In this document: in pieces, positions 1 to 64,000 of the stretch
Layout: each line of letters starts with the position of its first letter
How positions within the stretch are numbered: the stretch's first letter is position 1
Assembly (NCBI RefSeq): GCF_030345075.1
Contig: NZ_CP128361.1
Location: 5,704,001 to 5,768,000, forward strand
Length of the DNA stretch: 64,000 bases
Direction of reading: 5' to 3'
DNA from: Solwaraspora sp. WMMA2065
Lineage (GTDB): Bacteria > Actinomycetota > Actinomycetes > Mycobacteriales > Micromonosporaceae
Notes under the pieces: generated by a model
Database searches by the model: none
What the model was told of the DNA's origin: nothing
Seen by the model: only the letters and a program-made list of their open reading frames with translations
Program-made: the position numbers and the translations under genes

Positions 1-38
1 GCGGGCGGGTGGCGGCCGGTCATCGGCACGGTGACTTG

Positions 39-71
39 CCTCAGCGTTCATTGACTCAATGATTGCTGAGG
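39..71. promoter_or_regulatory. 33-bp interrupted palindrome
   Basis: The arms CCTCAGC (39-45) and GCTGAGG (65-71) enclose a second dyad, CATTGA-C-TCAATG (49-61), and both share the same centre at base 55. Thirteen of 16 positions pair. It could be a dimer operator or the hairpin of a terminator for whatever lies left of the window. It sits 74 bases past the stop of the minus-strand oxidoreductase. Confidence 0.4.
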
Positions 72-144
72 TATTCGGCGGAGTCAAGCCGGGCGAGCGT
101 TGTGACCCGGCCGGCAGACCGGATCAGCCAACTACCGACCGGAA

Positions 145-1116
145 TCAGTCGTAGCTGACGCCGATCTGGCCACGGATCGTGTCCAGCAGCTCCATGACCT
201 CGAGGGACACCGCGTGCGGCACCAGCGGACTCTCCCGCAGACCGGCGGCCAGGCAGCGGTGCACCTCGGCCGCCTCGTACTGGTAGCCGTTGCCGGCCGG
301 CTCGACCACCCGCACCACCTCGGGGTCGCCGGTGCCCCGGCGGAGCGTGAACTCGCTCGGGCAGATGAACGGGTCGGGCAGCGAGATCCGGCCGGTGCTA
401 CCGGTGATCGTCGCCGTCACCGGGGTAGCCCCGACGATGCCGCAGGTCAACGCGGCCACCGCGCCCGACTCGTAGCCCAGCAGCACGCCGGTGTTCTGGT
501 CCACGCCCTCCGGGGTGAGTTTCGCCCAGGAGCGCACCGAGTCCGGTCGGCCGAGCACCAGATGCGCCAGGCTCACCGGGTAGATGCCCAGGTCGAGCAG
601 GGCGCCGCCGCCGAGCGCGCGGTCGCGCATCCGGCTCTCCGGCGCGAACGGCCCGGCCAGGCCGAAGTCGGCGTGCACCGAGACGACCTCACCGATCGCG
701 CCGTCGTCGATTAGCTCGCACACCCGGCGTACGGTCGGGTTGCACCGCATCCACATGGCCTCCATCAGGAAAACGTCCCGGGCCCGGGCGGTCTCCACCA
801 GCTCGGTGCTGCTGGCCAGGTCGAGGGTGAACGGCTTCTCGCACAGCACCGCCCGGCCGGCAGCCAGGCAGGTCATGGTCGCGGCGTAGTGCGCCGAGTG
901 CGGCGTCGCCACGTAGACGACGTCGACGTCACCGTCCGCGGCGAGCTCGTCCCAGGATCCGTACGCCCGGGCAATGCCGTAGCGGTCGGCGAACGCCTGC
1001 GCGCTGGCCACCGAGCGGGAACCGACTGCCAGCACCTCGGCGTCGGGCAGCAACTGCAGGTCTTCGACGAAGCGGGCGGCGATGCCGCCGGTGGCGAGGA
1101 TTCCCCAACGAGTCAT
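145..1116 (-). CDS. Gfo/Idh/MocA family oxidoreductase
   Basis: A 323-residue NAD(P)-dependent dehydrogenase. The N-terminus begins MTRWGILATGGIAARF, a Rossmann glycine motif of the family. A middle CEKPF motif (the EKP signature with the catalytic-site lysine) is followed by the C-terminal alpha/beta substrate domain with the GGGALLDLGIYP stretch typical of dihydrodiol or glucose-fructose oxidoreductase-like members. I chose the ATG at 1116; a GTG nine bases upstream is also in frame. The substrate, probably a sugar or cyclitol, cannot be read from the sequence. It is divergent from the NUDIX gene across about 85 bases, so the two probably share a promoter region. Confidence 0.9.
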   Translation of the reverse strand: MTRWGILATGGIAARFVEDLQLLPDAEVLAVGSRSVASAQAFADRYGIARAYGSWDELAADGDVDVVYVATPHSAHYAATMTCLAAGRAVLCEKPFTLDLASSTELVETARARDVFLMEAMWMRCNPTVRRVCELIDDGAIGEVVSVHADFGLAGPFAPESRMRDRALGGGALLDLGIYPVSLAHLVLGRPDSVRSWAKLTPEGVDQNTGVLLGYESGAVAALTCGIVGATPVTATITGSTGRISLPDPFICPSEFTLRRGTGDPEVVRVVEPAGNGYQYEAAEVHRCLAAGLRESPLVPHAVSLEVMELLDTIRGQIGVSYD

Positions 1117-1201
1117 GCCAGGCACGCTAGCCAGCGAGTCCGTGCGCGGCGACGGCGGGGCGTGCTGGCCGGTCTGCCGGGCGACGACCTACGCTCGGCG
1201 C

Positions 1202-2104
1202 GTGCCCACCGACGACGATGTCACGGCTTTCGCCGCGCCACCCGATCCGATGCTGTTCGCCGTACCCGAGGCGATGGTCGAGCAGGCCAGCCGGTTCTAC
1301 GCGGCCGGCCGGGAACCGGTACGACCGCGGGTCGCCGCGACCGTGCTGCTGCTGCGCCCGACAACGGATCCGGGGCCGACGGGGGCGCCCGGCGGCCCCG
1401 GGTTCGAGGTCTACCTGATCCGGCGGGTGGCGGCTGTCGCCTTCGGCGGGGTGTACGCGTTCCCCGGCGGCGGGGTGGATCCCTCCGACGCCGCAGGCGA
1501 GCTGGACTGGGCCGGGCCGGACCCGGAGCACTGGGCGGCGCGGCTGGGGTGTCCACCGGACCAGGCGCAGGCGGTGGTCTGCGCCGCCGCCCGGGAGGTG
1601 TTCGAGGAGTCCGGGGTGCTGCTGGCCGGCCCGGACGAGACCACTGTGGTCGACGCGGTGGACGGTCCGGAGTGGGAGGTCGACCGGCAGGCCCTGCTCG
1701 CCCGGACGTTGAGCTTCGCGGAGCTGCTGCGCCGTCGGCGGCTGACCCTGCGGTCGGACCTGCTGGCCGCGTGGAGCAGGTGGATCACCCCGGACTTCGA
1801 GCCACGCCGGTTCGACGCCCACTTCTTCGTGGCCCGGCTGCCGGTCGGGCAGGCGACCCGGGACGTGTCCGGTGAGGCGGATGAGACGCTGTGGGTCCGG
1901 CCGAGGCTCGCCCTGGACCGGGCGGAGACCGGCGACTGGCAGCTGCTGCCACCCACCCGGGTGACGCTCGACGAGGTCGCCGGCTGCGCCGACCCGGGTG
2001 CCGTCTTCGCGGCCGCCGCCAGCCGGGATCCGGCCGTACCGGTCACCCCTCAGCTGTACGTCGATCCGGACGGGACGGTCAGTTTCGCGGTTGTCAAGCC
2101 CTGA
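1202..2104 (+). CDS. NUDIX hydrolase (NUDT7/NUDT19-like layout)
   Basis: A 300-residue protein. FPGGG at about residues 87-91 and the NUDIX-box core REVFEESG at 131-138 are separated by an insertion, as in the NUDT7/NUDT19-type coenzyme A or nucleoside-diphosphate pyrophosphatases. The glutamates of the box would bind Mg2+. The GTG at 1202 was chosen because a TACGCT hexamer ends six bases upstream, a typical spacing for a leaderless actinobacterial start, and sequence similarity fails upstream of it. The true substrate is unknown. Confidence 0.88.
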   Translation: MPTDDDVTAFAAPPDPMLFAVPEAMVEQASRFYAAGREPVRPRVAATVLLLRPTTDPGPTGAPGGPGFEVYLIRRVAAVAFGGVYAFPGGGVDPSDAAGELDWAGPDPEHWAARLGCPPDQAQAVVCAAAREVFEESGVLLAGPDETTVVDAVDGPEWEVDRQALLARTLSFAELLRRRRLTLRSDLLAAWSRWITPDFEPRRFDAHFFVARLPVGQATRDVSGEADETLWVRPRLALDRAETGDWQLLPPTRVTLDEVAGCADPGAVFAAAASRDPAVPVTPQLYVDPDGTVSFAVVKP

Positions 2105-2208
2105 TCCGGATAGATGATCTTGCGTTACCAAGCGGTGATACTTTGGCGCGCACGAACGCGACTGGGTGCCGGGCGGTCCTCGCCCGCCACCGCTACCGGA
2201 CGGGACAG

Positions 2209-2733
2209 ATGGCTCCACGACCAGGGACCTCAGCCGCGCGGGGTGCGCCGACGGACGCCGACGACCTCGTGCATCTTGCCGTGCCCGCCGAGTACGTCTC
2301 GCACATCGCCCGGCTGATCGAGGAGCTCGACCGGCGACCCAGGCCGATCCCGAAGCCAGCCCGGCGGGCCCGGTCCACCGCCCGCGCCGCCAAGGAGTGG
2401 CCGGTCGAGGAGTTGCGCCGGTTCGCCCAGGGTCGGTCCCGGACGCACCAGACCGTGTTCGCGATCCTCGACCTGCTCGCCGAGCACCCCGGCGAGACCA
2501 TGTCGGTCGGTGACCTCGCGGCGCGGCTCGGCAGCCCGGTCGACAAGGTGATCGGCGCGCTCGGTGGGCTGACCAGGATCGTCAAGGCGTACCACGACTA
2601 TCCGAAGTGGGGGCTGCCGTTGCAGCGGATGGCCCGGACCGGTACCGGCAGGTCCAACGCGGTCGGCTACCAGCTTCCCGCCGAGCAGGCCCGCCGCTGG
2701 CGGCTGGTGCGGCGCGGTCGGCCTGGGAGCTGA
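2209..2733 (+). CDS. Small winged-helix-like protein of unknown function
   Basis: A 174-residue protein not confidently assigned to a named family. The N-terminal third holds a short amphipathic helix (VPAEYVSHIARLIEELD) and a basic linker rich in Arg and Ala. The middle (about 65-125) reads like a winged helix: VFAILDLLAEHPGETMSVGD, then LAARLGSPVDKVIGALGGL as the probable recognition helices. The C-terminus is basic (YQLPAEQARRWRLVRRGRPG). Similar proteins are common as single genes in actinobacteria. The start at ATG 2209 follows a GGGACAG purine tract. A DNA-binding or nucleoid-associated role is an inference. Confidence 0.7.
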   Translation: MAPRPGTSAARGAPTDADDLVHLAVPAEYVSHIARLIEELDRRPRPIPKPARRARSTARAAKEWPVEELRRFAQGRSRTHQTVFAILDLLAEHPGETMSVGDLAARLGSPVDKVIGALGGLTRIVKAYHDYPKWGLPLQRMARTGTGRSNAVGYQLPAEQARRWRLVRRGRPGS

Positions 2734-2827
2734 TCACCGACGCAGGCCGGTGAAATGCGTCGGCCGAGATGCGACGTCGGTCACAGTCGAGCGTGGGCTT
2801 GGCTCGGACGGCGACCATACAACCCCC

Positions 2828-2849
2828 GTTCACCTTCTGTTCACCATGG
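2828..2849 (+). promoter_or_regulatory. PHO box (PhoP-binding direct repeats) before pstS
   Basis: Two adjacent 11-bp direct repeats, GTTCACCTTCT and GTTCACCATGG, match the GTTCACC-type PHO box known for PhoP in streptomycetes and relatives. They lie 115-136 bases before the pstS start. Expected effect (from the family): PhoR-PhoP activation of pstSCAB under phosphate starvation. Confidence 0.85.
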
Positions 2850-2963
2850 TCCGGTCGGCAGTTTAGCCACGGCTCGTACCGTCCTCGGCGTTCGAGACGG
2901 TGAACTCGCCCCCGCGACCCCTGGGCGGCGACTCGCCACCCGACCTCAGAGAGGCAACGCACC

Positions 2964-4067
2964 GTGAATCGTAAGTCCCTCCGGCTGGCCGCCCTGCCGG
3001 CCGCCGTCATGCTTACCCTCGGCGTGGCCGCGTGCGGCGACGACGGCGACAACGGCTCGGAGTCTGGCAACGGCTCCGACACCTCGGTCAGCGGGAACCT
3101 CGCTGGCGCCGGCGCCTCATCCCAGGGCGCCGCGATGGAGGCGTGGATCGCCGGATTCACCTCCGTCGCTCCGGACGCGACCGTCACCTACGACCCGATC
3201 GGCTCCGGCGGTGGCCGCGAGCAGTTCACCAGCGGCGGCACCCAGTTCGGCGGCACCGACGCGTACCTCGACGAGGAAGAGATCGCCGCCGCCCTGGAGA
3301 CCTGCGGCGAGCAGGGCTTCATCGAGTTCCCCGGCTACATCAGCCCGATCGCCGTGGCGTACAACCTGCCGGGCGTCGAGACGCTGAACCTGTCGCCGTC
3401 GGTGATGGCCCGGATCTTCGACGTCAAGATCACCAACTGGAACGACCCGGCGATCGCCGAGCTCAACCCGGACGCCGCGCTGCCCGACCTGGCGATCACC
3501 ACGGTGCACCGCTCGGACGAGTCGGGCACCACCGAGAACTTCGTCGACTACCTGGCCAAGGCCGCGCCGGCCGACTGGCCGTACGAGGTTGACGGCAACT
3601 GGCCCGCAGCGGGCGGCGAGGCCGCCCCGCAGAACCAGGGCGTCGCCGCCGCGCTGCGCGGTGGCGAGGGCACCATCGGCTACATTGACGCCTCTCTCGC
3701 CGGCGATCTCGGCGTCGCCGCGGTCCAGGTGGGCGAGGACTTCGTCGAGTACTCGGCCGAGGCGGCCGCCGCCGTCGTCGACGCCGCCGAGACCGTTCCT
3801 GGTCGTCCGGAGTTCAGCTTCGCCATCGACCTGCCCCGGGACACCGCCGAGGCCGGCGTCTACCCGATCGTGCTGGTTTCCTACCAGCTGGCCTGCGTCA
3901 CCTACGACAGCCAGGAGACGGTTGACCTGGTGAAGGCCTTCTACTCGTACGTGATCAGCGAGGAAGGCCAGCAGGCCGCCGCCGAGAACGCCGGCTCCGC
4001 GCCGATCTCCGACGAGCTGCGCAGCCAGGCGCAGTCCGCGCTGGACGCGATCACTGTCGCCGGCTGA
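2964..4067 (+). CDS. pstS: Phosphate ABC transporter substrate-binding lipoprotein PstS
   Basis: A 367-residue periplasmic-type binding protein anchored as a lipoprotein. The signal peptide ends in a VAAC lipobox with the lipidated cysteine at residue 24, followed by a Gly/Ser/Asp linker. GAGASSQGAAMEAW starts the phosphate-binding fold, and HRSDESGTTENFVDYL is the conserved phosphate loop. It captures inorganic phosphate outside the membrane and hands it to PstC-PstA. The GTG start follows AGAGAGGC. It is first in pstS-pstC-pstA-pstB, with a PHO box upstream. A 116-base gap separates it from pstC. Confidence 0.96.
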   Translation: MNRKSLRLAALPAAVMLTLGVAACGDDGDNGSESGNGSDTSVSGNLAGAGASSQGAAMEAWIAGFTSVAPDATVTYDPIGSGGGREQFTSGGTQFGGTDAYLDEEEIAAALETCGEQGFIEFPGYISPIAVAYNLPGVETLNLSPSVMARIFDVKITNWNDPAIAELNPDAALPDLAITTVHRSDESGTTENFVDYLAKAAPADWPYEVDGNWPAAGGEAAPQNQGVAAALRGGEGTIGYIDASLAGDLGVAAVQVGEDFVEYSAEAAAAVVDAAETVPGRPEFSFAIDLPRDTAEAGVYPIVLVSYQLACVTYDSQETVDLVKAFYSYVISEEGQQAAAENAGSAPISDELRSQAQSALDAITVAG

Positions 4068-4183
4068 GTCGAGCACCACGTCCAGCCCCTGCGACCCAGG
4101 TCCGGACGGTCACCCGGTGGCCGTCCGGACCTGCGGCGTATCCCGTACCGCCCGTCACGACACGGCCTGAGGAGGCGTAATCC

Positions 4184-5218
4184 GTGACAAAGCCCGCCAC
4201 CGCGCAGAGCGGTACCCCATCGAGTGATCCGCCGCCCGGCGGCGACTCGCCGCGCGGCACGTCAACGGGCGAGCCGCCGGACGCGGAGACGCGTCGCCGG
4301 GGCCGGTCCGGCAAGCGGATCGGTGACCAGATCTTCTCCGGCACCGCCGTCGGCGCCGGTGTGCTCATCCTGGTCACCCTCGCCGCGGTCGCGGCCTTCC
4401 TGCTCTACGAGGGCCTCCCCGCCCTGGTCGCCGACCCCGAGGAGCTGCCCGGCGGCGAAGGATTCATCGCGTACGTCACCCCGCTGCTGTTCGGCACGGT
4501 CCTCGCCGCGGTGATCGCGCTGGTGGTCGCCACCCCGCTGGCGATCGGCATCGCGCTGTTCATCTCGCACTACGCGCCGCGCAGGATCGCCGCCGGTCTG
4601 GGCTACCTGGTCGACCTGCTGGCCGCCGTGCCCAGCGTCGTGTACGGACTGTGGGGCATCTTCTTCCTCGCCCCGAACATCGTCCCGGTCTACCGCTGGC
4701 TGGAGGAGCACCTCGGCTTCATCCCGTTCTTCGCCGGCCCTGCCTCAGCCACCGGCCGGACCATGCTGACCGCCGGTCTGGTGCTGGCGGTGATGATCCT
4801 GCCGATCATGACCGCGGTGAACCGGGAGGTCTTCCTGCAGACCCCCCGGCTGCAGGAGGAAGCCTCCCTGGCGCTCGGCGCCACCCGCTGGGAGATGATC
4901 CGGATGACCGTGCTGCCGTTCGGCCGGTCCGGGATCATCAGCGGCAGCATGCTCGGGCTGGGCCGGGCGCTCGGTGAGACGCTGGCCGTCGCGATGGTGC
5001 TCTCCGCCTCCGACGTGATCACCATCAACCTGATCGACTCGGTCAACAGCAGCACCATCGCCGCCAACATCGCGTTGGACTTCCCCGAGTCCAGCGGGCT
5101 CGCGGTGAACGCGCTGATCGCCACCGGCCTGGTGCTGTTCGCGCTGACCTTCGTCGTCAACTTCGCCGCCCGGGCCGTCGTCGCCCGTCGGCGCGACTTC
5201 TCGGGAGCGAACGCATGA
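4184..5218 (+). CDS. pstC: Phosphate ABC transporter permease PstC
   Basis: A 344-residue inner-membrane permease with a hydrophilic Pro/Gly-rich N-terminal tail of about 45 residues, then six predicted membrane segments. The EAA loop (EEASLALGATRWEMIRMTV) that docks the ATPase is clear. Together with PstA it forms the phosphate channel. The GTG start at 4184 has an AGGAGG ribosome-binding site. Its last codons overlap the pstA start by four bases (ATGA), so the two are translationally coupled. Confidence 0.95.
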   Translation: MTKPATAQSGTPSSDPPPGGDSPRGTSTGEPPDAETRRRGRSGKRIGDQIFSGTAVGAGVLILVTLAAVAAFLLYEGLPALVADPEELPGGEGFIAYVTPLLFGTVLAAVIALVVATPLAIGIALFISHYAPRRIAAGLGYLVDLLAAVPSVVYGLWGIFFLAPNIVPVYRWLEEHLGFIPFFAGPASATGRTMLTAGLVLAVMILPIMTAVNREVFLQTPRLQEEASLALGATRWEMIRMTVLPFGRSGIISGSMLGLGRALGETLAVAMVLSASDVITINLIDSVNSSTIAANIALDFPESSGLAVNALIATGLVLFALTFVVNFAARAVVARRRDFSGANA

Positions 5219-6279
5219 CCACCATCACCCCGCCCCGGGTACCCGTCACCAGCACGCTGACCAGCGGCGTACTGCCGAAGTGGGCACCGTGGGCGGTGGT
5301 CAGCGGCAGCCTGTCGGTAGGCCTGGTCGGCGGCCTCAGCCTCGGGCTGGCCATCCCGCTCTCGTTGGCCATCGGTGTACTGCTCGTCATGGTGGCCCTG
5401 CCGGCGGTCTCCTGGCAGGTCGAAGGCGGCCGCCGGGCCAAGGACCGGTTCGTCACCGTACTGGTCAGCCTCGCCTTCGCCCTCGCGATGCTGCCGCTGC
5501 TGTCGTTGATGATCACCGTCACCCAGAACGGCATCCACCGGTTCGACGGGACCTTCCTCAGCAGCGACATGCGGGGCGTGCTGGGTGAAGGCGGCGGGGC
5601 GCTGCACGCCATCGTCGGCACCCTGATGATCACCGGCGCGGCCACCCTGATCTCGGTCCCGATCGGCGTGATGTGCGCCGTCTACCTGGTCGAGTACGGC
5701 AAGGGCCGGCTGGCCCGGTGGGTCACCCTGCTGGTCGACGTGATGACCGGTATCCCGTCCATCGTGGCAGGTCTGTTCGCGTTCGCCTTCTTCGCGATCT
5801 TCTTCGGCCCGAGCATCCGGTTCGGCCTCGGCGGTGCCGTCGCCCTGTCGGTGCTGATGGTGCCGGTGGTGGTCCGTTCGGTCGAGGAGATGCTCAAGCT
5901 GGTGCCGAACGAGCTGCGCGAAGCGTCGTACGCGCTAGGCGTGCCGAAGTGGCGCACTGTGCTACGGGTGGTGCTGCGGACCGCCGCTCCGGGCATCGCC
6001 ACCGGCGTGACCATCGCCATCGCCCGGGTGATCGGCGAGACCGCCCCGCTGCTGATCATCACCGGCAGCACCACGGCAACCAACTGGAACCTGTTCGACG
6101 GCCGGATGTCCTCGCTGCCGATCTTCACCTACTACTCGTACAGCATCCCCGGCGCCCGGCCGGAGTTCGGTGTGGAGCGCGCGTGGGCGGCGGCGCTCAC
6201 CCTGTTCGTCATCGTCATGGGCCTCAACCTGGTGGCCCGGCTGATCTCCCGCTTCTTCTCCCTGCCGACCAGCCGCTGA
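5215..6279 (+). CDS. pstA: Phosphate ABC transporter permease PstA
   Basis: A 354-residue membrane permease, partner of PstC. Hydrophobic segments begin near residue 20, and the EAA motif [20 protein letters not shown] is present near residue 240, followed by the [13 protein letters not shown] segment typical of PstA. It starts with an ATG overlapping the pstC stop by four bases. It is followed 20 bases later by pstB. Regulation is expected from the PHO box before pstS. Confidence 0.95.
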
Positions 6280-6299
6280 CCGCGGAAAGGACCCCTCAA

Positions 6300-7079
6300 G
6301 TGGCCAAGCGCATCGAAGTCTCCGACCTCGACATCTTCTACGGCAACTTCAAGGCCGTGGAGCAGGTCGACATGACCATCGAGCCGCGTTCCGTGACGGC
6401 GTTGATCGGCCCGTCCGGCTGCGGCAAGTCGACCTTCCTCCGCTCGCTGAATCGGATGCACGAAGTGGTGCCCGGTGGACGGGTGACCGGCAAGGTCGCC
6501 ATGGACGGCGACGACCTGTACGGCATCGGCGTCGACCCGGTCGCGGTACGGCGGCAGGTCGGCATGGTGTTCCAGCGTCCCAACCCGTTCCCGACGATGT
6601 CGATCTACGACAACGTGGCGGCCGGGGTGAAGCTCAACGGCGGTCGGATGCGCAAGGCCGACCTCGACGAACTGGTCGAGCAGACGCTGCGCGGCGCCAA
6701 CCTGTGGGAGGAGGTCAAGGACCGGCTGGGCCGGCCCGGCTCCAGCCTCTCCGGCGGGCAGCAGCAGCGGCTGTGCATCGCCCGGGCAATCGCCGTCAAG
6801 CCGGCGGTGCTGCTGATGGACGAGCCGTGCTCCGCGCTGGACCCGATCTCCACCCTCGCCATCGAGGACCTGATGCACCAGCTGAAGACCGAGTTCACCA
6901 TCGTCATCGTCACGCACAACATGCAGCAGGCGGCCCGGGTCAGCGACCGGACCGGCTTTTTCAACATCGCCGGCACCGGCCACCCCGGCAAGCTGATCGA
7001 GATGGACGACACGCAGCGGATCTTCAGCAACCCGAAGGTCAAGGCGACCGAGGACTACATCACCGGCCGGTTCGGCTGA
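6300..7079 (+). CDS. pstB: Phosphate ABC transporter ATPase PstB
   Basis: A 259-residue ABC ATPase that powers PstCA. Walker [10 protein letters not shown] lies at residues 37-45, the signature is LSGGQQQR, Walker B is LLMDEP and the switch histidine is in VTHNMQQ. The sequence [16 protein letters not shown] is typical of PstB. The GTG at 6300 follows a GGAAAGGA ribosome-binding site; longer in-frame extensions upstream lie inside pstA and are not real. No phoU gene follows; the next gene is on the other strand. Confidence 0.96.
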
Positions 7080-7089
7080 CCGCGGTCGG

Positions 7090-7121
7090 TGCCGGCACCG
7101 ACCGGCCGGCCGGTGCCGGTC
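7090..7121. terminator. Hairpin between convergent pstB and mshD
   Basis: CCGGCACCG (7092-7100) and CGGTGCCGG (7111-7119) form a 9-bp stem with a 10-base loop. It lies between the stops of pstB and mshD and can serve both strands. There is no T-tract, which is usual for actinobacterial terminators. Confidence 0.45.
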
Positions 7122-7137
7122 GGCCGAGGCCGGCCGG

Positions 7138-8037
7138 TCAGCGCCGGCGGTAGCTCACGTCGGCCGACCAGCGCAGGAAGCCGAGCCGGGTGTAGAGCCG
7201 TACCGCGGCGGTGTTCGACTCGTCGACGTAGAGCATCGCCCGGTGCAGCCCGGCGGCGGCCAGATGCCGCAGCCCGGCGAGGGTGAGCGCGCGGCCGAGA
7301 CCGCCGCCGTGGGCGGTCGGATCGACCCCGAGTACGTAGACCTCGCCGACCGCCGCGTCGGCGTGCACCTTGGTCCAGTGGAAGCCGAGCAGCCGGCCGG
7401 TCGGATCCTCGGCGAGCAGGAAACCGGCTGGGTCGAACCACGGCTGCGTGATCCGGGCATGCAGTTGCGGCAGCTCCCAGCGGCCCTGCTCGGGGTGGTC
7501 GGCGAACGCCTTCGCGTTGAGCGCCACCCAGGCGGCGTCGTCCTGACCCGGTACGAATGACCTCATCCGTACCCCGGCTGGCAGGGCCGGCTCGGGCAGC
7601 GGCTCGGGCAGCGGGTCGGTCAGCTTGCGGCGCAGCTGCAACAGCACCCGGTCGCGGACGAAGTCGTGGTCGAGGGCGAGGGCTGCGGCCGACGGGTGGT
7701 CGCCGTGCGCCCAGACGCGCAATGCGGCCGTCGGACCGGCGGCGTCGAGCAGCCCGGCGAGCAGTCGACGACCGTACCCGCGTCGCCGGTGTGCCGGGTG
7801 GACCACCAGCTCGGCGACCGGGCCGGCCGGATCGGTCGGGTCGAGATGCGCGTAGCCGATGGTCTCGCCGGCCGGGTCGGCGAGCGTGAGGTGCCGGGCG
7901 GAGGCCGCCTCCCGCAGTCCGATGACGACCTGCTCCGGCAGCGGGTCGGCACCGTCGGTGTCGGCGGCGACCGCCGCCAGCTTCAGCACCCGGTCGACCT
8001 GGGCAGGGTCGAGCTGGTCGAACCGAACGACGGTCAT
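7138..8037 (-). CDS. mshD: Mycothiol synthase MshD
   Basis: A 299-residue protein with two GNAT acetyltransferase domains. The acetyl-CoA loop motifs are HRRRGYGRRLLAG in the N-terminal domain and AHGGGLGRALTLAG in the C-terminal domain. The C-terminus ends MLYVDESNTAAVRLYTRLGF, a conserved MshD segment. It transfers acetyl from acetyl-CoA to Cys-GlcN-Ins, the last step of mycothiol synthesis. Length and layout fit the family (about 300). I chose the ATG at 8037 (MTVVRFDQL). Its neighbours glnR and pst genes match the arrangement known from mycobacteria. Confidence 0.94.
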   Translation of the reverse strand: MTVVRFDQLDPAQVDRVLKLAAVAADTDGADPLPEQVVIGLREAASARHLTLADPAGETIGYAHLDPTDPAGPVAELVVHPAHRRRGYGRRLLAGLLDAAGPTAALRVWAHGDHPSAAALALDHDFVRDRVLLQLRRKLTDPLPEPLPEPALPAGVRMRSFVPGQDDAAWVALNAKAFADHPEQGRWELPQLHARITQPWFDPAGFLLAEDPTGRLLGFHWTKVHADAAVGEVYVLGVDPTAHGGGLGRALTLAGLRHLAAAGLHRAMLYVDESNTAAVRLYTRLGFLRWSADVSYRRR

Positions 8038-8116
8038 GCTCGCTTGGGTCGCCGACTCAGCCACGTGCCCCACCGTATCTCCCGTCCGGTCCGCCCGTCG
8101 CGGCGGATCGTCGCGG

Positions 8117-9055
8117 TCAGATCTGGCCGGTGCGCAGGTGCAGCCGGCGGCTGCGCTGGTCGGCCGGTTCGGCCATCGGCGGCAGCGCGTCGACCAGGAA
8201 ACGTTGCCGCAGGTTCGGCAGGATCGTACGCAGTGCCAGCACCGTGCCGGACCGGTTGCCGCCGGCATCGTGCAGCAGTACGACCGACCCGGGTACGGCC
8301 TGCGCGGTCACCGTCGCGGTGATGCTGCCCGCACCGGGCTGGAAGTAGTCGGCCGGGTCGATGGTCCAGTGGATCGAGGTCATGCCCAGTTCCCGCGCCA
8401 CCTCGACCACAGCGGGAGTCCAAAAGCCACCGGGTTGGCGGTAGTAGGAGACCGGGTGGCCGGGGGCGGCGGCCCGGATCGCCTCGGAGGTCCGGGTCAG
8501 ATCGGTGCGGATCGCGGCCGGCGGGTAGCTGCCGAGGCCGAAGTCATGGCTCCACGAGTGGTTGCACAGGGTGTGCCCGTCTGCGGCAATGGCCCGGACC
8601 AGCTCCGGATGGGCGACCACGTTCCGGCCGACCAGGCAGAAGGTCGCCTTCACCCCGAACTGGCGGAGCACGTCGAGGGTCTGCTCGGTGTGCACCGGGT
8701 GCGGGCCGTCGTCGAAGGTGAGGGCGACCGCGGCGCTGCCGCTGGTCTGCCGGGTGCCGTGCGGTCCGCTGCGGTCGGGGGCAAGTGGGGCGTACGCCGG
8801 CAGCCGGGCCGCCGAACGGTCCGGGTCCGGTGCCCCGGTGGGTGACGGCGGCGACGCCGTGGACCGGGCCGGTGGTGGCACCAGGTCGGGGTCGGGTCCG
8901 CTGCGGGTCGGGCCCGGTGCCGGCGCGGGCGTGGGGTCGGGGTCGGCCCGGTCGGCCGGTGCACTGCTGGAACCGAGAAGGTACGCGCCGGTCAGGACGG
9001 CCGTCACGGCCACGGCGGCGACGGTCAGCCCGCGTAGACCCGCCAGCACCGTCAC
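8117..9055 (-). CDS. Membrane-anchored polysaccharide deacetylase (NodB domain)
   Basis: A 312-residue protein. One N-terminal membrane segment (about residues 8-28) is followed by a Pro/Asp-rich linker of some 75 residues and a NodB carbohydrate esterase family 4 domain. Metal and catalytic residues are visible: TFDDGPHP (Asp115, Asp116), the HSWSH pair (His166, His170), and RQPGG. It probably deacetylates cell-wall glycans outside the membrane; the exact substrate is not known. The GTG start at 9055 has a GGGAGG ribosome-binding site. It lies 79 bases upstream of mshD on the same strand. Confidence 0.9.
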   Translation of the reverse strand: MTVLAGLRGLTVAAVAVTAVLTGAYLLGSSSAPADRADPDPTPAPAPGPTRSGPDPDLVPPPARSTASPPSPTGAPDPDRSAARLPAYAPLAPDRSGPHGTRQTSGSAAVALTFDDGPHPVHTEQTLDVLRQFGVKATFCLVGRNVVAHPELVRAIAADGHTLCNHSWSHDFGLGSYPPAAIRTDLTRTSEAIRAAAPGHPVSYYRQPGGFWTPAVVEVARELGMTSIHWTIDPADYFQPGAGSITATVTAQAVPGSVVLLHDAGGNRSGTVLALRTILPNLRQRFLVDALPPMAEPADQRSRRLHLRTGQI

Positions 9056-9142
9056 TGCAGCCCTCCCGCCGTCGGTTCGGTCGTCGGCCCGACGCTAGGA
9101 GGTTGCAGCTGGCTGATTTAGATGAAACGGTGAATAACCGAT

Positions 9143-9155
9143 ATAGACGGTCTAT
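9143..9155. promoter_or_regulatory. 13-bp palindrome in an AT-rich patch upstream of the deacetylase
   Basis: ATAGAC-G-GTCTAT is a perfect 6-1-6 palindrome about 90 bases before the deacetylase start, in the most AT-rich stretch of the neighbourhood. It may be an operator or part of the promoter; the binding protein is unknown. Confidence 0.4.
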
Positions 9156-9161
9156 TCGGAC

Positions 9162-9205
9162 GAAAATCTGAGGCGCCATCCGGACAGATCCGGATGGCGC
9201 CTCAG
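9162..9205 (-). terminator. Rho-independent terminator of glnR
   Basis: A perfect 17-bp stem (9168-9184 with 9189-9205) closes a four-base loop CAGA. Reading the minus strand, the hairpin is followed by ATTTTCG, a short U-tract. It lies about 40 bases after the glnR stop. Confidence 0.85.
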
Positions 9206-9247
9206 CTGATGTTTCGGCGTTGCGCCACCGTGAGGTGGCGGAATCCG

Positions 9248-9964
9248 CTAGACCGGCAGCGGTGCGGGCTCGGTGTCCGGCAGCGACGAGCGGCTCGGCG
9301 GCACCACGAACTTGTAGCCGACCTGGCGGACCGTGCCGATCATCGACTCGTACTCCGAGCCGAGCTTGGCCCGCAGCCGCCGCACGTGCACGTCGACCGT
9401 ACGCGTACCGCCGAAGTAGTCGTAGCCCCAGACCTCGCGCAGCAGCTGGTCGCGGGTGAAGACCCGCCCCGGGTGCTGGGCGAGGAACTTGAGCAGCTCG
9501 AACTCCTTGTAGGTCAGGTCGAGCGGGCGGCCCTTGAGCTTGGCGGCGTAGGTGTCCGGGTCGATGGTCAGCTCGCCGGCCCGGATCAGCCCGCCCGCGC
9601 CTGACGTGGCGTTGGTCAGCCGACCTACCGCCAACCGCAGCCGCGCCTCCACCTCGGCCGGGCCGGCGCTGGCCAGGATGACGTCGTCGACGCCCCAGTC
9701 GGCGTTCAGCGCGATCAGGCCGGCCTCGGTGACCACCGCGACCAGCGGGACGCCCAGACCAGTGGCATGCAGCATCCGGCAGGTCGCACGGGCCTCGGAC
9801 AGCTCCGACCGGGCGTCGACCAGGACCGCGTCCGGGCTCGGCCCGGAAACCAGGGTGCGGACATCGCGGGGCGCGGTCCGCACCGAGTGGGGGAGCAGGT
9901 CGAGTGCGGGCAGTACGGCCGACGGCTCGCCCGCACGGGCCGTTACCAGCAGCAGGATCTCCAC
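9248..9964 (-). CDS. glnR: Nitrogen response regulator GlnR
   Basis: A 238-residue OmpR-type regulator. The N-terminal receiver-like domain ([14 protein letters not shown]...VLVDARSEL) keeps the fold, but its acidic pocket differs from normal receivers, as known for GlnR, which works as an unphosphorylated dimer. The C-terminal winged helix includes [20 protein letters not shown] and [18 protein letters not shown], nearly identical to mycobacterial and streptomycete GlnR. It controls ammonium assimilation genes. The GTG start at 9964 has GGAGGT upstream. A neighbouring mshD supports the assignment. Confidence 0.93.
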
Positions 9965-10075
9965 ACATCACCTCCGTCCTCGCGGCCTGTCCCGGCCGCG
10001 CGTGGTGACCGCGGACGCCGGCCACGTGGCCGTCACCGCAGACAGTGGCGTCGAACCCCGGCTTCGCTGACGGGT

Positions 10076-10096
10076 GGTTAAGCCATGAGCTTAACC
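10076..10096. promoter_or_regulatory. Inverted repeat upstream of glnR
   Basis: GGTTAAGC (10076-10083) and GCTTAACC (10089-10096) form a perfect 8-5-8 dyad, about 110 bases before the glnR start and 110 bases before the divergent membrane-protein gene. It does not match the GlnR box I know (GTnAC and GaAAC half sites). It is a candidate operator for either gene. Confidence 0.45.
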
Positions 10097-10205
10097 GATT
10101 AGGTGCCGGAAACAGCGGGGCGGTGAGCTGTTCATCTGTGCAGTCGGCCATAGCGCCCCGCGCCGTCGCCAGCGGGCCACCCGCCGCGTCTGGCACCATC
10201 AGGGC

Positions 10206-11480
10206 GTGCATCCCTCCACGCCATCCGAGACCGGTCGCGGACAGTGGCCTGACGGTAGCCGGGAGTCACCGCCCGGGCCACCGCCCGGCGGGCGGCCCGG
10301 CGGCATGCGGGGCGGCCCTGGTCGCGCCGTCGTCCCAGGGCCGCCGGAGCCCGGCCCACCGGTGCCGGGTCGAGCACCGGCCCCGGGCCGGGTACCCGCG
10401 CCCGGTCCCGGTCGAGCCGCCGCGCCGGTGCCGGGTCGAGCCGCCGCGCCGGTGCCGGGTCGGGCGCCCGCTCCCGGCCCTGCCCCGGGTCCGGGTCCGG
10501 CCCCGGGTCACGCGCCCGCTCCCGGTGGTGCGGCCGCTGTGGGTGGCGAGGCCACCGGCCCGTCGGGCGCGGCGGACAGCCGGCCGGCGGACCGGCCGGA
10601 CCGCACCGGGGAGCAGGAAACCGTCAGCAGCCGGTCCACGTCGGCGCCGGTGCCGGTCAGCCGGACCATCTCGCTCACCGTGGCCGGGTTCTCCGTGCTG
10701 CTGGCCCTGGGGCTGATCTTCGGTGGGCAGACCGCCGGGCCAGGGCTGGCCCGGACCCCGTTCACCATCGTCGTCTTCGGCGTACAACTGCTCTTCGTGA
10801 TCTCCTGGACGTTGGCGATCCGGCCACCGGCGATGCCGGTCATCGGCGGGGTGAGCCTGCTGGCCGCGGCCGCCGCCGACATCGGAGCGTTGCTGCCGAC
10901 CGTCGCCTCGCTGGCCCCGGTCGGGTACGCGGCGGCAGGCGGCTTCGTCGTCGCGGTCCTCGCCCAGCTGATCCGGCCGGCCGACCGCACCAGGGTCACC
11001 GAGTCGCTCGGCGCCACGTTGCAGATCGTCGTCGGAGTGGTCGCCTTCGCCACGCTGATCGTGCTCAGCCGGCTGCAGCTCGGTGGCACCCAGACCATCG
11101 TGGTGGCGCTGGCCGGCACCGGCATCGCGCTGATGACCGCCCGGCTCACCGACGCGGTGGTGTCCCGGCCGCGGCTCGCCCCGCAGGTGCCCCGGGGCGC
11201 CACCGGCGTGGTGCTCGGTGCCATGGTGGGCACGCTGGCCAGCGCAGTGCTCGGCATCTACGTGGTCGGCTTCACCCCGGTCACTGCGGCCCTGGTCGGC
11301 CTGGTCGCCGCCAGTGCGGCGGTCCTGGTCGACCTCGCCACCGGCTACGCCGAGGCCAGCCGGCAGATGGCCGGGGATCCGCCGACGATGTGGGTGGCCC
11401 GGCACATGCAGGGTCCGCTCGGCGGGTTCGCCCTCGCCGCGCCGCTGTCCTACGCCCTCGGTGTGCTGATCTTCAACTGA
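10206..11480 (+). CDS. Polytopic membrane protein with Pro/Gly/Ala-rich N-terminal tail
   Basis: A 424-residue protein that I do not recognise. About 120 N-terminal residues are low complexity, with repeated PGRAPAPG and PGRAAAPV units, then a short charged stretch. From about residue 155 there are eight or nine strongly hydrophobic segments (for example FTIVVFGVQLLFVISWTLAI and GYAAAGGFVVAVLAQLI). No catalytic motif was seen. The tail is probably cytoplasmic and disordered. GTG at 10206 is the most likely start. It is divergent from glnR and upstream of the LmeA-like gene, so it may belong to envelope maintenance. Confidence 0.75.
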   Translation: MHPSTPSETGRGQWPDGSRESPPGPPPGGRPGGMRGGPGRAVVPGPPEPGPPVPGRAPAPGRVPAPGPGRAAAPVPGRAAAPVPGRAPAPGPAPGPGPAPGHAPAPGGAAAVGGEATGPSGAADSRPADRPDRTGEQETVSSRSTSAPVPVSRTISLTVAGFSVLLALGLIFGGQTAGPGLARTPFTIVVFGVQLLFVISWTLAIRPPAMPVIGGVSLLAAAAADIGALLPTVASLAPVGYAAAGGFVVAVLAQLIRPADRTRVTESLGATLQIVVGVVAFATLIVLSRLQLGGTQTIVVALAGTGIALMTARLTDAVVSRPRLAPQVPRGATGVVLGAMVGTLASAVLGIYVVGFTPVTAALVGLVAASAAVLVDLATGYAEASRQMAGDPPTMWVARHMQGPLGGFALAAPLSYALGVLIFN

Positions 11481-11530
11481 GTCACCGGGTCGGTCAGGTC
11501 ACCGGGTCGGTCAGGTGAGGTACCTGACCG
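11481..11530 (+). terminator. Tandem repeat and hairpin after the membrane-protein gene
   Basis: A 17-bp unit (GTCACCGGGTCGGTCAG) occurs twice in tandem at 11481-11514. The second copy runs into a hairpin, CGGTCAGGT (11508-11516) with ACCTGACCG (11522-11530). Likely a terminator whose sequence has been partly duplicated. Confidence 0.5.
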
Positions 11531-11609
11531 GTCGGGCCGGTGCCGGATGAGCCGTACTCAGGTTGGGTAGATACGGTACGGCGCATCCGTCCGCAGCCGA
11601 GGAGGCACC

Positions 11610-12422
11610 GTGTCGACCTATCCGGCGTACCAGGAGGAACCGGTCCACCGGTCGCGTTCCCAGCGGCAACCAGGCCGACGAGCCCGCCGGCTACTGACCG
11701 TCGTCGCCGTGCTGCTGCTCGTCCTGGCGCTGGTCCTGGTCGTCGCCGACCGGGTCGCCGTCGCGTACGCCGAACGGGCGGTCGCCGACCAGATCCGCCA
11801 GCAGGTGGCCGGTCAGAACATCGAGTCCTCCGAGCCGGAGGTCTCGATCGGCGGGTTCCCGTTCCTCAGCCAGGTCGCGACCGGCCGCTACCAGTCAGTC
11901 TCGATCGTGCTGCGCGACGTGTCGGCGGCGGTCAACGGCAACAGCGTGCGGCTGCCCACCCTCGACGTCGACGCGCGGGGCGTACAGGCGCCGTTGGAGA
12001 CGCTGCGCACCGGCCAGGGTGAGGTCATCGCGGAGACCGTGCAGGGGACCGCCACGGTCTCCTACGACAGCATCGTGCAGCTGATCGACCAGCCCGGCGT
12101 GGAGTTGTCCGAACAGGATGGACGGCTCGGCGTCACCGCCCCGGTGGACATCCTCGGTCAGCAGGTCACCCTGACCGGCACCGCGGACCTGGAGGTCGCT
12201 CCGGGCGAGGTGCTGCTGCGCTTCGACGAACTCGCCGCCGAAGGGCTGCCCGGCGACGAGGCGGCCCGCGGGTTCGTTGAGGCCTACGCCCAGCAGTTGT
12301 CCATCGCGGTGCCGCTGCCCGCCCTGCCGTTCCAGCTCGACCTGCAGGAGGTGGCCGTGACCCCGGCCGGCCTGGCCGTCACCGCCACCGCCACCGACGT
12401 GCCGCTGAGCGCACTCGGCTGA
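11610..12422 (+). CDS. LmeA-like DUF2993 lipid-binding protein
   Basis: A 270-residue protein with a basic N-terminus, one membrane anchor (about residues 28-46), then a DUF2993 domain of alternating beta strands (for example GGFPFLSQVATGRYQSVSIV). In mycobacteria the homologue LmeA binds phospholipid and helps elongate the mannan of lipomannan in the periplasm; here that role is inferred. The GTG start at 11610 has a GAGGAGG ribosome-binding site. As in mycobacteria, it is near glnR and the sulfurtransferase genes. Confidence 0.87.
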   Translation: MSTYPAYQEEPVHRSRSQRQPGRRARRLLTVVAVLLLVLALVLVVADRVAVAYAERAVADQIRQQVAGQNIESSEPEVSIGGFPFLSQVATGRYQSVSIVLRDVSAAVNGNSVRLPTLDVDARGVQAPLETLRTGQGEVIAETVQGTATVSYDSIVQLIDQPGVELSEQDGRLGVTAPVDILGQQVTLTGTADLEVAPGEVLLRFDELAAEGLPGDEAARGFVEAYAQQLSIAVPLPALPFQLDLQEVAVTPAGLAVTATATDVPLSALG

Positions 12423-12558
12423 CTATCTCCGGCGGACCGGCGTTGCGGACCGGCGTGGCGGACCCGGCTGCAGGGTGGCGCAGGTCTCAGCGCCCGGATG
12501 TCCCATTGCGTGGTCGGATCGGTGACCGTCCGGAAACAGGCTGGTAAGCTTCGGCCCC

Positions 12559-12636
12559 ATGGGGAAGTTCCTCACTAAGCGGCGCGCGGTCGACCTGTGC
12601 CGTGTGGCCACCTGCCTGTGTCGCCCGGTCCTCTGA
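12559..12636 (+). CDS. Cys-rich leader peptide (cysteine-responsive attenuator)
   Basis: A 25-codon reading frame, MGKFLTKRRAVDLCRVATCL then CRPVL. It has three cysteine codons within eight residues near its end and the LTxRRAVDLCRVATCLCRP pattern of actinobacterial leader peptides found before sulfur-metabolism genes. A TAAGCT hexamer at 12545-12550 ends eight bases before the ATG, so it is probably leaderless. In mycobacteria such peptides stall at Cys codons when cysteine is scarce and let the downstream operon be expressed. It lies 222 bases before the cysA-like sulfurtransferase. Confidence 0.85.
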   Translation: MGKFLTKRRAVDLCRVATCLCRPVL

Positions 12637-12858
12637 CGGCGGGCTGACCCGGCGGGCTGTCGTCGACCCTTTCTGTGGTCGGTGACCAGCGCCGAAGAAT
12701 TCTCACCATCGCCCGGCAGCGGCGCCGTCGCACGTCCGTGATCCGTCCTCCAGGGTCCCGCACAGGTGCGACACCTGCGGCGTGGACTCGCCACCGATCC
12801 GCTTCCTCCGCACCGGCGGCCCGCCGGGCCAGGGGGAGACCAACCAGGGAGTGATCTG

Positions 12859-13707
12859 ATGAGTCGCGACACCGCACTCGTTTCGGCCGACTGGGCCGAG
12901 AAGAACCTCGACGCCCCGGGCGTCGTCTTCGTCGAGGTCGACGAGGACACCTCCGCGTACGACGGTGGGCACATCGCCGGCGCGGTCAAGATCGACTGGA
13001 AGACCGACCTGCAGGACCCGGTACGCCGCGACTTCATCAACAAGTCGCAGTTCGAGGCGCTGCTGTCCGAGCGGGGCATCGGCAACGACGACGTCGTGGT
13101 CCTCTACGGCGGCAACAACAACTGGTTCGCGGCGTACGCGTACTGGTACTTCAAGCTGTACGGCCACCGCGACGTCAAGCTGCTCGACGGCGGCCGCAAG
13201 AAGTGGGAGCTGGACGCCCGCCCGATGACCACCGAGGTGGTCGCCCGCCCGGCCACCCAGTACGTCGCCCAGGAGCCGGACAGCTCCATCCGGGCATTCC
13301 GTGACGAGGTGGTGGCCGCGATCGGCACCCAGAACCTGGTCGACGTCCGCTCGCCCGACGAGTTCGCCGGCCGGCTGCTCGCCCCCGCCCACCTGCCGCA
13401 GGAGCAGGCGCAGCGGGCCGGGCACATTCCGACCGCGGTCAACGTGCCGTGGTCCAAGGCGGCCAACGAGGACGGCACCTTCAAGTCCGACGACGAGCTG
13501 CGCGCCCTGTACGCCGAGGCCGGCCTCGAGGACGGCAAGGACACCATCGCGTACTGCCGGATCGGCGAGCGTTCCTCGCACACCTGGTTCGTGCTCAAGG
13601 AGCTGCTCGGGCACTCCAACGTGAAGAACTACGACGGGTCCTGGACCGAGTACGGCTCGCTGATCGGCGTGCCGGTTGTGCTCGGCGACGAGCCCGGAAA
13701 GGCGTGA
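12859..13707 (+). CDS. cysA: Thiosulfate sulfurtransferase (rhodanese, CysA/SseA type)
   Basis: A 282-residue protein of two rhodanese domains. The N-terminal domain (1-130) is inactive; the C-terminal one carries the active-site loop YCRIGERSSH with the sulfur-carrying Cys233. It transfers sulfane sulfur from thiosulfate or similar donors in the cytoplasm. The ATG at 12859 follows CAGGGAGTGATCTG. The gene is two bases upstream of sseC and downstream of a cysteine-sensing leader peptide, which suggests expression when cysteine is low. In mycobacteria the homologue is called CysA2; it is unrelated to the sulfate permease ATPase also named CysA. Confidence 0.93.
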   Translation: MSRDTALVSADWAEKNLDAPGVVFVEVDEDTSAYDGGHIAGAVKIDWKTDLQDPVRRDFINKSQFEALLSERGIGNDDVVVLYGGNNNWFAAYAYWYFKLYGHRDVKLLDGGRKKWELDARPMTTEVVARPATQYVAQEPDSSIRAFRDEVVAAIGTQNLVDVRSPDEFAGRLLAPAHLPQEQAQRAGHIPTAVNVPWSKAANEDGTFKSDDELRALYAEAGLEDGKDTIAYCRIGERSSHTWFVLKELLGHSNVKNYDGSWTEYGSLIGVPVVLGDEPGKA

Positions 13708-13709
13708 CG

Positions 13710-14051
13710 ATGACCGCTGCGACCACACCGAACGCCCCGACCGCGGCGGGCTGCGCCGCCCCGGACCAGGCGGCACCGCTGCCGGCCAGCGTCGACCTGG
13801 CCAAGGAGACCGTGATCACCGGGACCGTGCGGTCCGCCGGCGGCGAGGCCGTGGCCGGCGCGTACGTGCGGCTGCTGGACGCCACCGGCGAGTTCACCGC
13901 CGAGGTGGTCACCTCGCCGGCCGGCCAGTTCCGGTTCTTCGCCGCACCGGGCAGCTGGACCCTGCGGGCCCTGTCCCGGCACGGCAACGGCGACACCCCG
14001 GTGACCGCCGCCCAGGGAGTCAACGAGGTCTCGGTGACCGTCGGCAGCTGA
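13710..14051 (+). CDS. sseC: SseC-like DUF1416 protein
   Basis: A 113-residue protein starting two bases after the sulfurtransferase stop. The N-terminus has a GCAAPDQ motif with a conserved cysteine. The rest (about 30-110) is a carboxypeptidase-regulatory-like beta fold (VITGTVRSAGGEAVAGAYVR and the segment around QFRFFAAPGSWTLRAL). In mycobacteria the cysA2-sseC2 pair has the same order. Its role in sulfur transfer is inferred from this linkage; the biochemistry is not established. Confidence 0.9.
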   Translation: MTAATTPNAPTAAGCAAPDQAAPLPASVDLAKETVITGTVRSAGGEAVAGAYVRLLDATGEFTAEVVTSPAGQFRFFAAPGSWTLRALSRHGNGDTPVTAAQGVNEVSVTVGS

Positions 14052-14068
14052 CGCCCGGCCCGACCCGA

Positions 14069-14113
14069 CGACAGGCCGCCGCCCCGGAGTTTTCCCGGGG
14101 CGGCGGCCTGTCG
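14069..14113 (+). terminator. Terminator hairpin after sseC
   Basis: A perfect 19-bp GC-rich stem (14069-14087 with 14095-14113) with loop AGTTTTC, 18 bases after the sseC stop. The following 296 bases to the next gene at 14410 hold no other feature I can support. Confidence 0.85.
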
Positions 14114-14471
14114 GCTTCGTGACCGACATTGGCGGCGGATCACCCGTCGCCGGTTCCCGCTGTCGCCCTGTGGACAGCGGAAACGGCCGACCGACGGCGT
14201 CACCCTGGTCGCTCCGGCCGGTGGCCACACCGACAAGGCACCAGCGCCCGACGGGACGGCGCGGCAGTACGAACTGACTTGATGACGTCACTCTCTGGTG
14301 AATTGGGCGGCCCGTCACCCACAATTCTTCGTGGCGGTAGCGGGCGTACGGCGAATCGGGTTTCGGTTCTTCCGATGCCTGCGAAAATTGCTCATCCCAT
14401 GGGGGAATCATGCGAAAGACTGTCGGTGTGAGGGGCCTCGCGTTTTCCGGACAGTGGTTCGGCCGGTTCTT

Positions 14472-15356
14472 TCACGCCGCGATTTGAAGGTTCTCGAACT
14501 CTGCGTGGACTTCCCGGGGAGGTCGGTAGCCCACCGCTGAATGCAGACGCTGACGATTGTACCAGAATTCGATGTAGGCAGTAACGTCCCGGCGTGCCGC
14601 CTCACGAGTGGGATACTTCACACGCGACACGCGTTCGTTCTTCAGCGCACCGAAGAACGATTCCGCCATCGCATTGTCGAAACAAATTCCGGTCCGGCCA
14701 GCAGATCGCCGCAACCTCAGATCCCGAAGCGTTCTGCCGTAGTCGTCCGACATGTAGTTGCTGCCCCGGTCCGAATGAAAGATGGCGTTCTTCCTGAGTT
14801 CGCGATTCCGGGCGGCGTTACGGATGGCGCGGGATATCAACGGCGTCTGGTAGTGGTCGTCCATCGCGTATCCGATGACTTCCTTCGTGCAGCAGTCGAT
14901 GACGGTCGCCAGATACAGCCACCCCTCGCCGGTCGGGATGTACGTGATGTCGCCGACGAGCTTCTCGCCAGGCGCGTCGGCGGTGAACTCCCGGCCGACG
15001 AGGTCAGGCACCGTGCCGGACGACGACTGGGTGAGACCCCACCGCCTCGGGCGGGGCTGGCACGGCACGAGCCCGAGCTCGCGCATCAGCTGGCGGACGA
15101 GTTCCGGCCCGGCGGACACGCCCTGGCGCCGCAGTTGCGCGTGGACACGTCGATGCCCGTAGGTGCCGTCGGACGCGGCGAACACCTCCTCGATGGTCGA
15201 TCGAAGGTGGGCGCGGCGGGTGGCGGTCGCGGAGTCGGGGCGGGTTCGCCATTCGTAGTATCCGGACCTGGACACGCCGAGTTGTTCGCACATGAAGTCG
15301 ACGGGGTAGGCGTACTTCGCGGTGTCGAGTCGCATCGTCTCGATGAACTCGTACAA
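14472..15356 (-). CDS. IS3-family transposase OrfB (DDE integrase domain)
   Basis: A 294-residue catalytic part. The N-terminal half holds an HTH_21-like segment (YGHRRVHAQLRRQG), and the rve core carries the DDE triad in GDITYIP (Asp), HSDRGSNY (Asp) and ESFFGALKNE (Glu). The C-terminal WYNRQRLHSAVGYRPP is typical. The start shown is a TTG; the frame is open upstream into orfA in the -1 frame (through SRGVLREGPSVTS), so the active enzyme is probably an OrfAB fusion made by -1 frameshifting. Confidence 0.93.
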   Translation of the reverse strand: MYEFIETMRLDTAKYAYPVDFMCEQLGVSRSGYYEWRTRPDSATATRRAHLRSTIEEVFAASDGTYGHRRVHAQLRRQGVSAGPELVRQLMRELGLVPCQPRPRRWGLTQSSSGTVPDLVGREFTADAPGEKLVGDITYIPTGEGWLYLATVIDCCTKEVIGYAMDDHYQTPLISRAIRNAARNRELRKNAIFHSDRGSNYMSDDYGRTLRDLRLRRSAGRTGICFDNAMAESFFGALKNERVSRVKYPTREAARRDVTAYIEFWYNRQRLHSAVGYRPPREVHAEFENLQIAA

Positions 15357-15361
15357 GCTCG

Positions 15362-15655
15362 TTACCGAGGGTCCTTCGCGAAGTACGCCGCGGCTTTTTT
15401 CAGGAAGCTGTTCTCCATTTCGAGTTCCCGGTTGCGACGTTCGAGTTCCTTCAGTCGAGCGCGCTCGTCGACGCCGATCGGTGGGCTGTCCTGGGCGCCG
15501 CTGTTTTCCCGCCGGTACTGGCGGACCCAGGAACGGAGCGTCTCCGGGTGAACGTCGATCTCCCGGGCAACCTGCGACACTGGCTTGTTCGACTGTAGAA
15601 CGAGTTGCACTGCTTCTTCACGGAACTCTGGGGTGTATGAGCTTATGCGTGCCAT
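15362..15655 (-). CDS. IS3-family OrfA (helix-turn-helix)
   Basis: A 97-residue protein: an HTH_Tnp_1 domain (YTPEFREEAVQLVLQSNKPV and VHPETLRSWVRQYR) and a C-terminal leucine-zipper-like coil (RLKELERRNRELEMENSFLK). It binds the element ends. A run of six A (minus strand) at 15395-15400 near its end is the probable frameshift site into orfB, though its phase is CTG AAA AAA GCC rather than the classical A AAA AAG. Confidence 0.92.
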   Translation of the reverse strand: MARISSYTPEFREEAVQLVLQSNKPVSQVAREIDVHPETLRSWVRQYRRENSGAQDSPPIGVDERARLKELERRNRELEMENSFLKKAAAYFAKDPR

Positions 15656-16201
15656 CGCGCTTCTTCCCTCGATTTTCCTTACAGGGTAACCTTATTGGCT
15701 CCCTGTCCGGAATCCTCGGGGCACCTCAGTGTCCTGACTGCGGCGATGCTCGGGCTGGTCACCTCGATGACCATCGCCGCACCTGCGAGTGCTGCACCCA
15801 GCCTGCGGGTGCACAGCGTCCAGTACCACCCGAACGGCGTCAACGACGGCAGTGGGACGTTCGCCAACCGGGAATGGCTGCAACTGGTCAACCGGGGTAA
15901 GGAAGCGGTCAACCTGCGGGGCTACACGGTGCACAACAAGAATGGCCGGACTTACCGGTTCGGCGACGTCGTCATTCCTGGAAAAGGCGGCCGGGTATGG
16001 CTGCGTTCCGGTGCCGGCGACGACACCGCACGGACCGTGTACTGGAACACGGCTGGTTTCGTGTGGGATGTCGAAGGTGACAAGGCATTCCTGCGGAACC
16101 GCAAGGGCCACGCCGTGCACACCTGCTCGTGGTCGTATGTGAAGGGCCGGGACTGGGTGCGATGCCCGGTCAACCCGTGACGATTCCGGGTTGACCGCCG
16201 G

Positions 16202-16238
16202 CGGGTGCCGGGCCAGAGCTGGGCTGGCCCGGCACCCG
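16202..16238. terminator. Bidirectional terminator hairpin
   Basis: CGGGTGCCGGGCCAG (16202-16216) pairs perfectly with CTGGCCCGGCACCCG (16224-16238) across a seven-base loop. It is followed by TTCTC and separates the convergent LTD gene remnant from the subtilase gene. Confidence 0.75.
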
Positions 16239-16285
16239 TTCTCACCATCGGTCAGACACGCCGTCGGTCGACCCGGTCACCCGGG

Positions 16286-19200
16286 TCAGATCCCGCCGAG
16301 GCGGGCCGGGCAGGGATCGACCGGTTCGAGCACGCTGTCGACCGTGGTGACGATCCCGGCCGGCAGCCGTTCCTGCCGGGCCTGCGGCACCCAGCCGTCC
16401 TTCGCGGAGATGATCTCGTACTGCCCGCGTGGCAGCCAGTACGCGTACCCGCCATCGGCACCGGTGCGCAGCGTGTAGCCGGTGCCCGGATCGGTCAGCG
16501 AGTTCAGCCGGATCGTCGCCCCGGCTACTCCGACCTCGACCCCGGCGCAGCTGACCCCGGTGACGGTGCCCTGTACCTTCGCCCAGGAGGCCGGCGGCGA
16601 GACGTTCATCTGCACGTCCACCTGGCCGACCGGGTACGGGGTGTCGGACCGCAACCCGAGGGTCGCCGCGTACCGGCCGGGCTGGTCCACGCCGGCCTCG
16701 GCGGTCGCCGCCAGCGTGACGGTGACCGTCCGGGAGGCACCAGGGGCAAGGGTGAAGCTGCCAGGGTCGGTGACCAGCCACGGCAGGTCGGCCGCGGCGT
16801 CGCACAGCTCCAGCCCGGCGAGCACCTCCACCTGCGCCGAACCGACGAACGAGCTCGGCGATCCGCCGACCTTGTACGCCCCGCAGGCACCGGCGCCCCG
16901 GTACCGGGCGAACTCGGTGTTCGGCAGGTCACGCCAGACCCCGGCGGCCGGGTCGAAGCCGACCGTACGGTTCGTCACCGTGGTGGACGCCCCGGTCACC
17001 CCGCCGGCGATCACCAGCAGGCCACCGGCCGCCGCGTACTGCCCGCCCCACAGGTCCAACGGCAGGTCCGGCAACGGGCTCCAGGCGTCGGTGGCCGGGT
17101 CGTAGGCGTACGTCGACCGGTACTCGACGGCGCCGGCGCCGCCGGCGCAGTACGCCAGCTCACCGATCCCGCCACAGGCCAACCAGGACGCGGCAACCGG
17201 ATAGTCGGCCCGGGACCGGAACGTGCCGGTGCCGGTGTCGAACGCCAGCACCGTACGCGAGTCGGTGCAGGTGCCGTCGGTGCAGCCGCCGATCAGGTAG
17301 ATCGTGCCGCCGATGACGGCGGACCCGGCTGCGGCCCGCGGCGCGGGGCTGGTCACCCCGGACAGCGTGGCCCACGTCCCGGTCGCCGGGTCGAACACGT
17401 CGACGCTCGCCACCGGAGTCCCACCGGCACCCCATCCGCCGAACAGGTACAGCTTGCCGCCGGCCGCGGTGAGCACCGGCTTGCTGCGGGCCGTCGGCAG
17501 GTCGGGCAGGGCGCTCCAGACGTCGGTGACCGGGTCGTAGACCCAGGCGTCCCGCTCGGTGCCGGTGGTGCTGCCCCCGCCGACCGAGTAGACCTTGCCG
17601 TCGAGCGTGGCGGCCGCGTTGTCGAAGACCGCCGTCGGGTGGTCCGGGGCCCGCGTCCAGGCATCGGCGGCCGTCCCGGCCGCGGCTCCGGCCGCCTCCG
17701 TCGCGGCGGTGATCCGGGTCGGCGCGGCACCGGCCGGGGCGCCGTACGCCGGACCCTGCCAGGCCCTGCTGATTCCCTTGACCTTGTGTTCGGCCAGCGG
17801 GGCACCGTCGCCGGCCAGCAGGCTGAACCCACCGTCGCCGGTCAGCATCTCGACTTCGGCCGGCGCGCTGCCGGTGTTGGTCACCGTCACCTTGGCCTTG
17901 CGGGTGCTGCCGTACGGCTGGTGGGACACGACCGGGCTGGTCGGGCTGATCGCCAACCGGCCGGCCTTGACCGAGAAGTCGGCCCGGCGGGCCCGGTCGG
18001 CGACCACCGTCACCGTCCGGCTCCGCACCTGGTACGGCGCTCGCGTCGCGGTGAACTCCTGCTCGCCGACCAGTGGCGAGAAGAGCTGGTAGAAGCCGTC
18101 GGGCAGGGCCGGGTCGTCCGGCGTGGCGGCGGAGACCGCCCGTACCGTCGGGTCGGTGGCGCTGGCCACCGTGACGCCGTTCAGCGCGGCCCCGGTGTTG
18201 TGGTCGGTGGTGTTGCCGACCAGCAGGCCACCGGGCAGCGGAGTGCAGCTGCGGTCGACCACCTCGACGTCGTCGACCTGCCACCACCAGGCGTAGCTGC
18301 CCTGGAAGTGGAACCGGATCAGCACTTCGTCGGCACCGGCCACCGAGGTCAGCGGGATCTCCTCGGTGCGCGGCCCGCGTCGGCTGGTGGTGTGCCGCCA
18401 CACGTTGGTCCAGCTGGCGCCGCCGTCGACCGAGACACCGATCTCGGCGCTGTCGCTGAGCCCCACCGCCCGCCAGTCGCTGGCGAACCGCAGGTACGGC
18501 GCGTCCGCTCCGGACAGGTCCAGCATCGGGGTGACCAGGTCGGTGTCCTGGACCTCACCGACGCCGAGCGCGTCACTGTCGATGTTGGCGAAGCCGCCGT
18601 CGCCACCGGTCAGGTTGCCCCGGGAGCCGATGTCGGAGAACTCCCAACCGCCGCCGTCGGCGCGGTTCACCACCGACCAGCCGTCCGGGGTGTCGGCGGT
18701 CGGGAAGCTCTCGGCGAGCAGCGGGTCGCCGAAGCTGGCCACGTATCCGGGTGCGATGCACTCGGCGGTGACCGGCACCGCCAGGTGCACGGTGCGGTCG
18801 GTGTCGCCGGCCGGCACCTCCACCCGGGCCGGCTGGTACCCGGCGAGCGTCGCCGTGGCGACCAGCGTCACGGCGGTGCCGCCGGGCACGGTCAGCGTGT
18901 AGCGGCCGGACGCCGGGTCGGTGTAGGTGACCGTCTCCGGCCGTCCGTCGACCTCGACCCGGGCGTAGAGCGGCCAGCCGTGGCCGGACGCGTCGGTGAC
19001 CCGGCCGCTGAGCGTGACCAGGGTGGTGGCGGCCAGGTCGAAGTCCTGCTCGACGGTGCCGTCCTCGGCGACCGTGACCGTGGCGCTGTCCGGCTGGTAG
19101 CCGAACGCGCTGGCGGTGACGGTGTACTCACCGGTCGGCAGGGTCAGCGAGTAGTCGCCGTCGGTGCCGGTGGTGACGCTGCGGTCGCCGGTGGAGACGG

Positions 19201-20827
19201 TGGCACCGGGCAGCGGGTCGCCGTCGCTGGTGACCACGCCGGTCACCCGGCCGGCGGGTCCGCGCGGGGCGGCCTCGACGGCGGCGTACGCGTCGAGCCG
19301 GCCCTCACCGAAGTTGTTGTTGTTGGCTGCGGTCCCGCCGCAGCTGGTGTCGTCGGTGTCGATCGCGGTGCCGTCCAGCAGGGCCCGGGTGGCGGCGATG
19401 TCGCCGTGCAGGGTCGGTGCCGCCGACCAGGCCAGCGCGACTGTGGCGGCGACGTGCGGGGAGGCCATCGAGGTGCCGCTGTACGCCGCGTACCCGCCAC
19501 CGGGGACGCTGGAGCGGACCGCGGTGCCGGGCGCGGCGATGTTCGGCTTGACCGATCCGTCGACCAGCGAGGCGCCCCGGCTGGACCGGGCGGCGATCCG
19601 GTGGTTGACGTCGTAGTTGCCGGTTGCGTACGCCTGCGGGTAGTCGCCGGGGGAGCTGGCGGTGCCGCAGCCCGGTCCCTCATTGCCGATGGCGAAGGCC
19701 GGGAAGATGCCGGCGGCGATCCAGGCGTCGACGGTCTGCCGGTACCACGGGTCGGCCTGTCCGCCGCCCCACGAGTTGTTGACCACGTCGGGGCGCAGCT
19801 CCGGCCGGGGGTTCGCGCCCGAGGTGTCGGTCGGGGCGAGCACCCACTGGCCGGCGGCCAGCAGCGACGCGTCGGAGCAGTTGGTGACCTCGCAGCCCTT
19901 GGCAGCGATCCAGCGGGCACCGGGTGCCACCCCGGTCTGGTTGTCGCCGCCGTCGTCGCCGGTCATGGTGCCGGTGACGTGGGTGCCGTGACCGTTGTTG
20001 TCACAGGGGGTCCCGGTCGGGCAGATGCCGGTCGGGTCGAACCAGTTGTAGTCGTGGTCGTAGCCGCCGGCGCCGGCTCCCCGGTAGCTGGCGGCCAGGG
20101 CCGGGTGGTCGAACTCGACGCCGCTGTCGATGGTGGCCACGACGATTCCGTCGCCGCTGGTGCCGAATTCGGACCAGACCTGTGGCGCCCGGACGTCGTC
20201 GATGTTCCACTCGACGGCGGTGGTGCCGGCGTCGTCGCCGACCGGCGGCACCGGTTCGGCTGGTTCCGGGGTGAGCAGCGGGTAGCTGCGAGCTGGTTCG
20301 AGCTGCTGCACCTCGGGCAGGGCGGCGATCCGGTCGGCCAGGTCCCGGTCGCCGGTGACCCGGACCGCGTTGGCGATCCAGTACGCAGTGTAGTCAGCCT
20401 TCCGCCCGTCGAGCAGTTTGCGCAGGCTCTGCTGGCTGCGCCGGGCGGTGGTGGTCAGCTCGTGGTGTACGGCCTCGGCCCGGGCGTCGGCGCGCCGGTC
20501 ACCGGTCGGCAGCCCGGCGCTGGCGGCGTCGGCCGCACCGGACAGGTCGGCGCGGTCGCGCAGGTAGACCATGAAGTCGATGGTGCCGTCGCGGTCCAGT
20601 TCGGCGGCGAGCTCGGCGCTGATCGGCGCGGTGGCCGACCCGTCGGCCGGGCCGGCACCGGGTGCGGCGGTCGCGGCGGCGGGTTGGGCGGTCACCGCGA
20701 GCAGGGTGATCAGCCCGGCGGTGAATATCCGGTGCAGCAGCCGGCCCTGGCCGCCGTGGACGCGGCGGCGGGCGGTGCTGCGGTCACTATGGTGTCGTCC
20801 GGTTCGGCGGCGGGGCAGGTCGACCAC
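16286..20827 (-). CDS. Large secreted subtilisin-like (S8) serine protease with kelch repeats
   Basis: A 1513-residue exported protein. Signal sequence about 30-57 (LLHRIFTAGLITLLAVTAQP); I9-like propeptide about 80-185; S8 catalytic domain about 205-520 with Asp234 (ATIDSGVEFD), His280 (NGHGTHVTG) and Ser453 (GTSMASPH). Then two carboxypeptidase-regulatory-like beta domains (GRVTGVVTSDGDPLPGATV and TLSGRVTDASGHGWPLYARV), a MAM/choice-of-anchor-like domain (WWWQVDDVEVV), another CarboxypepD-like domain, kelch repeats (for example KLYLFGGW, TIYLIGGC) and a last beta domain. GTG at 20827 has GGGGGA upstream. Likely an extracellular or wall-associated protease; the substrate is unknown. Confidence 0.92.
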   Translation of the reverse strand: MVDLPRRRTGRHHSDRSTARRRVHGGQGRLLHRIFTAGLITLLAVTAQPAAATAAPGAGPADGSATAPISAELAAELDRDGTIDFMVYLRDRADLSGAADAASAGLPTGDRRADARAEAVHHELTTTARRSQQSLRKLLDGRKADYTAYWIANAVRVTGDRDLADRIAALPEVQQLEPARSYPLLTPEPAEPVPPVGDDAGTTAVEWNIDDVRAPQVWSEFGTSGDGIVVATIDSGVEFDHPALAASYRGAGAGGYDHDYNWFDPTGICPTGTPCDNNGHGTHVTGTMTGDDGGDNQTGVAPGARWIAAKGCEVTNCSDASLLAAGQWVLAPTDTSGANPRPELRPDVVNNSWGGGQADPWYRQTVDAWIAAGIFPAFAIGNEGPGCGTASSPGDYPQAYATGNYDVNHRIAARSSRGASLVDGSVKPNIAAPGTAVRSSVPGGGYAAYSGTSMASPHVAATVALAWSAAPTLHGDIAATRALLDGTAIDTDDTSCGGTAANNNNFGEGRLDAYAAVEAAPRGPAGRVTGVVTSDGDPLPGATVSTGDRSVTTGTDGDYSLTLPTGEYTVTASAFGYQPDSATVTVAEDGTVEQDFDLAATTLVTLSGRVTDASGHGWPLYARVEVDGRPETVTYTDPASGRYTLTVPGGTAVTLVATATLAGYQPARVEVPAGDTDRTVHLAVPVTAECIAPGYVASFGDPLLAESFPTADTPDGWSVVNRADGGGWEFSDIGSRGNLTGGDGGFANIDSDALGVGEVQDTDLVTPMLDLSGADAPYLRFASDWRAVGLSDSAEIGVSVDGGASWTNVWRHTTSRRGPRTEEIPLTSVAGADEVLIRFHFQGSYAWWWQVDDVEVVDRSCTPLPGGLLVGNTTDHNTGAALNGVTVASATDPTVRAVSAATPDDPALPDGFYQLFSPLVGEQEFTATRAPYQVRSRTVTVVADRARRADFSVKAGRLAISPTSPVVSHQPYGSTRKAKVTVTNTGSAPAEVEMLTGDGGFSLLAGDGAPLAEHKVKGISRAWQGPAYGAPAGAAPTRITAATEAAGAAAGTAADAWTRAPDHPTAVFDNAAATLDGKVYSVGGGSTTGTERDAWVYDPVTDVWSALPDLPTARSKPVLTAAGGKLYLFGGWGAGGTPVASVDVFDPATGTWATLSGVTSPAPRAAAGSAVIGGTIYLIGGCTDGTCTDSRTVLAFDTGTGTFRSRADYPVAASWLACGGIGELAYCAGGAGAVEYRSTYAYDPATDAWSPLPDLPLDLWGGQYAAAGGLLVIAGGVTGASTTVTNRTVGFDPAAGVWRDLPNTEFARYRGAGACGAYKVGGSPSSFVGSAQVEVLAGLELCDAAADLPWLVTDPGSFTLAPGASRTVTVTLAATAEAGVDQPGRYAATLGLRSDTPYPVGQVDVQMNVSPPASWAKVQGTVTGVSCAGVEVGVAGATIRLNSLTDPGTGYTLRTGADGGYAYWLPRGQYEIISAKDGWVPQARQERLPAGIVTTVDSVLEPVDPCPARLGGI

Positions 20828-21135
20828 GCGGTCCCCCCATGCTCGTAGGCGGTCCGTACTCGCCGGACCGCGGGATCAGCGGACCGGAAAGCCCGAAATC
20901 CGCCCAAGTCGCGTGCGGGCAGTGCTCTACGGATAGTTTTCGCACGGCGGCTACGAGTCATGCTTTAGTGGGCGACGTTGGTGATCAATGGGGTCTGTTG
21001 GGCAGTTTTCAGGCAGTACCCGGGCAACATGTGGTCGAGCGTCGGGCCGCAGTGGTATCGGTGACTGTCGCTGTTGACTCCGGCGACTAAACGGCGTTGT
21101 CTGATGACACGCAGCAACCTGGGGAGGAGCGCGCG

Positions 21136-21837
21136 GTGGTCAACGGTGAGGTGCCACTGGTCGTGTGTGTCACCGCTGACGTAGCCGTCCGTGAGCGCGT
21201 CGTGAGACGCCTCGACGACTGCGGCACGGTAGTCATCTGTACTGATCTGGCCGAGTTACGGGCGATGCTGTTTCCGCCCGCACCGGCGGAAGAACCGGAA
21301 CCGGCGGCGCCGGTCGTGCTCGGCGACCTCGTCGTCGACGTGCCCGGCCATCTCGTCACCTGGCGGGGTGAGCCGTTGGCGCTGACCCGGCTGGAGCGGG
21401 AGTTGCTGGCCCGGCTGGCCACCCCACCGGTGGTGGTCTGGACCTACGAACGGCTCTTCGGCTCGGTCTGGGGCGGGGCCTATCTCGGCGACACGGCCAT
21501 CCTGCACTCGGCCGTGAAACGGCTGCGCCGCAAGTTGCGCGGCGCCGGCGGCGGCCTGGAGATCCAGACCGTACGGGGCGTCGGCTACCGGCTCGCGTCG
21601 AGCGCGCCGGACAACTTCGGCGCTCTGGCGGCGACGGGACCGGACCGGGTCGGGTACCAGCGGGACGACGTGGCCGGCGACGGCGCGGTCCGTGACTATG
21701 TGGCGGTCCGTGACGACGTGGCGGCTCGCGACGAACTGGTCCACGAGGATGCGGTACCGGACGAGCCCGGCTGGGACGGGTCGGATCGGGAGCTGCCGGA
21801 GCAGCGGATCGGCAGGCCGGTCGAGGTCGGCTGCTGA
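21136..21837 (+). CDS. Winged-helix transcriptional regulator (OmpR/PhoB-type DNA-binding)
   Basis: A 233-residue protein. The N-terminus (VPLVVCVTADVAVRERVVRR) resembles a shortened receiver without the phosphorylated Asp pocket. The centre (about 75-170) is a PhoB-type winged helix: LALTRLERELLARLATPP, LFGSVWGG, and HSAVKRLRRKLRGAG with TVRGVGYRL. The last 60 residues are acidic with RDDVAARDE-like repeats and look disordered. The GTG at 21136 follows GGGGAGGAG; in-frame TTG 21097 is less likely. It is an orphan regulator: no histidine kinase is nearby. The divergent subtilase gene is a possible target (inference). The 308-base gap between the two (20828-21135) shows no clear operator. Confidence 0.85.
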   Translation: MVNGEVPLVVCVTADVAVRERVVRRLDDCGTVVICTDLAELRAMLFPPAPAEEPEPAAPVVLGDLVVDVPGHLVTWRGEPLALTRLERELLARLATPPVVVWTYERLFGSVWGGAYLGDTAILHSAVKRLRRKLRGAGGGLEIQTVRGVGYRLASSAPDNFGALAATGPDRVGYQRDDVAGDGAVRDYVAVRDDVAARDELVHEDAVPDEPGWDGSDRELPEQRIGRPVEVGC

Positions 21838-21888
21838 CGGCTGCCGGGCCGGCCGGCCGCCCTGGCCGGTACCTGGCACCATGGCCGG

Positions 21889-22869
21889 GTGACTGACGAC
21901 CCGCCCGCGACCCCGGCCGTCCCGCCGGCACACCCGGCAGCAGCAGCCCCGCCGCCGTCGTCGTCGGGACCGTCATCTGCCGAGGTGCCGTCATCTGCCG
22001 CCATGCCGCCGAGCGCCGCTGGTCAGGGCCCGGTGCGTCGGTGGTGGCGGTGGTCGCTGGCGGCCGCCGCAGTCGCCTGGAGCGTGCTGCTGTTCGGCCT
22101 GGCCGTGCAGTCCCAGCGGGACGACAGCCCGACCGTCCGCGAGCAGCGCGACATTGGACAGGCGCGGCCAGTCGCCGACCGGGCGGCGATCGACCTGACC
22201 GCTGCGGTCGGCGACGCCGGCGTGGTGGTGCTGGCCGAGGAACAGATCAGCGCCGGCTGCCGGATCACGCCGATGCGCCCCGGCGCCGAACTGACCCGGG
22301 TGCTCACCGCCTACACGGCGCCCGACTCCGGCCCGGCGTTGCTCGACCGGATCGCCCACCGGCTCCCGGCCAGCTACGCCGCGATAGCCCGGCACGACGC
22401 CGCCACCGGCCGGTCGCGGCTAGGTGCCGACGCCGGTGATTTCGTCGCGGTCCGCGGCGAACTGATCCGCGCCGGCGTGGTGCAGTTGCGGATCAGCACC
22501 GGCTGCCGACCGGCCTCCGACGGGTCCCGGCCCGCGCCCGCCGACCCCCGGCCGGGCGCCATCGTCGGCCCGACCCCGCGCAGCCACGCCGAAGTGCTGA
22601 CGGGCGCCTTCGGGGTGGCCGACGTACGGGCCGCATCGTCGGTGGAACTGCCCTGTCCCGACGGAGACGGACAGCTCAGCAGCTACGCGCTGACTGCGGC
22701 CAGCACCGCGGAGTCCGACGAGTGGGCGTCGCTCGGCTTCACCATGCCGCGCGCCACCGTGGTCTCCGATCAGGCACCGCTGTTCATCCACCGGTACGGC
22801 AGCAAGGGCACCGTGGTGCGGCTCGACGGCGACGACGTCTGGATCGCCGCCACAGACTTCACCTGCTGA
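21889..22869 (+). CDS. Membrane-anchored extracytoplasmic protein of unknown function
   Basis: A 326-residue protein not recognised. An N-terminal Pro/Ala/Ser-rich cytoplasmic tail (1-45) is followed by RRWWRWS and one membrane helix (about 52-73). The outside part is folded and holds cysteines at ISAGCRI, STGCRP, ELPCPDG and the C-terminal FTC that could form disulfides. A proline-rich hinge (about 205-225) divides it in two. It starts with GTG 21889, 51 bases after the regulator, and may be co-transcribed with it. Confidence 0.72.
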   Translation: MTDDPPATPAVPPAHPAAAAPPPSSSGPSSAEVPSSAAMPPSAAGQGPVRRWWRWSLAAAAVAWSVLLFGLAVQSQRDDSPTVREQRDIGQARPVADRAAIDLTAAVGDAGVVVLAEEQISAGCRITPMRPGAELTRVLTAYTAPDSGPALLDRIAHRLPASYAAIARHDAATGRSRLGADAGDFVAVRGELIRAGVVQLRISTGCRPASDGSRPAPADPRPGAIVGPTPRSHAEVLTGAFGVADVRAASSVELPCPDGDGQLSSYALTAASTAESDEWASLGFTMPRATVVSDQAPLFIHRYGSKGTVVRLDGDDVWIAATDFTC

Positions 22870-22927
22870 TCCCGTCGTCCAACCGCTGATCCGTCGTCGG
22901 CTGCCGACCCGGCCGCTAGACACCCGG

Positions 22928-23293
22928 TCAGTAGACGAGGGCCTGGACGCCGTCGGCCATGATCTCTTCGACAAAGACCGCCGCCCCGGCGATCCGTACC
23001 CCCGGCAGCACATCGTCCGGGCCGAACCCACGGCGGGCCGCGCACTGCGTACAGACCGTCACCCGACCACCACCGGCCAGCACCGCGTCCAGCAGGTCGG
23101 GCAGCGGAGCCGAATGCGGCAGGTCGAACTCGGCTGCCCGGCCGGGCAGCCCGAGCCACGCCGACTCACCGGTCAGCCAGAGGGAGACCTCGACGCCGGC
23201 CGCGGCGGCGGTGCCCGCTACGGTGAACGCCTGGGCGCACCGCTCCGGCTCGTCCGAGCCGGCGGTCGCCTTCACGACGAGAGTGCGAGCCAT
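22928..23293 (-). CDS. DsrE-like family protein
   Basis: A 121-residue protein, MARTLVVKATAGSDEPERCA, with the alternating beta-alpha pattern of DsrE/DsrF-like sulfur-relay proteins. A CTQC motif lies near residue 81 in the position of the conserved cysteine loop. It may handle reactive sulfur, but function is not proven for this group. The ATG at 23293 is 25 bases from a divergent small gene, so both promoters overlap. Confidence 0.8.
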   Translation of the reverse strand: MARTLVVKATAGSDEPERCAQAFTVAGTAAAAGVEVSLWLTGESAWLGLPGRAAEFDLPHSAPLPDLLDAVLAGGGRVTVCTQCAARRGFGPDDVLPGVRIAGAAVFVEEIMADGVQALVY

Positions 23294-23318
23294 GCGGCCA
23301 GCATAGGATGGCCTTGTC

Positions 23319-23423
23319 ATGGTTACCGAGATCGGGTTCGTCAGCCTGCTGGTGGCAGGCTTCGGCGCGCTCGCCGGTGGCCTGGTCTACCTCGCGGTCC
23401 GCATCTGCCGTGGACGCTGGTGA
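23319..23423 (+). CDS. 34-residue small membrane protein
   Basis: MVTEIGFVSLLVAGFGALAG starts a 34-residue frame with one membrane helix (about 6-27) and a basic end (RICRGRW). A TAGGAT hexamer at 23304-23309 lies nine bases before the ATG and suggests a leaderless transcript. It ends 15 bases before the nitrobindin ATG and probably shares its mRNA. Function unknown. Its small size makes it easy to miss in annotation. Confidence 0.6.
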   Translation: MVTEIGFVSLLVAGFGALAGGLVYLAVRICRGRW

Positions 23424-23438
23424 GAAAGCGGAGGATCG

Positions 23439-24068
23439 ATGAGCGCGAGCAGCGCGTCCGGAGCGGGACAGCCGAGCACCGAGGAGAACCCGGTCCGGCC
23501 GCCATGGCTGGACGCCCCGCCGGTCGACCCGTACCCGTTCGAGGAGAGCCACGACCTGCGGGTCGGCCCGAAGCTGCACCCGGCGTTGAACGCGCTGCTG
23601 CCGTACATCGGGGTGTGGCGTGGGCGGGGGCGCGGCGGCTACCCGACGATTGAGGACTTCGACTACGCGCAGGAGATCCAGATCAGCCACGACGGCCGGC
23701 CGTTCCTGCGGTACGAGTCGCGGGCCTGGCTGCTCGACGAGCAGTCCCGCCCGGTGCGCCCGGCCGGCCGTGAACTCGGCTGGTGGCGGGCGGTGACCGA
23801 CGCCGACGGCCGGGCCACCGGTGAGCTGGAGGCGACGATGATGACCCCGACCGGGGTGATGGAGCTCTACCTGGGTCGGGTCACCGGGGTGCAGGTCGAG
23901 TTGGCCACCGACGCTGTGGTGCGTACCGGTACCGCCAAGGAGGTCACCGGTGGCCACCGGCTGTTCGGCATCGTGGAGGGGGCGCTGCTGTACGCCCAGG
24001 AAATGGCCGCCGTCGGTCAGCCGCTGTCCCCGCACCTGTCCGCCCGGCTGATCCGGGTCGGCGGCTGA
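23439..24068 (+). CDS. Nitrobindin-type heme-binding protein (FABP-like)
   Basis: A 209-residue protein. The motif GVWRGRGRGGYP is the GxWxGxGxGxYP signature of nitrobindins, ten-stranded beta barrels that bind ferric heme. The near-terminal SPHLSARL carries the His expected to ligate heme. Family work suggests roles in nitric oxide or peroxynitrite handling; that is not proven here. An N-terminal extension of about 45 residues (VRPPWLDAPPVDPYPFEESHD) is common in actinobacteria. Follows the small membrane gene directly. Confidence 0.88.
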   Translation: MSASSASGAGQPSTEENPVRPPWLDAPPVDPYPFEESHDLRVGPKLHPALNALLPYIGVWRGRGRGGYPTIEDFDYAQEIQISHDGRPFLRYESRAWLLDEQSRPVRPAGRELGWWRAVTDADGRATGELEATMMTPTGVMELYLGRVTGVQVELATDAVVRTGTAKEVTGGHRLFGIVEGALLYAQEMAAVGQPLSPHLSARLIRVGG

Positions 24069-24083
24069 TCCAGATCGGCTCCG

Positions 24084-24141
24084 GAGACAGGTCGGTCACG
24101 GAGACAGGTCGGTCACGGAGACAGGTCGGCCACGGAGACGG
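24084..24141. repeat. 17-bp tandem repeat, 3.5 copies, before the Fur-family gene
   Basis: GGAGACAGGTCGGTCAC occurs at 24084-24100 and 24101-24117, then with one change at 24118-24134, with a partial fourth copy to 24141. It ends seven bases before the -10-like TAGGAT of the fur-family gene, so it covers the -35 region. Confidence 0.9.
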
Positions 24142-24160
24142 CGGCGATAGGATGGCGACG

Positions 24161-24583
24161 GTGGCTGAATCTTCCCTGGCAGAAATGCTGCGCTCGCGCG
24201 GGCTACGGCTGACCGCGCAGCGTCAGCTGATCCTGGAAGCGGTGCACGAGTTGGGACACGCCACCCCGGAGCAGGTGCTCAACGCGGTGCGCGAGGTCGC
24301 CGCCGGGGTCAACATCACCACCATCTACCGCACTCTGGAGCTGTTCGAAGAGCTGGGCCTGGTCACCCACACCCACCTGTCGCACGGTTCGCCGACGTTC
24401 CACTCCGTCGGCGAGGACCAGCACGTCCACCTGGTCTGCCGGTCCTGCAAGTCGGTCTCGGAGATGGACCCGGCGCTGGCCGAGCCGCTGATCACCGCGC
24501 TCGCCGAACAGCGCGGCTTCCAGGTGGACATCGGCCACATGGCGTTGTTCGGCACCTGCGAGCGGTGCGGAGGAAGACAGTGA
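24161..24583 (+). CDS. Fur-family metalloregulator (Zur/FurB-like)
   Basis: A 140-residue dimeric repressor. The winged helix is LRLTAQRQLILEAVHELGHA with the recognition segment NITTIYRTLELFEELGLV. The regulatory site is the HVHLVCRSC stretch, and the structural zinc site is two CxxC pairs, CRSC and CERC. It most resembles the zinc- or iron-sensing actinobacterial branch; the metal cannot be fixed from sequence. I chose GTG 24161 because TAGGAT (24148-24153) ends seven bases before it and overlaps the alternative ATG at 24152. It overlaps the next gene by four bases. Confidence 0.9.
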   Translation: MAESSLAEMLRSRGLRLTAQRQLILEAVHELGHATPEQVLNAVREVAAGVNITTIYRTLELFEELGLVTHTHLSHGSPTFHSVGEDQHVHLVCRSCKSVSEMDPALAEPLITALAEQRGFQVDIGHMALFGTCERCGGRQ

Positions 24584-25671
24584 TCGACATACCCGGCGCG
24601 GTGGACATCGCCGACGTGGCCACCGGATCCCCCGACGCCGGGGTCGCCGCCCACTACGGCGACCCGATGCGCGAGCAGCGCCGGCTCGCCACCGAGGTCG
24701 GCCTGGTCGACCGGAGCAACCGGGGAGTGCTGGCGGTGCCCGGGGCCGAACGGATCGGCTGGCTGCACACCCTGACCACCCAGCATCTGGCGACGCTGCG
24801 CGCCGGTCAGGGCACCGAGCTGCTGGTGCTCTCCCCACACGGCCACGTGGAGCAGCACGCGATGGTCGCCGAGGACGGCACCACCACCTGGCTGGACACC
24901 GAGCCGCAGATGGCCGGCGAGCTGCTGACGTACCTGCTGAAAATGCGGTTCTTCACCCAGGTCGACCCAGCGGAGGTGACCGCCGACTGGGCGGTGCTGT
25001 CGCTGGTCGGCCCGGCCGCGGTCGACGCGGCGGCGGCGCTGGGCGTGACCGGGCTGGCCGACCCGGACCTGCTGCCGGTGCCCGCGTCGAAGTTCGCCGC
25101 CGGGTCGATCCCCGACCGGCCCACCGTGCTCTACCCGGTGGCCGCGCTGCCGACCGACGGGCCGTACCGGGGTGGCTGGGCCCGCCGGGTGCCACTCGGC
25201 GTCGACCTGCTGGTACCCCGGGCCGCGACGGCACAACTGGTGGCCGAGGCGAGTGCGGCCGGTGCAGCCCCGGCCGGGCTGTGGGCGTACGAGGCAATGC
25301 GGGTCGCCTCGCGTACCCCCCGGGTCGGTCTGGAGACCGACCACCGGGCGATCCCCGCGGAGGTCGGCCTGCTCGGACCGGCGGTCCACCTCGACAAGGG
25401 CTGCTACCGGGGGCAGGAGACGGTGGCCCGGGTGCACAACCTGGGCCGGCCACCGCGCCGGCTGGTGCTGCTGCACCTCGACGGGGTGACCAGCGATACC
25501 CCGCCGGACGCCGGCACCCCGCTGACCCTGGAGGGCCGGACGGTCGGCTTCGTCGGCACCGCGCTGCGCCACCACGAGCTCGGCATGGTCGCTCTGGCGG
25601 TGGTGAAACGCAACGTGCCGGACGACGCCGATCTGCGTGCCGGTGAGTTCACCGCCGCGATCGAGCCCTGA
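24580..25671 (+). CDS. ygfZ: YgfZ/GcvT-type folate-binding protein (CAF17-like)
   Basis: A 363-residue protein. The family signature KGCYRGQE is at about 273-280, after a GcvT-like aminomethyltransferase fold. YgfZ proteins use tetrahydrofolate and help assemble or repair some Fe-S enzymes. GTG 24580 overlaps the stop of the Fur-family gene (GTGA), so translation is coupled; that link between a metal regulator and an Fe-S helper makes sense. The same gene neighbourhood with nitrobindin is seen in mycobacteria (from memory). Confidence 0.9.
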   Translation: MIDIPGAVDIADVATGSPDAGVAAHYGDPMREQRRLATEVGLVDRSNRGVLAVPGAERIGWLHTLTTQHLATLRAGQGTELLVLSPHGHVEQHAMVAEDGTTTWLDTEPQMAGELLTYLLKMRFFTQVDPAEVTADWAVLSLVGPAAVDAAAALGVTGLADPDLLPVPASKFAAGSIPDRPTVLYPVAALPTDGPYRGGWARRVPLGVDLLVPRAATAQLVAEASAAGAAPAGLWAYEAMRVASRTPRVGLETDHRAIPAEVGLLGPAVHLDKGCYRGQETVARVHNLGRPPRRLVLLHLDGVTSDTPPDAGTPLTLEGRTVGFVGTALRHHELGMVALAVVKRNVPDDADLRAGEFTAAIEP

Positions 25672-25688
25672 GCCGGGATGTCGCAGAG

Positions 25689-26681
25689 TTGACCAGGTAC
25701 GCCGGCGGGGTGCCGCTGGTCGAGATGGCCCGCTCCGGTTTCGTGGAGAGCCGGCATCACGGCTCACTGGTGGTGCTGGCCGCTGACGGCGGACTGCGGG
25801 AGCGGTTCGGCGACGTGGAGTCGCCGGTGTTCCCCCGGTCGGCGAACAAGCCGTTGCAGGCGATCGGCATGCTGTGGGCCGGGCTGCGGCTGGCCGATCC
25901 AGCCGACCTGGCGCTGGTCTGTGCCAGCCACAGTGGCGAAGACTTCCACCTGGCCCGGGTGGCCGCGCTGCTGCGTACCGCCGGGCTCACCGAGGCGGCG
26001 CTGCGCTGCCCGCCGGAGCTGCCGGTCGGCGCGGCCGCCGCAGCCGACGTGCTGCGAGCCGGTGGCGGGCCGAGTCGGCTGCAGATGAACTGCTCCGGCA
26101 AGCACGCCGGGATGCTGCTGACCTGCCGGGCGGCCGGTTGGCCGGTGGAGGAGTACTGGCATCCGGAGCATCCGTTGCAGGAACGGATCCGGGCCGCCGT
26201 CGAGGAGTACGCCGGTGAGCCGGCCGCCGCCGTCGGGGTGGACGGCTGCGGTGCGCCGGTGCTGGCGCTGTCGCTGACCGCGGTGGCGCGGGCGTTCCTG
26301 CGGCTGGTGCACGGCCTCGCCGGGTCGGTGGAGCGGACCGTGGCGGACGCGATGCGGGCGTACCCGGAGCTGGTGGCCGGCACCGGACGGGCCGACACCC
26401 GACTGATGCGGGCCGTGCCCGGGCTGCTGGCCAAGGTCGGTGCGGAGGGTGTGCTGGCGGTGGCGGTGCCCGGCGTCGGGGCGATCGCGGTGAAGATCGA
26501 CGACGGCGCGCAGCGGGCGACGGTGCCGCCGGTGGTCGCCGCGCTGCGTCGGCTCGGCGTCGGCACTGGCGCCGACGCCGAAGGCCTGGATCCGACGGCT
26601 CTGGCCGAACTCGGTGAGCCGCCGGTGCTCGGTGGCGGCCAGCCGGTCGGCACGCTGCGCGCCCTGTGCCGGCCCTCCTGA
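25689..26681 (+). CDS. Asparaginase (asparaginase II / thermolabile family)
   Basis: A 330-residue protein. Signature blocks are visible: FPRSANKPLQ near 48-57, CASHSGED, MNCSGKHAGML, and VDGCGAP near 180. This beta-lactamase-fold-like family hydrolyses L-asparagine to aspartate and ammonia. The TTG at 25689 is shown; GTG 25710 (VPLVEMARSGF) is a good alternative and starts closer to the conserved core. Only 17 bases separate it from ygfZ, so it is likely in the same transcript. Confidence 0.9.
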   Translation: MTRYAGGVPLVEMARSGFVESRHHGSLVVLAADGGLRERFGDVESPVFPRSANKPLQAIGMLWAGLRLADPADLALVCASHSGEDFHLARVAALLRTAGLTEAALRCPPELPVGAAAAADVLRAGGGPSRLQMNCSGKHAGMLLTCRAAGWPVEEYWHPEHPLQERIRAAVEEYAGEPAAAVGVDGCGAPVLALSLTAVARAFLRLVHGLAGSVERTVADAMRAYPELVAGTGRADTRLMRAVPGLLAKVGAEGVLAVAVPGVGAIAVKIDDGAQRATVPPVVAALRRLGVGTGADAEGLDPTALAELGEPPVLGGGQPVGTLRALCRPS

Positions 26682-26704
26682 CGAGACTGGCCGGCGGACG
26701 AGTT

Positions 26705-26755
26705 GGCTATCGCACGGTGATCGGCTATCGCACGGTGATCGGCTATCGCACGGTG
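26705..26755. repeat. 18-bp tandem triplication of a gene's last codons
   Basis: GGCTATCGCACGGTGATC at 26705-26722 and 26723-26740, then a third copy of its first 15 bases from 26741. Read on the minus strand, each copy holds ACC GTG CGA TAG, the final codons and stop of the alpha/beta hydrolase gene. Thus the stop region is present three times. Confidence 0.9.
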
Positions 26756-27552
26756 TCGGCGAGGAACTCACGCAGCGCGGCGTCGACCGGCCCGGGGCAC
26801 TCCAGCGGCAGCAGGTGGGCCGCGTCGGGCACGTCCGGCAGCCGCCGGGCGGTCGGGATGCCGGTGCTGATCAGGTCGGCCAGGGCAAGGATGTCCGGCA
26901 CGTCGAGCGCACCGGCGCCGACCAGCACCGGCACGCCGATCTCACCGAGCCGGCGGGCCGCCGGTGGATCGAGTTCGCGGTGGGTGACGTCGCCGAGCGC
27001 GGCTTCGGCGGCGAGCGCCCGACGGTCCATTTCGCGGGCGAAGGCGATCAGCTCCGGGTCGACGTCGGCGGGCTGCCGGTGCGGGCCGACGACCCAGAAC
27101 CGCACCTCGGCGTCGGCCATCGCGTCCAGATCCTCCGGGTCCACCGCGCCGACCAGGTCGTCCCAGAGCTGTTCGGTGGCGTCGGACCAGTCGTGGCCGC
27201 CCAGGGCGGACCCGAACAGGGCGAGGGCGGTGACCCGGTCGGGGTGGGCGATGGCGACGTCGATGGCGACCGCGCCGCCGAACGAACAGCCGACCAGCGC
27301 GGCGCGGGCGACTCCGAGCGCGTCCAGTAGGCCGATCACGTCGTCGTGGTGGGCGAACGCGGTGGCCGGCAGGTCGGACTCGCCGTACCCGCGCAGATCC
27401 ATGGCGATCACCCGGTGCCGGTCACGAAGCGCGGCGACCTGCGCCCGCCACATCCGGCGGTCGGCGATGCCGGCGTGGATCAGCAGTACGGGTGGCCCGG
27501 TGCCGACGTCGTCGTAGCTGATCGTTGCGTTGCTTACCCGGATCGTCGTCAT
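26743..27552 (-). CDS. Alpha/beta hydrolase
   Basis: A 269-residue enzyme. HAGIADRRMW marks the oxyanion region, VGCSFGGAV the nucleophile elbow (Ser in GCSFG), and DAAHLLPLE the catalytic His. The order fits esterases and hydrolases like the AB-hydrolase-1 group; the substrate is unknown. The ATG at 27552 was preferred over the in-frame start at 27591. It converges on the asparaginase gene, and its stop lies in a tandem repeat. Confidence 0.88.
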   Translation of the reverse strand: MTTIRVSNATISYDDVGTGPPVLLIHAGIADRRMWRAQVAALRDRHRVIAMDLRGYGESDLPATAFAHHDDVIGLLDALGVARAALVGCSFGGAVAIDVAIAHPDRVTALALFGSALGGHDWSDATEQLWDDLVGAVDPEDLDAMADAEVRFWVVGPHRQPADVDPELIAFAREMDRRALAAEAALGDVTHRELDPPAARRLGEIGVPVLVGAGALDVPDILALADLISTGIPTARRLPDVPDAAHLLPLECPGPVDAALREFLADTVR

Positions 27553-27635
27553 CGGCGGGCAGCCTAGCGACACGGGGCGGGTGGCCGCCAACGACTTTCT
27601 CGGCTGCTCCTGCGACGGTTCTTCCGGGTGACTCC

Positions 27636-27651
27636 GCTAACTTTCGTTAGC
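27636..27651. promoter_or_regulatory. Palindromic operator before the XRE gene
   Basis: GCTAAC-TTTC-GTTAGC is a perfect 6-4-6 dyad, and a related half site GCTAGC follows about ten bases later. It sits at about -45 to -60 relative to the XRE start, just upstream of the expected -35. Probably autoregulation by the XRE protein (inference). Confidence 0.5.
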
Positions 27652-27694
27652 GTTTCGCTAGCAGTTGCAAGCAGATCGGGGCTACCGTCGAGAC

Positions 27695-28288
27695 ATGGCC
27701 ACACCGAAGGACCTGCCCCGCGACATCGGGGGCTTCATCCGGGACCTGCGGCACAACGCCCGCATCTCGCTGCGGCAGCTCGCCGAGCAGGCCGGCGTCA
27801 GCAACCCGTACCTCAGTCAGGTGGAGCGCGGCCTGCGCAAACCGAGCGCGGAGGTGCTCCAGCAGTTGGCCAGCGCGCTGCGGGTCTCCACGCCGGTGAT
27901 GTACCTGCGGGCCGGGCTGCTCGACGACAAGGACGGCCAGGGCGTGCTTGCCGCGATCGCTTCGGACCCCGACCTCACCATGGCGCAGAAGCAGTCGCTG
28001 AGCCAGATCTACGAGACGTTCCGCCGGGAGAACGCCCGGCACGCCGGACCGGACACCGACGCGGACACAGCTACCGCCGCCGAAGCCGCCGAAGAAGTTG
28101 AGGAGCAGACCCTGCAGTCGGTCGCCGTCACCGAGGCCGGGGCCGCACCTGGCCCGGCGGGCGAGGACCCGCCGCCGACCGCGCCGACCAGGACCACTTC
28201 CCGGCAGAAGACCACCCCCCGGCGTCGTACGCCCCGGGCCGGGGAAACCGAGCAGGCCGCCGCAGCGGCCGAGGAGGAGCAACGATGA
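27695..28288 (+). CDS. XRE-type regulator upstream of HBHA-like gene
   Basis: A 197-residue protein. The helix-turn-helix is at about 14-70: ISLRQLAEQAGVSNPYLSQV followed by ERGLRKPSAEVLQQLASALR. The rest is a low-complexity Ala/Thr/Glu tail with a basic patch (TTSRQKTTPRRRTPRA) and an acidic end. TACCGT at 27683-27688 ends six bases before the ATG, suggesting a leaderless mRNA. It overlaps the next gene by four bases. In mycobacteria a homologous regulator precedes hbhA, so this is a conserved pair. Confidence 0.9.
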   Translation: MATPKDLPRDIGGFIRDLRHNARISLRQLAEQAGVSNPYLSQVERGLRKPSAEVLQQLASALRVSTPVMYLRAGLLDDKDGQGVLAAIASDPDLTMAQKQSLSQIYETFRRENARHAGPDTDADTATAAEAAEEVEEQTLQSVAVTEAGAAPGPAGEDPPPTAPTRTTSRQKTTPRRRTPRAGETEQAAAAAEEEQR

Positions 28289-28746
28289 GCCAGCCGAAGA
28301 CCAAGCGGATCCCAGCACCTCTGTACGCCGTCGCCGGCGCCGGTGACCTGGCCTACCAGCAGCTGCGCAAGCTACCGGTGGCCGTCACCCAGCTGACCGG
28401 CAAGGCCACCCTCGGCACCGTCGGCCTGCGGGAGAAGGCTGCCCAGGGCACGGCCGAGCTGCGTGAGCGGGCCAACACCGGTGCCGACCTGGAGCGCCTG
28501 CGAGCGATCGCGGTGCGCAACCGCGACGCGGTGCTCGCCGGTGCCCAGTCGGCCGGGCAGCGGGCCGTGGCGATCTACGGCACGCTGGTGGCGCACGGCG
28601 AGCGGGTCGTCGGCACCGGGGTGGTCCGGGCCGCCGACACCGTCAATGCCGACATGGCGACCACCGAGGCTCCAGCCCAGGTCACCGCGGCACCGGAAGC
28701 CGACTCGACCGAGCCGGCCAAGCCCACCCAGGCCAAGGCCGAGTAG
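28285..28746 (+). CDS. HBHA-like (heparin-binding hemagglutinin-type) helical protein
   Basis: A 153-residue, almost fully helical protein: PAPLYAVAGAGDLAYQQLRK, then a long Ala/Arg/Glu-rich coil, and a short Lys/Ala/Pro-rich C-terminus (STEPAKPTQAKAE). Mycobacterial HBHA has the same N-terminal core and a much longer lysine-rich tail that binds heparin. Here the tail is short, so the adhesin role is doubtful; a membrane-surface or lipid-storage scaffold role is equally possible. Start ATG overlaps the XRE stop (ATGA). Confidence 0.78.
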   Translation: MSQPKTKRIPAPLYAVAGAGDLAYQQLRKLPVAVTQLTGKATLGTVGLREKAAQGTAELRERANTGADLERLRAIAVRNRDAVLAGAQSAGQRAVAIYGTLVAHGERVVGTGVVRAADTVNADMATTEAPAQVTAAPEADSTEPAKPTQAKAE

Positions 28747-28766
28747 TTCCGGCGGGTCCGGGTGAT

Positions 28767-28809
28767 CCGCGGGCCCCGGATGCAGGTGGCACCCGTCCGG
28801 GGCCCGCGG
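28767..28809 (+). terminator. GC-rich hairpin after the HBHA-like gene
   Basis: CCGCGGGCCCCGGA (28767-28780) pairs with TCCGGGGCCCGCGG (28796-28809), loop of 15 bases. It separates the HBHA-like gene from DUF2516. A -10-like TAAGCT (28812-28817) starts just after it. Confidence 0.7.
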
Positions 28810-28823
28810 CATAAGCTTTGGGC

Positions 28824-29132
28824 ATGGACTCTGCCGCGCCGCTGTTCTATGCCGACGTCCGGTACATCCTCGACCTGGCGCTGTTCGTGTTCGCCCTCGT
28901 CGTGCAGGCGGTCGCGCTGGTGCACTGCGTCACCCAGAAAGGCGAGGCGTTCCCGGCGATCGGCACCCTGCCGAAAGGCGCGTGGCTGGCCATCCTCGGC
29001 GTCTGCCTGCTGCTCACCCTGCTGTTCCAGGTCAGCCTGTTCGGTCTGATCGGGATCGCCGCCGGGCTGATCTACCTGCTCGACGTGCGGGTCGGGCTGC
29101 GGGACATCGCCGACGGCCGAGGCTCCTGGTGA
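28824..29132 (+). CDS. DUF2516 membrane protein
   Basis: A 102-residue protein with two membrane helices (about 12-32 and 52-80) and a short C-terminal tail (VRVGLRDIADGRGSW). The family is widespread in actinobacteria next to hbhA-like genes and has no known function. TAAGCT ends six bases before the ATG, consistent with leaderless transcription. Its stop overlaps the GTG of the next gene. Confidence 0.87.
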   Translation: MDSAAPLFYADVRYILDLALFVFALVVQAVALVHCVTQKGEAFPAIGTLPKGAWLAILGVCLLLTLLFQVSLFGLIGIAAGLIYLLDVRVGLRDIADGRGSW

Positions 29133-30022
29133 GAGATTTTCGTTGGCCACCGCCGCCGGACGGCGGGCCGCGGACCTACGGGCCCGGCCCGTCCGGTCCC
29201 CGTACCGGCCGACCCGCGCTGCCCGAACCGGAGACCGAGGTGATCACCACGCCGCACGGCGTGGAGCTGGAACGGCTGGTCACCGGGTCCGGTGAGCCGA
29301 CCACCGTCTTCGCACACGGTATAGCGCACGGGATCGCCACCACCCGGCCGTTGGGCAGCGGAGTCGTCGGGCGCAAGGTGTTCTTCCAGTTCCGGGGGCA
29401 CGGCCGGTCCGCCGCGCCGGCCGGCCCATGGGGCTACCCCGATCTGGCCCGGGACCTGCGGGCCGTGGCCGATCTGACCGGTGCCGGCCGAGCGGTCGGG
29501 ATGAGCCTCGGTGCCGGGGCGCTGGCCCGGTTGCTGACCGACAGCCCGCAGCGGTTCGACCGGGCGGTGTTCTTCCTACCGTCGGCCTTCGACACGGCCC
29601 GGCCGGCCTCGGCCCGCCAGCGGGTCGCCGAGCTGGTCACCGCGGTCAACGACAGCGACGTCTCCGGGGTGGCGGAGCTGATCGCGGCGGAGACCCCGGT
29701 GCCGGTACGCAACACCCCGGCCGCGTGGGCGTACCTGCGTACCAGGATCGACCAGCTGCTGCGCGACGGCCTCGCAGCCGAACTGGTCGACCTGGCCGAC
29801 GCAGTGCCGGTGCCCGACCCGGCGGCGCTCGCCGCGGTCACCGCCCGGGTCCTGGTGATCGGCTGCGTCGGCGACGACCTGCACCCGGCCGAGACCGCCG
29901 AGCGGCTGGCCGCCGCCATCCCGGGCGCCGCCCTGCACGTCTACGACCGCCCCGGCGTGCTCTGGAACCAGCGCACCGATCTGCGGCAGCGGGTCTCCGG
30001 CTTTCTCAACGAGCCGACCTGA
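29129..30022 (+). CDS. Alpha/beta hydrolase
   Basis: A 297-residue enzyme with a proline-rich N-terminus, then the fold from about residue 40. The nucleophile elbow is VGMSLGAGA (Ser in GMSLG); HGIAHGIATTRP is the oxyanion area. The usual final catalytic His near the C-terminus is not obvious (RPGVLWNQ replaces the common GH motif), so activity is uncertain. GTG 29129 overlaps the DUF2516 stop by four bases. Its own stop lies inside a long terminator hairpin. Confidence 0.82.
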   Translation: MRDFRWPPPPDGGPRTYGPGPSGPRTGRPALPEPETEVITTPHGVELERLVTGSGEPTTVFAHGIAHGIATTRPLGSGVVGRKVFFQFRGHGRSAAPAGPWGYPDLARDLRAVADLTGAGRAVGMSLGAGALARLLTDSPQRFDRAVFFLPSAFDTARPASARQRVAELVTAVNDSDVSGVAELIAAETPVPVRNTPAAWAYLRTRIDQLLRDGLAAELVDLADAVPVPDPAALAAVTARVLVIGCVGDDLHPAETAERLAAAIPGAALHVYDRPGVLWNQRTDLRQRVSGFLNEPT

Positions 30023-30062
30023 TCAGCGACGGGCGCCACGGCGCCCGTCGCTGATCAGGTCG
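30015..30062. terminator. Exceptionally long bidirectional terminator hairpin
   Basis: A perfect 22-bp stem (30015-30036 with 30041-30062) closes the loop CACG. The left arm includes the TGA stop of the hydrolase gene. It lies between convergent genes and should terminate both. Confidence 0.85.
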
Positions 30063-30069
30063 ACCACGG

Positions 30070-31356
30070 TCAACCGCAGCAGCCGCCGGAGGCGGCGGAC
30101 GGCGTGGTGGACTGGTCGCTGGGCGTCACCGAGCAGACGCCGGTCTCCGGCAGATCCAGCTGTACGTCCCGGGCGGCGGTCCAGTCACCGGCCAGCGCCG
30201 CCGTGACCGAGCGGACCTGCTCGTAGCCGGTGGCCAGCAGGAACGTCGGTGCCCGGCCGTAGCTTTTCATGCCGACGACGTAGTACCCCGGCTCCGGCTG
30301 GGTGAGCTCGTCCACCCCGTGCGGCGGGACGGTGCCACAGGAATGCTCGTTCGGGTCGATCAGCGGGGCCAGCATCCGGGCGCAGCCCAGCGCCGGGTCC
30401 AGGTCCAGTCGTAGCTCGTCGGCGATCCGGTGGTCGGGGCGGAACCCGGTGGCCGACACGATCCGGTCGGCGGCCAGCGTCCGGCCGTCGGTTGCGATCA
30501 GTTCGGCCCGGCCGCTGGCGGTGGCGCGTACGGTGTGCACGCCGAATCCGCTGACCAGCTCGACTCGGCCGGAGTCGAGCAGCAACCGCAGTCCGGTGCC
30601 CAACTTGCCGCGGCCAGGCAGAGCGTCGGCATCGCCGCCGCCCAACGCCCGGTCGATGGTCGCGCCCCGGGTGACCCAGCTGACCTGGGTGCCCGGCTCC
30701 TGAGCAGCCAGCTCGGCGAGGGCCAGCAGGGTGTTGGCGGCGGAGTGGCCGGCACCGACGACCACGGTGTGCCGGCCGGTGTGGTCGGCCCGGTGGGCAC
30801 CGAGCACGTCCGGCAGAGCGGTGCTGATCAAGTGGGCTGCCTGCGGCTCGCCGTGGGCGGGCAGCCCGTTGACGCCCAGGACGTTCGGCGTACCCCAGGT
30901 GCCGGAGGCGTCGATGACGGCACCGGCGCTGAGCTCCGTACCGTCGGCGAGCCGGACCACGAACGGTGCCTGCTCGCGGCCGTCGGTGCGGACCCGGTCG
31001 ATGCCGGTGCGGCCCAGTGCGACGACCCGCGCGCCGTACCGGATCCGACCGGCCAAGTCGGGCAGCTTGGCCAGCGGTTCGAGGTAGTCGCCGACCAACT
31101 CGGCGCCGGTCGGCAGGTGCTCGGGATCGGGGGCGGCCCAGCCGGCGGCGTCGAGCAGCCGGCGGGCGGCGGTGTCGATGTTGTAACGCCAGGGGGAGAA
31201 GAGCTGAACGTGCCCCCACCTGCCGACCGCCGCGCCAGCGTTGCCACCAGCCTCCAGCAGGACCCAGGGCAGGCCGCGTTCGTGCAGGTGGGCGGCGGCG
31301 GCCAGGCCGACCGGTCCGGCCCCGATGACGACGGCCGGTTGCTCTTCGTTGATCAT
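30070..31356 (-). CDS. ArsO-like FAD-dependent oxidoreductase
   Basis: A 428-residue flavoprotein. The FAD motif GAGPVG is at 12-17 and the NAD(P)H motif is VVVGAGHSAAN. WGHVQLFSPWRYNID is characteristic of the flavoprotein found with arsR-acr3 genes in actinobacteria, sometimes called ArsO. The C-terminus ends ASGGCCG with vicinal cysteines that could bind As(III) or another thiophile. ATG 31356 follows GGAGGGATCC. No arsR or arsenic pump is nearby, but the upstream region has strong operator-like dyads. The arsenic link is an inference. Confidence 0.82.
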   Translation of the reverse strand: MINEEQPAVVIGAGPVGLAAAAHLHERGLPWVLLEAGGNAGAAVGRWGHVQLFSPWRYNIDTAARRLLDAAGWAAPDPEHLPTGAELVGDYLEPLAKLPDLAGRIRYGARVVALGRTGIDRVRTDGREQAPFVVRLADGTELSAGAVIDASGTWGTPNVLGVNGLPAHGEPQAAHLISTALPDVLGAHRADHTGRHTVVVGAGHSAANTLLALAELAAQEPGTQVSWVTRGATIDRALGGGDADALPGRGKLGTGLRLLLDSGRVELVSGFGVHTVRATASGRAELIATDGRTLAADRIVSATGFRPDHRIADELRLDLDPALGCARMLAPLIDPNEHSCGTVPPHGVDELTQPEPGYYVVGMKSYGRAPTFLLATGYEQVRSVTAALAGDWTAARDVQLDLPETGVCSVTPSDQSTTPSAASGGCCG

Positions 31357-31387
31357 GGATCCCTCCGTGCTGGCGAGCGTTTGCAGT

Positions 31388-31457
31388 CTTGATGATCGTC
31401 GAATCAACCATACGATGCCCGCTGTTTCGACGATGGTCAAGTTTGACACTCGTCAAA
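31388..31457. promoter_or_regulatory. Nested operator dyads upstream of the ArsO-like gene
   Basis: An 18-bp inverted repeat with 15 matches, CTTGATGATCGTCGAATC (31388-31405) and GTTTCGACGATGGTCAAG (31424-31441), is followed at once by a perfect TTTGAC-ACTC-GTCAAA dyad (31442-31457). AT-rich, TTGA/TCAA-flanked dyads are typical of ArsR-family sites. They lie 30-100 bases upstream of the flavoprotein ATG. Confidence 0.65.
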
Positions 31458-31503
31458 TCAGCTGGCTGGGTGATTCCATCTGGTCAGCGGTAACCTGCCA
31501 CCC

Positions 31504-31620
31504 GTGGGTGTCACCAGTCACGGCCGTACCGACCGACTCGACCTGCACGACCCGACCCTGCGTGAGTGGCAGAGCAAAGGTCGGGCCAACCGCCGGGTAC
31601 GGCTGCGCCTGGCCGGCTGA
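31504..31620 (+). CDS. Possible leaderless 38-residue peptide before EI24 gene
   Basis: A frame starting VGVTSHGRTDRLDLHDP and ending RRVRLRLAG. TAACCT at 31491-31496 ends seven bases before the GTG, the spacing of a leaderless start. The stop is one base before the ATG of the EI24 gene, so translation could be coupled. The protein is charged and basic at the end. I do not recognise it. Confidence 0.42.
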   Translation: MGVTSHGRTDRLDLHDPTLREWQSKGRANRRVRLRLAG

Positions 31621-31621
31621 G

Positions 31622-32398
31622 ATGATCCGCGCCTTCCTCGACGGTGTCCGGCTGTTCCTGCGGGGCTTCGGCACCTACGCCCGCAACCCGAAGATGGTGC
31701 TGCTCGGGCTGATCCCGGCGGTGATCGCCGGGGTGCTGTTCGTGGCCGCGTTCGTCGGTTGGACAGCCGTCGTGGTCGACGTCGCCGGCTGGCTCACCCC
31801 GTTCGCCGACGACTGGTCGGCGGGCACCCGGGACGCGGTACGCGGTGCGGTCGCCGTCGCGTTGCTGGCCCTCGGTGGGCTGATCGGTGTACTCACCTTC
31901 ACCGCCGTGACCCTGTTCATCGGGGATCCGTTCTACGAGAAGATTTCCGAACGGGTGGAGGAGCAGCATGGCGGGGTGCCGAACGGGGTCGACGTACCGT
32001 GGTGGCGGTCGCTGTGGCACAGCCTGCTCGACTCGGCCCGGCTGATCGCGTTTGGCATCGTCATCGGGATACCGCTGTTCCTCTGCGGGTTCATCCCGGT
32101 CGTCGGGCAGACCGTGGTGCCGGTGGTCGCCGCCCTGTTCGGCGGCTGGCGGCTCGCACTTGAGCTGGTCGGTTCCGCGTTCTACCGCCGTGGGCTGCGG
32201 CTGCCGGACCGGCGGGTGGCACTGCGCAGCAACCGGCCGAAGGCGCTCGGCTTCGGGGTGGCGGTCTTCTGCTGCTGCCTGATCCCGTTCGGCGCGGTAC
32301 TGGTCATGCCGGCGGCGGTGGCCGGCGCGACGCTGCTCGCCCGCCAGTCGCTCGACCAGCCCACCGACGGGCCACCGCAGCTTGCTCCGCCCGCTTAG
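31622..32398 (+). CDS. EI24 / CysZ-like membrane protein
   Basis: A 258-residue protein of the EI24 (CysZ-like) family with four to six membrane segments (VLLGLIPAVIAGVLFVAAFV; AVALLALGGLIGVLTFTAVT; LIAFGIVIGIPLFLCGFIPV; AVFCCCLIPFGAVLVMPAAV). The motif IGDPFYEKISERVEE is conserved in the family. Some CysZ proteins import sulfate, but actinobacterial EI24 proteins are uncharacterised. ATG 31622 starts one base after a short upstream frame. Confidence 0.88.
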   Translation: MIRAFLDGVRLFLRGFGTYARNPKMVLLGLIPAVIAGVLFVAAFVGWTAVVVDVAGWLTPFADDWSAGTRDAVRGAVAVALLALGGLIGVLTFTAVTLFIGDPFYEKISERVEEQHGGVPNGVDVPWWRSLWHSLLDSARLIAFGIVIGIPLFLCGFIPVVGQTVVPVVAALFGGWRLALELVGSAFYRRGLRLPDRRVALRSNRPKALGFGVAVFCCCLIPFGAVLVMPAAVAGATLLARQSLDQPTDGPPQLAPPA

Positions 32399-32420
32399 TG
32401 GCTGGCGGCCTGTGCGGCGT

Positions 32421-33467
32421 TTAGCGGCTGGCGGCCTGGGCGGCGTCGCGGACCTCACCGACCAGCTCCTCGATCACGTCCTCCAACGCGGCCAGGCCGG
32501 TCAACCGGCCGTCGGCGTCCACCACCCGGGCCAGGTGGGCGCCCCGTTGCTGCATGACCGTCAGGGTGTCCCGCATCGGCTGGGTGGCCCGAACCGTGAC
32601 CAGTGGCCGGATCAGCCGGGAGTCGACCGCCCGGTCCCGGTCCTGCGCCGAGGCCCCGAGCACGTCCTTGACGTGCAGGTAGCCGGTGACCTGTGCGGCG
32701 CCGTCGACGACCGGGAAGCGGGAGTAGCCGGTGTCGGCGCAGCGCTTCTCCAGCTCGACCGGCGTGCTGGTGGCGGAGACCGTGACCAGCGAATCCAGCG
32801 GGATCGCCACCCGGGCGGTCGGCTGGTCGCTGAACGCCAGCGCCCCGGTCAGCAGCCGGTGCTCGTGCTCGTCGATCAGGCCCTCACGGCGGGACTGGGC
32901 GATGAAGCCGGAGACCTCCTCCCGGGTGAAGGTGGAGGTCACCTCGTCCTTCGGCTGCACCCGCAGCAGGCGCAGGACGATGTTGGCGAGCTGGTTGAGC
33001 AGCCAGATCAGTGGCCGCAGCACGGTGACGACGCCGTACAGGACCGGGCCCAGGACCATCGCGGACCGCTCCGGACCGGCGAGGGCGATGTTCTTCGGCA
33101 CCATCTCGCCAATCACCATGTGCAGGAAGACCACGATTGCCAGGGCGATGGCGAACGCGATCGGGTGCACCAGCGCGTCCGGCACCCCGGCGGCGGCGAA
33201 GGCCGGCTCCATCAGGTGCGCCACGGCCGGCTCGCCGATGGCACCCAGGCCGAGCGAACAGACGGTGATGCCGAGCTGGGCACCGGCCATCATCAGTGAC
33301 ACGCTCTCCATGGCCCGTAGGGTGACCCGGGCCAGCCGGGACCCGTCGGCGGCTCGTGGCTCGATCTGCGTCCGCCGGGCCGAGATCAGTGCGAACTCGG
33401 CACCGACGAAGAACGCGTTGCCGGCGAGCAGCAGCACCCCGATGAGGATCGCCAACCAGTCACTCAT
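32421..33467 (-). CDS. CNNM/CorC-type membrane protein (DUF21 plus CBS pair)
   Basis: A 348-residue protein. DUF21 membrane domain about 1-190 (AEFALISARRTQIE; GEMVPKNIALAGPE is the conserved cation-site region), then a CBS pair about 205-330 (GYSRFPVVDG and TGYLHVKDVLG). Family members move or sense Mg2+ or Co2+ across the membrane; older names are hemolysin C-like. It lacks the C-terminal CorC/HlyC domain present in its neighbour. Start overlaps the upstream gene's stop (ATGA), so the two are coupled. Confidence 0.9.
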   Translation of the reverse strand: MSDWLAILIGVLLLAGNAFFVGAEFALISARRTQIEPRAADGSRLARVTLRAMESVSLMMAGAQLGITVCSLGLGAIGEPAVAHLMEPAFAAAGVPDALVHPIAFAIALAIVVFLHMVIGEMVPKNIALAGPERSAMVLGPVLYGVVTVLRPLIWLLNQLANIVLRLLRVQPKDEVTSTFTREEVSGFIAQSRREGLIDEHEHRLLTGALAFSDQPTARVAIPLDSLVTVSATSTPVELEKRCADTGYSRFPVVDGAAQVTGYLHVKDVLGASAQDRDRAVDSRLIRPLVTVRATQPMRDTLTVMQQRGAHLARVVDADGRLTGLAALEDVIEELVGEVRDAAQAASR

Positions 33468-34879
33468 GACGCGGTCTCCTCCGGGTGCCCGGCTGAGTGG
33501 CCGTTCCGGCGTCCGTCAGGAGACCCGGCTGCCGCGGTGGGGTCGGCGCGGCGCAGCAGCAGCCGGTCGGCGCGGCGGCCGTCGACCCGGGTCACGGTCA
33601 GTTCCACCGGTACGGACGTGGGCAGCCCGTCCGGGTCCGGGTGTTCGCGGTCGTCGGCGACGACCGTGACAGTGTCACCGACCCGGGGCAGCCGGCCGAG
33701 CTCCTCGATGATCACCCCACCGAGGGTGTCGGAGATCCGGCCCTCCGGCAGGTCGAGCCCGGTCAGCCGGGCCGCCTCGTCGGGCCGCAGCAGGCCGGAG
33801 AGCTGCCACGAACCGTCGGCGGCGCGCTGGTGCCGGCCGGTCGGCCGGTCCTGCTCGTCGGCGATCTCCCCGACGATCTCCTCGACCAGGTCCTCCAGGG
33901 TGACGATGCCGGCGGTGCCGCCGTACTCGTCGACCACCACCGCCATCTGCAGTCCCCGGCTGCGCAGCGTGCCGAGCAGCGGGTCCAGCTCGGCGGTCTC
34001 CGGGACCTCGGGCAGCTCGACCATCACGGACCGCACGGGCCGGTCGTCGCGCTCCCCGGCCGGTACGGCGAGGGCATGCTTGAAATGGACGGCGCCGAGC
34101 ACCTCGTCGACTCCGGTGCCGGTGACCGGGAAGCGGGCGTGTCCGGTGGCTGCGGCCAGCCGCAGCACCTCGGCCACCGGTGCGTCGGCGGTGACGAACC
34201 GGACCCGGGGCCGGGGGGTCATCACGTCGGCGGCGGTCCGCTCGCCGAAGTCGATCGACCGGGAGACCAGCTCGGCGGTCTCCGCATCCAGGGTCCCTTC
34301 CTCGCCGGATCGGCTGACCAGCGACGCCAGCTCCTGAGGCGTACGGGCGGACGCCAGTTCCTCGGTTGGCTCGATGCCGAAGGCCCGCAGGATCCGGTTG
34401 GCCGTACCATTGAGGAACCGGATCAGGGGCCCGGTGGCGGCGGTGAAGCCGCGCTGCGCGCCGGCGACCGCCCGGCCGACCCGCAGCGGTTCGGCGATTG
34501 CCCAGTTCTTCGGCACCAGCTCGCCGAAGGTCATCTGGAAACCGGTGGCCAGGACCAGCGCCAGCGTCAGCGCAAGTGCGGTGGTCGCGCCGTCCGGCAG
34601 GCCGGTGAGCCCGAGCGGGCCGCGTAGCAGGGTGGCCAGTGACGGCTCGGCGAGGAAGCCGACGACCAGGCTGGTCACGGTGATGCCGAGCTGGGCGCCG
34701 GACAGCTGGGTGGACAGCGTCCGCAGGCCGCGCAGCAGGCCCGCCGAGCGGCGGTCACCGGCGGCGGCCTGCCGCTCCACGGTCGCCCGGTCGACCGTCA
34801 CGAAGGCGAACTCGGCGGCGACGAACACGGCGTTGGCGGCGACCAGCAGCACCGCGGCGCCCAGCAGCGCCCACTCCAT
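33464..34879 (-). CDS. CNNM/CorC-type membrane protein with CorC/HlyC domain
   Basis: A 471-residue paralogue of the downstream gene. DUF21 about 1-190 (AEFAFVTVDRATVERQAAAG; FGELVPKNWAIAEP), CBS pair about 200-340 (TGHARFPVTG; VVVDEYGGTAGIVTLEDLVE), then the CorC/HlyC domain about 350-440 (GLDLPEGRISDTLGGVIIEE). ATG 34879 is shown; an adjacent GTG at 34882 with AAGGAG ten bases upstream is an alternative. The pair may work as a heteromer. The 308 bases upstream (34880-35187) contain no other gene. Confidence 0.9.
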   Translation of the reverse strand: MEWALLGAAVLLVAANAVFVAAEFAFVTVDRATVERQAAAGDRRSAGLLRGLRTLSTQLSGAQLGITVTSLVVGFLAEPSLATLLRGPLGLTGLPDGATTALALTLALVLATGFQMTFGELVPKNWAIAEPLRVGRAVAGAQRGFTAATGPLIRFLNGTANRILRAFGIEPTEELASARTPQELASLVSRSGEEGTLDAETAELVSRSIDFGERTAADVMTPRPRVRFVTADAPVAEVLRLAAATGHARFPVTGTGVDEVLGAVHFKHALAVPAGERDDRPVRSVMVELPEVPETAELDPLLGTLRSRGLQMAVVVDEYGGTAGIVTLEDLVEEIVGEIADEQDRPTGRHQRAADGSWQLSGLLRPDEAARLTGLDLPEGRISDTLGGVIIEELGRLPRVGDTVTVVADDREHPDPDGLPTSVPVELTVTRVDGRRADRLLLRRADPTAAAGSPDGRRNGHSAGHPEETAS

Positions 34880-35187
34880 CACCGCCCGGTCACTCCTTCG
34901 ACGGTGACGGGGCGGCCGGGACTGGGAGGGTCGCTGGTGGTGGGCATGGTTCTCAGCATAGACAGGCGGACGCTGCGCCAACCTTCGAGTTCACTGAGAA
35001 CAGTAGCGAGAAGTACTCGTACAATTACTTTGCGTACCTGATATCTGCTGTTCAGCAACCTCTCAGGCTGCCCAGCTAGCATCTTCGGCAACCCCGGTTC
35101 CAAAATAGACACATCTGATCATGTTGTGCGGCAACGAGCGGCGCGTCCGGGGATCGCGCCAGCGTACCGCCAGGGAGAGATAGCCAC

Positions 35188-36174
35188 GTGGTCTTCAAAC
35201 GGATGCTCCGAGCCTTCGGAGTCGGTGGACCGACTGTCGACACCGTCCTGTCCAACGCCAGCACCCGCCCCGGCCTGACCCTGGCCGGCCAGGTCGACAT
35301 CACCGGCGGCGACCACGAGGTGGAGATCGACCAGATCACCGTCGCGCTGGTCACCCGGGTCGAGATGGAGACCGACGACGAGGAGTACGACGGTACGGTC
35401 GAGTTCCATCGGGTTCCGGTCTGCGGCGAGCTGCGTCTTGCCGCCGGGCAGCAGTTGTCGCTGCCGTTCGAGATCGACGTGCCGTGGGAGACGCCGGTCA
35501 CCGACATGTACGGTCAGCGGCTGCCCGGCATGACCATGGGCCTGCGTACCAAGATCTGGGTCCGCGGTGCCATCGACCCGGGTGACCTCGACGACGTGCA
35601 CGTCTATCCGCTGCCGGTGCAGGAGCGGATCCTGGAGGCGTTCGCTGCGCTCGGACTGCCGTTCACCGGTGCCGACCTGGAACACGGCCAGCTGGCCGGC
35701 CTGCCCCAGACCATGCCGTTCTACCAGGAGATCGAGTACGCGTCGGCACCGCAGTACCCGGGGGTCAGCCAGGTTGAGCTGACGTTCGTCGCCGACCCGT
35801 ACGGAGTGACCGTGGTCCTGGAGTTCGACAAGAAGTCCGGGTTGTTCACCCCCGGCCACGACGCGTACGGCCACTACCGGATCGAGCACGCGGCCGCCGA
35901 GAGCATCGACTGGATCAGCCTGGTCGACTCCTGGCTGCGGCAGTCGCTGGAGCAGCGACACGCGCTGCTCGGCGGCTACGGGGGTGGTCACGCCCATGGC
36001 GGGTACCACGGTGGACACGAGGACAGTGGCTCTGGGATGGGTGGCGTACTCGCCGGTGCGGCCGGCGGCGCCGTTGCCGGTTTCGCCGCCGGCATGGTCG
36101 CCGAGGAGGTCTTCGACGTCATCGGCGGCGACGACGAGGAAGACGAACCCGAGGAAGAAGAGTCCGAGGAGTAG
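35188..36174 (+). CDS. Spo0M-family (SpoOM) protein
   Basis: A 328-residue protein, MVFKRMLRAFGVGGPTVDTV, with the two-lobed arrestin-like beta fold of Spo0M (about 1-245; EFHRVPVCGELRLAAGQQ, LPFEIDVPWETPVT). In Bacillus Spo0M influences sporulation and the cytoskeleton. Added here is a Gly/His-rich stretch (GGYGGGHAHGGYHGGHEDSG), a short Gly/Ala hydrophobic helix (about 285-310) and a strongly acidic tail (DDEEDEPEEEESEE). The His-rich part may bind metal (inference). GTG 35188 follows GGGAGAG. Confidence 0.9.
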   Translation: MVFKRMLRAFGVGGPTVDTVLSNASTRPGLTLAGQVDITGGDHEVEIDQITVALVTRVEMETDDEEYDGTVEFHRVPVCGELRLAAGQQLSLPFEIDVPWETPVTDMYGQRLPGMTMGLRTKIWVRGAIDPGDLDDVHVYPLPVQERILEAFAALGLPFTGADLEHGQLAGLPQTMPFYQEIEYASAPQYPGVSQVELTFVADPYGVTVVLEFDKKSGLFTPGHDAYGHYRIEHAAAESIDWISLVDSWLRQSLEQRHALLGGYGGGHAHGGYHGGHEDSGSGMGGVLAGAAGGAVAGFAAGMVAEEVFDVIGGDDEEDEPEEEESEE

Positions 36175-36280
36175 CCGCCGGCCCGCGTACCCCCGAGTCA
36201 GTGCTGCAGACAGCTGGACTCGTCGGCTCGGCCCGCCGTGGGCCGGGTCATACCCCCACCGAGTAAGGAGAACAAACAGG

Positions 36281-36499
36281 ATGCCGGTCACCGCTGACCT
36301 GACCACGCTGGTCGACAAGGCCTACCAGGACAAGTCCCTGACCGAGATCGTCGCCGCGCCGGTCGCCGCGCTGAAGGGCGTCAGTGAGAGCGACGCCAAG
36401 CTGCTCAAGGATGCCTTCGGCATCGTCACCGTCGGCGACCTCGGGCGGAACCCGTACTTCCGGACCGCGCAGGCGCTGGTGAATCTCGGCGGCGAGTAG
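36281..36499 (+). CDS. 72-residue helix-hairpin-helix-like small protein
   Basis: MPVTADLTTLVDKAYQDKSL followed by ALKGVSESDAKLLKDAFG, resembling a helix-hairpin-helix unit (KGVSESDAKLL). Good AAGGAG ribosome-binding site ten bases upstream. Lies 106 bases after the spo0M-like gene, perhaps in the same transcript, and is followed by a terminator. Function unknown; a DNA- or protein-binding role is only suggested by the pattern. Confidence 0.75.
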   Translation: MPVTADLTTLVDKAYQDKSLTEIVAAPVAALKGVSESDAKLLKDAFGIVTVGDLGRNPYFRTAQALVNLGGE

Positions 36500-36562
36500 C
36501 CGTAGCGGCCGGCCTCGGCCGAGTCTCCAGCGACGGGCGTTGCTGGGGCGAGTTCGGACGGT

Positions 36563-36612
36563 ATCCGGCGGGGCGGTGGGAGATTTCCGCCGACTGCCCC
36601 GCCGGATTGTTT
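36563..36612 (+). terminator. Terminator after the 72-residue gene
   Basis: ATCCGGCGGGGC (36563-36574) pairs with GCCCCGCCGGAT (36596-36607), followed by TGTTTCG. A partial inner stem (GGT with ACT) extends it. Confidence 0.7.
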
Positions 36613-36644
36613 CGTATAGATGACGAACCCTCTTGACCCTGGCT

Positions 36645-36660
36645 GTGTGAGCGCTAACAC
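36645..36660. promoter_or_regulatory. LacI-type operator before GH43 gene
   Basis: GTGTGAGCGCTAACAC is a 16-bp palindrome with one mismatch around the AGCGCT core typical of LacI-family sites. It lies 40 bases before the GH43 ATG. No LacI gene adjoins it; the LacI gene at 45.3-46.3 kb or a distant one could bind. Confidence 0.65.
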
Positions 36661-36699
36661 TGTTCGTATCGAAGAGGATGATTGCGAAGGGTGTCGGTT

Positions 36700-38163
36700 A
36701 TGAGGCGATCGCGATCCACGGTCAACTGGCTGGCGGCGACAACCGCCGCCCTGGTGACTGCGGCCACCACCACCGCCGTGGTCGCCGCCGCCCCGGCTGC
36801 TGTCACGGCGGCGGTCCCGCCCGCCGTCCAGTTCACCAACCCGATCGTCGAACAGCGGGCCGACCCGCACGTGCACCGGCACACCGACGGGTACTACTAC
36901 TTCGTCGCCACCGTCCCCGAGTACGACCGGATCGTCATGCGCCGGGCCACCACCCTGCAGGGCCTGGCCGCCGCCACCGAGCGGGTGATCTGGCGCAAGC
37001 ACTCGACCGGCGAGATGGGCGCGCACATCTGGGCACCCGAGCTGCACTTCATCGACGGCAGGTGGTACATCCACTTCGCCGCCGGCCGGGCCGAGGACAT
37101 CTGGGCCATCCGCCCGTACGTGCTGGAGTCCTCTGCCGCCAACCCGCTCGACGGACCGTGGACCGAACGCGGCCAGATCCAGCCCTCGCGCCCCGGCTTC
37201 TCACTGGACGCCACCACGTTCGTCCACAACGGAGTGCGCTACCTGGCCTGGGCCGAGTACGCCGGCAGCAACTCCAACATCTACCTGGCGCGGATGGTCA
37301 ACCCGTGGACGTACACCGGCACCCCGGTCATGATCAGCACCCCGACGTACGCGTGGGAGACCCGCGGCTACCGGGTCAACGAAGGCCCGGCGGTGATCAT
37401 CCGCAACGGCCGGGTCTTCATGACCTACTCGGCCAGCGCCACCGACGCCAACTACGCCGTCGGGCTGCTCACCGCGTCGGCGAGCAGCAACCTGCTGAAC
37501 GCGTCATCGTGGACCAAGAGCCCGAACCCGGTGCTGGCCAGCAACAGCCGGACCGGCCAGTGGGGGCCGGGGCACAACTCGTTCACCGTCGCCGAGGACG
37601 GCAGCGACGTGATCGTCTACCACTCCCGCAACTACGAGCGGTACCTCGGCAACGGCTACGACCCGCTGAGTGACCCCAACCGGCGTACCCGGGTGCAGAA
37701 GGTCTACTGGAACGCCGACGGCACACCGAACTTTGGCGTACCGGTGCCGGACGGTGCCACCCCGGTCCGGCTCAGCGCCCACGACCAGCCGGACCGCTAC
37801 CTGCGGCACTGGGAGTACCGGGTCCGCCTTGAGGCGAATGTAACGAATTTGGCCGATTCGCAGTTCCGGGTCGTCCCCGGGCTGGCCAACTCGGCCGGTG
37901 TCTCGCTGGAGTCGACCAACTTCCCCGGCTACTACCTGCGGCACCGCAACCACCAGATCTGGGTGGAGGCCAACGACGGGTCGAGCCTGTTCCGGCAGGA
38001 CGCCACCTTCATGGCGCGAGCCGGGCTGGCCGACGCCGGCAAACTGTCGCTGGAGTCGGTCAACTTCCCCGGCCAGTACGTCCGCCACCGCGACGGCCTG
38101 TTCTACCTGGAAGCCGTACCGGACGCCGCCGGCCGCGCCTCGGCCACCTTCACCGTCAGCTGA
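36700..38163 (+). CDS. Secreted GH43 arabinanase/arabinofuranosidase with AbfB domain
   Basis: A 487-residue exported enzyme. Signal peptide about 1-38. GH43 five-bladed propeller about 40-340 with Asp55 (RADPHV, base), Asp170 (SLDATTF, pKa modulator) and Glu228 (VNEGPAV, acid), the usual triad. An AbfB (CBM42-like) arabinose-binding trefoil spans about 345-487, with repeats [20 protein letters not shown] and [20 protein letters not shown]. It likely cuts arabinofuranosyl links in plant hemicellulose. ATG 36700 was chosen over an in-frame TTG at 36682. A LacI-type operator lies upstream. Confidence 0.93.
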
Positions 38164-38225
38164 CCCGACCGCCAACACCCGGCACCGTACGACAGCGCGC
38201 CACCAGCTGGGCGTACGGTGCGGGG

Positions 38226-38789
38226 GTGGCACAAGCGGAGATCTACGTCAGCACGGACGTCGAGGCGGACGGGCCGATCCCCGGCCCGCACTCGATGTTG
38301 AGCTTCGCCTCGGCGGCGTACACGGCAGGCAAGGAACTGGTCGGCACGTTCAGCGCCAACCTGGTCACACTGCCCGGTGCCAGCGGTGCGCCGCAGACGA
38401 TGGCGTGGTGGGAGACACAGCCGGAGGCGTGGGCGGCGTGCCGGGCAGACCAGGAGGAGCCAGCGGCGGCGATGGCCCGCTACACCGAATGGCTCGCCCA
38501 GCTGCCGGGGCGGCCGGTGTTCATCGGTTACCCGGCGGCGTACGACTTCATGTTCGTCTACTGGTACCTGATCCGCTTCACCGGATCGAGCCCGTTCTCC
38601 CACTCGGCGCTGGACATAAAGACGTACGCCATGGCGCTGCTGGGCACGGGCTACCGGACGACGTCGAAGCGGACCATGCCCCGCGAGTGGTTCGGCGAGC
38701 ACGACCATGAGCATGTCGCCCTGGACGACGCGATCGAGCAGGGCGCGCTGTTCTGCGCCATGCTCGCCGCCAACCCTGCGACCCGCTGA
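38226..38789 (+). CDS. DEDD-type 3'-5' exonuclease
   Basis: A 187-residue protein. DEDDh-like motifs: STDVEADG (Asp and Glu of motif I) at the N-terminus, [11 protein letters not shown] (motif II Asp), and HEHVALDDA (His and Asp of motif III) near the end. It probably trims RNA or DNA 3' ends with two metal ions; the substrate is unknown. GTG 38226 is the start. It is followed by a strong hairpin and a HAD protein gene. Confidence 0.85.
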
Positions 38790-38811
38790 CGCGGCAACCC
38801 GCTTCTGCACT

Positions 38812-38866
38812 GATGTGAGGCTGAGATACCTATCGCCGCCAAGTTAGGGTGTCTCAGCCTCACATC
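38812..38866 (+). terminator. Long-stem hairpin between exonuclease and HAD genes
   Basis: GATGTGAGGCTGAGA (38812-38826) and TCTCAGCCTCACATC (38852-38866) pair perfectly around a 25-base loop with partial inner pairing (CTA with TAG). It may be a terminator for the exonuclease gene or a leader structure for the next gene, which starts 52 bases later. Confidence 0.65.
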
Positions 38867-38917
38867 GTGTGCCGGCGATACCGTCACACCCGCGCGACGC
38901 GCCAAGAAGGTGACGCG

Positions 38918-39502
38918 ATGCGACAAGCTGTCTGGCTGCTCGACGTCGACGGAGTCGTCAACGTGACCCGCCCCGGCTGGGGCGCGGCACCGTGCAACGG
39001 CACCGCACATGTCGGCGCGGTGGAGTATCGGCTGCGGTGGGCACCGGCGCTCATCGACCGGATCCGGGCGATGCACCGGGCCGGCGCGGTCGAGATCCGC
39101 TGGTGCAGCACCTGGTGCGTCGAGGCGGACCAGGTGGAACGTCTCTTCGGCCTGCCTCGACTCGGACGCAGCTGGACCCACGAGATGTCCACGTCGACCG
39201 CTGCGGGGGCGAAGCTTGGCGCCGCACGTGAGGTCGTCGCGCAGGGACGGCCGCTGATCTGGACCGACGACGCCGAGACGCCGACCGGTGGCCCCGTGTA
39301 CGAAGAACTCACCGCCAGCGGGCGGGCGCTCCTGATCGCTCCGCTGCCGAATCGTGGACTTCAGCCAGCGCACCTGGATCAGATCGAAGCCTTCGTTGCG
39401 AGCGCTGCCGCCAGTGCTGAGGTGGACGAAACTGCTGCCCTGCATACAGCGCGGCGGCTACTCGGTGAGCCCGCAGAGTCATCCGCCGACCTGATCGGCT
39501 GA
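38918..39502 (+). CDS. HAD-superfamily domain protein (SAK/RNA-repair-type HAD)
   Basis: A 194-residue protein. LLDVDGVVNV is the HAD motif I (DxDGV), followed by RWCSTWCVEA (motif II Ser/Thr region) and LIWTDDAE (motif IV acidic pair). This layout fits the HAD domain seen in Swiss-army-knife RNA-repair proteins, a phosphatase-like unit. Being next to a DEDD exonuclease suggests nucleic-acid end processing (inference). ATG 38918 follows AAGAAGG. Confidence 0.8.
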   Translation: MRQAVWLLDVDGVVNVTRPGWGAAPCNGTAHVGAVEYRLRWAPALIDRIRAMHRAGAVEIRWCSTWCVEADQVERLFGLPRLGRSWTHEMSTSTAAGAKLGAAREVVAQGRPLIWTDDAETPTGGPVYEELTASGRALLIAPLPNRGLQPAHLDQIEAFVASAAASAEVDETAALHTARRLLGEPAESSADLIG

Positions 39503-39509
39503 CCTGTCC

Positions 39510-40112
39510 CTACCGTCCATCGACGTCGAGGATTCCGCTCCAGTCGCGGCTGATCGACATCAGCTCGTTGACGTCGGCAGCTGAGTGCCGCCGGCCGTGG
39601 CGCGGAAGCCGACGCTCGAACGGTACGGGGATGGGGGTGTCCGGCTCCGCGGGGATCAGATCGCCGAGAGCGTCGGGCAGCGAGCTCAGCAAGTCGGCGA
39701 CCGCCTGTTCGACGGTGTCCTGGGTGAGCACGCCGGTGGGGCGACCGCCGACGGTGACCGTCAGGCCGAGGCGGAGCGCCACAGCGATTGCTGTCGCCGG
39801 CGACGGTGGGTGGGTGCTGTCCGGTGGACCCGTTGTCCGGCCGAGCCACAACCGCCACGGGTCGATCGACTCGGCAGCGATCGCCTCGGCTTCCAGGGCG
39901 TACCGCTGGTCGGCCGGCAGGTCGGGCCGCCACTGCCTGGGGAGTTGCAGCCAGGTGGCGAGAACCGGCTCGTCCGGGGCCTCCGGGTCGTAGAGGTGGG
40001 CGACGCCGGCCGAGACGACCGCACCGGTGTCGACGTTGGCGACCGTGAGCACCAACTGGGCGCGCCGTGCTCCGTCGCCGGCCGAGCCCGGCCCGGTGTG
40101 TCGCTCGGTCAC
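39510..40112 (-). CDS. Hypothetical protein coupled to a DivIVA-like gene
   Basis: A 200-residue protein, VTERHTGPGSAGDGARRAQ, not recognised. It has mixed alpha/beta character with segments LVLTVANVDTGAVVSAGVAH and PATAIAVALRLGLTVTVGGR. It looks cytoplasmic. GTG 40112 overlaps the stop of the upstream gene (GTGA). Its end is seven bases from the HAD gene end, with no clear terminator between the convergent genes. Confidence 0.65.
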   Translation of the reverse strand: MTERHTGPGSAGDGARRAQLVLTVANVDTGAVVSAGVAHLYDPEAPDEPVLATWLQLPRQWRPDLPADQRYALEAEAIAAESIDPWRLWLGRTTGPPDSTHPPSPATAIAVALRLGLTVTVGGRPTGVLTQDTVEQAVADLLSSLPDALGDLIPAEPDTPIPVPFERRLPRHGRRHSAADVNELMSISRDWSGILDVDGR

Positions 40113-40486
40113 CGGTAGCCGGACGGGGAGGCCGTCGGGGCATGGCCACTCTGCCAGCGGCGCAGCGCGTCCTTGATCCGGTCGTTCTGTTCGTACGTGC
40201 GGTCGAGCTCGGCGTAGAGGACACCGAGGTCGTAGGCGACCCGTTCGAGGAACGCGGCGACGTCGCCCGGGTCGAGGCCGCGCCCGTGGGCGCGCCGGCT
40301 GGCGGCGGGGAAGTGCTGGCTGCGGACCTGCCACGGCCGGATCGGTCGGTACGCGGTCGGTCGCTGGTTGCGGCTGTTTCCGGGTACGCGGTACACGCCG
40401 TTGCCGCCGGGCCAGTCGCGCGGTGGCAGGGACACCATCCGACGCCGTTGCCGTCGCATCCGCCACCGTCGCCACAGTTCTCGCAT
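40109..40486 (-). CDS. Short DivIVA-domain-like protein
   Basis: A 125-residue protein. A strongly basic N-terminus (RRWRMRRQRRRM) is followed by about 40 unstructured residues, then RGLDPGDVAAFLERVAYDLG, the core of the DivIVA N-terminal motif, and a coiled coil (LYAELDRTYEQNDRIKDALR). Short DivIVA-like proteins of this type are common in Micromonosporaceae; they may bind curved membrane or partner proteins. ATG 40486. Divergent from the XRE gene across 454 bases. Confidence 0.75.
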   Translation of the reverse strand: MRELWRRWRMRRQRRRMVSLPPRDWPGGNGVYRVPGNSRNQRPTAYRPIRPWQVRSQHFPAASRRAHGRGLDPGDVAAFLERVAYDLGVLYAELDRTYEQNDRIKDALRRWQSGHAPTASPSGYR

Positions 40487-40522
40487 CGCGCTTTCCTCCC
40501 CTTGCGTGTCAGGTGTGTGGAA

Positions 40523-40563
40523 GGGGTGGCCCGGCCGCATTGCCGAACCGGCCGGGTCACCCC
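40523..40563. other. Hairpin in the 454-base divergent intergenic region
   Basis: GGGGTGGCCCGGCCG (40523-40537) and CGGCCGGGTCACCCC (40549-40563) form a 15-bp stem with one mismatch. The rest of 40487-40940 has only two similar GATAAGGG tracts (near 40635 and 40925), the second in the leader of the XRE gene; no further gene was seen. Confidence 0.5.
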
Positions 40564-40940
40564 GCCCCAATCGCCGCAGCCCTCCTGGGCAGTACGGCAA
40601 CCAGGGCAGTCTTCGATTCACGGCGGATCGATCGGATAAGGGCCCGGGGCGCGTGCGTACTCCATTTCGGTGTTACTTGCGGGAACGCGGTGTCGGCCGC
40701 GTCGTGGCCACGGACCAGCACCGGAGCGGCCATGGCACGGGGGTTCCTGGCTGTTCCGGTGTTGACGGACGTGGCCGTGAAATGGTTTTCTTGCACGCGC
40801 CCCGGGGGCTCGGTCCTCCGTGGATCTTGCTTTCTCAACTTCCTACCCCTCTACCCTGGACTATCCACCCCATGCAATGGAAGATGTGGGAGTCGGAGGG
40901 TTCTCGGAGAGATCCTACGAATCTGATAAGGGGGCCGATA

Positions 40941-41717
40941 ATGATCGACTTGCAGGAGGCCATCCGCAAGGAGCGGACCGCGCGAGGGCTGTCGCAGGAG
41001 CAGCTCGGCGCGCTGGTCGGGGTGAGTGGGTCGTCGATCGGCAGCTACGAGGCGGGGCGGCTCATCCCGGTGCCGGCGATCGCCAAGGCACTCGACGGCG
41101 TCTTCGAGACCGGCGACCGGATTCAGCGGCTGGCGGCCCATGCGCGCGGGCAGTCGATCGCGCCGTTCCTGCGCTCGTGGGCCGAGAACGAGGCGCAGGC
41201 GAGCATCCTGCGCTACTTCGAACTCTCCGTCGTGCCGGGGCTGTTGCAGACCGAGGCGTACGCCCGACAGTTGCTCACCGACGTCGGCCCGGTCGACGAT
41301 GTCGAGACGGCGCTGGCCAACCGACTGGCCCGGCAGGAGATCATCACCCGGGCGGATAATCCGGCGCACTTCGTCGCGGTGCTCGACCGGTCGGTGCTGC
41401 ATCGGCAGGTCGGCTCGCCCGACGTGATGGTGGAGCAGTTGACCGCGCTGGCCGCCGCCTGTGACCGGCCCAACGTGCGGGTGCACGTCGTGCCGGCGAC
41501 CGCCGGGGCGTACGCCGGGCTCAACGGTCCGTTCGTGCTGGGAACGGTGCACGACCGGAGAGTGGGCTACCTGGACACCCACTTCGGCGGCGAGCCCATC
41601 GACGATCCGCAACGGGTGCGTCGGCTCGAACAGGTGTGGGAGGATGTCCGCAGCCACGCCCTGCCCATCGCGGAGTCCCGCGAGATGATCGAGAAAGCGG
41701 CGCTGACATGGAGCTGA
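40941..41717 (+). CDS. Scr1-family XRE regulator (DUF5753)
   Basis: A 258-residue protein. HTH about 5-60 (ERTARGLSQEQLGALVGVSG and SIGSYEAGRLIPVPAIAKAL), then the DUF5753 effector domain with the family hallmark YFELSVVPGLLQTEAYARQL and VRVHVVPATAGAYAGLNGPF. Such proteins pair with DUF397 partners in antitoxin/toxin-like or developmental switches in actinobacteria (the BldB/Scr1-Scr2 type). Start ATG 40941 sits after GGGGG. It overlaps the DUF397 gene by ten bases. Confidence 0.92.
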   Translation: MIDLQEAIRKERTARGLSQEQLGALVGVSGSSIGSYEAGRLIPVPAIAKALDGVFETGDRIQRLAAHARGQSIAPFLRSWAENEAQASILRYFELSVVPGLLQTEAYARQLLTDVGPVDDVETALANRLARQEIITRADNPAHFVAVLDRSVLHRQVGSPDVMVEQLTALAAACDRPNVRVHVVPATAGAYAGLNGPFVLGTVHDRRVGYLDTHFGGEPIDDPQRVRRLEQVWEDVRSHALPIAESREMIEKAALTWS

Positions 41718-41902
41718 CCGGCACCCCGCGCTTCCGCAAGTCGACCAGGTCCAACGGTGCCGGCGGCGCGTGTGTCGAGGTCGCCGACAACCTGCCCGGC
41801 GCGGTGCTGGTACGCGACAGCAAGGACCAGACCGGCCCGGTACTCACCTTCGCCCCCGCCGCCTGGTCCACCTTCGTCACCCACCTCGCCACCCACCCCT
41901 GA
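41708..41902 (+). CDS. DUF397 protein
   Basis: A 64-residue protein: FRKSTRSNGAGGACVEVAD, VLVRDSKDQTGPVLTFAP and AWSTFV are the standard DUF397 blocks (RKSSxSxxxGxCVEVA, VRDSK, WxxF). It is the usual small partner of Scr1-type regulators and starts inside the last codons of that gene, so translation is coupled. Confidence 0.92.
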   Translation: MELTGTPRFRKSTRSNGAGGACVEVADNLPGAVLVRDSKDQTGPVLTFAPAAWSTFVTHLATHP

Positions 41903-41962
41903 CCTCAGTTCCGCGGCTCGGCAACTGGCTGACGATGGCGTGACCGGATCTGAGGAGGCGAT

Positions 41963-42202
41963 GTGGCTCCGGCGGTTCGGTTTCTGCTGATCACGACGGA
42001 GCAGATCGTTGTCGTCGTGGTCGCGTTCGCCTTCGTGATGACACTGCTGTTCGACCGGGCGGGCTGGTGGGAGTTCGGTTGGCTCGTTGACCTGCTGCCG
42101 CTGCTCACCACGATCGTCGTCATGGCCGTCCGGCGCACGTGCTGCCGACGTTCGAGGACCATCAGCGGTCGACCGGAGACCAAGGGAACATCGTCGACCT
42201 GA
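41963..42202 (+). CDS. Small two-helix membrane protein, possibly frame-disrupted
   Basis: A 79-residue frame with two hydrophobic helices (FLLITTEQIVVVVVAFAFVM and FGWLVDLLPLLTTIVVMAV). The end (RRTCCRRSRTISGRPETKGT) is unlike a membrane-protein tail. In another frame at 42139-42282 a coding-like stretch follows (VLPTFEDHQRSTGDQGNIVD, then LIGLFPGEADIELV), so the gene may have been longer and suffered a frameshift. Low certainty. Confidence 0.4.
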   Translation: MAPAVRFLLITTEQIVVVVVAFAFVMTLLFDRAGWWEFGWLVDLLPLLTTIVVMAVRRTCCRRSRTISGRPETKGTSST

Positions 42203-42458
42203 TCGGGCTGTTCCCGGGCGAGGCCGACATCGAGCTTGTGGCCACGCGGTCACGTGATCTCGTCCGGCTGGCGGACCTGTGATGATGTGGTCGCCTGGGG
42301 CGGCCAGCTCAGCCTCGACACCGACTCGACCGTTTCCGTGGCAGCGCCTGTTGACTCGCTGCCAGGCTTGGCCGGGGCGCGGTAAAGAGCCTCCGCGTCA
42401 CGCATCAGCAGGTCTGTAGCGGCTCGGTGCCTACTCTGCTCCGGGTCTCGTGGGCTGG

Positions 42459-42788
42459 TCAGGCAACCCGCAGGGTGAGCGGACCACGGGACACTACGAT
42501 CGAAACCTCGGCACCCAGCGCCTCGGCGTACGCGCGCAGTGTGTCCAGGCTGTCGACCTGGCCATGCTCGATCTGGGAGATCCTGGCCTGACTCACCCCG
42601 AGTGCCACAGCTACTTCGGCCTGGGTGAGCCCGGCAGACTTACGCATCTCGGCCAACTCGTGTCCCCGGATGCGGCCGATATTCTCGCCGCGAATCGCGG
42701 CCCGCTGCGCCTGTGCTTCCTCACTGGCGAGCCACGGCTGTCGGGTGACCGCCTCAGCCTTCACATCGCTCCACCGACGGGCCGTCAT
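42459..42788 (-). CDS. higA: HigA-type XRE antitoxin
   Basis: A 109-residue protein. HTH about 45-95: LAEMRKSAGLTQAEVAVALG then VSQARISQIEHGQVDSLDTL. It should neutralise the adjacent toxin and repress the operon. ATG overlaps the toxin stop (ATGA). Toxin-first order is typical of HigBA. The 256 bases between this gene and 42202 hold only degenerate sequence. Confidence 0.88.
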   Translation of the reverse strand: MTARRWSDVKAEAVTRQPWLASEEAQAQRAAIRGENIGRIRGHELAEMRKSAGLTQAEVAVALGVSQARISQIEHGQVDSLDTLRAYAEALGAEVSIVVSRGPLTLRVA

Positions 42789-43156
42789 GACCCCTCCCCA
42801 CTCTTGCGCTCGACCAGATACTCCTCGTACCGCGCCTCCGCGACCGGGACGTTCTCCCGGTACCACTGGTTCCATCGGCCCGCCTTGTCGCCAGCGACCA
42901 GGATCACCGCGTCCCGTTCGACATCGAAGGCGAACAGCAGACGTATCTCCGAGCGCCCGGCAGAGCCCGGCCGCAGCTCCTTCAGATTGTGCAACCGACT
43001 GCCGTGGATCCGGTCGACCATCGGCCGGCCAAGCCCAGGGCCTTCCTCCGCCAGGTGGTCGATCGCCTCCATGACCCGGTTGGCGGAGGTCGGGTCCGAC
43101 TCGCACAGCCTGAGGTACCACTCCTCAACCGGGGCGACCAGCACGACGTCCCACAT
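42785..43156 (-). CDS. higB: HigB/Gp49-like RelE-superfamily toxin
   Basis: A 123-residue protein, MWDVVLVAPVEEWYLRLCES. LHNLKELRPGSAGRSEIRLL and VILVAGDKAGRWNQWYRENV are hallmarks of the phage-derived Gp49-like (HigB) mRNA interferase group. A TATACT hexamer ends six bases before the ATG at 43156, so the transcript is likely leaderless; an in-frame ATG at 43174 would precede that box. Confidence 0.88.
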   Translation of the reverse strand: MWDVVLVAPVEEWYLRLCESDPTSANRVMEAIDHLAEEGPGLGRPMVDRIHGSRLHNLKELRPGSAGRSEIRLLFAFDVERDAVILVAGDKAGRWNQWYRENVPVAEARYEEYLVERKSGEGS

Positions 43157-43177
43157 GCCCCGAGTATAAACCATGCC

Positions 43178-44023
43178 TTATATCAGGTGGTCAGCCCGCA
43201 GCTGCTGAAGTGCGCCTTCCAGTCTATGGTTCACCGCCAGCGGACGGTACGACCTGACTGCGGTCGTGGTGGCGCGGGCGAGCCGCCGGGCGGCGTAGCC
43301 GGCCAGGCCGGACAGCCGCAGCAGGCCACCGACCGCCGACATCGCCGCCCTGGCGGCCGGGGTGGCGGGGGCGAGAGCCGAGGCGTCGATCACCGACGGG
43401 GCGCCGCTGGCCTGCCAGGCCGCGAAGAGTTCGCCGCTGCCATGGCGGCGGTGGTGACCACGTCGCCGTCGGGGGTGGTCAACCGCTCGGCGGCACCACC
43501 GGCCCGGGTGCGTACCAATCGGTCCTGCCGCACCTTGCGGCCGCCGTCGAGCACCCCGTGCACGATGGTGGCGGCGAGGGCTTTGCCGAGGGCACCCGGT
43601 TTGACCTCGACCGACGCGACTGCGTCGACGCGTACCCGGGAAGGTTTCTCCTCGGCCGCCAGCAGATGCAGCAGGATGCTCTCGGTCGCGAGCACGCCGA
43701 AGCCCGCGCCGTAGACCAGCGTGCGACCGGTCGCCGCCGCCTCCCGGTGCATGGCGTGCAGCGACTCGAACGCGCTCAGTTCGTTGCCGACGTCGACGTA
43801 GTGGGTGCCGGCCGGGCAGGCCCGCGCGACCAGCGGCGCGGTGGCCGCGAACGGGCCCACCGTGTTGATCACGACGGCCGGCGCCTCACTGGCCAGCCGG
43901 GCACAGACCTCGTCGAGTGAGCCGGTCACCGCCCGGGGGTCCGGAACCGTCCGGGTCGGCCGCTCCCGGTCGCGGCCGACCGCCACCACACCTCGGTGCC
44001 TGCCTGCCGCAGTCTCGACTACC
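43178..44023 (-). pseudogene. Saccharopine dehydrogenase-like gene, truncated and frameshifted
   Basis: The right part (to about 44023) keeps the Rossmann second strand (GVVAVGRDRE) and AVVINTVGPFAATAPLVARA, THYVDVGNELSAFESLHAMH and VYGAGFGVLATESILLHLLA, all family features. The first strand with the GATGxTG motif is missing. Near 43436-43441 a one-base loss breaks the frame: the C-terminal part (ELFAAWQASGAPSVIDASAL, then AGYAARRLA) continues in another frame to 43178. Two independent lesions make it a pseudogene. Confidence 0.85.
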
Positions 44024-44331
44024 TGTTACGCCGACGGGCCGTGATCGACGCCGAACCGGCTCTGCACGAGCGCGAGCTACGCAAGTTTGCGCTGCTGTCG
44101 GCGGCACTGGAGCAGGGCTTCCGCGATCGCGGCATCGACGATCTGACCGCCCGGCTGGCCGCCGAGATCGCGGTGACCACGTTCCGGACCGCGGTGACCC
44201 GCTGGCTCGACCAGCACGGCGACCCCGACCAGCACGGCGACCCCGACCAGCACGGCGACCCCGACCTCCCCGCCACCATCGACCAGACCCTGGCAGCGAT
44301 GAGACACCTGGTCGGTACGCCGTCGGCGTGA
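43996..44331 (+). pseudogene. TetR-family regulator remnant (C-terminal part only)
   Basis: LRRRAVIDAEPALHERELRK, TARLAAEIAVTTFRTAVTRW and PATIDQTLAAMRHL match the ligand/dimer C-terminal domain of TetR proteins of the MftR-like group. The DNA-binding N-terminus is absent; the frame joins sequence of the opposite broken gene at about 44020. An internal in-frame 18-bp repeat (QHGDPD x3) lies between helices. Confidence 0.8.
44209..44262. repeat. 18-bp perfect tandem repeat, three copies
   Basis: GACCAGCACGGCGACCCC at 44209-44226, 44227-44244 and 44245-44262, identical copies. It codes DQHGDP three times inside the TetR remnant. Confidence 0.95.
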
Positions 44332-44476
44332 GGCCGGAACCTCGGATGTTGCCCGCCGTAGCGGCCGCTGAGGGGCGAGCCTGGTCGGCCCAGCCAGTTG
44401 GCCAGGTTGACGATGGCCTTTTGTAACGACATGCGTGCGAGATGTCACGCTTGCGGGGTCGGGAATGCCGGTTGAG

Positions 44477-44516
44477 CTGATGCCACAGGTGCATCAAGAT
44501 GCACCTGTGGCATCAG
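44477..44516. other. 40-nt near-perfect palindrome
   Basis: CTGATGCCACAGGTGCATC (44477-44495), two bases AA, and GATGCACCTGTGGCATCAG (44498-44516): 19 perfect pairs. It is 146 bases after the TetR remnant, and no gene abuts it. It may be a recombination or protein site, or a cruciform-type terminator. The rest of 44332-44638 shows no gene. Confidence 0.85.
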
Positions 44517-44638
44517 GTCGTCGGAGGCACCATGAGGTACCGGAAGTTTGCCGACCCGCCCGACCCGCCGACCCGAAGCCCCAAGCAGGAAGCAGGAAGC
44601 ACGAGGCCCGGGGCGCGAGGTCCGGGGCCGGGAAGGGC

Positions 44639-44668
44639 GCGCCGGCCCACTGCCAGGTGGGCCGGCGC
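44639..44668 (-). terminator. Terminator hairpin after the secreted Tyr-rich gene
   Basis: GCGCCGGCCCAC (44639-44650) pairs with GTGGGCCGGCGC (44657-44668), loop TGCCAG, 28 bases after the stop of the minus-strand gene. Confidence 0.65.
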
Positions 44669-44696
44669 AATTGTTCCGATCTTCAAGAATTGCTGG

Positions 44697-45023
44697 TCAG
44701 TAGCAGAGCAGGGTGACGTTGGCGGTGTAGTAGTAGTCGCTGATCTGGGTCACGTACGAGTTGACGACAAAGCAGTCGATGAAGGGGTTGTAGCCGTCAA
44801 TCTGCGCCCAGATCTCGGCCTGGTACCTGGCGTTGTACACTGCGCTGCTCGCGCTGCTTCCGCTGCCGTAGCCGTAGTAGTAGCCGACCGCAGCCGTGCT
44901 GGCGGACGTGGTGCTGGCCTGGGCGTTGGACGACGACTCGGCGGCGACCGCGGCGGTCCCGGTGGCGGCCATCGCGCCCACGACCATCGCCGCGGTGACG
45001 GCGACTCTTGCGAGAGTACGCAC
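44697..45023 (-). CDS. Small secreted Tyr/Ser-rich protein
   Basis: A 108-residue protein. Signal peptide 1-28 (MRTLARVAVTAAMVVGAMAA with an AVAAE cleavage area). The mature part begins Ser/Ala/Thr-rich, then GYYYGYGSGSSASS, and two cysteines (FIDCFVV and LLCY) that may pair. The GTG at 45023 has AAGGGGAC upstream. Not recognised; could be a surface or matrix protein. The 279 bases upstream (45024-45302) show nothing else. Confidence 0.7.
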   Translation of the reverse strand: MRTLARVAVTAAMVVGAMAATGTAAVAAESSSNAQASTTSASTAAVGYYYGYGSGSSASSAVYNARYQAEIWAQIDGYNPFIDCFVVNSYVTQISDYYYTANVTLLCY

Positions 45024-45302
45024 GGATGTCCCCTTCCTGTTGCGGATTTGATTTCACGGTAACAGTGGCATTCGTGCTCGGCAATGCCTTGTCGTTATTC
45101 GGCTCGCGGCGGCGGGGCTGGGGTGACCTGCGACAACTACGAAAAGTCGAAATTGAATTGCGGTTGACCAGTGGTTTTGTGAACTGCGTTTATCTGCATG
45201 ATCTCGCAAACCGCGCGTACCCAGTCAGGCGAGGGCAGGCGAGGTCAGTCAGGGTCAGAGCGGGACCGGGGCGCGGACCGGGAGCGGACCGGGAGCCGGA
45301 CC

Positions 45303-46313
45303 TCAGGCGGAGTCGCGCCGGACGAGTTCGGTGGGCAGCACCACAGCCGGCCCGACGGCCTCGCCGTCGGCCAGCCGCAGTAGCAGCCGGGCCAGCGTCC
45401 GGCCGATCTCCTGGATCGGCTGGCGGACGGTGGTCAGCGCCGGGTCCAGGTAGCCGGCCATCTCGATGTCGTCGAAACCGATGATCGCGACGTCGTCGGG
45501 CACCCGGCGGCCGGCTTCCCGCAGCGTACGGATGGCACCGTGGGCCATCAGGTCGGAGGCGACGAAGACGGCGTCCAACGCCGGGTCGTCCTCGAGGAGC
45601 TGACGCATCGCGACCGCACCCGACTCGCGGGTGAAGTCGCCGGCGGCGACCAGCGACCGGCCACCGGTCTCCCGGATCACCGTCCGGTAGCCGGCGAGCC
45701 GGTCCACCCCGGCGATCATGTCCTGCGGGCCGGCGATCGTCGCCACCCGCCGCCGGCCGGATTCGAGCAGGTATCGGACCGCCCGCTCGGCACCGGCCTC
45801 GTTCTCCACGTCCACGTACGGCACTCCGGCGCTGACCTGGCCCATCGGTCGGCCGCTGCACACCACCGGCAGGCCGCTGCGGGCCAGGGTGCCGGGCATC
45901 GGGTCGACGCCGTGGATCGAGGCGAACATGACTCCGTCGACGTGTCGGCCCAGGGCGTAGCGCTCGACCCGGTCGTGGCTGCCGACCGAGCCGGACATCA
46001 TCAGCACCAGCTGCTTGTCGGCCGCCTCCAGCTCCTGGCTGACGCCGTGGATGATGCCGGGGAAGACCTGGTCGTCGGAGAAGACCCGGGTGGCGGTCTC
46101 CGGCAGGATCAGCCCCATCGAGTCGGTGCGCTGGGTGACCAGGCTGCGGGCGGCCAGGTTGGGGACGTACCCCAGCTCCTGGACCGCCCGTCGAACCGCG
46201 TCCTGAATCGGTTCGGCAACTGTGGTGGAGCCGTTCACCACGCGCGACACGGTGGCCCGGGACACGCCGGCCCGGCGGGCCACTGCCTCCAGCGTCGGAC
46301 GTTCCCTGGCCAT
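45303..46313 (-). CDS. LacI-family repressor (CebR-like)
   Basis: A 336-residue regulator. HTH about 7-27 (TLEAVARRAGVSRATVSRVV) with the hinge YVPNLAARSLVTQR, then a periplasmic-binding-protein-like sugar domain ending VGPAVVLPTELVRRDS. It is last in the minus-strand cluster, 61 bases after the GH1 gene. In streptomycetes CebR represses cebEFG-bglC and is relieved by cellobiose; the same gene set here and a CebR-like palindrome at 51027 support this. Confidence 0.9.
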   Translation of the reverse strand: MARERPTLEAVARRAGVSRATVSRVVNGSTTVAEPIQDAVRRAVQELGYVPNLAARSLVTQRTDSMGLILPETATRVFSDDQVFPGIIHGVSQELEAADKQLVLMMSGSVGSHDRVERYALGRHVDGVMFASIHGVDPMPGTLARSGLPVVCSGRPMGQVSAGVPYVDVENEAGAERAVRYLLESGRRRVATIAGPQDMIAGVDRLAGYRTVIRETGGRSLVAAGDFTRESGAVAMRQLLEDDPALDAVFVASDLMAHGAIRTLREAGRRVPDDVAIIGFDDIEMAGYLDPALTTVRQPIQEIGRTLARLLLRLADGEAVGPAVVLPTELVRRDSA

Positions 46314-46374
46314 GCTCACACCTGTGCTCCCCGTCTGTGAAAGGTGCCACCCCACCTCGGTGAACGCCAGCGGC

Positions 46375-47757
46375 TCAGCCGATGCCGTTGCGGCGGATCA
46401 CCTCTTGGTACCACCGTGCGCTGGCCTTTGGCACCCGCCGCTGGGTCAGGTAGTCCACGTACACGATGCCGAATCGCTTGGCGTAGCCGTACGACCACTC
46501 AAAGTTGTCCAGTAGGGACCACACGAGGTAACCGCGCAGATCGACCCCGGCGGCGATCGCGGCGTGCGCGGCCCGCAGATGCCCGTCCAGGTAGGCGACC
46601 CGGTCGCTGTCGTCGACCCGGTCGCCGTCGGGGTGCAGCTGGTCGGGGAACGCGGCGCCGTTCTCCGTGATGATCATCGGTACGCCCGGGTAGTCCCGCC
46701 CCAGTTTACTCAGCAGCGCGGTCAGCCCGGACGGCTGGATCTGCCAGCCCATGTCGGTCAGCGGCGGCTCCGGGGCGATGAACTCGATGCCCTCGGTGCC
46801 GGGGAACGCCCCGCCACCACCGGGTGCGCCGTCGCGGGCGGCCAGGTAGGTGGGGGAGTAGTAGTTGATACCGAGCAGGTCGATCGGCGCACTGATGATC
46901 TTCTCGTCGCCGTCGCGGATGTGGTCCAGACTGGTGAACCGGCTGACGTGGTCGAGGATGCGCCGTGGATAGCCGCCGCCCAGGATCGGATCGAGAAAGA
47001 TCCGGTTCTGCAGGTCCTCGACCAGCTCGACCGCCTTGGCGTCGGCTTCGCTTGCCGGGTCGGCGGGGAACGCCGAGGTCGGATTGACCGTGATCCCGAC
47101 GGTGGACGCGCCGGCGGCGCGCAGCGCCTGGTTGGCCAGCCCGTGGCCGAGCAGCAGGTGGTGCACGGTCTGGAAGGTGGCGGCCGGGTCGGTACGGCCC
47201 GGTGCGTGCAGTCCGGCGCCGTAACCGAGGTACGCCGAGCACCACGGTTCGTTGAGCGTGGTCCAGGTCTGGACCCGGTCGCCGAGCCGGGCGTGCACGG
47301 CCCGCGCGTACTCGGCGAAGGCCTCGGCCGTCTCCCGGTTGGTCCAGCCGCCCCGGTCCTCCAGGGTCTGCGGCAGGTCCCAGTGGTAGAGGGTGACGAT
47401 CGGCTCGATGCCGCGCCCGCGCAGTTCGTCGACGAGCCGGTCGTAGAAGTCCAGCCCGTGCGGGTTGACCGGGCCGGTGCCGTCCGGCTGTACGCGCGGC
47501 CAGGCGATGGAGAACCGGTAGGTGTGCAGCCCCAGTTCGGCCATCAACGCTACGTCGTCGCGGTAGCGGTGGTAGTGGTCGCAGGCCACGTCCCCGGTGT
47601 GCCCGGCGTGCACCTTGCCCGGCGTACGGCTGAACGTGTCCCAGATCGACGGGCCGCGACCGGCTTCCCGGGCGGCGCCTTCGATCTGGTACGACGCGGT
47701 CGCCGCGCCCCAGATGAACGAGTCGGGGAACCGTACGGGCTGGTTGGAGTTCGTCAC
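46375..47757 (-). CDS. GH1 family beta-glucosidase (BglC-like)
   Basis: A 460-residue cytoplasmic enzyme. Acid/base Glu170 in TLNEPW and nucleophile Glu365 in ITENG; FIWGAATASYQIEGA is the family N-terminal signature and WSLLDNFEWSYGY the C-terminal one. It hydrolyses imported beta-glucosides such as cellobiose. GTG 47757 overlaps the permease stop by four bases. Confidence 0.93.
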   Translation of the reverse strand: MTNSNQPVRFPDSFIWGAATASYQIEGAAREAGRGPSIWDTFSRTPGKVHAGHTGDVACDHYHRYRDDVALMAELGLHTYRFSIAWPRVQPDGTGPVNPHGLDFYDRLVDELRGRGIEPIVTLYHWDLPQTLEDRGGWTNRETAEAFAEYARAVHARLGDRVQTWTTLNEPWCSAYLGYGAGLHAPGRTDPAATFQTVHHLLLGHGLANQALRAAGASTVGITVNPTSAFPADPASEADAKAVELVEDLQNRIFLDPILGGGYPRRILDHVSRFTSLDHIRDGDEKIISAPIDLLGINYYSPTYLAARDGAPGGGGAFPGTEGIEFIAPEPPLTDMGWQIQPSGLTALLSKLGRDYPGVPMIITENGAAFPDQLHPDGDRVDDSDRVAYLDGHLRAAHAAIAAGVDLRGYLVWSLLDNFEWSYGYAKRFGIVYVDYLTQRRVPKASARWYQEVIRRNGIG

Positions 47758-48605
47758 GCCTTGACAGCACCTTCCATGATGCCGCCGATGATCTGACGGC
47801 CGAAAATGATGAACACGATCAGTAGTGGCAGCGTAGCGAGCGCCGTACCGGTGAAGACCTGCGACATGTCGTTGTAGTAGCCGTTCGACAGCGCCCGCAG
47901 CGACAACTGCACGGTGGGGTTCTCCGGGTCGTTGAGCACCGCGTACGGCCAGAGGAAGTCGTTCCACATGGTCATGAAGGTGAGCAGGCCGAGCACGGCG
48001 GCGGCGGGGCGCAGCGCCGGCAGCACCACGTTCCAGTAGATCCGTAGCGTGGAGCAGCCGTCGACCCGGGCTGCCTCGATCAGTTCGGTGCTGACCGCCT
48101 GGCTGGCGTACTGCCGCATCAGGAACACCCCGAAGCCGGTGACCAGCGCCGGCACGATGACCGCGGCGAGCCGGTCGTTCCAGTCCAGCTGGCTCATCAG
48201 CATGTACAGCGGGATGACGCCGAGCTGGGTCGGCACCATCATCGTCGCGATGATCACCAGCAGCAGGGCGTTGGAGCCCTTGAACCGCAGTTTGGCGAAG
48301 GCGAACCCGGCCAGCGACGAGAACAGCACCACGGAGAAGGTGACGGTGCCGGCGACGATCGCCGAGTTGATCATGCCGGTGAGGAAGTACGCGTCCGGAT
48401 TGTCGAACAGCCGCTCGATGTTGCCCGGCAGGTTGCCGCCCGGGGTCAGCGGCGGCGGGATCTGCCCCATCGCGTCGCTGGACCGGGTGGCGACCACGAA
48501 CATCCAGTAGATCGGGAAGATCGACATCAGCCCGGCGACGATCAGCGTCGCGTACGTCAGTTTGCTGGCGCTCCACAGGTGCTGACTGGCTTTCACGGTG
48601 CTCAC
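47754..48605 (-). CDS. Carbohydrate ABC transporter permease (CebG/MalG-like)
   Basis: A 283-residue permease with six membrane helices. The EAA loop is EAARVDGCSTLRIYWNVVLP. Helix 1 starts at YATLIVAGLMSIFPIYWMFV, as in the CUT1 family. GTG start overlaps the previous permease stop. Together with the next gene it forms the sugar channel; the ATPase (MsiK-like, shared) is not in this window. Confidence 0.92.
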   Translation of the reverse strand: MSTVKASQHLWSASKLTYATLIVAGLMSIFPIYWMFVVATRSSDAMGQIPPPLTPGGNLPGNIERLFDNPDAYFLTGMINSAIVAGTVTFSVVLFSSLAGFAFAKLRFKGSNALLLVIIATMMVPTQLGVIPLYMLMSQLDWNDRLAAVIVPALVTGFGVFLMRQYASQAVSTELIEAARVDGCSTLRIYWNVVLPALRPAAAVLGLLTFMTMWNDFLWPYAVLNDPENPTVQLSLRALSNGYYNDMSQVFTGTALATLPLLIVFIIFGRQIIGGIMEGAVKA

Positions 48606-49618
48606 CCCTGCTTCCGGGTGCTGTTGCCGAGCCGGCGGATCACCAGCACGTTGATCAGCGAGATGACGACGATCAGGGCGAACAGCATCCAGGCGATCGC
48701 CGAGCCGTAGCCGAAGTTGAAGTGCGGCGCGAACGCGTTCTCGAACATGTACATGGTCATGGTCTGCGACTCGCGCAGCGGCCCACCCCGGATCGGGTTG
48801 GGGCCGGAGTTGAACAGCAGCGGCTCGGTGAACAACTGCAGCCCGCCGATGGTGGAGATGATGACGCAGAAGACGATCGTCGGCCGCAGCATCGGCACGG
48901 TGATCGACCAGAACTGCCGGGCGGGTCGCGCGCCGTCGATCGCCGCCGACTCGTACAGGTCCTTCGGAATGGACTGCATCGCGGCCAGGAAGATCAGCGC
49001 GTTGTAGCCGGTCCACCGCCAGTCGACCATCGTCGAGATCGCCACCCAGGCGCCGAACCGGGTGTTACGCCAGTCGACGGCGTCGACGCCGACCAGGTCC
49101 AGCGCCCAGTTGATCATGCCGAACTCGCGGCTGAACAGCTGGCCGAAGACGATCGCGACGGCCGCCGTCGAGGTGATGTTCGGGATCAGGATGCTCATCC
49201 GGAACGAGGTGCGGGCCCGCAGCTGCCGGTTCAACAGGTGTGCCAGCCAGAGCGCCAGCAGCAGCTGCGGCACGGTGGAGATGACGAAGATGCCCAACGT
49301 GTTGAGCACCGAGTTCCAGAAGTCGCCGTCGCCGAGCAGCCGGCTGTAGTTGTCGAAGCCGACGAACGGGTGCTCGGCGGCGAGCAGGTCCCAGTCGTGC
49401 AGCGACACCCAGAACGTGTAGCCCAGCGGGTAGGCGCCGAAGATCGCGAACAGCACGAAGAACGGCGCGATGTACAGGTACGGGGATGCTTTGGTGTCCA
49501 GCCGGGCCAGCCACAGCCGGGGCCGCCGGTGCGGCGGCTCGGGCTGTCGCCGGGCCGGCCGGGTGGCGTCGGCGGCCGGCTGCCCCGGCTCGACCTGCGC
49601 CACCCGGCCCGCGGTCAC
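48602..49618 (-). CDS. Carbohydrate ABC transporter permease (CebF/MalF-like)
   Basis: A 338-residue permease. A 40-residue basic cytoplasmic tail precedes six helices (LYIAPFFVLFAIFGAYPLGY first). EAA loop: ESAAIDGARPARQFWSITVP. GTG start overlaps the binding-protein stop (GTGA). Confidence 0.92.
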   Translation of the reverse strand: MTAGRVAQVEPGQPAADATRPARRQPEPPHRRPRLWLARLDTKASPYLYIAPFFVLFAIFGAYPLGYTFWVSLHDWDLLAAEHPFVGFDNYSRLLGDGDFWNSVLNTLGIFVISTVPQLLLALWLAHLLNRQLRARTSFRMSILIPNITSTAAVAIVFGQLFSREFGMINWALDLVGVDAVDWRNTRFGAWVAISTMVDWRWTGYNALIFLAAMQSIPKDLYESAAIDGARPARQFWSITVPMLRPTIVFCVIISTIGGLQLFTEPLLFNSGPNPIRGGPLRESQTMTMYMFENAFAPHFNFGYGSAIAWMLFALIVVISLINVLVIRRLGNSTRKQG

Positions 49619-50919
49619 TTCTCGGCCGCCGTCTTGGCGTTGTTCACCGCGTCGGTCCAGCCCTCGTCGGGCGTACGCTGACCCAGCTCGACCGTACGGA
49701 CGGCGTTCTCCACCTCGGTGCGGACCGCCTGGTTCTTCGGTCCCATGTAGACCGGCTTGAGGTTCTTGGCGCCCTCACCGAAGATCTGCCCGATCGGGGC
49801 GTCGTTGAAGTACTCGCTGGTCGCCTCCAGGATCGCCGGATCGTCGAGCGCCTGCGGCGACGACGGCAGCGGGCCCTTGGCCTTGAACGCCCCGATGTGC
49901 CCCTCCGGGCTGGTCAGGAACTTGACCAGCTTGACGGCTTCCTCCTGGTGCTCGCTCTGCGCCGGCACCGCCAGGTGCGATCCGCCCCAGTTGCCGCCGT
50001 CACCGGGCACCTTGGCGATGTCCCATTTGCCGGCCGCCTCCGGGCCGGCGTTGCCCTCGATGACCCCGGTCATCCAGGCGGGGCAGGCGATGGTGGCGAA
50101 CTTGGCCTGCTTGAACGCGGCCACCCACTCGTCGGACCAGGCACCGTACTTGCCGCTCAGATCGGAGTCGATGATGTCCATGGTGATGTCCCAGGCCTGC
50201 TTGACGGCCGGGTTGGTGTCGACGACGAGGTTGTCGTCGAGGTCGTAGTAGTGGTAACCCTCGGCGGCACCGGCGGTCTGCAGCACGATCGTGTTGAATG
50301 TCTGGGTCGCCGCGTCCAGGAACGACGCGCCGGTGTCGGCCTCGATGAACCGCCCGCCGACGGAGATGTAGTCCTGCCAGGTCGGCCAGAGCGCGGAGAC
50401 CTCGTCGCGGTCGGTCGGCAGCCCGGCGGCCTCGAACAGGTCGGTGCGGTAGCACATCGCCATGCCGCCGACATCGGTGCCGAGCCCGATCAACTGGCTG
50501 CCGTCGGCGGTCAGCGCCTGGTCCCACTTCCACGGCATGAAGTTGCCTTCGAGCTCGGCGGCGCCGTGGTCGAGCAGGTTCACGAAGTTCTGCGGATTGG
50601 CCTTGTACTCGATGAGCAGGCCCTCCTCGATGGCGACGACGTCGCCTGCACCCTTGCCGGCGGCCAGCCACTGGGTCAGCTTGGGGGAGTACTCGTCAAG
50701 GTTGGTACCGGTGCCCCGTTCGACGATCTTGATCCCGGGGTTCTCGGCCTCGTACTGCTTGTACAGCTCCTCATAGCCGAACTGGCCGAAGACGTCGACG
50801 GTCAGGGTGATGGTGCCGTCGTCGGCGGCTTCGTCGCCGCCGCAGCCGGTAGCTGCGGCGAGCACGGTGACCGCGGCGGCGGTCGCGGTGACCAGTCGGC
50901 GGCGTGAATCGGTGCCCAT
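49615..50919 (-). CDS. Sugar ABC transporter substrate-binding lipoprotein (CebE-like)
   Basis: A 434-residue lipoprotein. Signal with lipobox ATGC after LAAATG near residue 26, then a two-lobe extracellular binding fold (EELYKQYEAENPGIKIVERG; FATIACPAWMTGVIEGNAGP). Its position ahead of two permeases and a GH1 beta-glucosidase points to beta-glucosides. ATG 50919 follows GAGAGGGG. Upstream are two CebR-like operators. Confidence 0.92.
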   Translation of the reverse strand: MGTDSRRRLVTATAAAVTVLAAATGCGGDEAADDGTITLTVDVFGQFGYEELYKQYEAENPGIKIVERGTGTNLDEYSPKLTQWLAAGKGAGDVVAIEEGLLIEYKANPQNFVNLLDHGAAELEGNFMPWKWDQALTADGSQLIGLGTDVGGMAMCYRTDLFEAAGLPTDRDEVSALWPTWQDYISVGGRFIEADTGASFLDAATQTFNTIVLQTAGAAEGYHYYDLDDNLVVDTNPAVKQAWDITMDIIDSDLSGKYGAWSDEWVAAFKQAKFATIACPAWMTGVIEGNAGPEAAGKWDIAKVPGDGGNWGGSHLAVPAQSEHQEEAVKLVKFLTSPEGHIGAFKAKGPLPSSPQALDDPAILEATSEYFNDAPIGQIFGEGAKNLKPVYMGPKNQAVRTEVENAVRTVELGQRTPDEGWTDAVNNAKTAAEK

Positions 50920-51026
50920 GGATTGACCCCTCTCGGATCCAGGCATGGTGGGGTGCGGAAACTGCGTGTTTGCTGGCTGGCTCTCTGTCGACCCTGGCGG
51001 CCTGACCGACTGGCCGGGCGTGGTCG

Positions 51027-51042
51027 GTGAGAGCGCTCTCAC
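51027..51042. promoter_or_regulatory. CebR-like palindromic operator
   Basis: GTGAGAGCGCTCTCAC is a perfect 16-bp palindrome around AGCGCT, close to the CebR consensus TGGGAGCGCTCCCA. It lies 108 bases before the binding-protein start. Confidence 0.85.
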
Positions 51043-51072
51043 GAGAGTGGGAGGTCAATCACTGCCTGTCAA

Positions 51073-51084
51073 GAGAGCGTTCTC
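51073..51084. promoter_or_regulatory. Second, imperfect CebR-like site
   Basis: GAGAGCGTTCTC repeats the core of the first site with one change at the centre, 30 bases further upstream. It may let repressor dimers bind side by side. Confidence 0.55.
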
Positions 51085-51143
51085 AGAACGTTGCCGGCGC
51101 GTTACCTACCCCGGAGCCGACGGACGGAAGAGCGGGCAGTGGG

Positions 51144-51908
51144 TCAGCCGACCCGCAGCGCGTCCAGCAGCGCTGCGTCGCCGGAGACGTCCAGCACGTC
51201 GAACTGCACCCGACCCCAGAGTGCGAGGAGCAGGTCACTCGCGGTGCCGGTGGCCAGGGTCCGGGTGTGGTGATCATCGGAGTCGAGGATCGTGTCGGTG
51301 TCCAGCAGCGCCATACCCTCGCCCCGCAACCGGACGTACCACTCCTGTTCGGCGTCGGTCGCCACCAGATGCGCCACTCCGTACGCTGGCTGGCGCCTGC
51401 GCCGCCGGCCCGCCGGCAGCCAGGAGTCCAGCACCTCGCTGATCCCGTCGGCGGCCAGCTTCGCCTCCACCGGCTCCACCCCGGCGATCGCCGTCTGCGC
51501 GTCCCAGCGGTGCACCGCGGTCTCGTGCGCCATCCGCCGGACCCAGAAGCCCACCTTCTTGGCTTGCGGCGCCCAGTTCCATGCCGGTATCTCCGGGTCG
51601 AGCCCGTCCAGCAGGGTGACCAGCGCGTCGAACTCCTGCTGCCACCAGCCGACCGCCTCGGCCCCGTCGGGTTTGGCAACCACCGGCGGCCGCTCCTCCC
51701 GCGGATCGGCGACACCGCGCGACACGGTCTCCCGCACCCACACGTACACGACGCCGAGATGGTGCACCAGGTCGACGACCGTCCAGTCCGGGCAGGACGG
51801 CACCGGCGCGTCCAGCGGCACCTGGGCGACCGCGGCCCGGAACGCCGGACCGTCCGCCCGTAGTGCGCCGAGCCAGAAGTCCTTGGAGCCGTGCAGCCTG
51901 CTCATCAT
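51144..51908 (-). CDS. Maleylpyruvate isomerase-like (DinB/MDMPI) protein
   Basis: A 254-residue protein. The N-terminal helical bundle has VPSCPDWTVVDLVHHLG and MAHETAVHRWDAQTA, with His residues of the metal site in the mycothiol-dependent maleylpyruvate isomerase family. The C-terminal MDMPI-C-like part (SDLLLALWGRVQFDVLDVSG) is present. Whether it uses mycothiol is not known. Paired ATGs at 51908 and 51905; GGAGG is five to six bases upstream. Confidence 0.85.
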   Translation of the reverse strand: MMSRLHGSKDFWLGALRADGPAFRAAVAQVPLDAPVPSCPDWTVVDLVHHLGVVYVWVRETVSRGVADPREERPPVVAKPDGAEAVGWWQQEFDALVTLLDGLDPEIPAWNWAPQAKKVGFWVRRMAHETAVHRWDAQTAIAGVEPVEAKLAADGISEVLDSWLPAGRRRRRQPAYGVAHLVATDAEQEWYVRLRGEGMALLDTDTILDSDDHHTRTLATGTASDLLLALWGRVQFDVLDVSGDAALLDALRVG

Positions 51909-51974
51909 GATCCTCCGGGTCGAGCCGACAGCCAGTGGCGTGGCGCGGGTGGAATCCAGCCTAGGGTGAGGGGT

Positions 51975-53096
51975 GTGCCTGACGTTAGTGCCCACGCGCC
52001 ATCTGCTGAAGACCCGACGGCCCTTGCGCCGTTGGCACGCTATACCACGCTCGCCCTCGGCGGCCCGGCCGACCGGCTGGTCACCGCGACCACCGCCGAC
52101 GAGTTGACCGAGGCGGTCCGTGACGCCGGCCGGCGCGGGGAGCAGATCTTGCTGCTCAGCGGCGGCAGCAACGTGGTCATCGGCGACGACGGCTTCCCCG
52201 GCACGGTGATCCTGGTCCGCTCCACCGGGTTCCAGGTGGTCACCGAGGAACCGGCGAGGGCTGGTGGTCCGGCCACCGTCACCATTCGGGTCGAGGCTGG
52301 CGAGCCGTGGGACGACCTGGTCGCGGCGACCGTCGCCGCCGGCTGGTCCGGGGTGGAGTGCCTGTCCGGCATCCCGGGCGCTGCCGGCGCCACCCCGATC
52401 CAGAACGTCGGCGCCTACGGTCAGGAGGTCGCCGAGACCGTGCAGGCCGTGCACGTGCACGACCGGCTCACCGACGAGCGGTACGCGTTGCCTGCCGCCG
52501 ACTGCCGGTTCGCCTACCGCGACAGCCTGTTCAAACGCAACGACCGCTACCTGGTGCTGGCGGTGGACTTCCAACTGGCCCGCAGCGAACTGTCCACCCC
52601 GGTGCGCTACGCCGAGCTTGCCCGCAGCCTCGGCGTCGCCGTCGGTGACCGGGTGCCGCTGGCCGACGCCCGTGCCGCCGTGCTGCGGCTACGGGCCGGC
52701 AAGGGGATGGTGCTCGACGCCACCGACCCGGACACCCGCTCGGTGGGCTCGTTCTTCACCAACCCGGTGCTGGACGCCGCCGCCGCGCGGCGGTTCCACG
52801 CCCGGGTCGCCGCCGCCGGGACGGGCGAGCCGGCGACCTGGCCGGTCGCCGGTGGCGACGCGGTCAAGGTCAGCGCGGCGTGGCTGATCGACAAGGCCGG
52901 GTACGGCAAGGGCTACCCGGGTGGCGACGCGCCGGTCGCCATCTCCAGCAAGCACACCCTGGCACTCACCCACCGGGGCGGCGGCAGCACCGCCGCGCTG
53001 CTCGACCTGGCCGGCACCATCAGGGACGGGGTCCGCGACCGGTTCGGCGTCGCACTGCACCCGGAGCCGGTCCTGATCAACTGCTCGTTCGACTAG
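51975..53096 (+). CDS. murB: UDP-N-acetylmuramate dehydrogenase MurB
   Basis: A 373-residue flavoprotein of peptidoglycan synthesis that reduces UDP-GlcNAc-enolpyruvate. LARYTTLALGGPADRLVTAT and LLSGGSNVVIGDDGFPG are FAD-binding blocks; GIPGAAGATPIQNVGAYGQE and SVGSFFTNPV (Ser of the proton relay) are catalytic signatures. GTG 51975. It converges with the methyltransferase gene with stops overlapping by two bases. Confidence 0.95.
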   Translation: MPDVSAHAPSAEDPTALAPLARYTTLALGGPADRLVTATTADELTEAVRDAGRRGEQILLLSGGSNVVIGDDGFPGTVILVRSTGFQVVTEEPARAGGPATVTIRVEAGEPWDDLVAATVAAGWSGVECLSGIPGAAGATPIQNVGAYGQEVAETVQAVHVHDRLTDERYALPAADCRFAYRDSLFKRNDRYLVLAVDFQLARSELSTPVRYAELARSLGVAVGDRVPLADARAAVLRLRAGKGMVLDATDPDTRSVGSFFTNPVLDAAAARRFHARVAAAGTGEPATWPVAGGDAVKVSAAWLIDKAGYGKGYPGGDAPVAISSKHTLALTHRGGGSTAALLDLAGTIRDGVRDRFGVALHPEPVLINCSFD

Positions 53097-53974
53097 CTGA
53101 CCCGCCGGCCGGATTCGACCGTTGCGCCGTCGGTCGGGGCCACCGCCGACCAGGGCACGGTCAACTCGCCGAGCCGCCACCGCGCCGGTCGGTCCAGCAC
53201 CGGCCAGCCGCCGTCCCGCAGCGCCGACACCGTGTGCAGCCAGCGCTGCCGTGGCCCGTACGGCCTATAGCCGGCCGCCGCCCGCCAACTCTCGTCGAGC
53301 GCCCGCAGCAGCGCGTGCACCCGCTCGCCCGGCACGTTGCGGTGGATCAGCGCCTTCGGTAGCCGTTCGGCGAGCACCGCCGGCCCGCCGCCGGCCGGGC
53401 CGGCCAGGGTGGCCAACCGGCCGGCCAGGGTCAGCGAGACCGGCCCGGTGGCGTCGAGCAGCACCCAGGAGCAGACCCGGCCCGGCTCGTCGCAGGTCCC
53501 CTCGACCAGCAACCCGCCGGGGGCCAGCGCGGCGCGCATCGTCGCCCACGCCGTTGCGACGTCGGACTCGGCGTACTGGCGCAGCACGTTGAACGCGCGG
53601 ACCAGCACCGGCCGAAGTCCGGCCAGCTCGAATCCACCCCGGCCGAAGATCAGTTCTGGTGGCGTGGCAGCCGGAGCCGCCGCCGTGACCCGGTCCGGGT
53701 CGATCTCCAGCCCGACCACCCGCACGTCCGGCCGCACCGCCCGCAGCCGGGCGGCCAGTTCGACGGTGGTCACCGGATGGGCACCGAAACCCAGGTCGAC
53801 AACCAGCGGTGGACCGGCCGAGTCCGTCAGCGCCGGCCCGCAGCGGTACGCGATCCACCGGTCGGCCCGGCGCAGTCGGTTCGGTGCGGTGGTGCCCCGG
53901 GTGACCTCGCCGACCGGCCGTGCCGGGTCGGTCGCGCGGGCTCCGCCCGGCCGGGCCGCCCGCCCCCCGCTCAC
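53093..53974 (-). CDS. SAM-dependent class I methyltransferase
   Basis: A 293-residue protein. PLVVDLGFGAHPVTTVELAA is a modified motif I, VVGLEIDPDRV motif II and LRQYAESDVATAWATMRAAL the post-motif region; LAPGGLLVEGTCDEPGR follows. The substrate is unknown. GTG 53974 overlaps the SDR stop (GTGA). Its stop overlaps murB's stop on the other strand. Confidence 0.84.
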   Translation of the reverse strand: MSGGRAARPGGARATDPARPVGEVTRGTTAPNRLRRADRWIAYRCGPALTDSAGPPLVVDLGFGAHPVTTVELAARLRAVRPDVRVVGLEIDPDRVTAAAPAATPPELIFGRGGFELAGLRPVLVRAFNVLRQYAESDVATAWATMRAALAPGGLLVEGTCDEPGRVCSWVLLDATGPVSLTLAGRLATLAGPAGGGPAVLAERLPKALIHRNVPGERVHALLRALDESWRAAAGYRPYGPRQRWLHTVSALRDGGWPVLDRPARWRLGELTVPWSAVAPTDGATVESGRRVS

Positions 53975-54759
53975 CCGGGCAGCACCCGATGCACCTTGTG
54001 CTGCGCTGCCTGGGCCAACGGGCGGACCACCAGCCGGTCCACGTTGACGTGCGGCGGGCGGGTGACGCACCAGGCGACGCAGTCCGCGATGTCGTCGGCG
54101 ACCAGCGGCTCGGCCACCCCGGCGTAGACCGCGTCGGCCCGCGCGGTGTCCCCGCCAAACCGGTTCACGCTGAACTCGTCGGTACGCACCATGCCCGGAT
54201 CGATCTCGACCACCCGGACCGGCCGGCCGCACAGCTCCAGCCGTAGCGTCTCGGTAAGCGCGGTCTGGCCGTGCTTGGCTGCGGTGTAGCCGCCACCGCC
54301 CTCGTAGACGACCTGCCCGGCGGTGGAGCCGATCACCACGACGGTGCCGGCCCCGCTGGCGGTCAGCGCCGGTAGCAGAGCCTGGGTGACCCGCAGCGTG
54401 CCGAGCACGTTCACCTCGTACATCCACCGCCAGTCGGCCACCGGTGCGGACTCGACCGGGTCCAGCCCGCGCGCCCCGCCGGCGTTGTTCACCAGCAGGG
54501 TGACCCGCCCGGGCGGGTCACCCTGCTGGGCCAACCCGCTGACCGCCTGCGCCAGCCCGGCCACCGACCCGTCGTCGGTGACGTCGCAGGTCACCGCAGT
54601 GGCGGCCCCGCCGTTGTCGCGAATCGAGTCGACCAGGTCGGCGAGCCGGTCGCCGCGGCGGGCGGCGGCGACCACGTGGAAGCCCTCGGCGGCCAGCCGG
54701 CGGGCGGTGGCCGCGCCGATCCCGCTGGACGCTCCGGTGACGATGGCGATCGGTGTCAT
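53971..54759 (-). CDS. Short-chain dehydrogenase/reductase
   Basis: A 262-residue SDR. TGASSGIG at 8-15, NNAG, and the active YTAAKHG (Tyr-x-x-x-Lys) with Ser in IGSTAGQ. NAD(P)H-dependent; substrate unknown. In mycobacteria an SDR gene also lies between murB and mshA (from memory). Divergent from mshA across about 186 bases. Confidence 0.92.
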   Translation of the reverse strand: MTPIAIVTGASSGIGAATARRLAAEGFHVVAAARRGDRLADLVDSIRDNGGAATAVTCDVTDDGSVAGLAQAVSGLAQQGDPPGRVTLLVNNAGGARGLDPVESAPVADWRWMYEVNVLGTLRVTQALLPALTASGAGTVVVIGSTAGQVVYEGGGGYTAAKHGQTALTETLRLELCGRPVRVVEIDPGMVRTDEFSVNRFGGDTARADAVYAGVAEPLVADDIADCVAWCVTRPPHVNVDRLVVRPLAQAAQHKVHRVLPG

Positions 54760-54945
54760 CCCGCCATTGTCGCCGCTCGGCGGCTCGGGACGATCGCCGC
54801 CGGTCGGCCCCGGGCGTCGCCGCCGGCGAGAGGTGGATCACCTCCACCCGCTGTAGTGCGGCATGTCGCTGCCAGTACCGGGAAGATGTGACGGGTCGTC
54901 CTGGTTGGTGGCGTTGGCTGCGATCAGGCGAGCGGAGGGAGCGAC

Positions 54946-56313
54946 GTGGTGCAGGTGGGTCAGGCCGGGCAGGGTGACAACCAGCCGCCGCCGCGTCCCC
55001 GTCGGGTCGCGACACTGTCGGTGCACACCTCTCCGCTGGACTCGCCGGGCACCGGCGACGCCGGCGGCATGAACGTCTACATCGTCGAGGTGTCCCGGCG
55101 GCTGGCCGAGGCCGGCGTGGAGGTCGAGATCTTCACCCGGGCGACGGCGGGCGGCGTACCGCCGGTGGTGGAGATGGCACCCGGCGTACGGGTGCGGCAG
55201 GTGATCTCCGGCCCGCTGGAACCGCTGCCGAAGGAGGACCTGCCGGCGCAGCTCTGCGCGTTCACCGCCGGGGTGCTGCGGGCGGAAGCCGCCCGGGCAC
55301 CCGGCTACTACGACCTGATCCACTCGCACTACTGGCTCTCCGGGCAGGTCGGGTGGCTGGCGAAGGAGCGCTGGGGGGTGCCGCTGGTGCACACCGCGCA
55401 CACTCTCGCCAAGGTCAAGAACGCCCGGCTGGCAGCCGGTGACCGGCCTGAACCGGCCTGCCGGATCATCGGCGAGGAACAGGTGGTCAGCGAGGCGGAC
55501 CATCTGGTGGCCAACACCAGGACCGAGGCCGGCGAGTTGATCGACTGGTACGGCGCCGGGGCGGACCGGGTGTCCGTGGTCGAACCGGGCGTCGACCTGG
55601 ACCGGTTCCGGCCCGGCCCACCCGGACGGGAACAGGCCACCAGGGCGGCCGCCCGACGGCGGTTCGGCCTGCCGGTCCGCGGCCATCTGGTGGCGTTCGT
55701 CGGCCGAATCCAGCCGCTGAAGGCACCCGACGTACTGCTGCGCGCGGTGGCTGCACTACGTCGGCGGGATCCGGGCGCGGTCGCCGATCTCACGGTGGTG
55801 GTCGCCGGTGGCCCCAGCGGAACCGGTCTGGACCAGCCGCGGGCTCTGATCGACCTGGCGAGATCGCTGGGAGTGGACGATCTGGTGCAGTTCATGCCGC
55901 CGCTGGCCCGTACCGACCTGCCGGCCCTGTTCCGGGCCGCCGACCTGGTCGCGGTGCCGTCGTACAACGAATCGTTCGGTCTGGTCGCCCTGGAGGCTCA
56001 GGCCTGCGGCACGCCGGTGCTGGCCGCCTCCGTCGGTGGACTGGTCACCGCGGTCCGCGACGGGCGCAGCGGAGTGCTGGTCGCCGGGCACCGCCCGGAG
56101 GACTGGGGCCGGGCGATCGGCGATCTGCTGGCCGCCCCGGCGTTGCGGGACCGGCTCGGGCGGGGCGCGGTGGAACACGCCCGGCAGTTCTCCTGGGCAC
56201 GCACTGCGGCCGGGCTGCTCGACGTCTACGGTGGGGCGGTGCGGGCGTACCGCGCGGCGACCGCCGCCGGGATGTCCCGGGACGCCGACGCCCTGTCGGC
56301 GAGCGTGGGCTGA
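54946..56313 (+). CDS. mshA: D-inositol-3-phosphate glycosyltransferase MshA
   Basis: A 455-residue GT4 (GT-B) enzyme that adds N-acetylglucosamine to inositol 3-phosphate, first step of mycothiol synthesis. [44 protein letters not shown]-like [11 protein letters not shown] and the donor site [20 protein letters not shown] are present. GTG 54946 with GGGAG upstream. Followed 11 bases later by ybjN-like gene. Confidence 0.95.
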
Positions 56314-56324
56314 CCAGGAGTGCG

Positions 56325-56840
56325 ATGAGCGGACGAGCCGAGGTGGCGGCGCTGATCGAGGCGGTCTGCGCCGAGCGCGAGCTGAGCTGGGAACCGACCG
56401 GTGACCTGTCGTACGCGGTGACGTTGCCGGGCACCCACAAGCTGAAGACGGTGTGCAATCTGATCGTCGGCGAGCAGGCGCTGCGAATAGAAGCATTCGT
56501 GATGCGGCAGCCCGATGAACGGCGTACCGAGTTGTGGACCTGGCTGCTGCGACGCAACGCCCGGATGTACGGTGTCGCCTTTTCGATCGACGCGGTCGGC
56601 GACATCTACCTCACCGGTCGTGTCGGGCTGGCCGGTATCACCGAAGACGAACTGGACCGGATACTCGGCTCGGTGCTCACCTATGCCGACGAGTCATTCG
56701 ACGCGATGCTGGAGATCGGCTTCGGTTCGGCGATCCGCCGCGAGTGGGAATGGCGGGTCAAGAGAGGTGAATCGCTGGCGAACCTGCGCGCCTTCGCGCA
56801 CCTTTTCGACGACAAGACGCCGGAGGATCCAGGTTTGTAG
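56325..56840 (+). CDS. YbjN-domain protein
   Basis: A 171-residue protein of the YbjN fold (type III secretion chaperone-like), MSGRAEVAALIEAVCAEREL, with LWTWLLRRNARMYGVAFSID typical. It follows mshA directly, as in mycobacteria, where its function is not known. Probably co-transcribed with mshA. Confidence 0.9.
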   Translation: MSGRAEVAALIEAVCAERELSWEPTGDLSYAVTLPGTHKLKTVCNLIVGEQALRIEAFVMRQPDERRTELWTWLLRRNARMYGVAFSIDAVGDIYLTGRVGLAGITEDELDRILGSVLTYADESFDAMLEIGFGSAIRREWEWRVKRGESLANLRAFAHLFDDKTPEDPGL

Positions 56841-56927
56841 GGAGCCAGCAGGGTACTGCTCGCATGGTGGCGTAATCGTCGCCCACTGCCCCCCCGCAGG
56901 GACACTGTCAAAGGGAGTGAGCAGACC

Positions 56928-57854
56928 ATGCCTCAACAGACCAGCACCCGGCGCCGCAGCCCGGCGTCGGACGGACGGTCCAAGGCCGGCCGTAGCTCCA
57001 CCTCGGCCCGTAGCTCCACCTCGGCCCGTAGCTCCACCTCGGCCCGTAGCTCCACCTCGGCCCGTAAGGCCAGCCCGGCCCGCAAGGCCAGCCCGGCGAC
57101 CATCGGCCGGGCCGGCGGCGCGGTACGGGAGAGCGACCTTGCCGACCTTCGCGTCGACGAACTGCGAGACCAGCTGCGCAAGCGTGGGGTGACCGGGACG
57201 TCCAACCTGCGCAAGCCCGATCTGATCAAGTCGTTGGCGCGAGCGATGCGCCGTGGCACGCCAGCGCGGGCGCAGCAGGCGTCTCGGCCGAAGGCGGGTT
57301 CGCCGACTGCCCGACGTTCCGCACCAGCCGGCAAGAGCACCAGTTCGGCCCGTAAGAGCACCAGTTCGGCCCGTAAGAGCACCAGTTCGGCCCGTAAGAG
57401 CAGCAGTTCGGCCCGTAAGAGCAGCAGTTCGGCGGGTAGGAACACCGCTGGCGCGGGCGGCGGTGACCGGTCCGGCGGGGGTGCTGCCAAGATCCGGTCT
57501 GGAGCCAAGTCGTCCAGTTCACTGAAGTACGCCCAGCGTATCGACGATCCGCAGCAGCACGCCGAACGTGCCGGGCGTAGCCTGGTCACCACCGATCACC
57601 GGACCATCCGGCAGTGGGCCGATGCCCGGGGCGGCGCACCGGCGACCGTCAGCGCCCCTCGTGACGGCCGGCCGAGCGTGCTGCGGATCGACTTCCCCGG
57701 CTACGGCGGCGGTAATCTACGAAAGATCTCCTGGGATGAGTGGTTTGGGACGTTTGATCAGCGTCGGTTGAACTTCATCTACCAGGAACAGCGCACGGAC
57801 GGTACGCAGAGCAATTTCTTCCGGCTCGAATCTCCCGACCGCGAGGATGCCTGA
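56928..57854 (+). CDS. Basic Ser/Lys-repeat protein with Rho-N/SAP-like motif
   Basis: A 308-residue protein of three parts. First, RSSTSA-type repeats (about 22-57). Second, a Rho_N-like helical motif at about 66-105: LADLRVDELRDQLRKRGVTG then TSNLRKPDLIKSLARAM, known to bind nucleic acids. Third, KSTSSAR repeats (about 136-170), a basic linker and a folded C-terminal unit (about 200-308; YAQRIDDPQQHAERAGRSLV, IDFPGYGGGNLRKISWDEWF). This resembles histone-like or Lsr2-like DNA-compacting designs, though the fold of the last part is not recognised. ATG 56928 follows AAAGGGAG. Confidence 0.82.
   Translation: MPQQTSTRRRSPASDGRSKAGRSSTSARSSTSARSSTSARSSTSARKASPARKASPATIGRAGGAVRESDLADLRVDELRDQLRKRGVTGTSNLRKPDLIKSLARAMRRGTPARAQQASRPKAGSPTARRSAPAGKSTSSARKSTSSARKSTSSARKSSSSARKSSSSAGRNTAGAGGGDRSGGGAAKIRSGAKSSSSLKYAQRIDDPQQHAERAGRSLVTTDHRTIRQWADARGGAPATVSAPRDGRPSVLRIDFPGYGGGNLRKISWDEWFGTFDQRRLNFIYQEQRTDGTQSNFFRLESPDREDA
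56991..57098 (+). repeat. 18-bp coding repeat, four perfect plus two diverged copies
   Basis: CGTAGCTCCACCTCGGCC at 56991-57062 (four copies) then CGTAAGGCCAGCCCGGCC-type units to 57098. It codes RSSTSA and RKASPA. Confidence 0.95.
57333..57437 (+). repeat. 21-bp coding repeat, five copies
   Basis: AAGAGCACCAGTTCGGCCCGT three times, then two copies with ACC changed to AGC (the last with further changes), 57333-57437. It codes KSTSSAR and KSSSSAR. Confidence 0.95.
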
Positions 57855-58092
57855 GTGTGTATTCGCCATCACTCGCCGGTGTTGTCGCGGCTTAAACCCA
57901 CCCGGCACGTCCGATGGTGTGATTGGGGGTACAACCGAATCGCCTTGTCCACCGGAAGTGGCAGGAACTACGGTTGAGCCACGCTCCGAGCCCGGGATCG
58001 GCTGGGGGCCGTCGGACCGGTTCGGTCCGAACTGCCGGGCTGGGTGCCGGGGGACCGGTGGCATTGGGCCGTTGGGGGACGGCGCCACCCGA

Positions 58093-58161
58093 AACCGGCG
58101 GCGAGGGGGAGCGACGCTTACGGGGGTGAGTGTCGCTCCCCGCCGCCGGTTATTTGTTTCT
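58093..58161 (+). terminator. Rho-independent terminator
   Basis: AACCGGCGGCG plus GGGAGCGAC on the left (58093-58115) pair with GTCGCTCCC plus CGCCGCCGGTT on the right (58132-58151) with a small bulge; ATTTGTTTCT follows. It is about 240 bases after the Rho-N protein gene. The rest of 57855-58092 shows no gene. Confidence 0.7.
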
Positions 58162-58174
58162 GCCGGCCTGGCAA

Positions 58175-59494
58175 CTACTGCGGATGGGCCGGTGCCAGCG
58201 GCTGCTGGGATCGTTCCGGCGTCGTGAGCTGGGACTGGGTCGGCCGGGTCACGGCCGACGCGCCCGTCCGCAGCTCGGCGGCCCGCCGCTCGCGCGCCGG
58301 TCCGGCGATCAGCTGACCCACCGCGACCACCCCGCCGATAGCGGCGCAGCCGAGCCACAGCGCGGTGTTTCCCGCGTACTGCCAGACGAAGCCGCCGGTG
58401 ATCGGCGCGGCGAAGGCGGCAACCGACCAGGACAGCGAGAAGACGCCCTGGTACCGGCCGCGCAGCGCGGCCGGGGTCAGCTCGGCGATCAGCGTCGCGT
58501 TCGATGGCGAGTTGAGCATTTCGCCAGCGGTCCAGATCAGCACTGTCACCGCGTACAACCAGGCGACGTCGGCGACGGCGGTCAGGCCGAAGCCGACCCC
58601 GACGATCACCGCCGCCAGAGCCAGCACGTGCGAGCGGTTGCGGCCGGTGATCAGCCGGGGGACGAAGAGCTGCCCGATCACGATGAGTACGCCGTTGAGC
58701 GCCATCACCGCGCCGAACGTGGTGGGCGACAGCCCGTCGTCGGCCATCGCGATCGGCAACATCGAGCCGTGCTGCATGAACACCATGGCCAGCAGCACGT
58801 TCAGCCCGACGAAGCCGAGGAAGACCCGGTCGGTGACGACAACCAGCAACCCGGCCGGTCGGGCCGCGACCACGGCCGCGCCGAGCGGTGCCGCCGCCTG
58901 GGTCGCCGGCCGGGTCTCACCGACCTTGACGAAGACCAGCGCGGCGGTGGCCAGGGTGGTGCTCGCGTTCACCGCGAACAGCAGGAAGTAGTCGACCTGC
59001 GCGGCGAGTCCGGCGAGCACCGCTGCGAACGCGTACCCCAGGTTGATGGCCCAGTAGTTGAGCGAGAAGGCCCGCAGCCGGTCGGCGGCCGGGACCACGT
59101 CGATCATCATCGCCCCGTACGCCGGCCGCGCGCCCTCGTTGAACAGGCCGAGCAGTGCGGCGCCCACCAGGAGCAGCCACCACCGGTCGGCCAACCCGAG
59201 GACGATCAGCATGGTGGCAGCGCCCAGGTGCGCGGTGAGCAGCGTCGGGCGTCGCCCCCAGCGGTCGGCGAGCGTCCCGCCGAGCAGGGTGCCGACGGCT
59301 CCGCCGGCGCCCCAGGCGCCGAGCACCAGGCCGGCCTGGGAGCCGGACAGGCCGCGCCCGGCGGTCAGGTAGATGGCCAGGAAGATCACGACGAACGAGC
59401 CGAGCCGGTTGATCAGACTGCCGGTCCACAGGTACCAGAAGGCCCGGGGCAGGCCGCTGGTGGTCTGCTGTAGCCATCCCCGCGCACGCGACAT
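58175..59494 (-). CDS. MFS transporter
   Basis: A 439-residue protein of 12 hydrophobic segments. LADRWGRRPTLL is the loop 2-3 signature of the major facilitator superfamily; GTLLGGTLADRWGRRP and LRGRYQGVFSLSWSV fit the drug/metabolite exporter branch. The substrate is unknown. The C-terminal tail (about 30 residues) is hydrophilic. ATG 59494. Confidence 0.9.
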   Translation of the reverse strand: MSRARGWLQQTTSGLPRAFWYLWTGSLINRLGSFVVIFLAIYLTAGRGLSGSQAGLVLGAWGAGGAVGTLLGGTLADRWGRRPTLLTAHLGAATMLIVLGLADRWWLLLVGAALLGLFNEGARPAYGAMMIDVVPAADRLRAFSLNYWAINLGYAFAAVLAGLAAQVDYFLLFAVNASTTLATAALVFVKVGETRPATQAAAPLGAAVVAARPAGLLVVVTDRVFLGFVGLNVLLAMVFMQHGSMLPIAMADDGLSPTTFGAVMALNGVLIVIGQLFVPRLITGRNRSHVLALAAVIVGVGFGLTAVADVAWLYAVTVLIWTAGEMLNSPSNATLIAELTPAALRGRYQGVFSLSWSVAAFAAPITGGFVWQYAGNTALWLGCAAIGGVVAVGQLIAGPARERRAAELRTGASAVTRPTQSQLTTPERSQQPLAPAHPQ

Positions 59495-59630
59495 CGGTTA
59501 CCCCCGTGCAGTAATGAGCAGTGCAGGGTCTGTGCCTTACACATTAAGCGGCGGGCGGTGTACCGGGCATGCGAGTTTCCGCGTGGTGATCGTCACCCGG
59601 CTGGCCTGGATCGTCCATCGTCACCCGGCC

Positions 59631-62189
59631 CTATTGGAGCGTCACCTGCGTGGTCAGCCCTGAGCCGTCGGCCTTCTCGGTATCCAGCCAACCCACCCGG
59701 CCGGCGGCCTGCACGTCCTCGGCGATGGTGTCCAGCACGGCCAGCAGGTCGGCACTGCCGCATACAAGCACCTTCGACACCTCGGCCCGCATCGACAATC
59801 GTGCCTCCGACTTGGCCTTGCGGATCGTGGCGATGACGTCGCCGGCGACGGCGAGCGCCGTGCCGTCGGCGTCACCGGTCAGCATCCGCAGTTCCTCGCT
59901 CGACGGCCAGGAGGCTCGGTGGACGCTGCCCACCTGCCACCAGGACCACACTTCCTCGGTGACGTACGGCAGGAACGGCGCGAACAACCGCAGCAGCACG
60001 CTCAACGCCGTGGTGAGCGCGGCTCGTGCCGACTCGGCCGCGGCTGTGCCGCGTTCACCGTAGGCCCTGGTCTTGGCCAACTCGACGTAGTCGTCGCAGA
60101 ACCGCCAGAAGAAGTGCTCCGTGCGTTCCAACGCCCGGGTGTAGTCGTAACCGTCGAGTGCCGCGGTGGCGTCGTCGACCACGACGGCCAACTCGGCCAG
60201 CGTGGCCCGGTCCAACGCCTGCGCCACCACCGCGTGCGGCGCTGGTGCTCCCAGGCCGAGGACGAACCGGGACGCGTTGAGGATCTTCGTTGCCAGCCGG
60301 CGGCCGACCTTCATCTGTCCGGTGTCGAACGCCGTGTCGGTGCCCGGACGGCCGCTGACCGCCCAGTAGCGGGCCGCGTCCGAGCCGTACTGTTCCAGCA
60401 GGGCCATCGGGGTCACCGCATTGCCCTTGGATTTGGACATCTTCTTGCGGTCCGGGTCCAGCACCCAGCCGGAGATCGCCGCATGCGCCCAGGGCAGGCT
60501 GCCGTGCTCCAGATGGGCGCGGACGACCGTGGAGAACAGCCAGGTACGGATGATCTCGTGCGCCTGGGGGCGTACATCCATCGGGAAGACCCGGTCGAAC
60601 AGGTCGTCGTCGGTGCCCCACCGGCCGGCGATCTGTGGCGTCAGCGACGACGTCGCCCAGGTGTCCAGCACGTCCGGATCCCCGACGAACCCACCGGCCT
60701 GGCCGCGGCGGTCGGCGGTGTAGCCAGGTGGGGCGTCGGTACTCGGATCCACCGGCAGGGATGCCTCGTCCGGCAGGATCGGCTGGTCGTAGACCGGCTC
60801 GCCATGGGCGTCCAGCGGATACCACACCGGGACCGGGACGCCGAAGAACCGCTGCCGACTGACCAGCCAGTCGCCGGTCAGTCCGGTCGCCCAGCTGTCG
60901 TAGCGGGCCTGCATGTACTCCGGATGCCAGACGAGCCCTCGGCCGGCGGCCCGCAGCGTCTCGCGGATGTCCAGGTCGCGACCGCCGTTGCGGATGTACC
61001 ACTGCCGGGTGGTGACGATTTCCAGCGGCTTGTCGCCCTTCTCGTAGAACTTCACCGGATGGACGATTTTCTCCGGTTCGCCGTCGAGGTCACCGGAGAC
61101 CCGCAGCATCTCCACCACCCGCTCCCGGGCGGTATGGACGGTGGCCCCCACCAACCGCGCGTAGGCGTCGCGACCCTCGGGGCCGTCCAGACCCGGCGGC
61201 GGGTCGGCCAGCACTCGGCCGTCACGGCCGATGACGGGGCGAGTCGCCAATTGCATCTCCCGCCACCACAGCACGTCCATCAGGTCACCGAACGTGCAGA
61301 TCATCGCCAGCCCGGTGCCCTTGTCCGGCACGGCCAGCCGGTGCGCCTTCACCGGCACCTCGACGCCGAACAGCGGCGTGCGCACCGTCGTGCCGAACAG
61401 CGGCTGGTACCGCTCGTCGTCCGGATGCGCTACCAGCGCCACACACGCCGGTAGCAACTCGGGCCGCGAGGTCATGATGTAGACCGGGGAGCCGCCCGGT
61501 CGGTGGAACGCCACCCGGTGGTACGCGCCGGGCCGTTGCCGGTCCTCCAGCTCTGCCTGCGCGACCGCCGTCTGAAAGCTCACGTCCCACAGCGTCGGCG
61601 CCTCCGACAGGTACGCCTCCCCGCGCGCCACGTTGCGTAGGAACGCCCGCTGCGACACCCGCCGCGCGGCGGCGTCGATGGTCTGGTAGGTCATCGACCA
61701 GTCCACCGACAGGCCCAGCCGCCGCCACAGCGCCTCGAACGCCTGCTCGTCGGTGACGGTCAGTCGCTCGCACAGCTCGATGAAGTTGCGCCGCGACACC
61801 GGGACTTCAGACTTGCCTGGCTGCTCCGGCGGCGTGAAATCCGGGTCGTACGGCAGCGACGGGTCGCACCGTACACCGAAATAGTTCTGCACCCGCCGCT
61901 CGGTCGGCAGGCCGTTGTCGTCCCACCCCATCGGATAGAACACCGCCCGGCCCTGCATTCGCTGATACCGAGCGATCGTGTCGGTGTGCGTGTACGAGAA
62001 GACGTGCCCTACGTGCAACGACCCGCTCACGGTGGGCGGTGGGGTGTCGATCGAGAACACGTCGTTCCGGGTCGCGGTCCGGTCGAACCGGTATACGCCC
62101 AGTTCTTCCCATCGGCCTACCCACTTGTCCTCCAGGCCGTCAAGAGACGGAGCCGGCGGCACGACGAAGTCCGACGAGGTGTCAGTCAT
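59631..62189 (-). CDS. valS: Valyl-tRNA synthetase (archaeal-type ValS)
   Basis: An 852-residue class I synthetase. HVGH at 59-62 is the HIGH motif; KMSKS at 583-587; the editing (CP1) domain about 200-400; tRNA-binding anticodon domain from about 640. GWDDNGLPTERRVQNYFGVR is typical of the archaeal-type branch found in some actinobacteria, distinct from the usual E. coli-like ValS with its C-terminal coiled coil. ATG 62189. Whether the genome has a second valS cannot be seen. Confidence 0.92.
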   Translation of the reverse strand: MTDTSSDFVVPPAPSLDGLEDKWVGRWEELGVYRFDRTATRNDVFSIDTPPPTVSGSLHVGHVFSYTHTDTIARYQRMQGRAVFYPMGWDDNGLPTERRVQNYFGVRCDPSLPYDPDFTPPEQPGKSEVPVSRRNFIELCERLTVTDEQAFEALWRRLGLSVDWSMTYQTIDAAARRVSQRAFLRNVARGEAYLSEAPTLWDVSFQTAVAQAELEDRQRPGAYHRVAFHRPGGSPVYIMTSRPELLPACVALVAHPDDERYQPLFGTTVRTPLFGVEVPVKAHRLAVPDKGTGLAMICTFGDLMDVLWWREMQLATRPVIGRDGRVLADPPPGLDGPEGRDAYARLVGATVHTARERVVEMLRVSGDLDGEPEKIVHPVKFYEKGDKPLEIVTTRQWYIRNGGRDLDIRETLRAAGRGLVWHPEYMQARYDSWATGLTGDWLVSRQRFFGVPVPVWYPLDAHGEPVYDQPILPDEASLPVDPSTDAPPGYTADRRGQAGGFVGDPDVLDTWATSSLTPQIAGRWGTDDDLFDRVFPMDVRPQAHEIIRTWLFSTVVRAHLEHGSLPWAHAAISGWVLDPDRKKMSKSKGNAVTPMALLEQYGSDAARYWAVSGRPGTDTAFDTGQMKVGRRLATKILNASRFVLGLGAPAPHAVVAQALDRATLAELAVVVDDATAALDGYDYTRALERTEHFFWRFCDDYVELAKTRAYGERGTAAAESARAALTTALSVLLRLFAPFLPYVTEEVWSWWQVGSVHRASWPSSEELRMLTGDADGTALAVAGDVIATIRKAKSEARLSMRAEVSKVLVCGSADLLAVLDTIAEDVQAAGRVGWLDTEKADGSGLTTQVTLQ

Positions 62190-62256
62190 AGCCCGCCATG
62201 TTACCCACCTACGATCGCCGGCTCATGTGCAGTTTGCCTATCTTTGACTCCCACCA

Positions 62257-63243
62257 GGAGGACTTCCCGAAAGGGGTCCGCCGATCCGGAACCGAGCCCT
62301 GTCGATGTGACGTGGCGTGACGGCCCGGGTGTGATCAACTCGGGCGTGTCGCTTGTGGAGACGGCGGCCGGCATCGTCTAGATCATTCGGGTTATGTGGA
62401 CTCAAACGATCAACGGCCGGCCGCCGCGTTGTGAGCGTATGACCGGGTTGGACTCCGATCAAGTCGACTGGTTGGTCGAGCAGGTGGACGCGCTGCTGGA
62501 CTGGGACCTGCCGGTGGGACGGCCGCGGGCGTTGCCGCTGGACACGGCGCTGGTGATGGTGCTGTTCGGGCTGCGGCACAACCTCGCGCCGGACGTGCTC
62601 GGTGAGGTGTTCGGCTGCGGCTCGACGACCGTGGAGCGCTACCAGGACGAGTTGGAACCGTTGGTGGACGAGGTGTTGACCCCGTTGTACGAGCGGGTCC
62701 GTGACCAGGCCCGCCGGGACGCGGTCCTGGTCGATGGTCTGGTCGCGCCGGTCGGGGAACGCGACGACGTCGACGGGTTGTTCTCCGAGAAGAAGGGTTT
62801 CTGCGGGCAGAACGTGCAGGTGGTCGCCAACCTCGCGGGACGGGTGGTCGACGTGGGTGATCCGTGTCCGGGGGCATGCACGACCGGAAGGCCTTCGACG
62901 TGTCCGGGATCGCCGCCCGGTGGGCAGGCCACTACGCACCCGGCGGGCCCGGGATGATCGGTGACAAGGGCTACCAGGGTGCCGGCATCGCGAGTCCGTA
63001 CAAGAAGCCCCGGGGTCGGGAGTTGACCGAGGTCCGACGTGCGTGCAACACCGCGCTCAACCGGCTCCGCGCCGCCGTTGAACGCGCGATCGCCCACCTG
63101 AAGTGTTGGAAGGTTCTCAAGACCGGATTCCGCAGATCGCTGGAACAGTTCCCCGCCACATTACTTACGGTAACCAAGTTGGAGATCTTTCGCGTTTACG
63201 GATTGCGTTGAACCGACCTGGAAATAGTTTTGGGAAGTCCTCC
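62257..63243 (+). mobile_element. IS5-family-like insertion element with frameshifted transposase
   Basis: Ends: ACCAGGAGGACTTCCCGAAA at 62253-62272 and its near-perfect inverse at 63228-63247 (18 of 20 match), so the element spans about 62257-63243. A longer target duplication is not visible beyond one A. It carries one transposase gene in two frames. Confidence 0.65.
62394..63211 (+). pseudogene. IS5-family DDE transposase in two reading frames
   Basis: The first frame (62394-62870) has MWTQTINGRPPRCERMTGLD, an HTH (LRHNLAPDVLGEVFGCGSTT), and VLVDGLVAPVGERDDVDGLF (first catalytic Asp) and FSEKKGFCGQNVQVVANLAG. The protein then continues only in the -1 frame from about 62865: GGMHDRKAFDVSG, then GPGMIGDKGYQGAG (second Asp) and LNRLRAAVERAIAHLKCWKV (Glu in the last block). 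The change occurs at the run GGGGG. It could be programmed -1 frameshifting, seen in some IS5 elements, or a disabling mutation. Confidence 0.85.
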
Positions 63244-63966
63244 AGGTCGGGCCGCAAGATCAGCAGAGCTACGACGTTCTGCGCCGGGTGGCGGCAGAGG
63301 CCGTGGACCAGCTGCAGATGGGCACCGGCATGGCCCATGTCGAGCTTCGGCTGGATCCGGAACGAGGGGCGGTACTGATGGAACTGACCGCTCGGGGCGG
63401 TGGGGACGCCATCCCAACCCTGTGGGAGCTGGCGATGGGTGTCTCCTTGGAGAAGGTGCTCATCGACGCGATCGTCACCGACGCGACGCCGGCCAGCCCA
63501 GTCGCCTCAATCCGTCGGTGGACCGGGCAGCGCTTCCTGGCGCAGCGCGCCGGGCATCTCAAGGCCGTCCATTGCGACGTCGAGGGCCTGACGCCGCACT
63601 GGTGGGGAAGTACGCTGATCCGACGCCCAGTGGAGCCGGTGGCGCTGGACGCGCCGGCTGCGGTGCACGAGACGATGATCGATGTGGAGCCGGGTGCCTA
63701 CCTGGACGACGTGCGTTCCTCCAACGACCGGGTCGGTTCCATCATCGCGCATGCGCCAAGTGAGACCGAATTGCACGGTATGTTCGAACTTTGCCAGCAG
63801 GCCATCCGCCTCGAGATCGAGGCAACTCCGGAGTCCGCGTGACGGCCGAACCGCCTTTGCACCTACCTGTCGAGGCAGGCCCGACCGACCGACGGGTGAG
63901 TTCCACGTGGTGGTCGTCACCGCAGGCCGGTGAGTTCGCGACGGCCGGTTCCGGCAGGATGAGGTC

Positions 63967-64000
63967 ATGACTGTGGGGACACTGGTGCTGCTCCGGCATG
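63967..64000 (+). CDS. gpm: Phosphoglycerate mutase, start only (cut by window end)
   Basis: MTVGTLVLLRH is the N-terminus of histidine-phosphatase-fold phosphoglycerate mutase; the phosphohistidine is the final His seen. In mycobacteria gpm1 follows the mshA-ybjN genes. GGATGAGG precedes the ATG. The rest is beyond the right edge. Confidence 0.75.
   Translation, partial: MTVGTLVLLRH

What the first reader, a model, noticed from the sequence alone, without database searches (positions are those of the whole stretch)
14410..16180. IS3 element caught inside the signal-peptide codons of a secreted LTD gene
Seen directly: the ATG with ribosome-binding site at 14410, six codons, a GTG target duplication on both sides of a 1300-bp element with 26-bp inverted ends, and an uninterrupted LTD frame after 15731. 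Removing the element plus one duplication restores a textbook signal peptide. This dates the insertion as recent and shows what the strain lost. The element end could also offer a new start for an unsecreted form.
Basis: partly seen in the sequence, partly recalled or inferred. Interest (0 to 1): 0.72.

Follow-up and report, generated by a model that had tools for sequence, protein, structure and literature searches.

The report
Jumping gene recently broke secreted-protein gene
A common kind of bacterial jumping gene has landed a few codons into a gene for a small secreted protein, cutting it off from its start; the related species examined still carry the gene whole, so this is a recent and ordinary gene loss.

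Summary
A 1300-bp IS3-family element (14429-15728, transposase on the minus strand) sits just after codon 6 of a Lamin Tail Domain (LTD) gene that starts at 14410, between a 3-bp GTG duplication. All 6 of 6 other genus genomes held carry the gene uninterrupted at the same locus, without the element. In the nearest (G001) the empty site is identical for 110 bases across the junction. This genome has two more identical full copies of the element; two sister species have near-identical copies elsewhere. The remnant frame has no stop and shows no excess of amino-acid changes, so the insertion is young. The most likely effect is plain loss of function: upstream region, ribosome-binding site, start codon and the charged start of the signal peptide are cut off. 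Ordinary; low interest.

The parts
14276..14290 (+). 15-base motif with an 8-bp palindrome, 119 bases before the ATG; found upstream of this gene in all 7 genus genomes; candidate regulatory site left attached to the stub
   Evidence: Exact match once in each of 7 of 7 genomes, each upstream of this gene
14410..14428 (+). Start codon and first six codons plus one base of the LTD gene (5' stub); translation would run on into the element for a 25-aa peptide
   Evidence: corresponding start in 6 of 6 relatives
14426..14428 (.). Left copy of the 3-bp target duplication (GTG)
14429..15728 (-). IS3-family insertion sequence, 1300 bp
14429..14454 (.). Terminal inverted repeat, right end (transposase 3' side)
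14472..15356 (-). OrfB of the transposase (rve integrase core)
   Evidence: Pfam PF00665 2.2e-21, PF13276 3.2e-15; NCBIfam NF033516 8.5e-91. The frame is open from 15617
15362..15655 (-). OrfA of the transposase (HTH)
   Evidence: Pfam PF01527 3.6e-19; NCBIfam NF033516 1.6e-18
15394..15400 (-). A6G run, candidate -1 frameshift site joining OrfA to OrfB
   Evidence: OrfB lies in the -1 frame of OrfA; the run reads AAA AAA G in the OrfA frame; frameshifting itself is inferred
15695..15697 (+). In-frame TTG inside the element end, AGGG 8 bases upstream; candidate element-born start of the remnant (161 aa)
15703..15728 (.). Terminal inverted repeat, left end (transposase 5' side)
15729..15731 (.). 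Right copy of the 3-bp target duplication (GTG)
15732..16180 (+). Remnant of the LTD gene: rest of the signal peptide (hydrophobic region, AxA-type site) and whole LTD domain, no internal stop
   Evidence: Pfam PF00932 4.3e-16
15746..15748 (+). First in-frame ATG of the remnant; no clear ribosome-binding site by eye

Best explanation
An IS3-family element inserted just after codon 6 of a conserved gene for a small secreted LTD protein and duplicated three target bases (shown by the empty site in relatives). The insertion separates upstream region, ribosome-binding site, start codon and the positively charged first residues from the rest (shown). The protein is therefore most likely no longer made or exported (inferred). 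The event is young (inferred from the intact duplication, identical sister copies, intact remnant and absence in six sister species). The next gene downstream runs the other way, so a polar effect is unlikely (inferred).
For: Borders, ends and duplication. Uninterrupted gene in 6 of 6 other genus genomes with the corresponding start. Same flanking genes and no element at the locus in 6 of 6. 110-base identity across the empty site in G001, 37 in G005. Three identical full copies in this genome, each with a 3-bp duplication. Codons changed in this genome alone: 14 synonymous / 4 nonsynonymous, against 18 / 6 for the two nearest relatives together; 9 codons where all three differ were not assigned. 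One match to this protein in the own genome; the only other LTD match there lies in a 1489-aa frame, with a counterpart in all 7 genomes (below the cut-off in 3 of them).
Against: The remnant frame is open into the element, with an in-frame TTG 34 bases inside its end and AGGG 8 bases before it, so some product cannot be excluded. The unchanged substitution pattern fits a working gene as well as a young break. No expression data. One genome per species, so a strain quirk, a culture artefact and fixation in the species cannot be told apart.
Confidence: 0.93

Rival explanations
1. The element end supplies a new start (TTG 15695), and perhaps a promoter, so that the LTD protein is still made with a different N-terminus.
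For: In-frame TTG with AGGG 8 bases before it; frame open from 15641 to 16180; hydrophobic region and AxA-type site lie downstream of the insertion; no excess of amino-acid changes in the remnant.
Against: No sigma-70-like promoter in 14000-16300 on either strand (0 found; shuffles mean 0.2, so weak evidence). The transposase genes run the other way. The product's first residues would carry no R or K, while the six intact relatives have one to three in their first six (by reading). A young insertion gives the same substitution pattern.
Confidence: 0.05
2. The two halves were never one gene; the ATG stub is a chance start beside the element.
For: None found.
Against: 6 of 6 relatives have one uninterrupted frame with the corresponding start and the same flanking genes; the junction is identical for 110 bases in G001.
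Confidence: 0.005
3. The insertion is old and fixed in the lineage, the remnant being a relic.
For: Only one genome of the species is held, so fixation within the species is untested.
Against: Absent in six of six sister species; three copies identical over 1300 bp; remnant without stop or frame loss.
Confidence: 0.02

Closest known systems
IS3 family of insertion sequences (orfA/orfB, DDE transposase)
   Same: OrfA and OrfB in overlapping frames, OrfB in the -1 frame; rve integrase core and HTH; TGA...TCA ends; 3-bp target duplications; NCBIfam IS3 model. On plasmids, 16 of 219 matching records cover at least 80% of the element; the ten listed cover all of it at 73.5-75.1% identity (nine Streptomyces, one Embleya), seven of them with 'IS3 family transposase' annotated.
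   Different: Nothing of substance seen. The A6G run reads AAA AAA G in the OrfA frame, not A AAA AAG as I recall for IS911. No named element could be assigned: ISfinder was not available.
Small secreted LTD (PF00932) proteins
   Same: Signal peptide (by eye) plus one LTD domain; orthologues in 6 of 6 other genus genomes and more distant matches in the family and order.
   Different: Here split by an insertion. I found no function for the single-domain form. LTD also occurs in the extracellular nuclease ExeM (one passage of PMC6085458), and an LTD protein is listed as a putative cell-surface protein of Corynebacterium glutamicum (one passage of PMC12021427).

Membership tests
IS3 family insertion sequence | DDE/rve transposase matching the IS3 model | tested here: met
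   NF033516 304.9 bits for OrfB, cut-off 160; PF00665 2.2e-21
IS3 family insertion sequence | Two overlapping frames with OrfB in -1 and a slippery run | tested here: met
   that frameshifting takes place is inferred
IS3 family insertion sequence | Terminal inverted repeats | tested here: met
   26 nt, 81%
IS3 family insertion sequence | Short target duplication (3-5 bp, range recalled) | tested here: met
   3 of 3 full copies in this genome; over three genomes 12 of 20 full copies show a direct repeat (11 of 3 bp, one of 4); 8 of 20 show none
LTD (PF00932) secreted protein gene | LTD domain over the curated cut-off | tested here: met
   59.7 bits, cut-off 34.3
LTD (PF00932) secreted protein gene | Sec signal peptide in the intact form | tested here: inconclusive
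   Charged start, hydrophobic stretch and AxA-like end recognised by eye in the six relatives; no signal-peptide predictor on hand
LTD (PF00932) secreted protein gene | Gene uninterrupted in this genome | tested here: not met
   Interrupted just after codon 6
LTD (PF00932) secreted protein gene | Gene expressed in this strain | not testable with these tools
   No expression data

The most novel reading that the evidence does not exclude
The remnant is expressed from the TTG in the element end, so the insertion has swapped the first six residues of the signal peptide for an element-born n-region without positive residues, and thereby changed the amount or route of export rather than destroying the gene.
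Probability: 0.05. Interest if true: 0.35.

Novelty: new member of a known kind. Interest (0 to 1): 0.12.

Why it matters
It is a clean, well-controlled natural knockout: this genome lacks a working copy of a gene that the six other genus genomes keep, with dN well below dS in all 15 pairs of intact copies. It shows an IS3 element that has moved recently and is shared almost unchanged with another species (4 differences in 1300 bases, against 6-16% in the chromosomal genes compared at this locus). Its main use is correct annotation: the LTD gene should be marked as interrupted, not called as a 161-aa protein starting inside the element.

Tried and rejected
Finding named relatives in genome contigs: the first scan gave 68 pattern matches and no relative; the second, with an alignment of six relatives, gave two distant Bacteroidota MAG loci of 33-38% identity, not used. 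The organism is therefore not named here. A promoter in the element end was sought with the sigma-70 scan and not found; actinobacterial promoters often differ (recalled) and the chance expectation was 0.2, so this is weak. The same scan found three terminator-like sites on the + strand inside the element, against 1.8 expected; not pursued. Rfam on 13900-16500 gave 0 matches at the gathering threshold. Papers: 'lamin tail domain' + 'secreted' + 'actinobacteria' gave 0 papers; 'lamin tail domain' + 'bacteria' + 'extracellular' gave 17, 12 listed, of which I saw one passage each of PMC6085458 and PMC12021427. For IS3 one paper was listed; I saw six passages of PMC11708052. A search with insertion sequence, signal peptide, gene disruption, IS3 and Micromonospora (any four) listed four papers, none opened. 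Empty sites of the other two full copies: L002 has one in G001; for L003 none was found, its right flank having no adjacent match in G001 or G005. L055 and L056, L068-L070 and L071-L074 were fetched and not analysed.

Full report
What is there. The window holds an ATG at 14410 with GGGGG four bases upstream, six codons and one base, and then a 1300-bp element at 14429-15728. Its ends are inverted repeats of 26 nt with 81% match, and GTG stands on both sides, at 14426-14428 and 15729-15731. After the element the LTD frame runs open to the stop at 16178-16180. Taken without the element and one GTG, the frame is 155 codons long and begins with what reads as a signal peptide: two positive residues, a hydrophobic stretch and an AxA-type end. 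That judgement is by eye; no predictor was on hand.

The element. On the minus strand it codes OrfA (15362-15655) and OrfB (14472-15356). OrfB matches the NCBIfam IS3 transposase model at 304.9 bits (cut-off 160) and OrfA its first 86 of 369 positions; Pfam finds rve and HTH domains. OrfB lies in the -1 frame of OrfA, with an A6G run in the overlap. The own genome holds three full copies, identical to the last base, each with a 3-bp duplication (GTG, TGT, GTT), and several partial ones (40 of 172 first-look candidates were scored). Of the 7 genomes of the genus, G005 has 8 full copies and G006 has 9; G001, G002 and G004 have only one short weak match each and G003 none. The nine G006 copies are identical to each other and differ from this one at 4 of 1300 positions; those of G005 differ at 17-19, one of them also by a 1-base gap. 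Over the three genomes 12 of 20 full copies are flanked by a direct repeat of 3 or 4 bases, 8 are not; decay of the repeat, recombination between copies and adjacent deletions are the explanations named in the abstract of PMC11708052. In a draw of 200 genomes of the family 103 had some match, many of them short, with two candidates scored per genome; beyond the genus the best-scoring was 70% identical over the whole length. On plasmids the ten best records cover the whole element at 73.5-75.1%.

Was it one gene? Yes. A search with the remnant over 151 genomes (own included) found matches in 49; the 6 other genus genomes all had one, at 69-94% identity. In all six the frame is uninterrupted, has the corresponding ATG and is 155-176 codons long from it. 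The same genes flank it in all six: sulfurtransferase and DUF1416 genes upstream, the large converging gene downstream; the element is at the locus in none. Spacing is not identical everywhere: G004 has a second LTD gene in between, and G002 has about 1.7 kb between DUF1416 and LTD matches. In G001 the DNA is identical for 110 bases across the junction, in G005 for 37. The exact doubled-GTG junction is in none of the six, a test that tells for G001 and G005 and little for the other four.

How old? Young. The duplication is intact, the three copies are identical, six sister species lack the insertion, and the remnant has no stop. Codons changed only in this genome are 14 synonymous and 4 nonsynonymous, against 12 and 3 in G005 only and 6 and 3 in G001 only; 9 codons where all three differ were not assigned. 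So no sign of relaxed constraint has built up. The rival reading, that the gene still works, would give the same counts. No absolute date can be given.

Effect. Start codon, ribosome-binding site, upstream region and the charged n-region are on the far side of the element. Translation from the old ATG would give 25 residues. Within the element the in-frame candidate start is TTG 15695, with AGGG 8 bases upstream; the first in-frame ATG of the remnant, 15746, has no clear site by eye. The promoter scan of 14000-16300 found none on either strand, with 0.2 expected by chance. If TTG 15695 were used, the hydrophobic core and the cleavage site would stay, so 'unsecreted' does not follow; the n-region would have lost its positive residues. 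Two C-terminal cysteines invariant in the six intact proteins are kept in the remnant and fit a protein made for export (inference). The own genome has one match to this protein; the other LTD match lies in a 1489-aa frame with a counterpart in all seven genomes, below the cut-off in three.

Horizontal spread. This element and the G006 copies differ by 0.3%, while the genes compared at the LTD locus differ by about 6-16% between the same two genomes (the LTD figure covers only part of that gene). That points to recent exchange between species. With G005 the element differs by about 1.4% and the flanking genes by 2-4%, which does not decide it.

Verdict. Observation and main interpretation are right. 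It is an ordinary recent IS insertion. Novelty is only that of one more case.

Noticed in passing
window 14276-14290: GACTTGATGACGTCA, with the palindrome TGACGTCA, occurs exactly once without mismatch in each of 7 of 7 genus genomes, each time upstream of this LTD gene, 116-123 bases before the ATG. With one mismatch there are three further places in the 7 genomes; the reversed control pattern gave five matches. A candidate gene-specific regulatory site, still attached to the stub here.
   Followed up: partly
window 14396-14412: CCCATGGG overlaps the ribosome-binding site here and in the six relatives. Its ATG is in frame with the gene in four relatives but out of frame here, in G001 and in G006, which supports 14410 as the true start.
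   Followed up: no
L064 about 3524-4815, counted on the reverse complement (G004): G004 has a second LTD gene (about 47% identity to this one) some 400 bases upstream of the orthologue.
   Followed up: no
window 15854-16153: Here the LTD gene is 87-92% identical per 150 bases between this genome, G001 and G005, also between the two intact relatives, while most other windows of the 8-kb locus are 93-100%; exceptions at 14251 and 17654.
   Followed up: partly
L004/L008 and L005/L006/L007 (own genome): Two other copies of the element are split near the same end, at element positions 1262-1265 and 1256-1263, as if other elements had inserted there twice.
   Followed up: no
L002 1501-2800: Another identical copy lies at the end of a 296-aa open frame (660-1550) that looks by eye like an integrase-type transposase; G001 has the empty site.
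   Followed up: partly
full-length copies in G005 and G006: 8 of 20 full-length copies show no target duplication: 3 of 9 in G006 and 5 of 8 in G005, none of 3 in this genome, suggesting rearrangements between copies.
   Followed up: no
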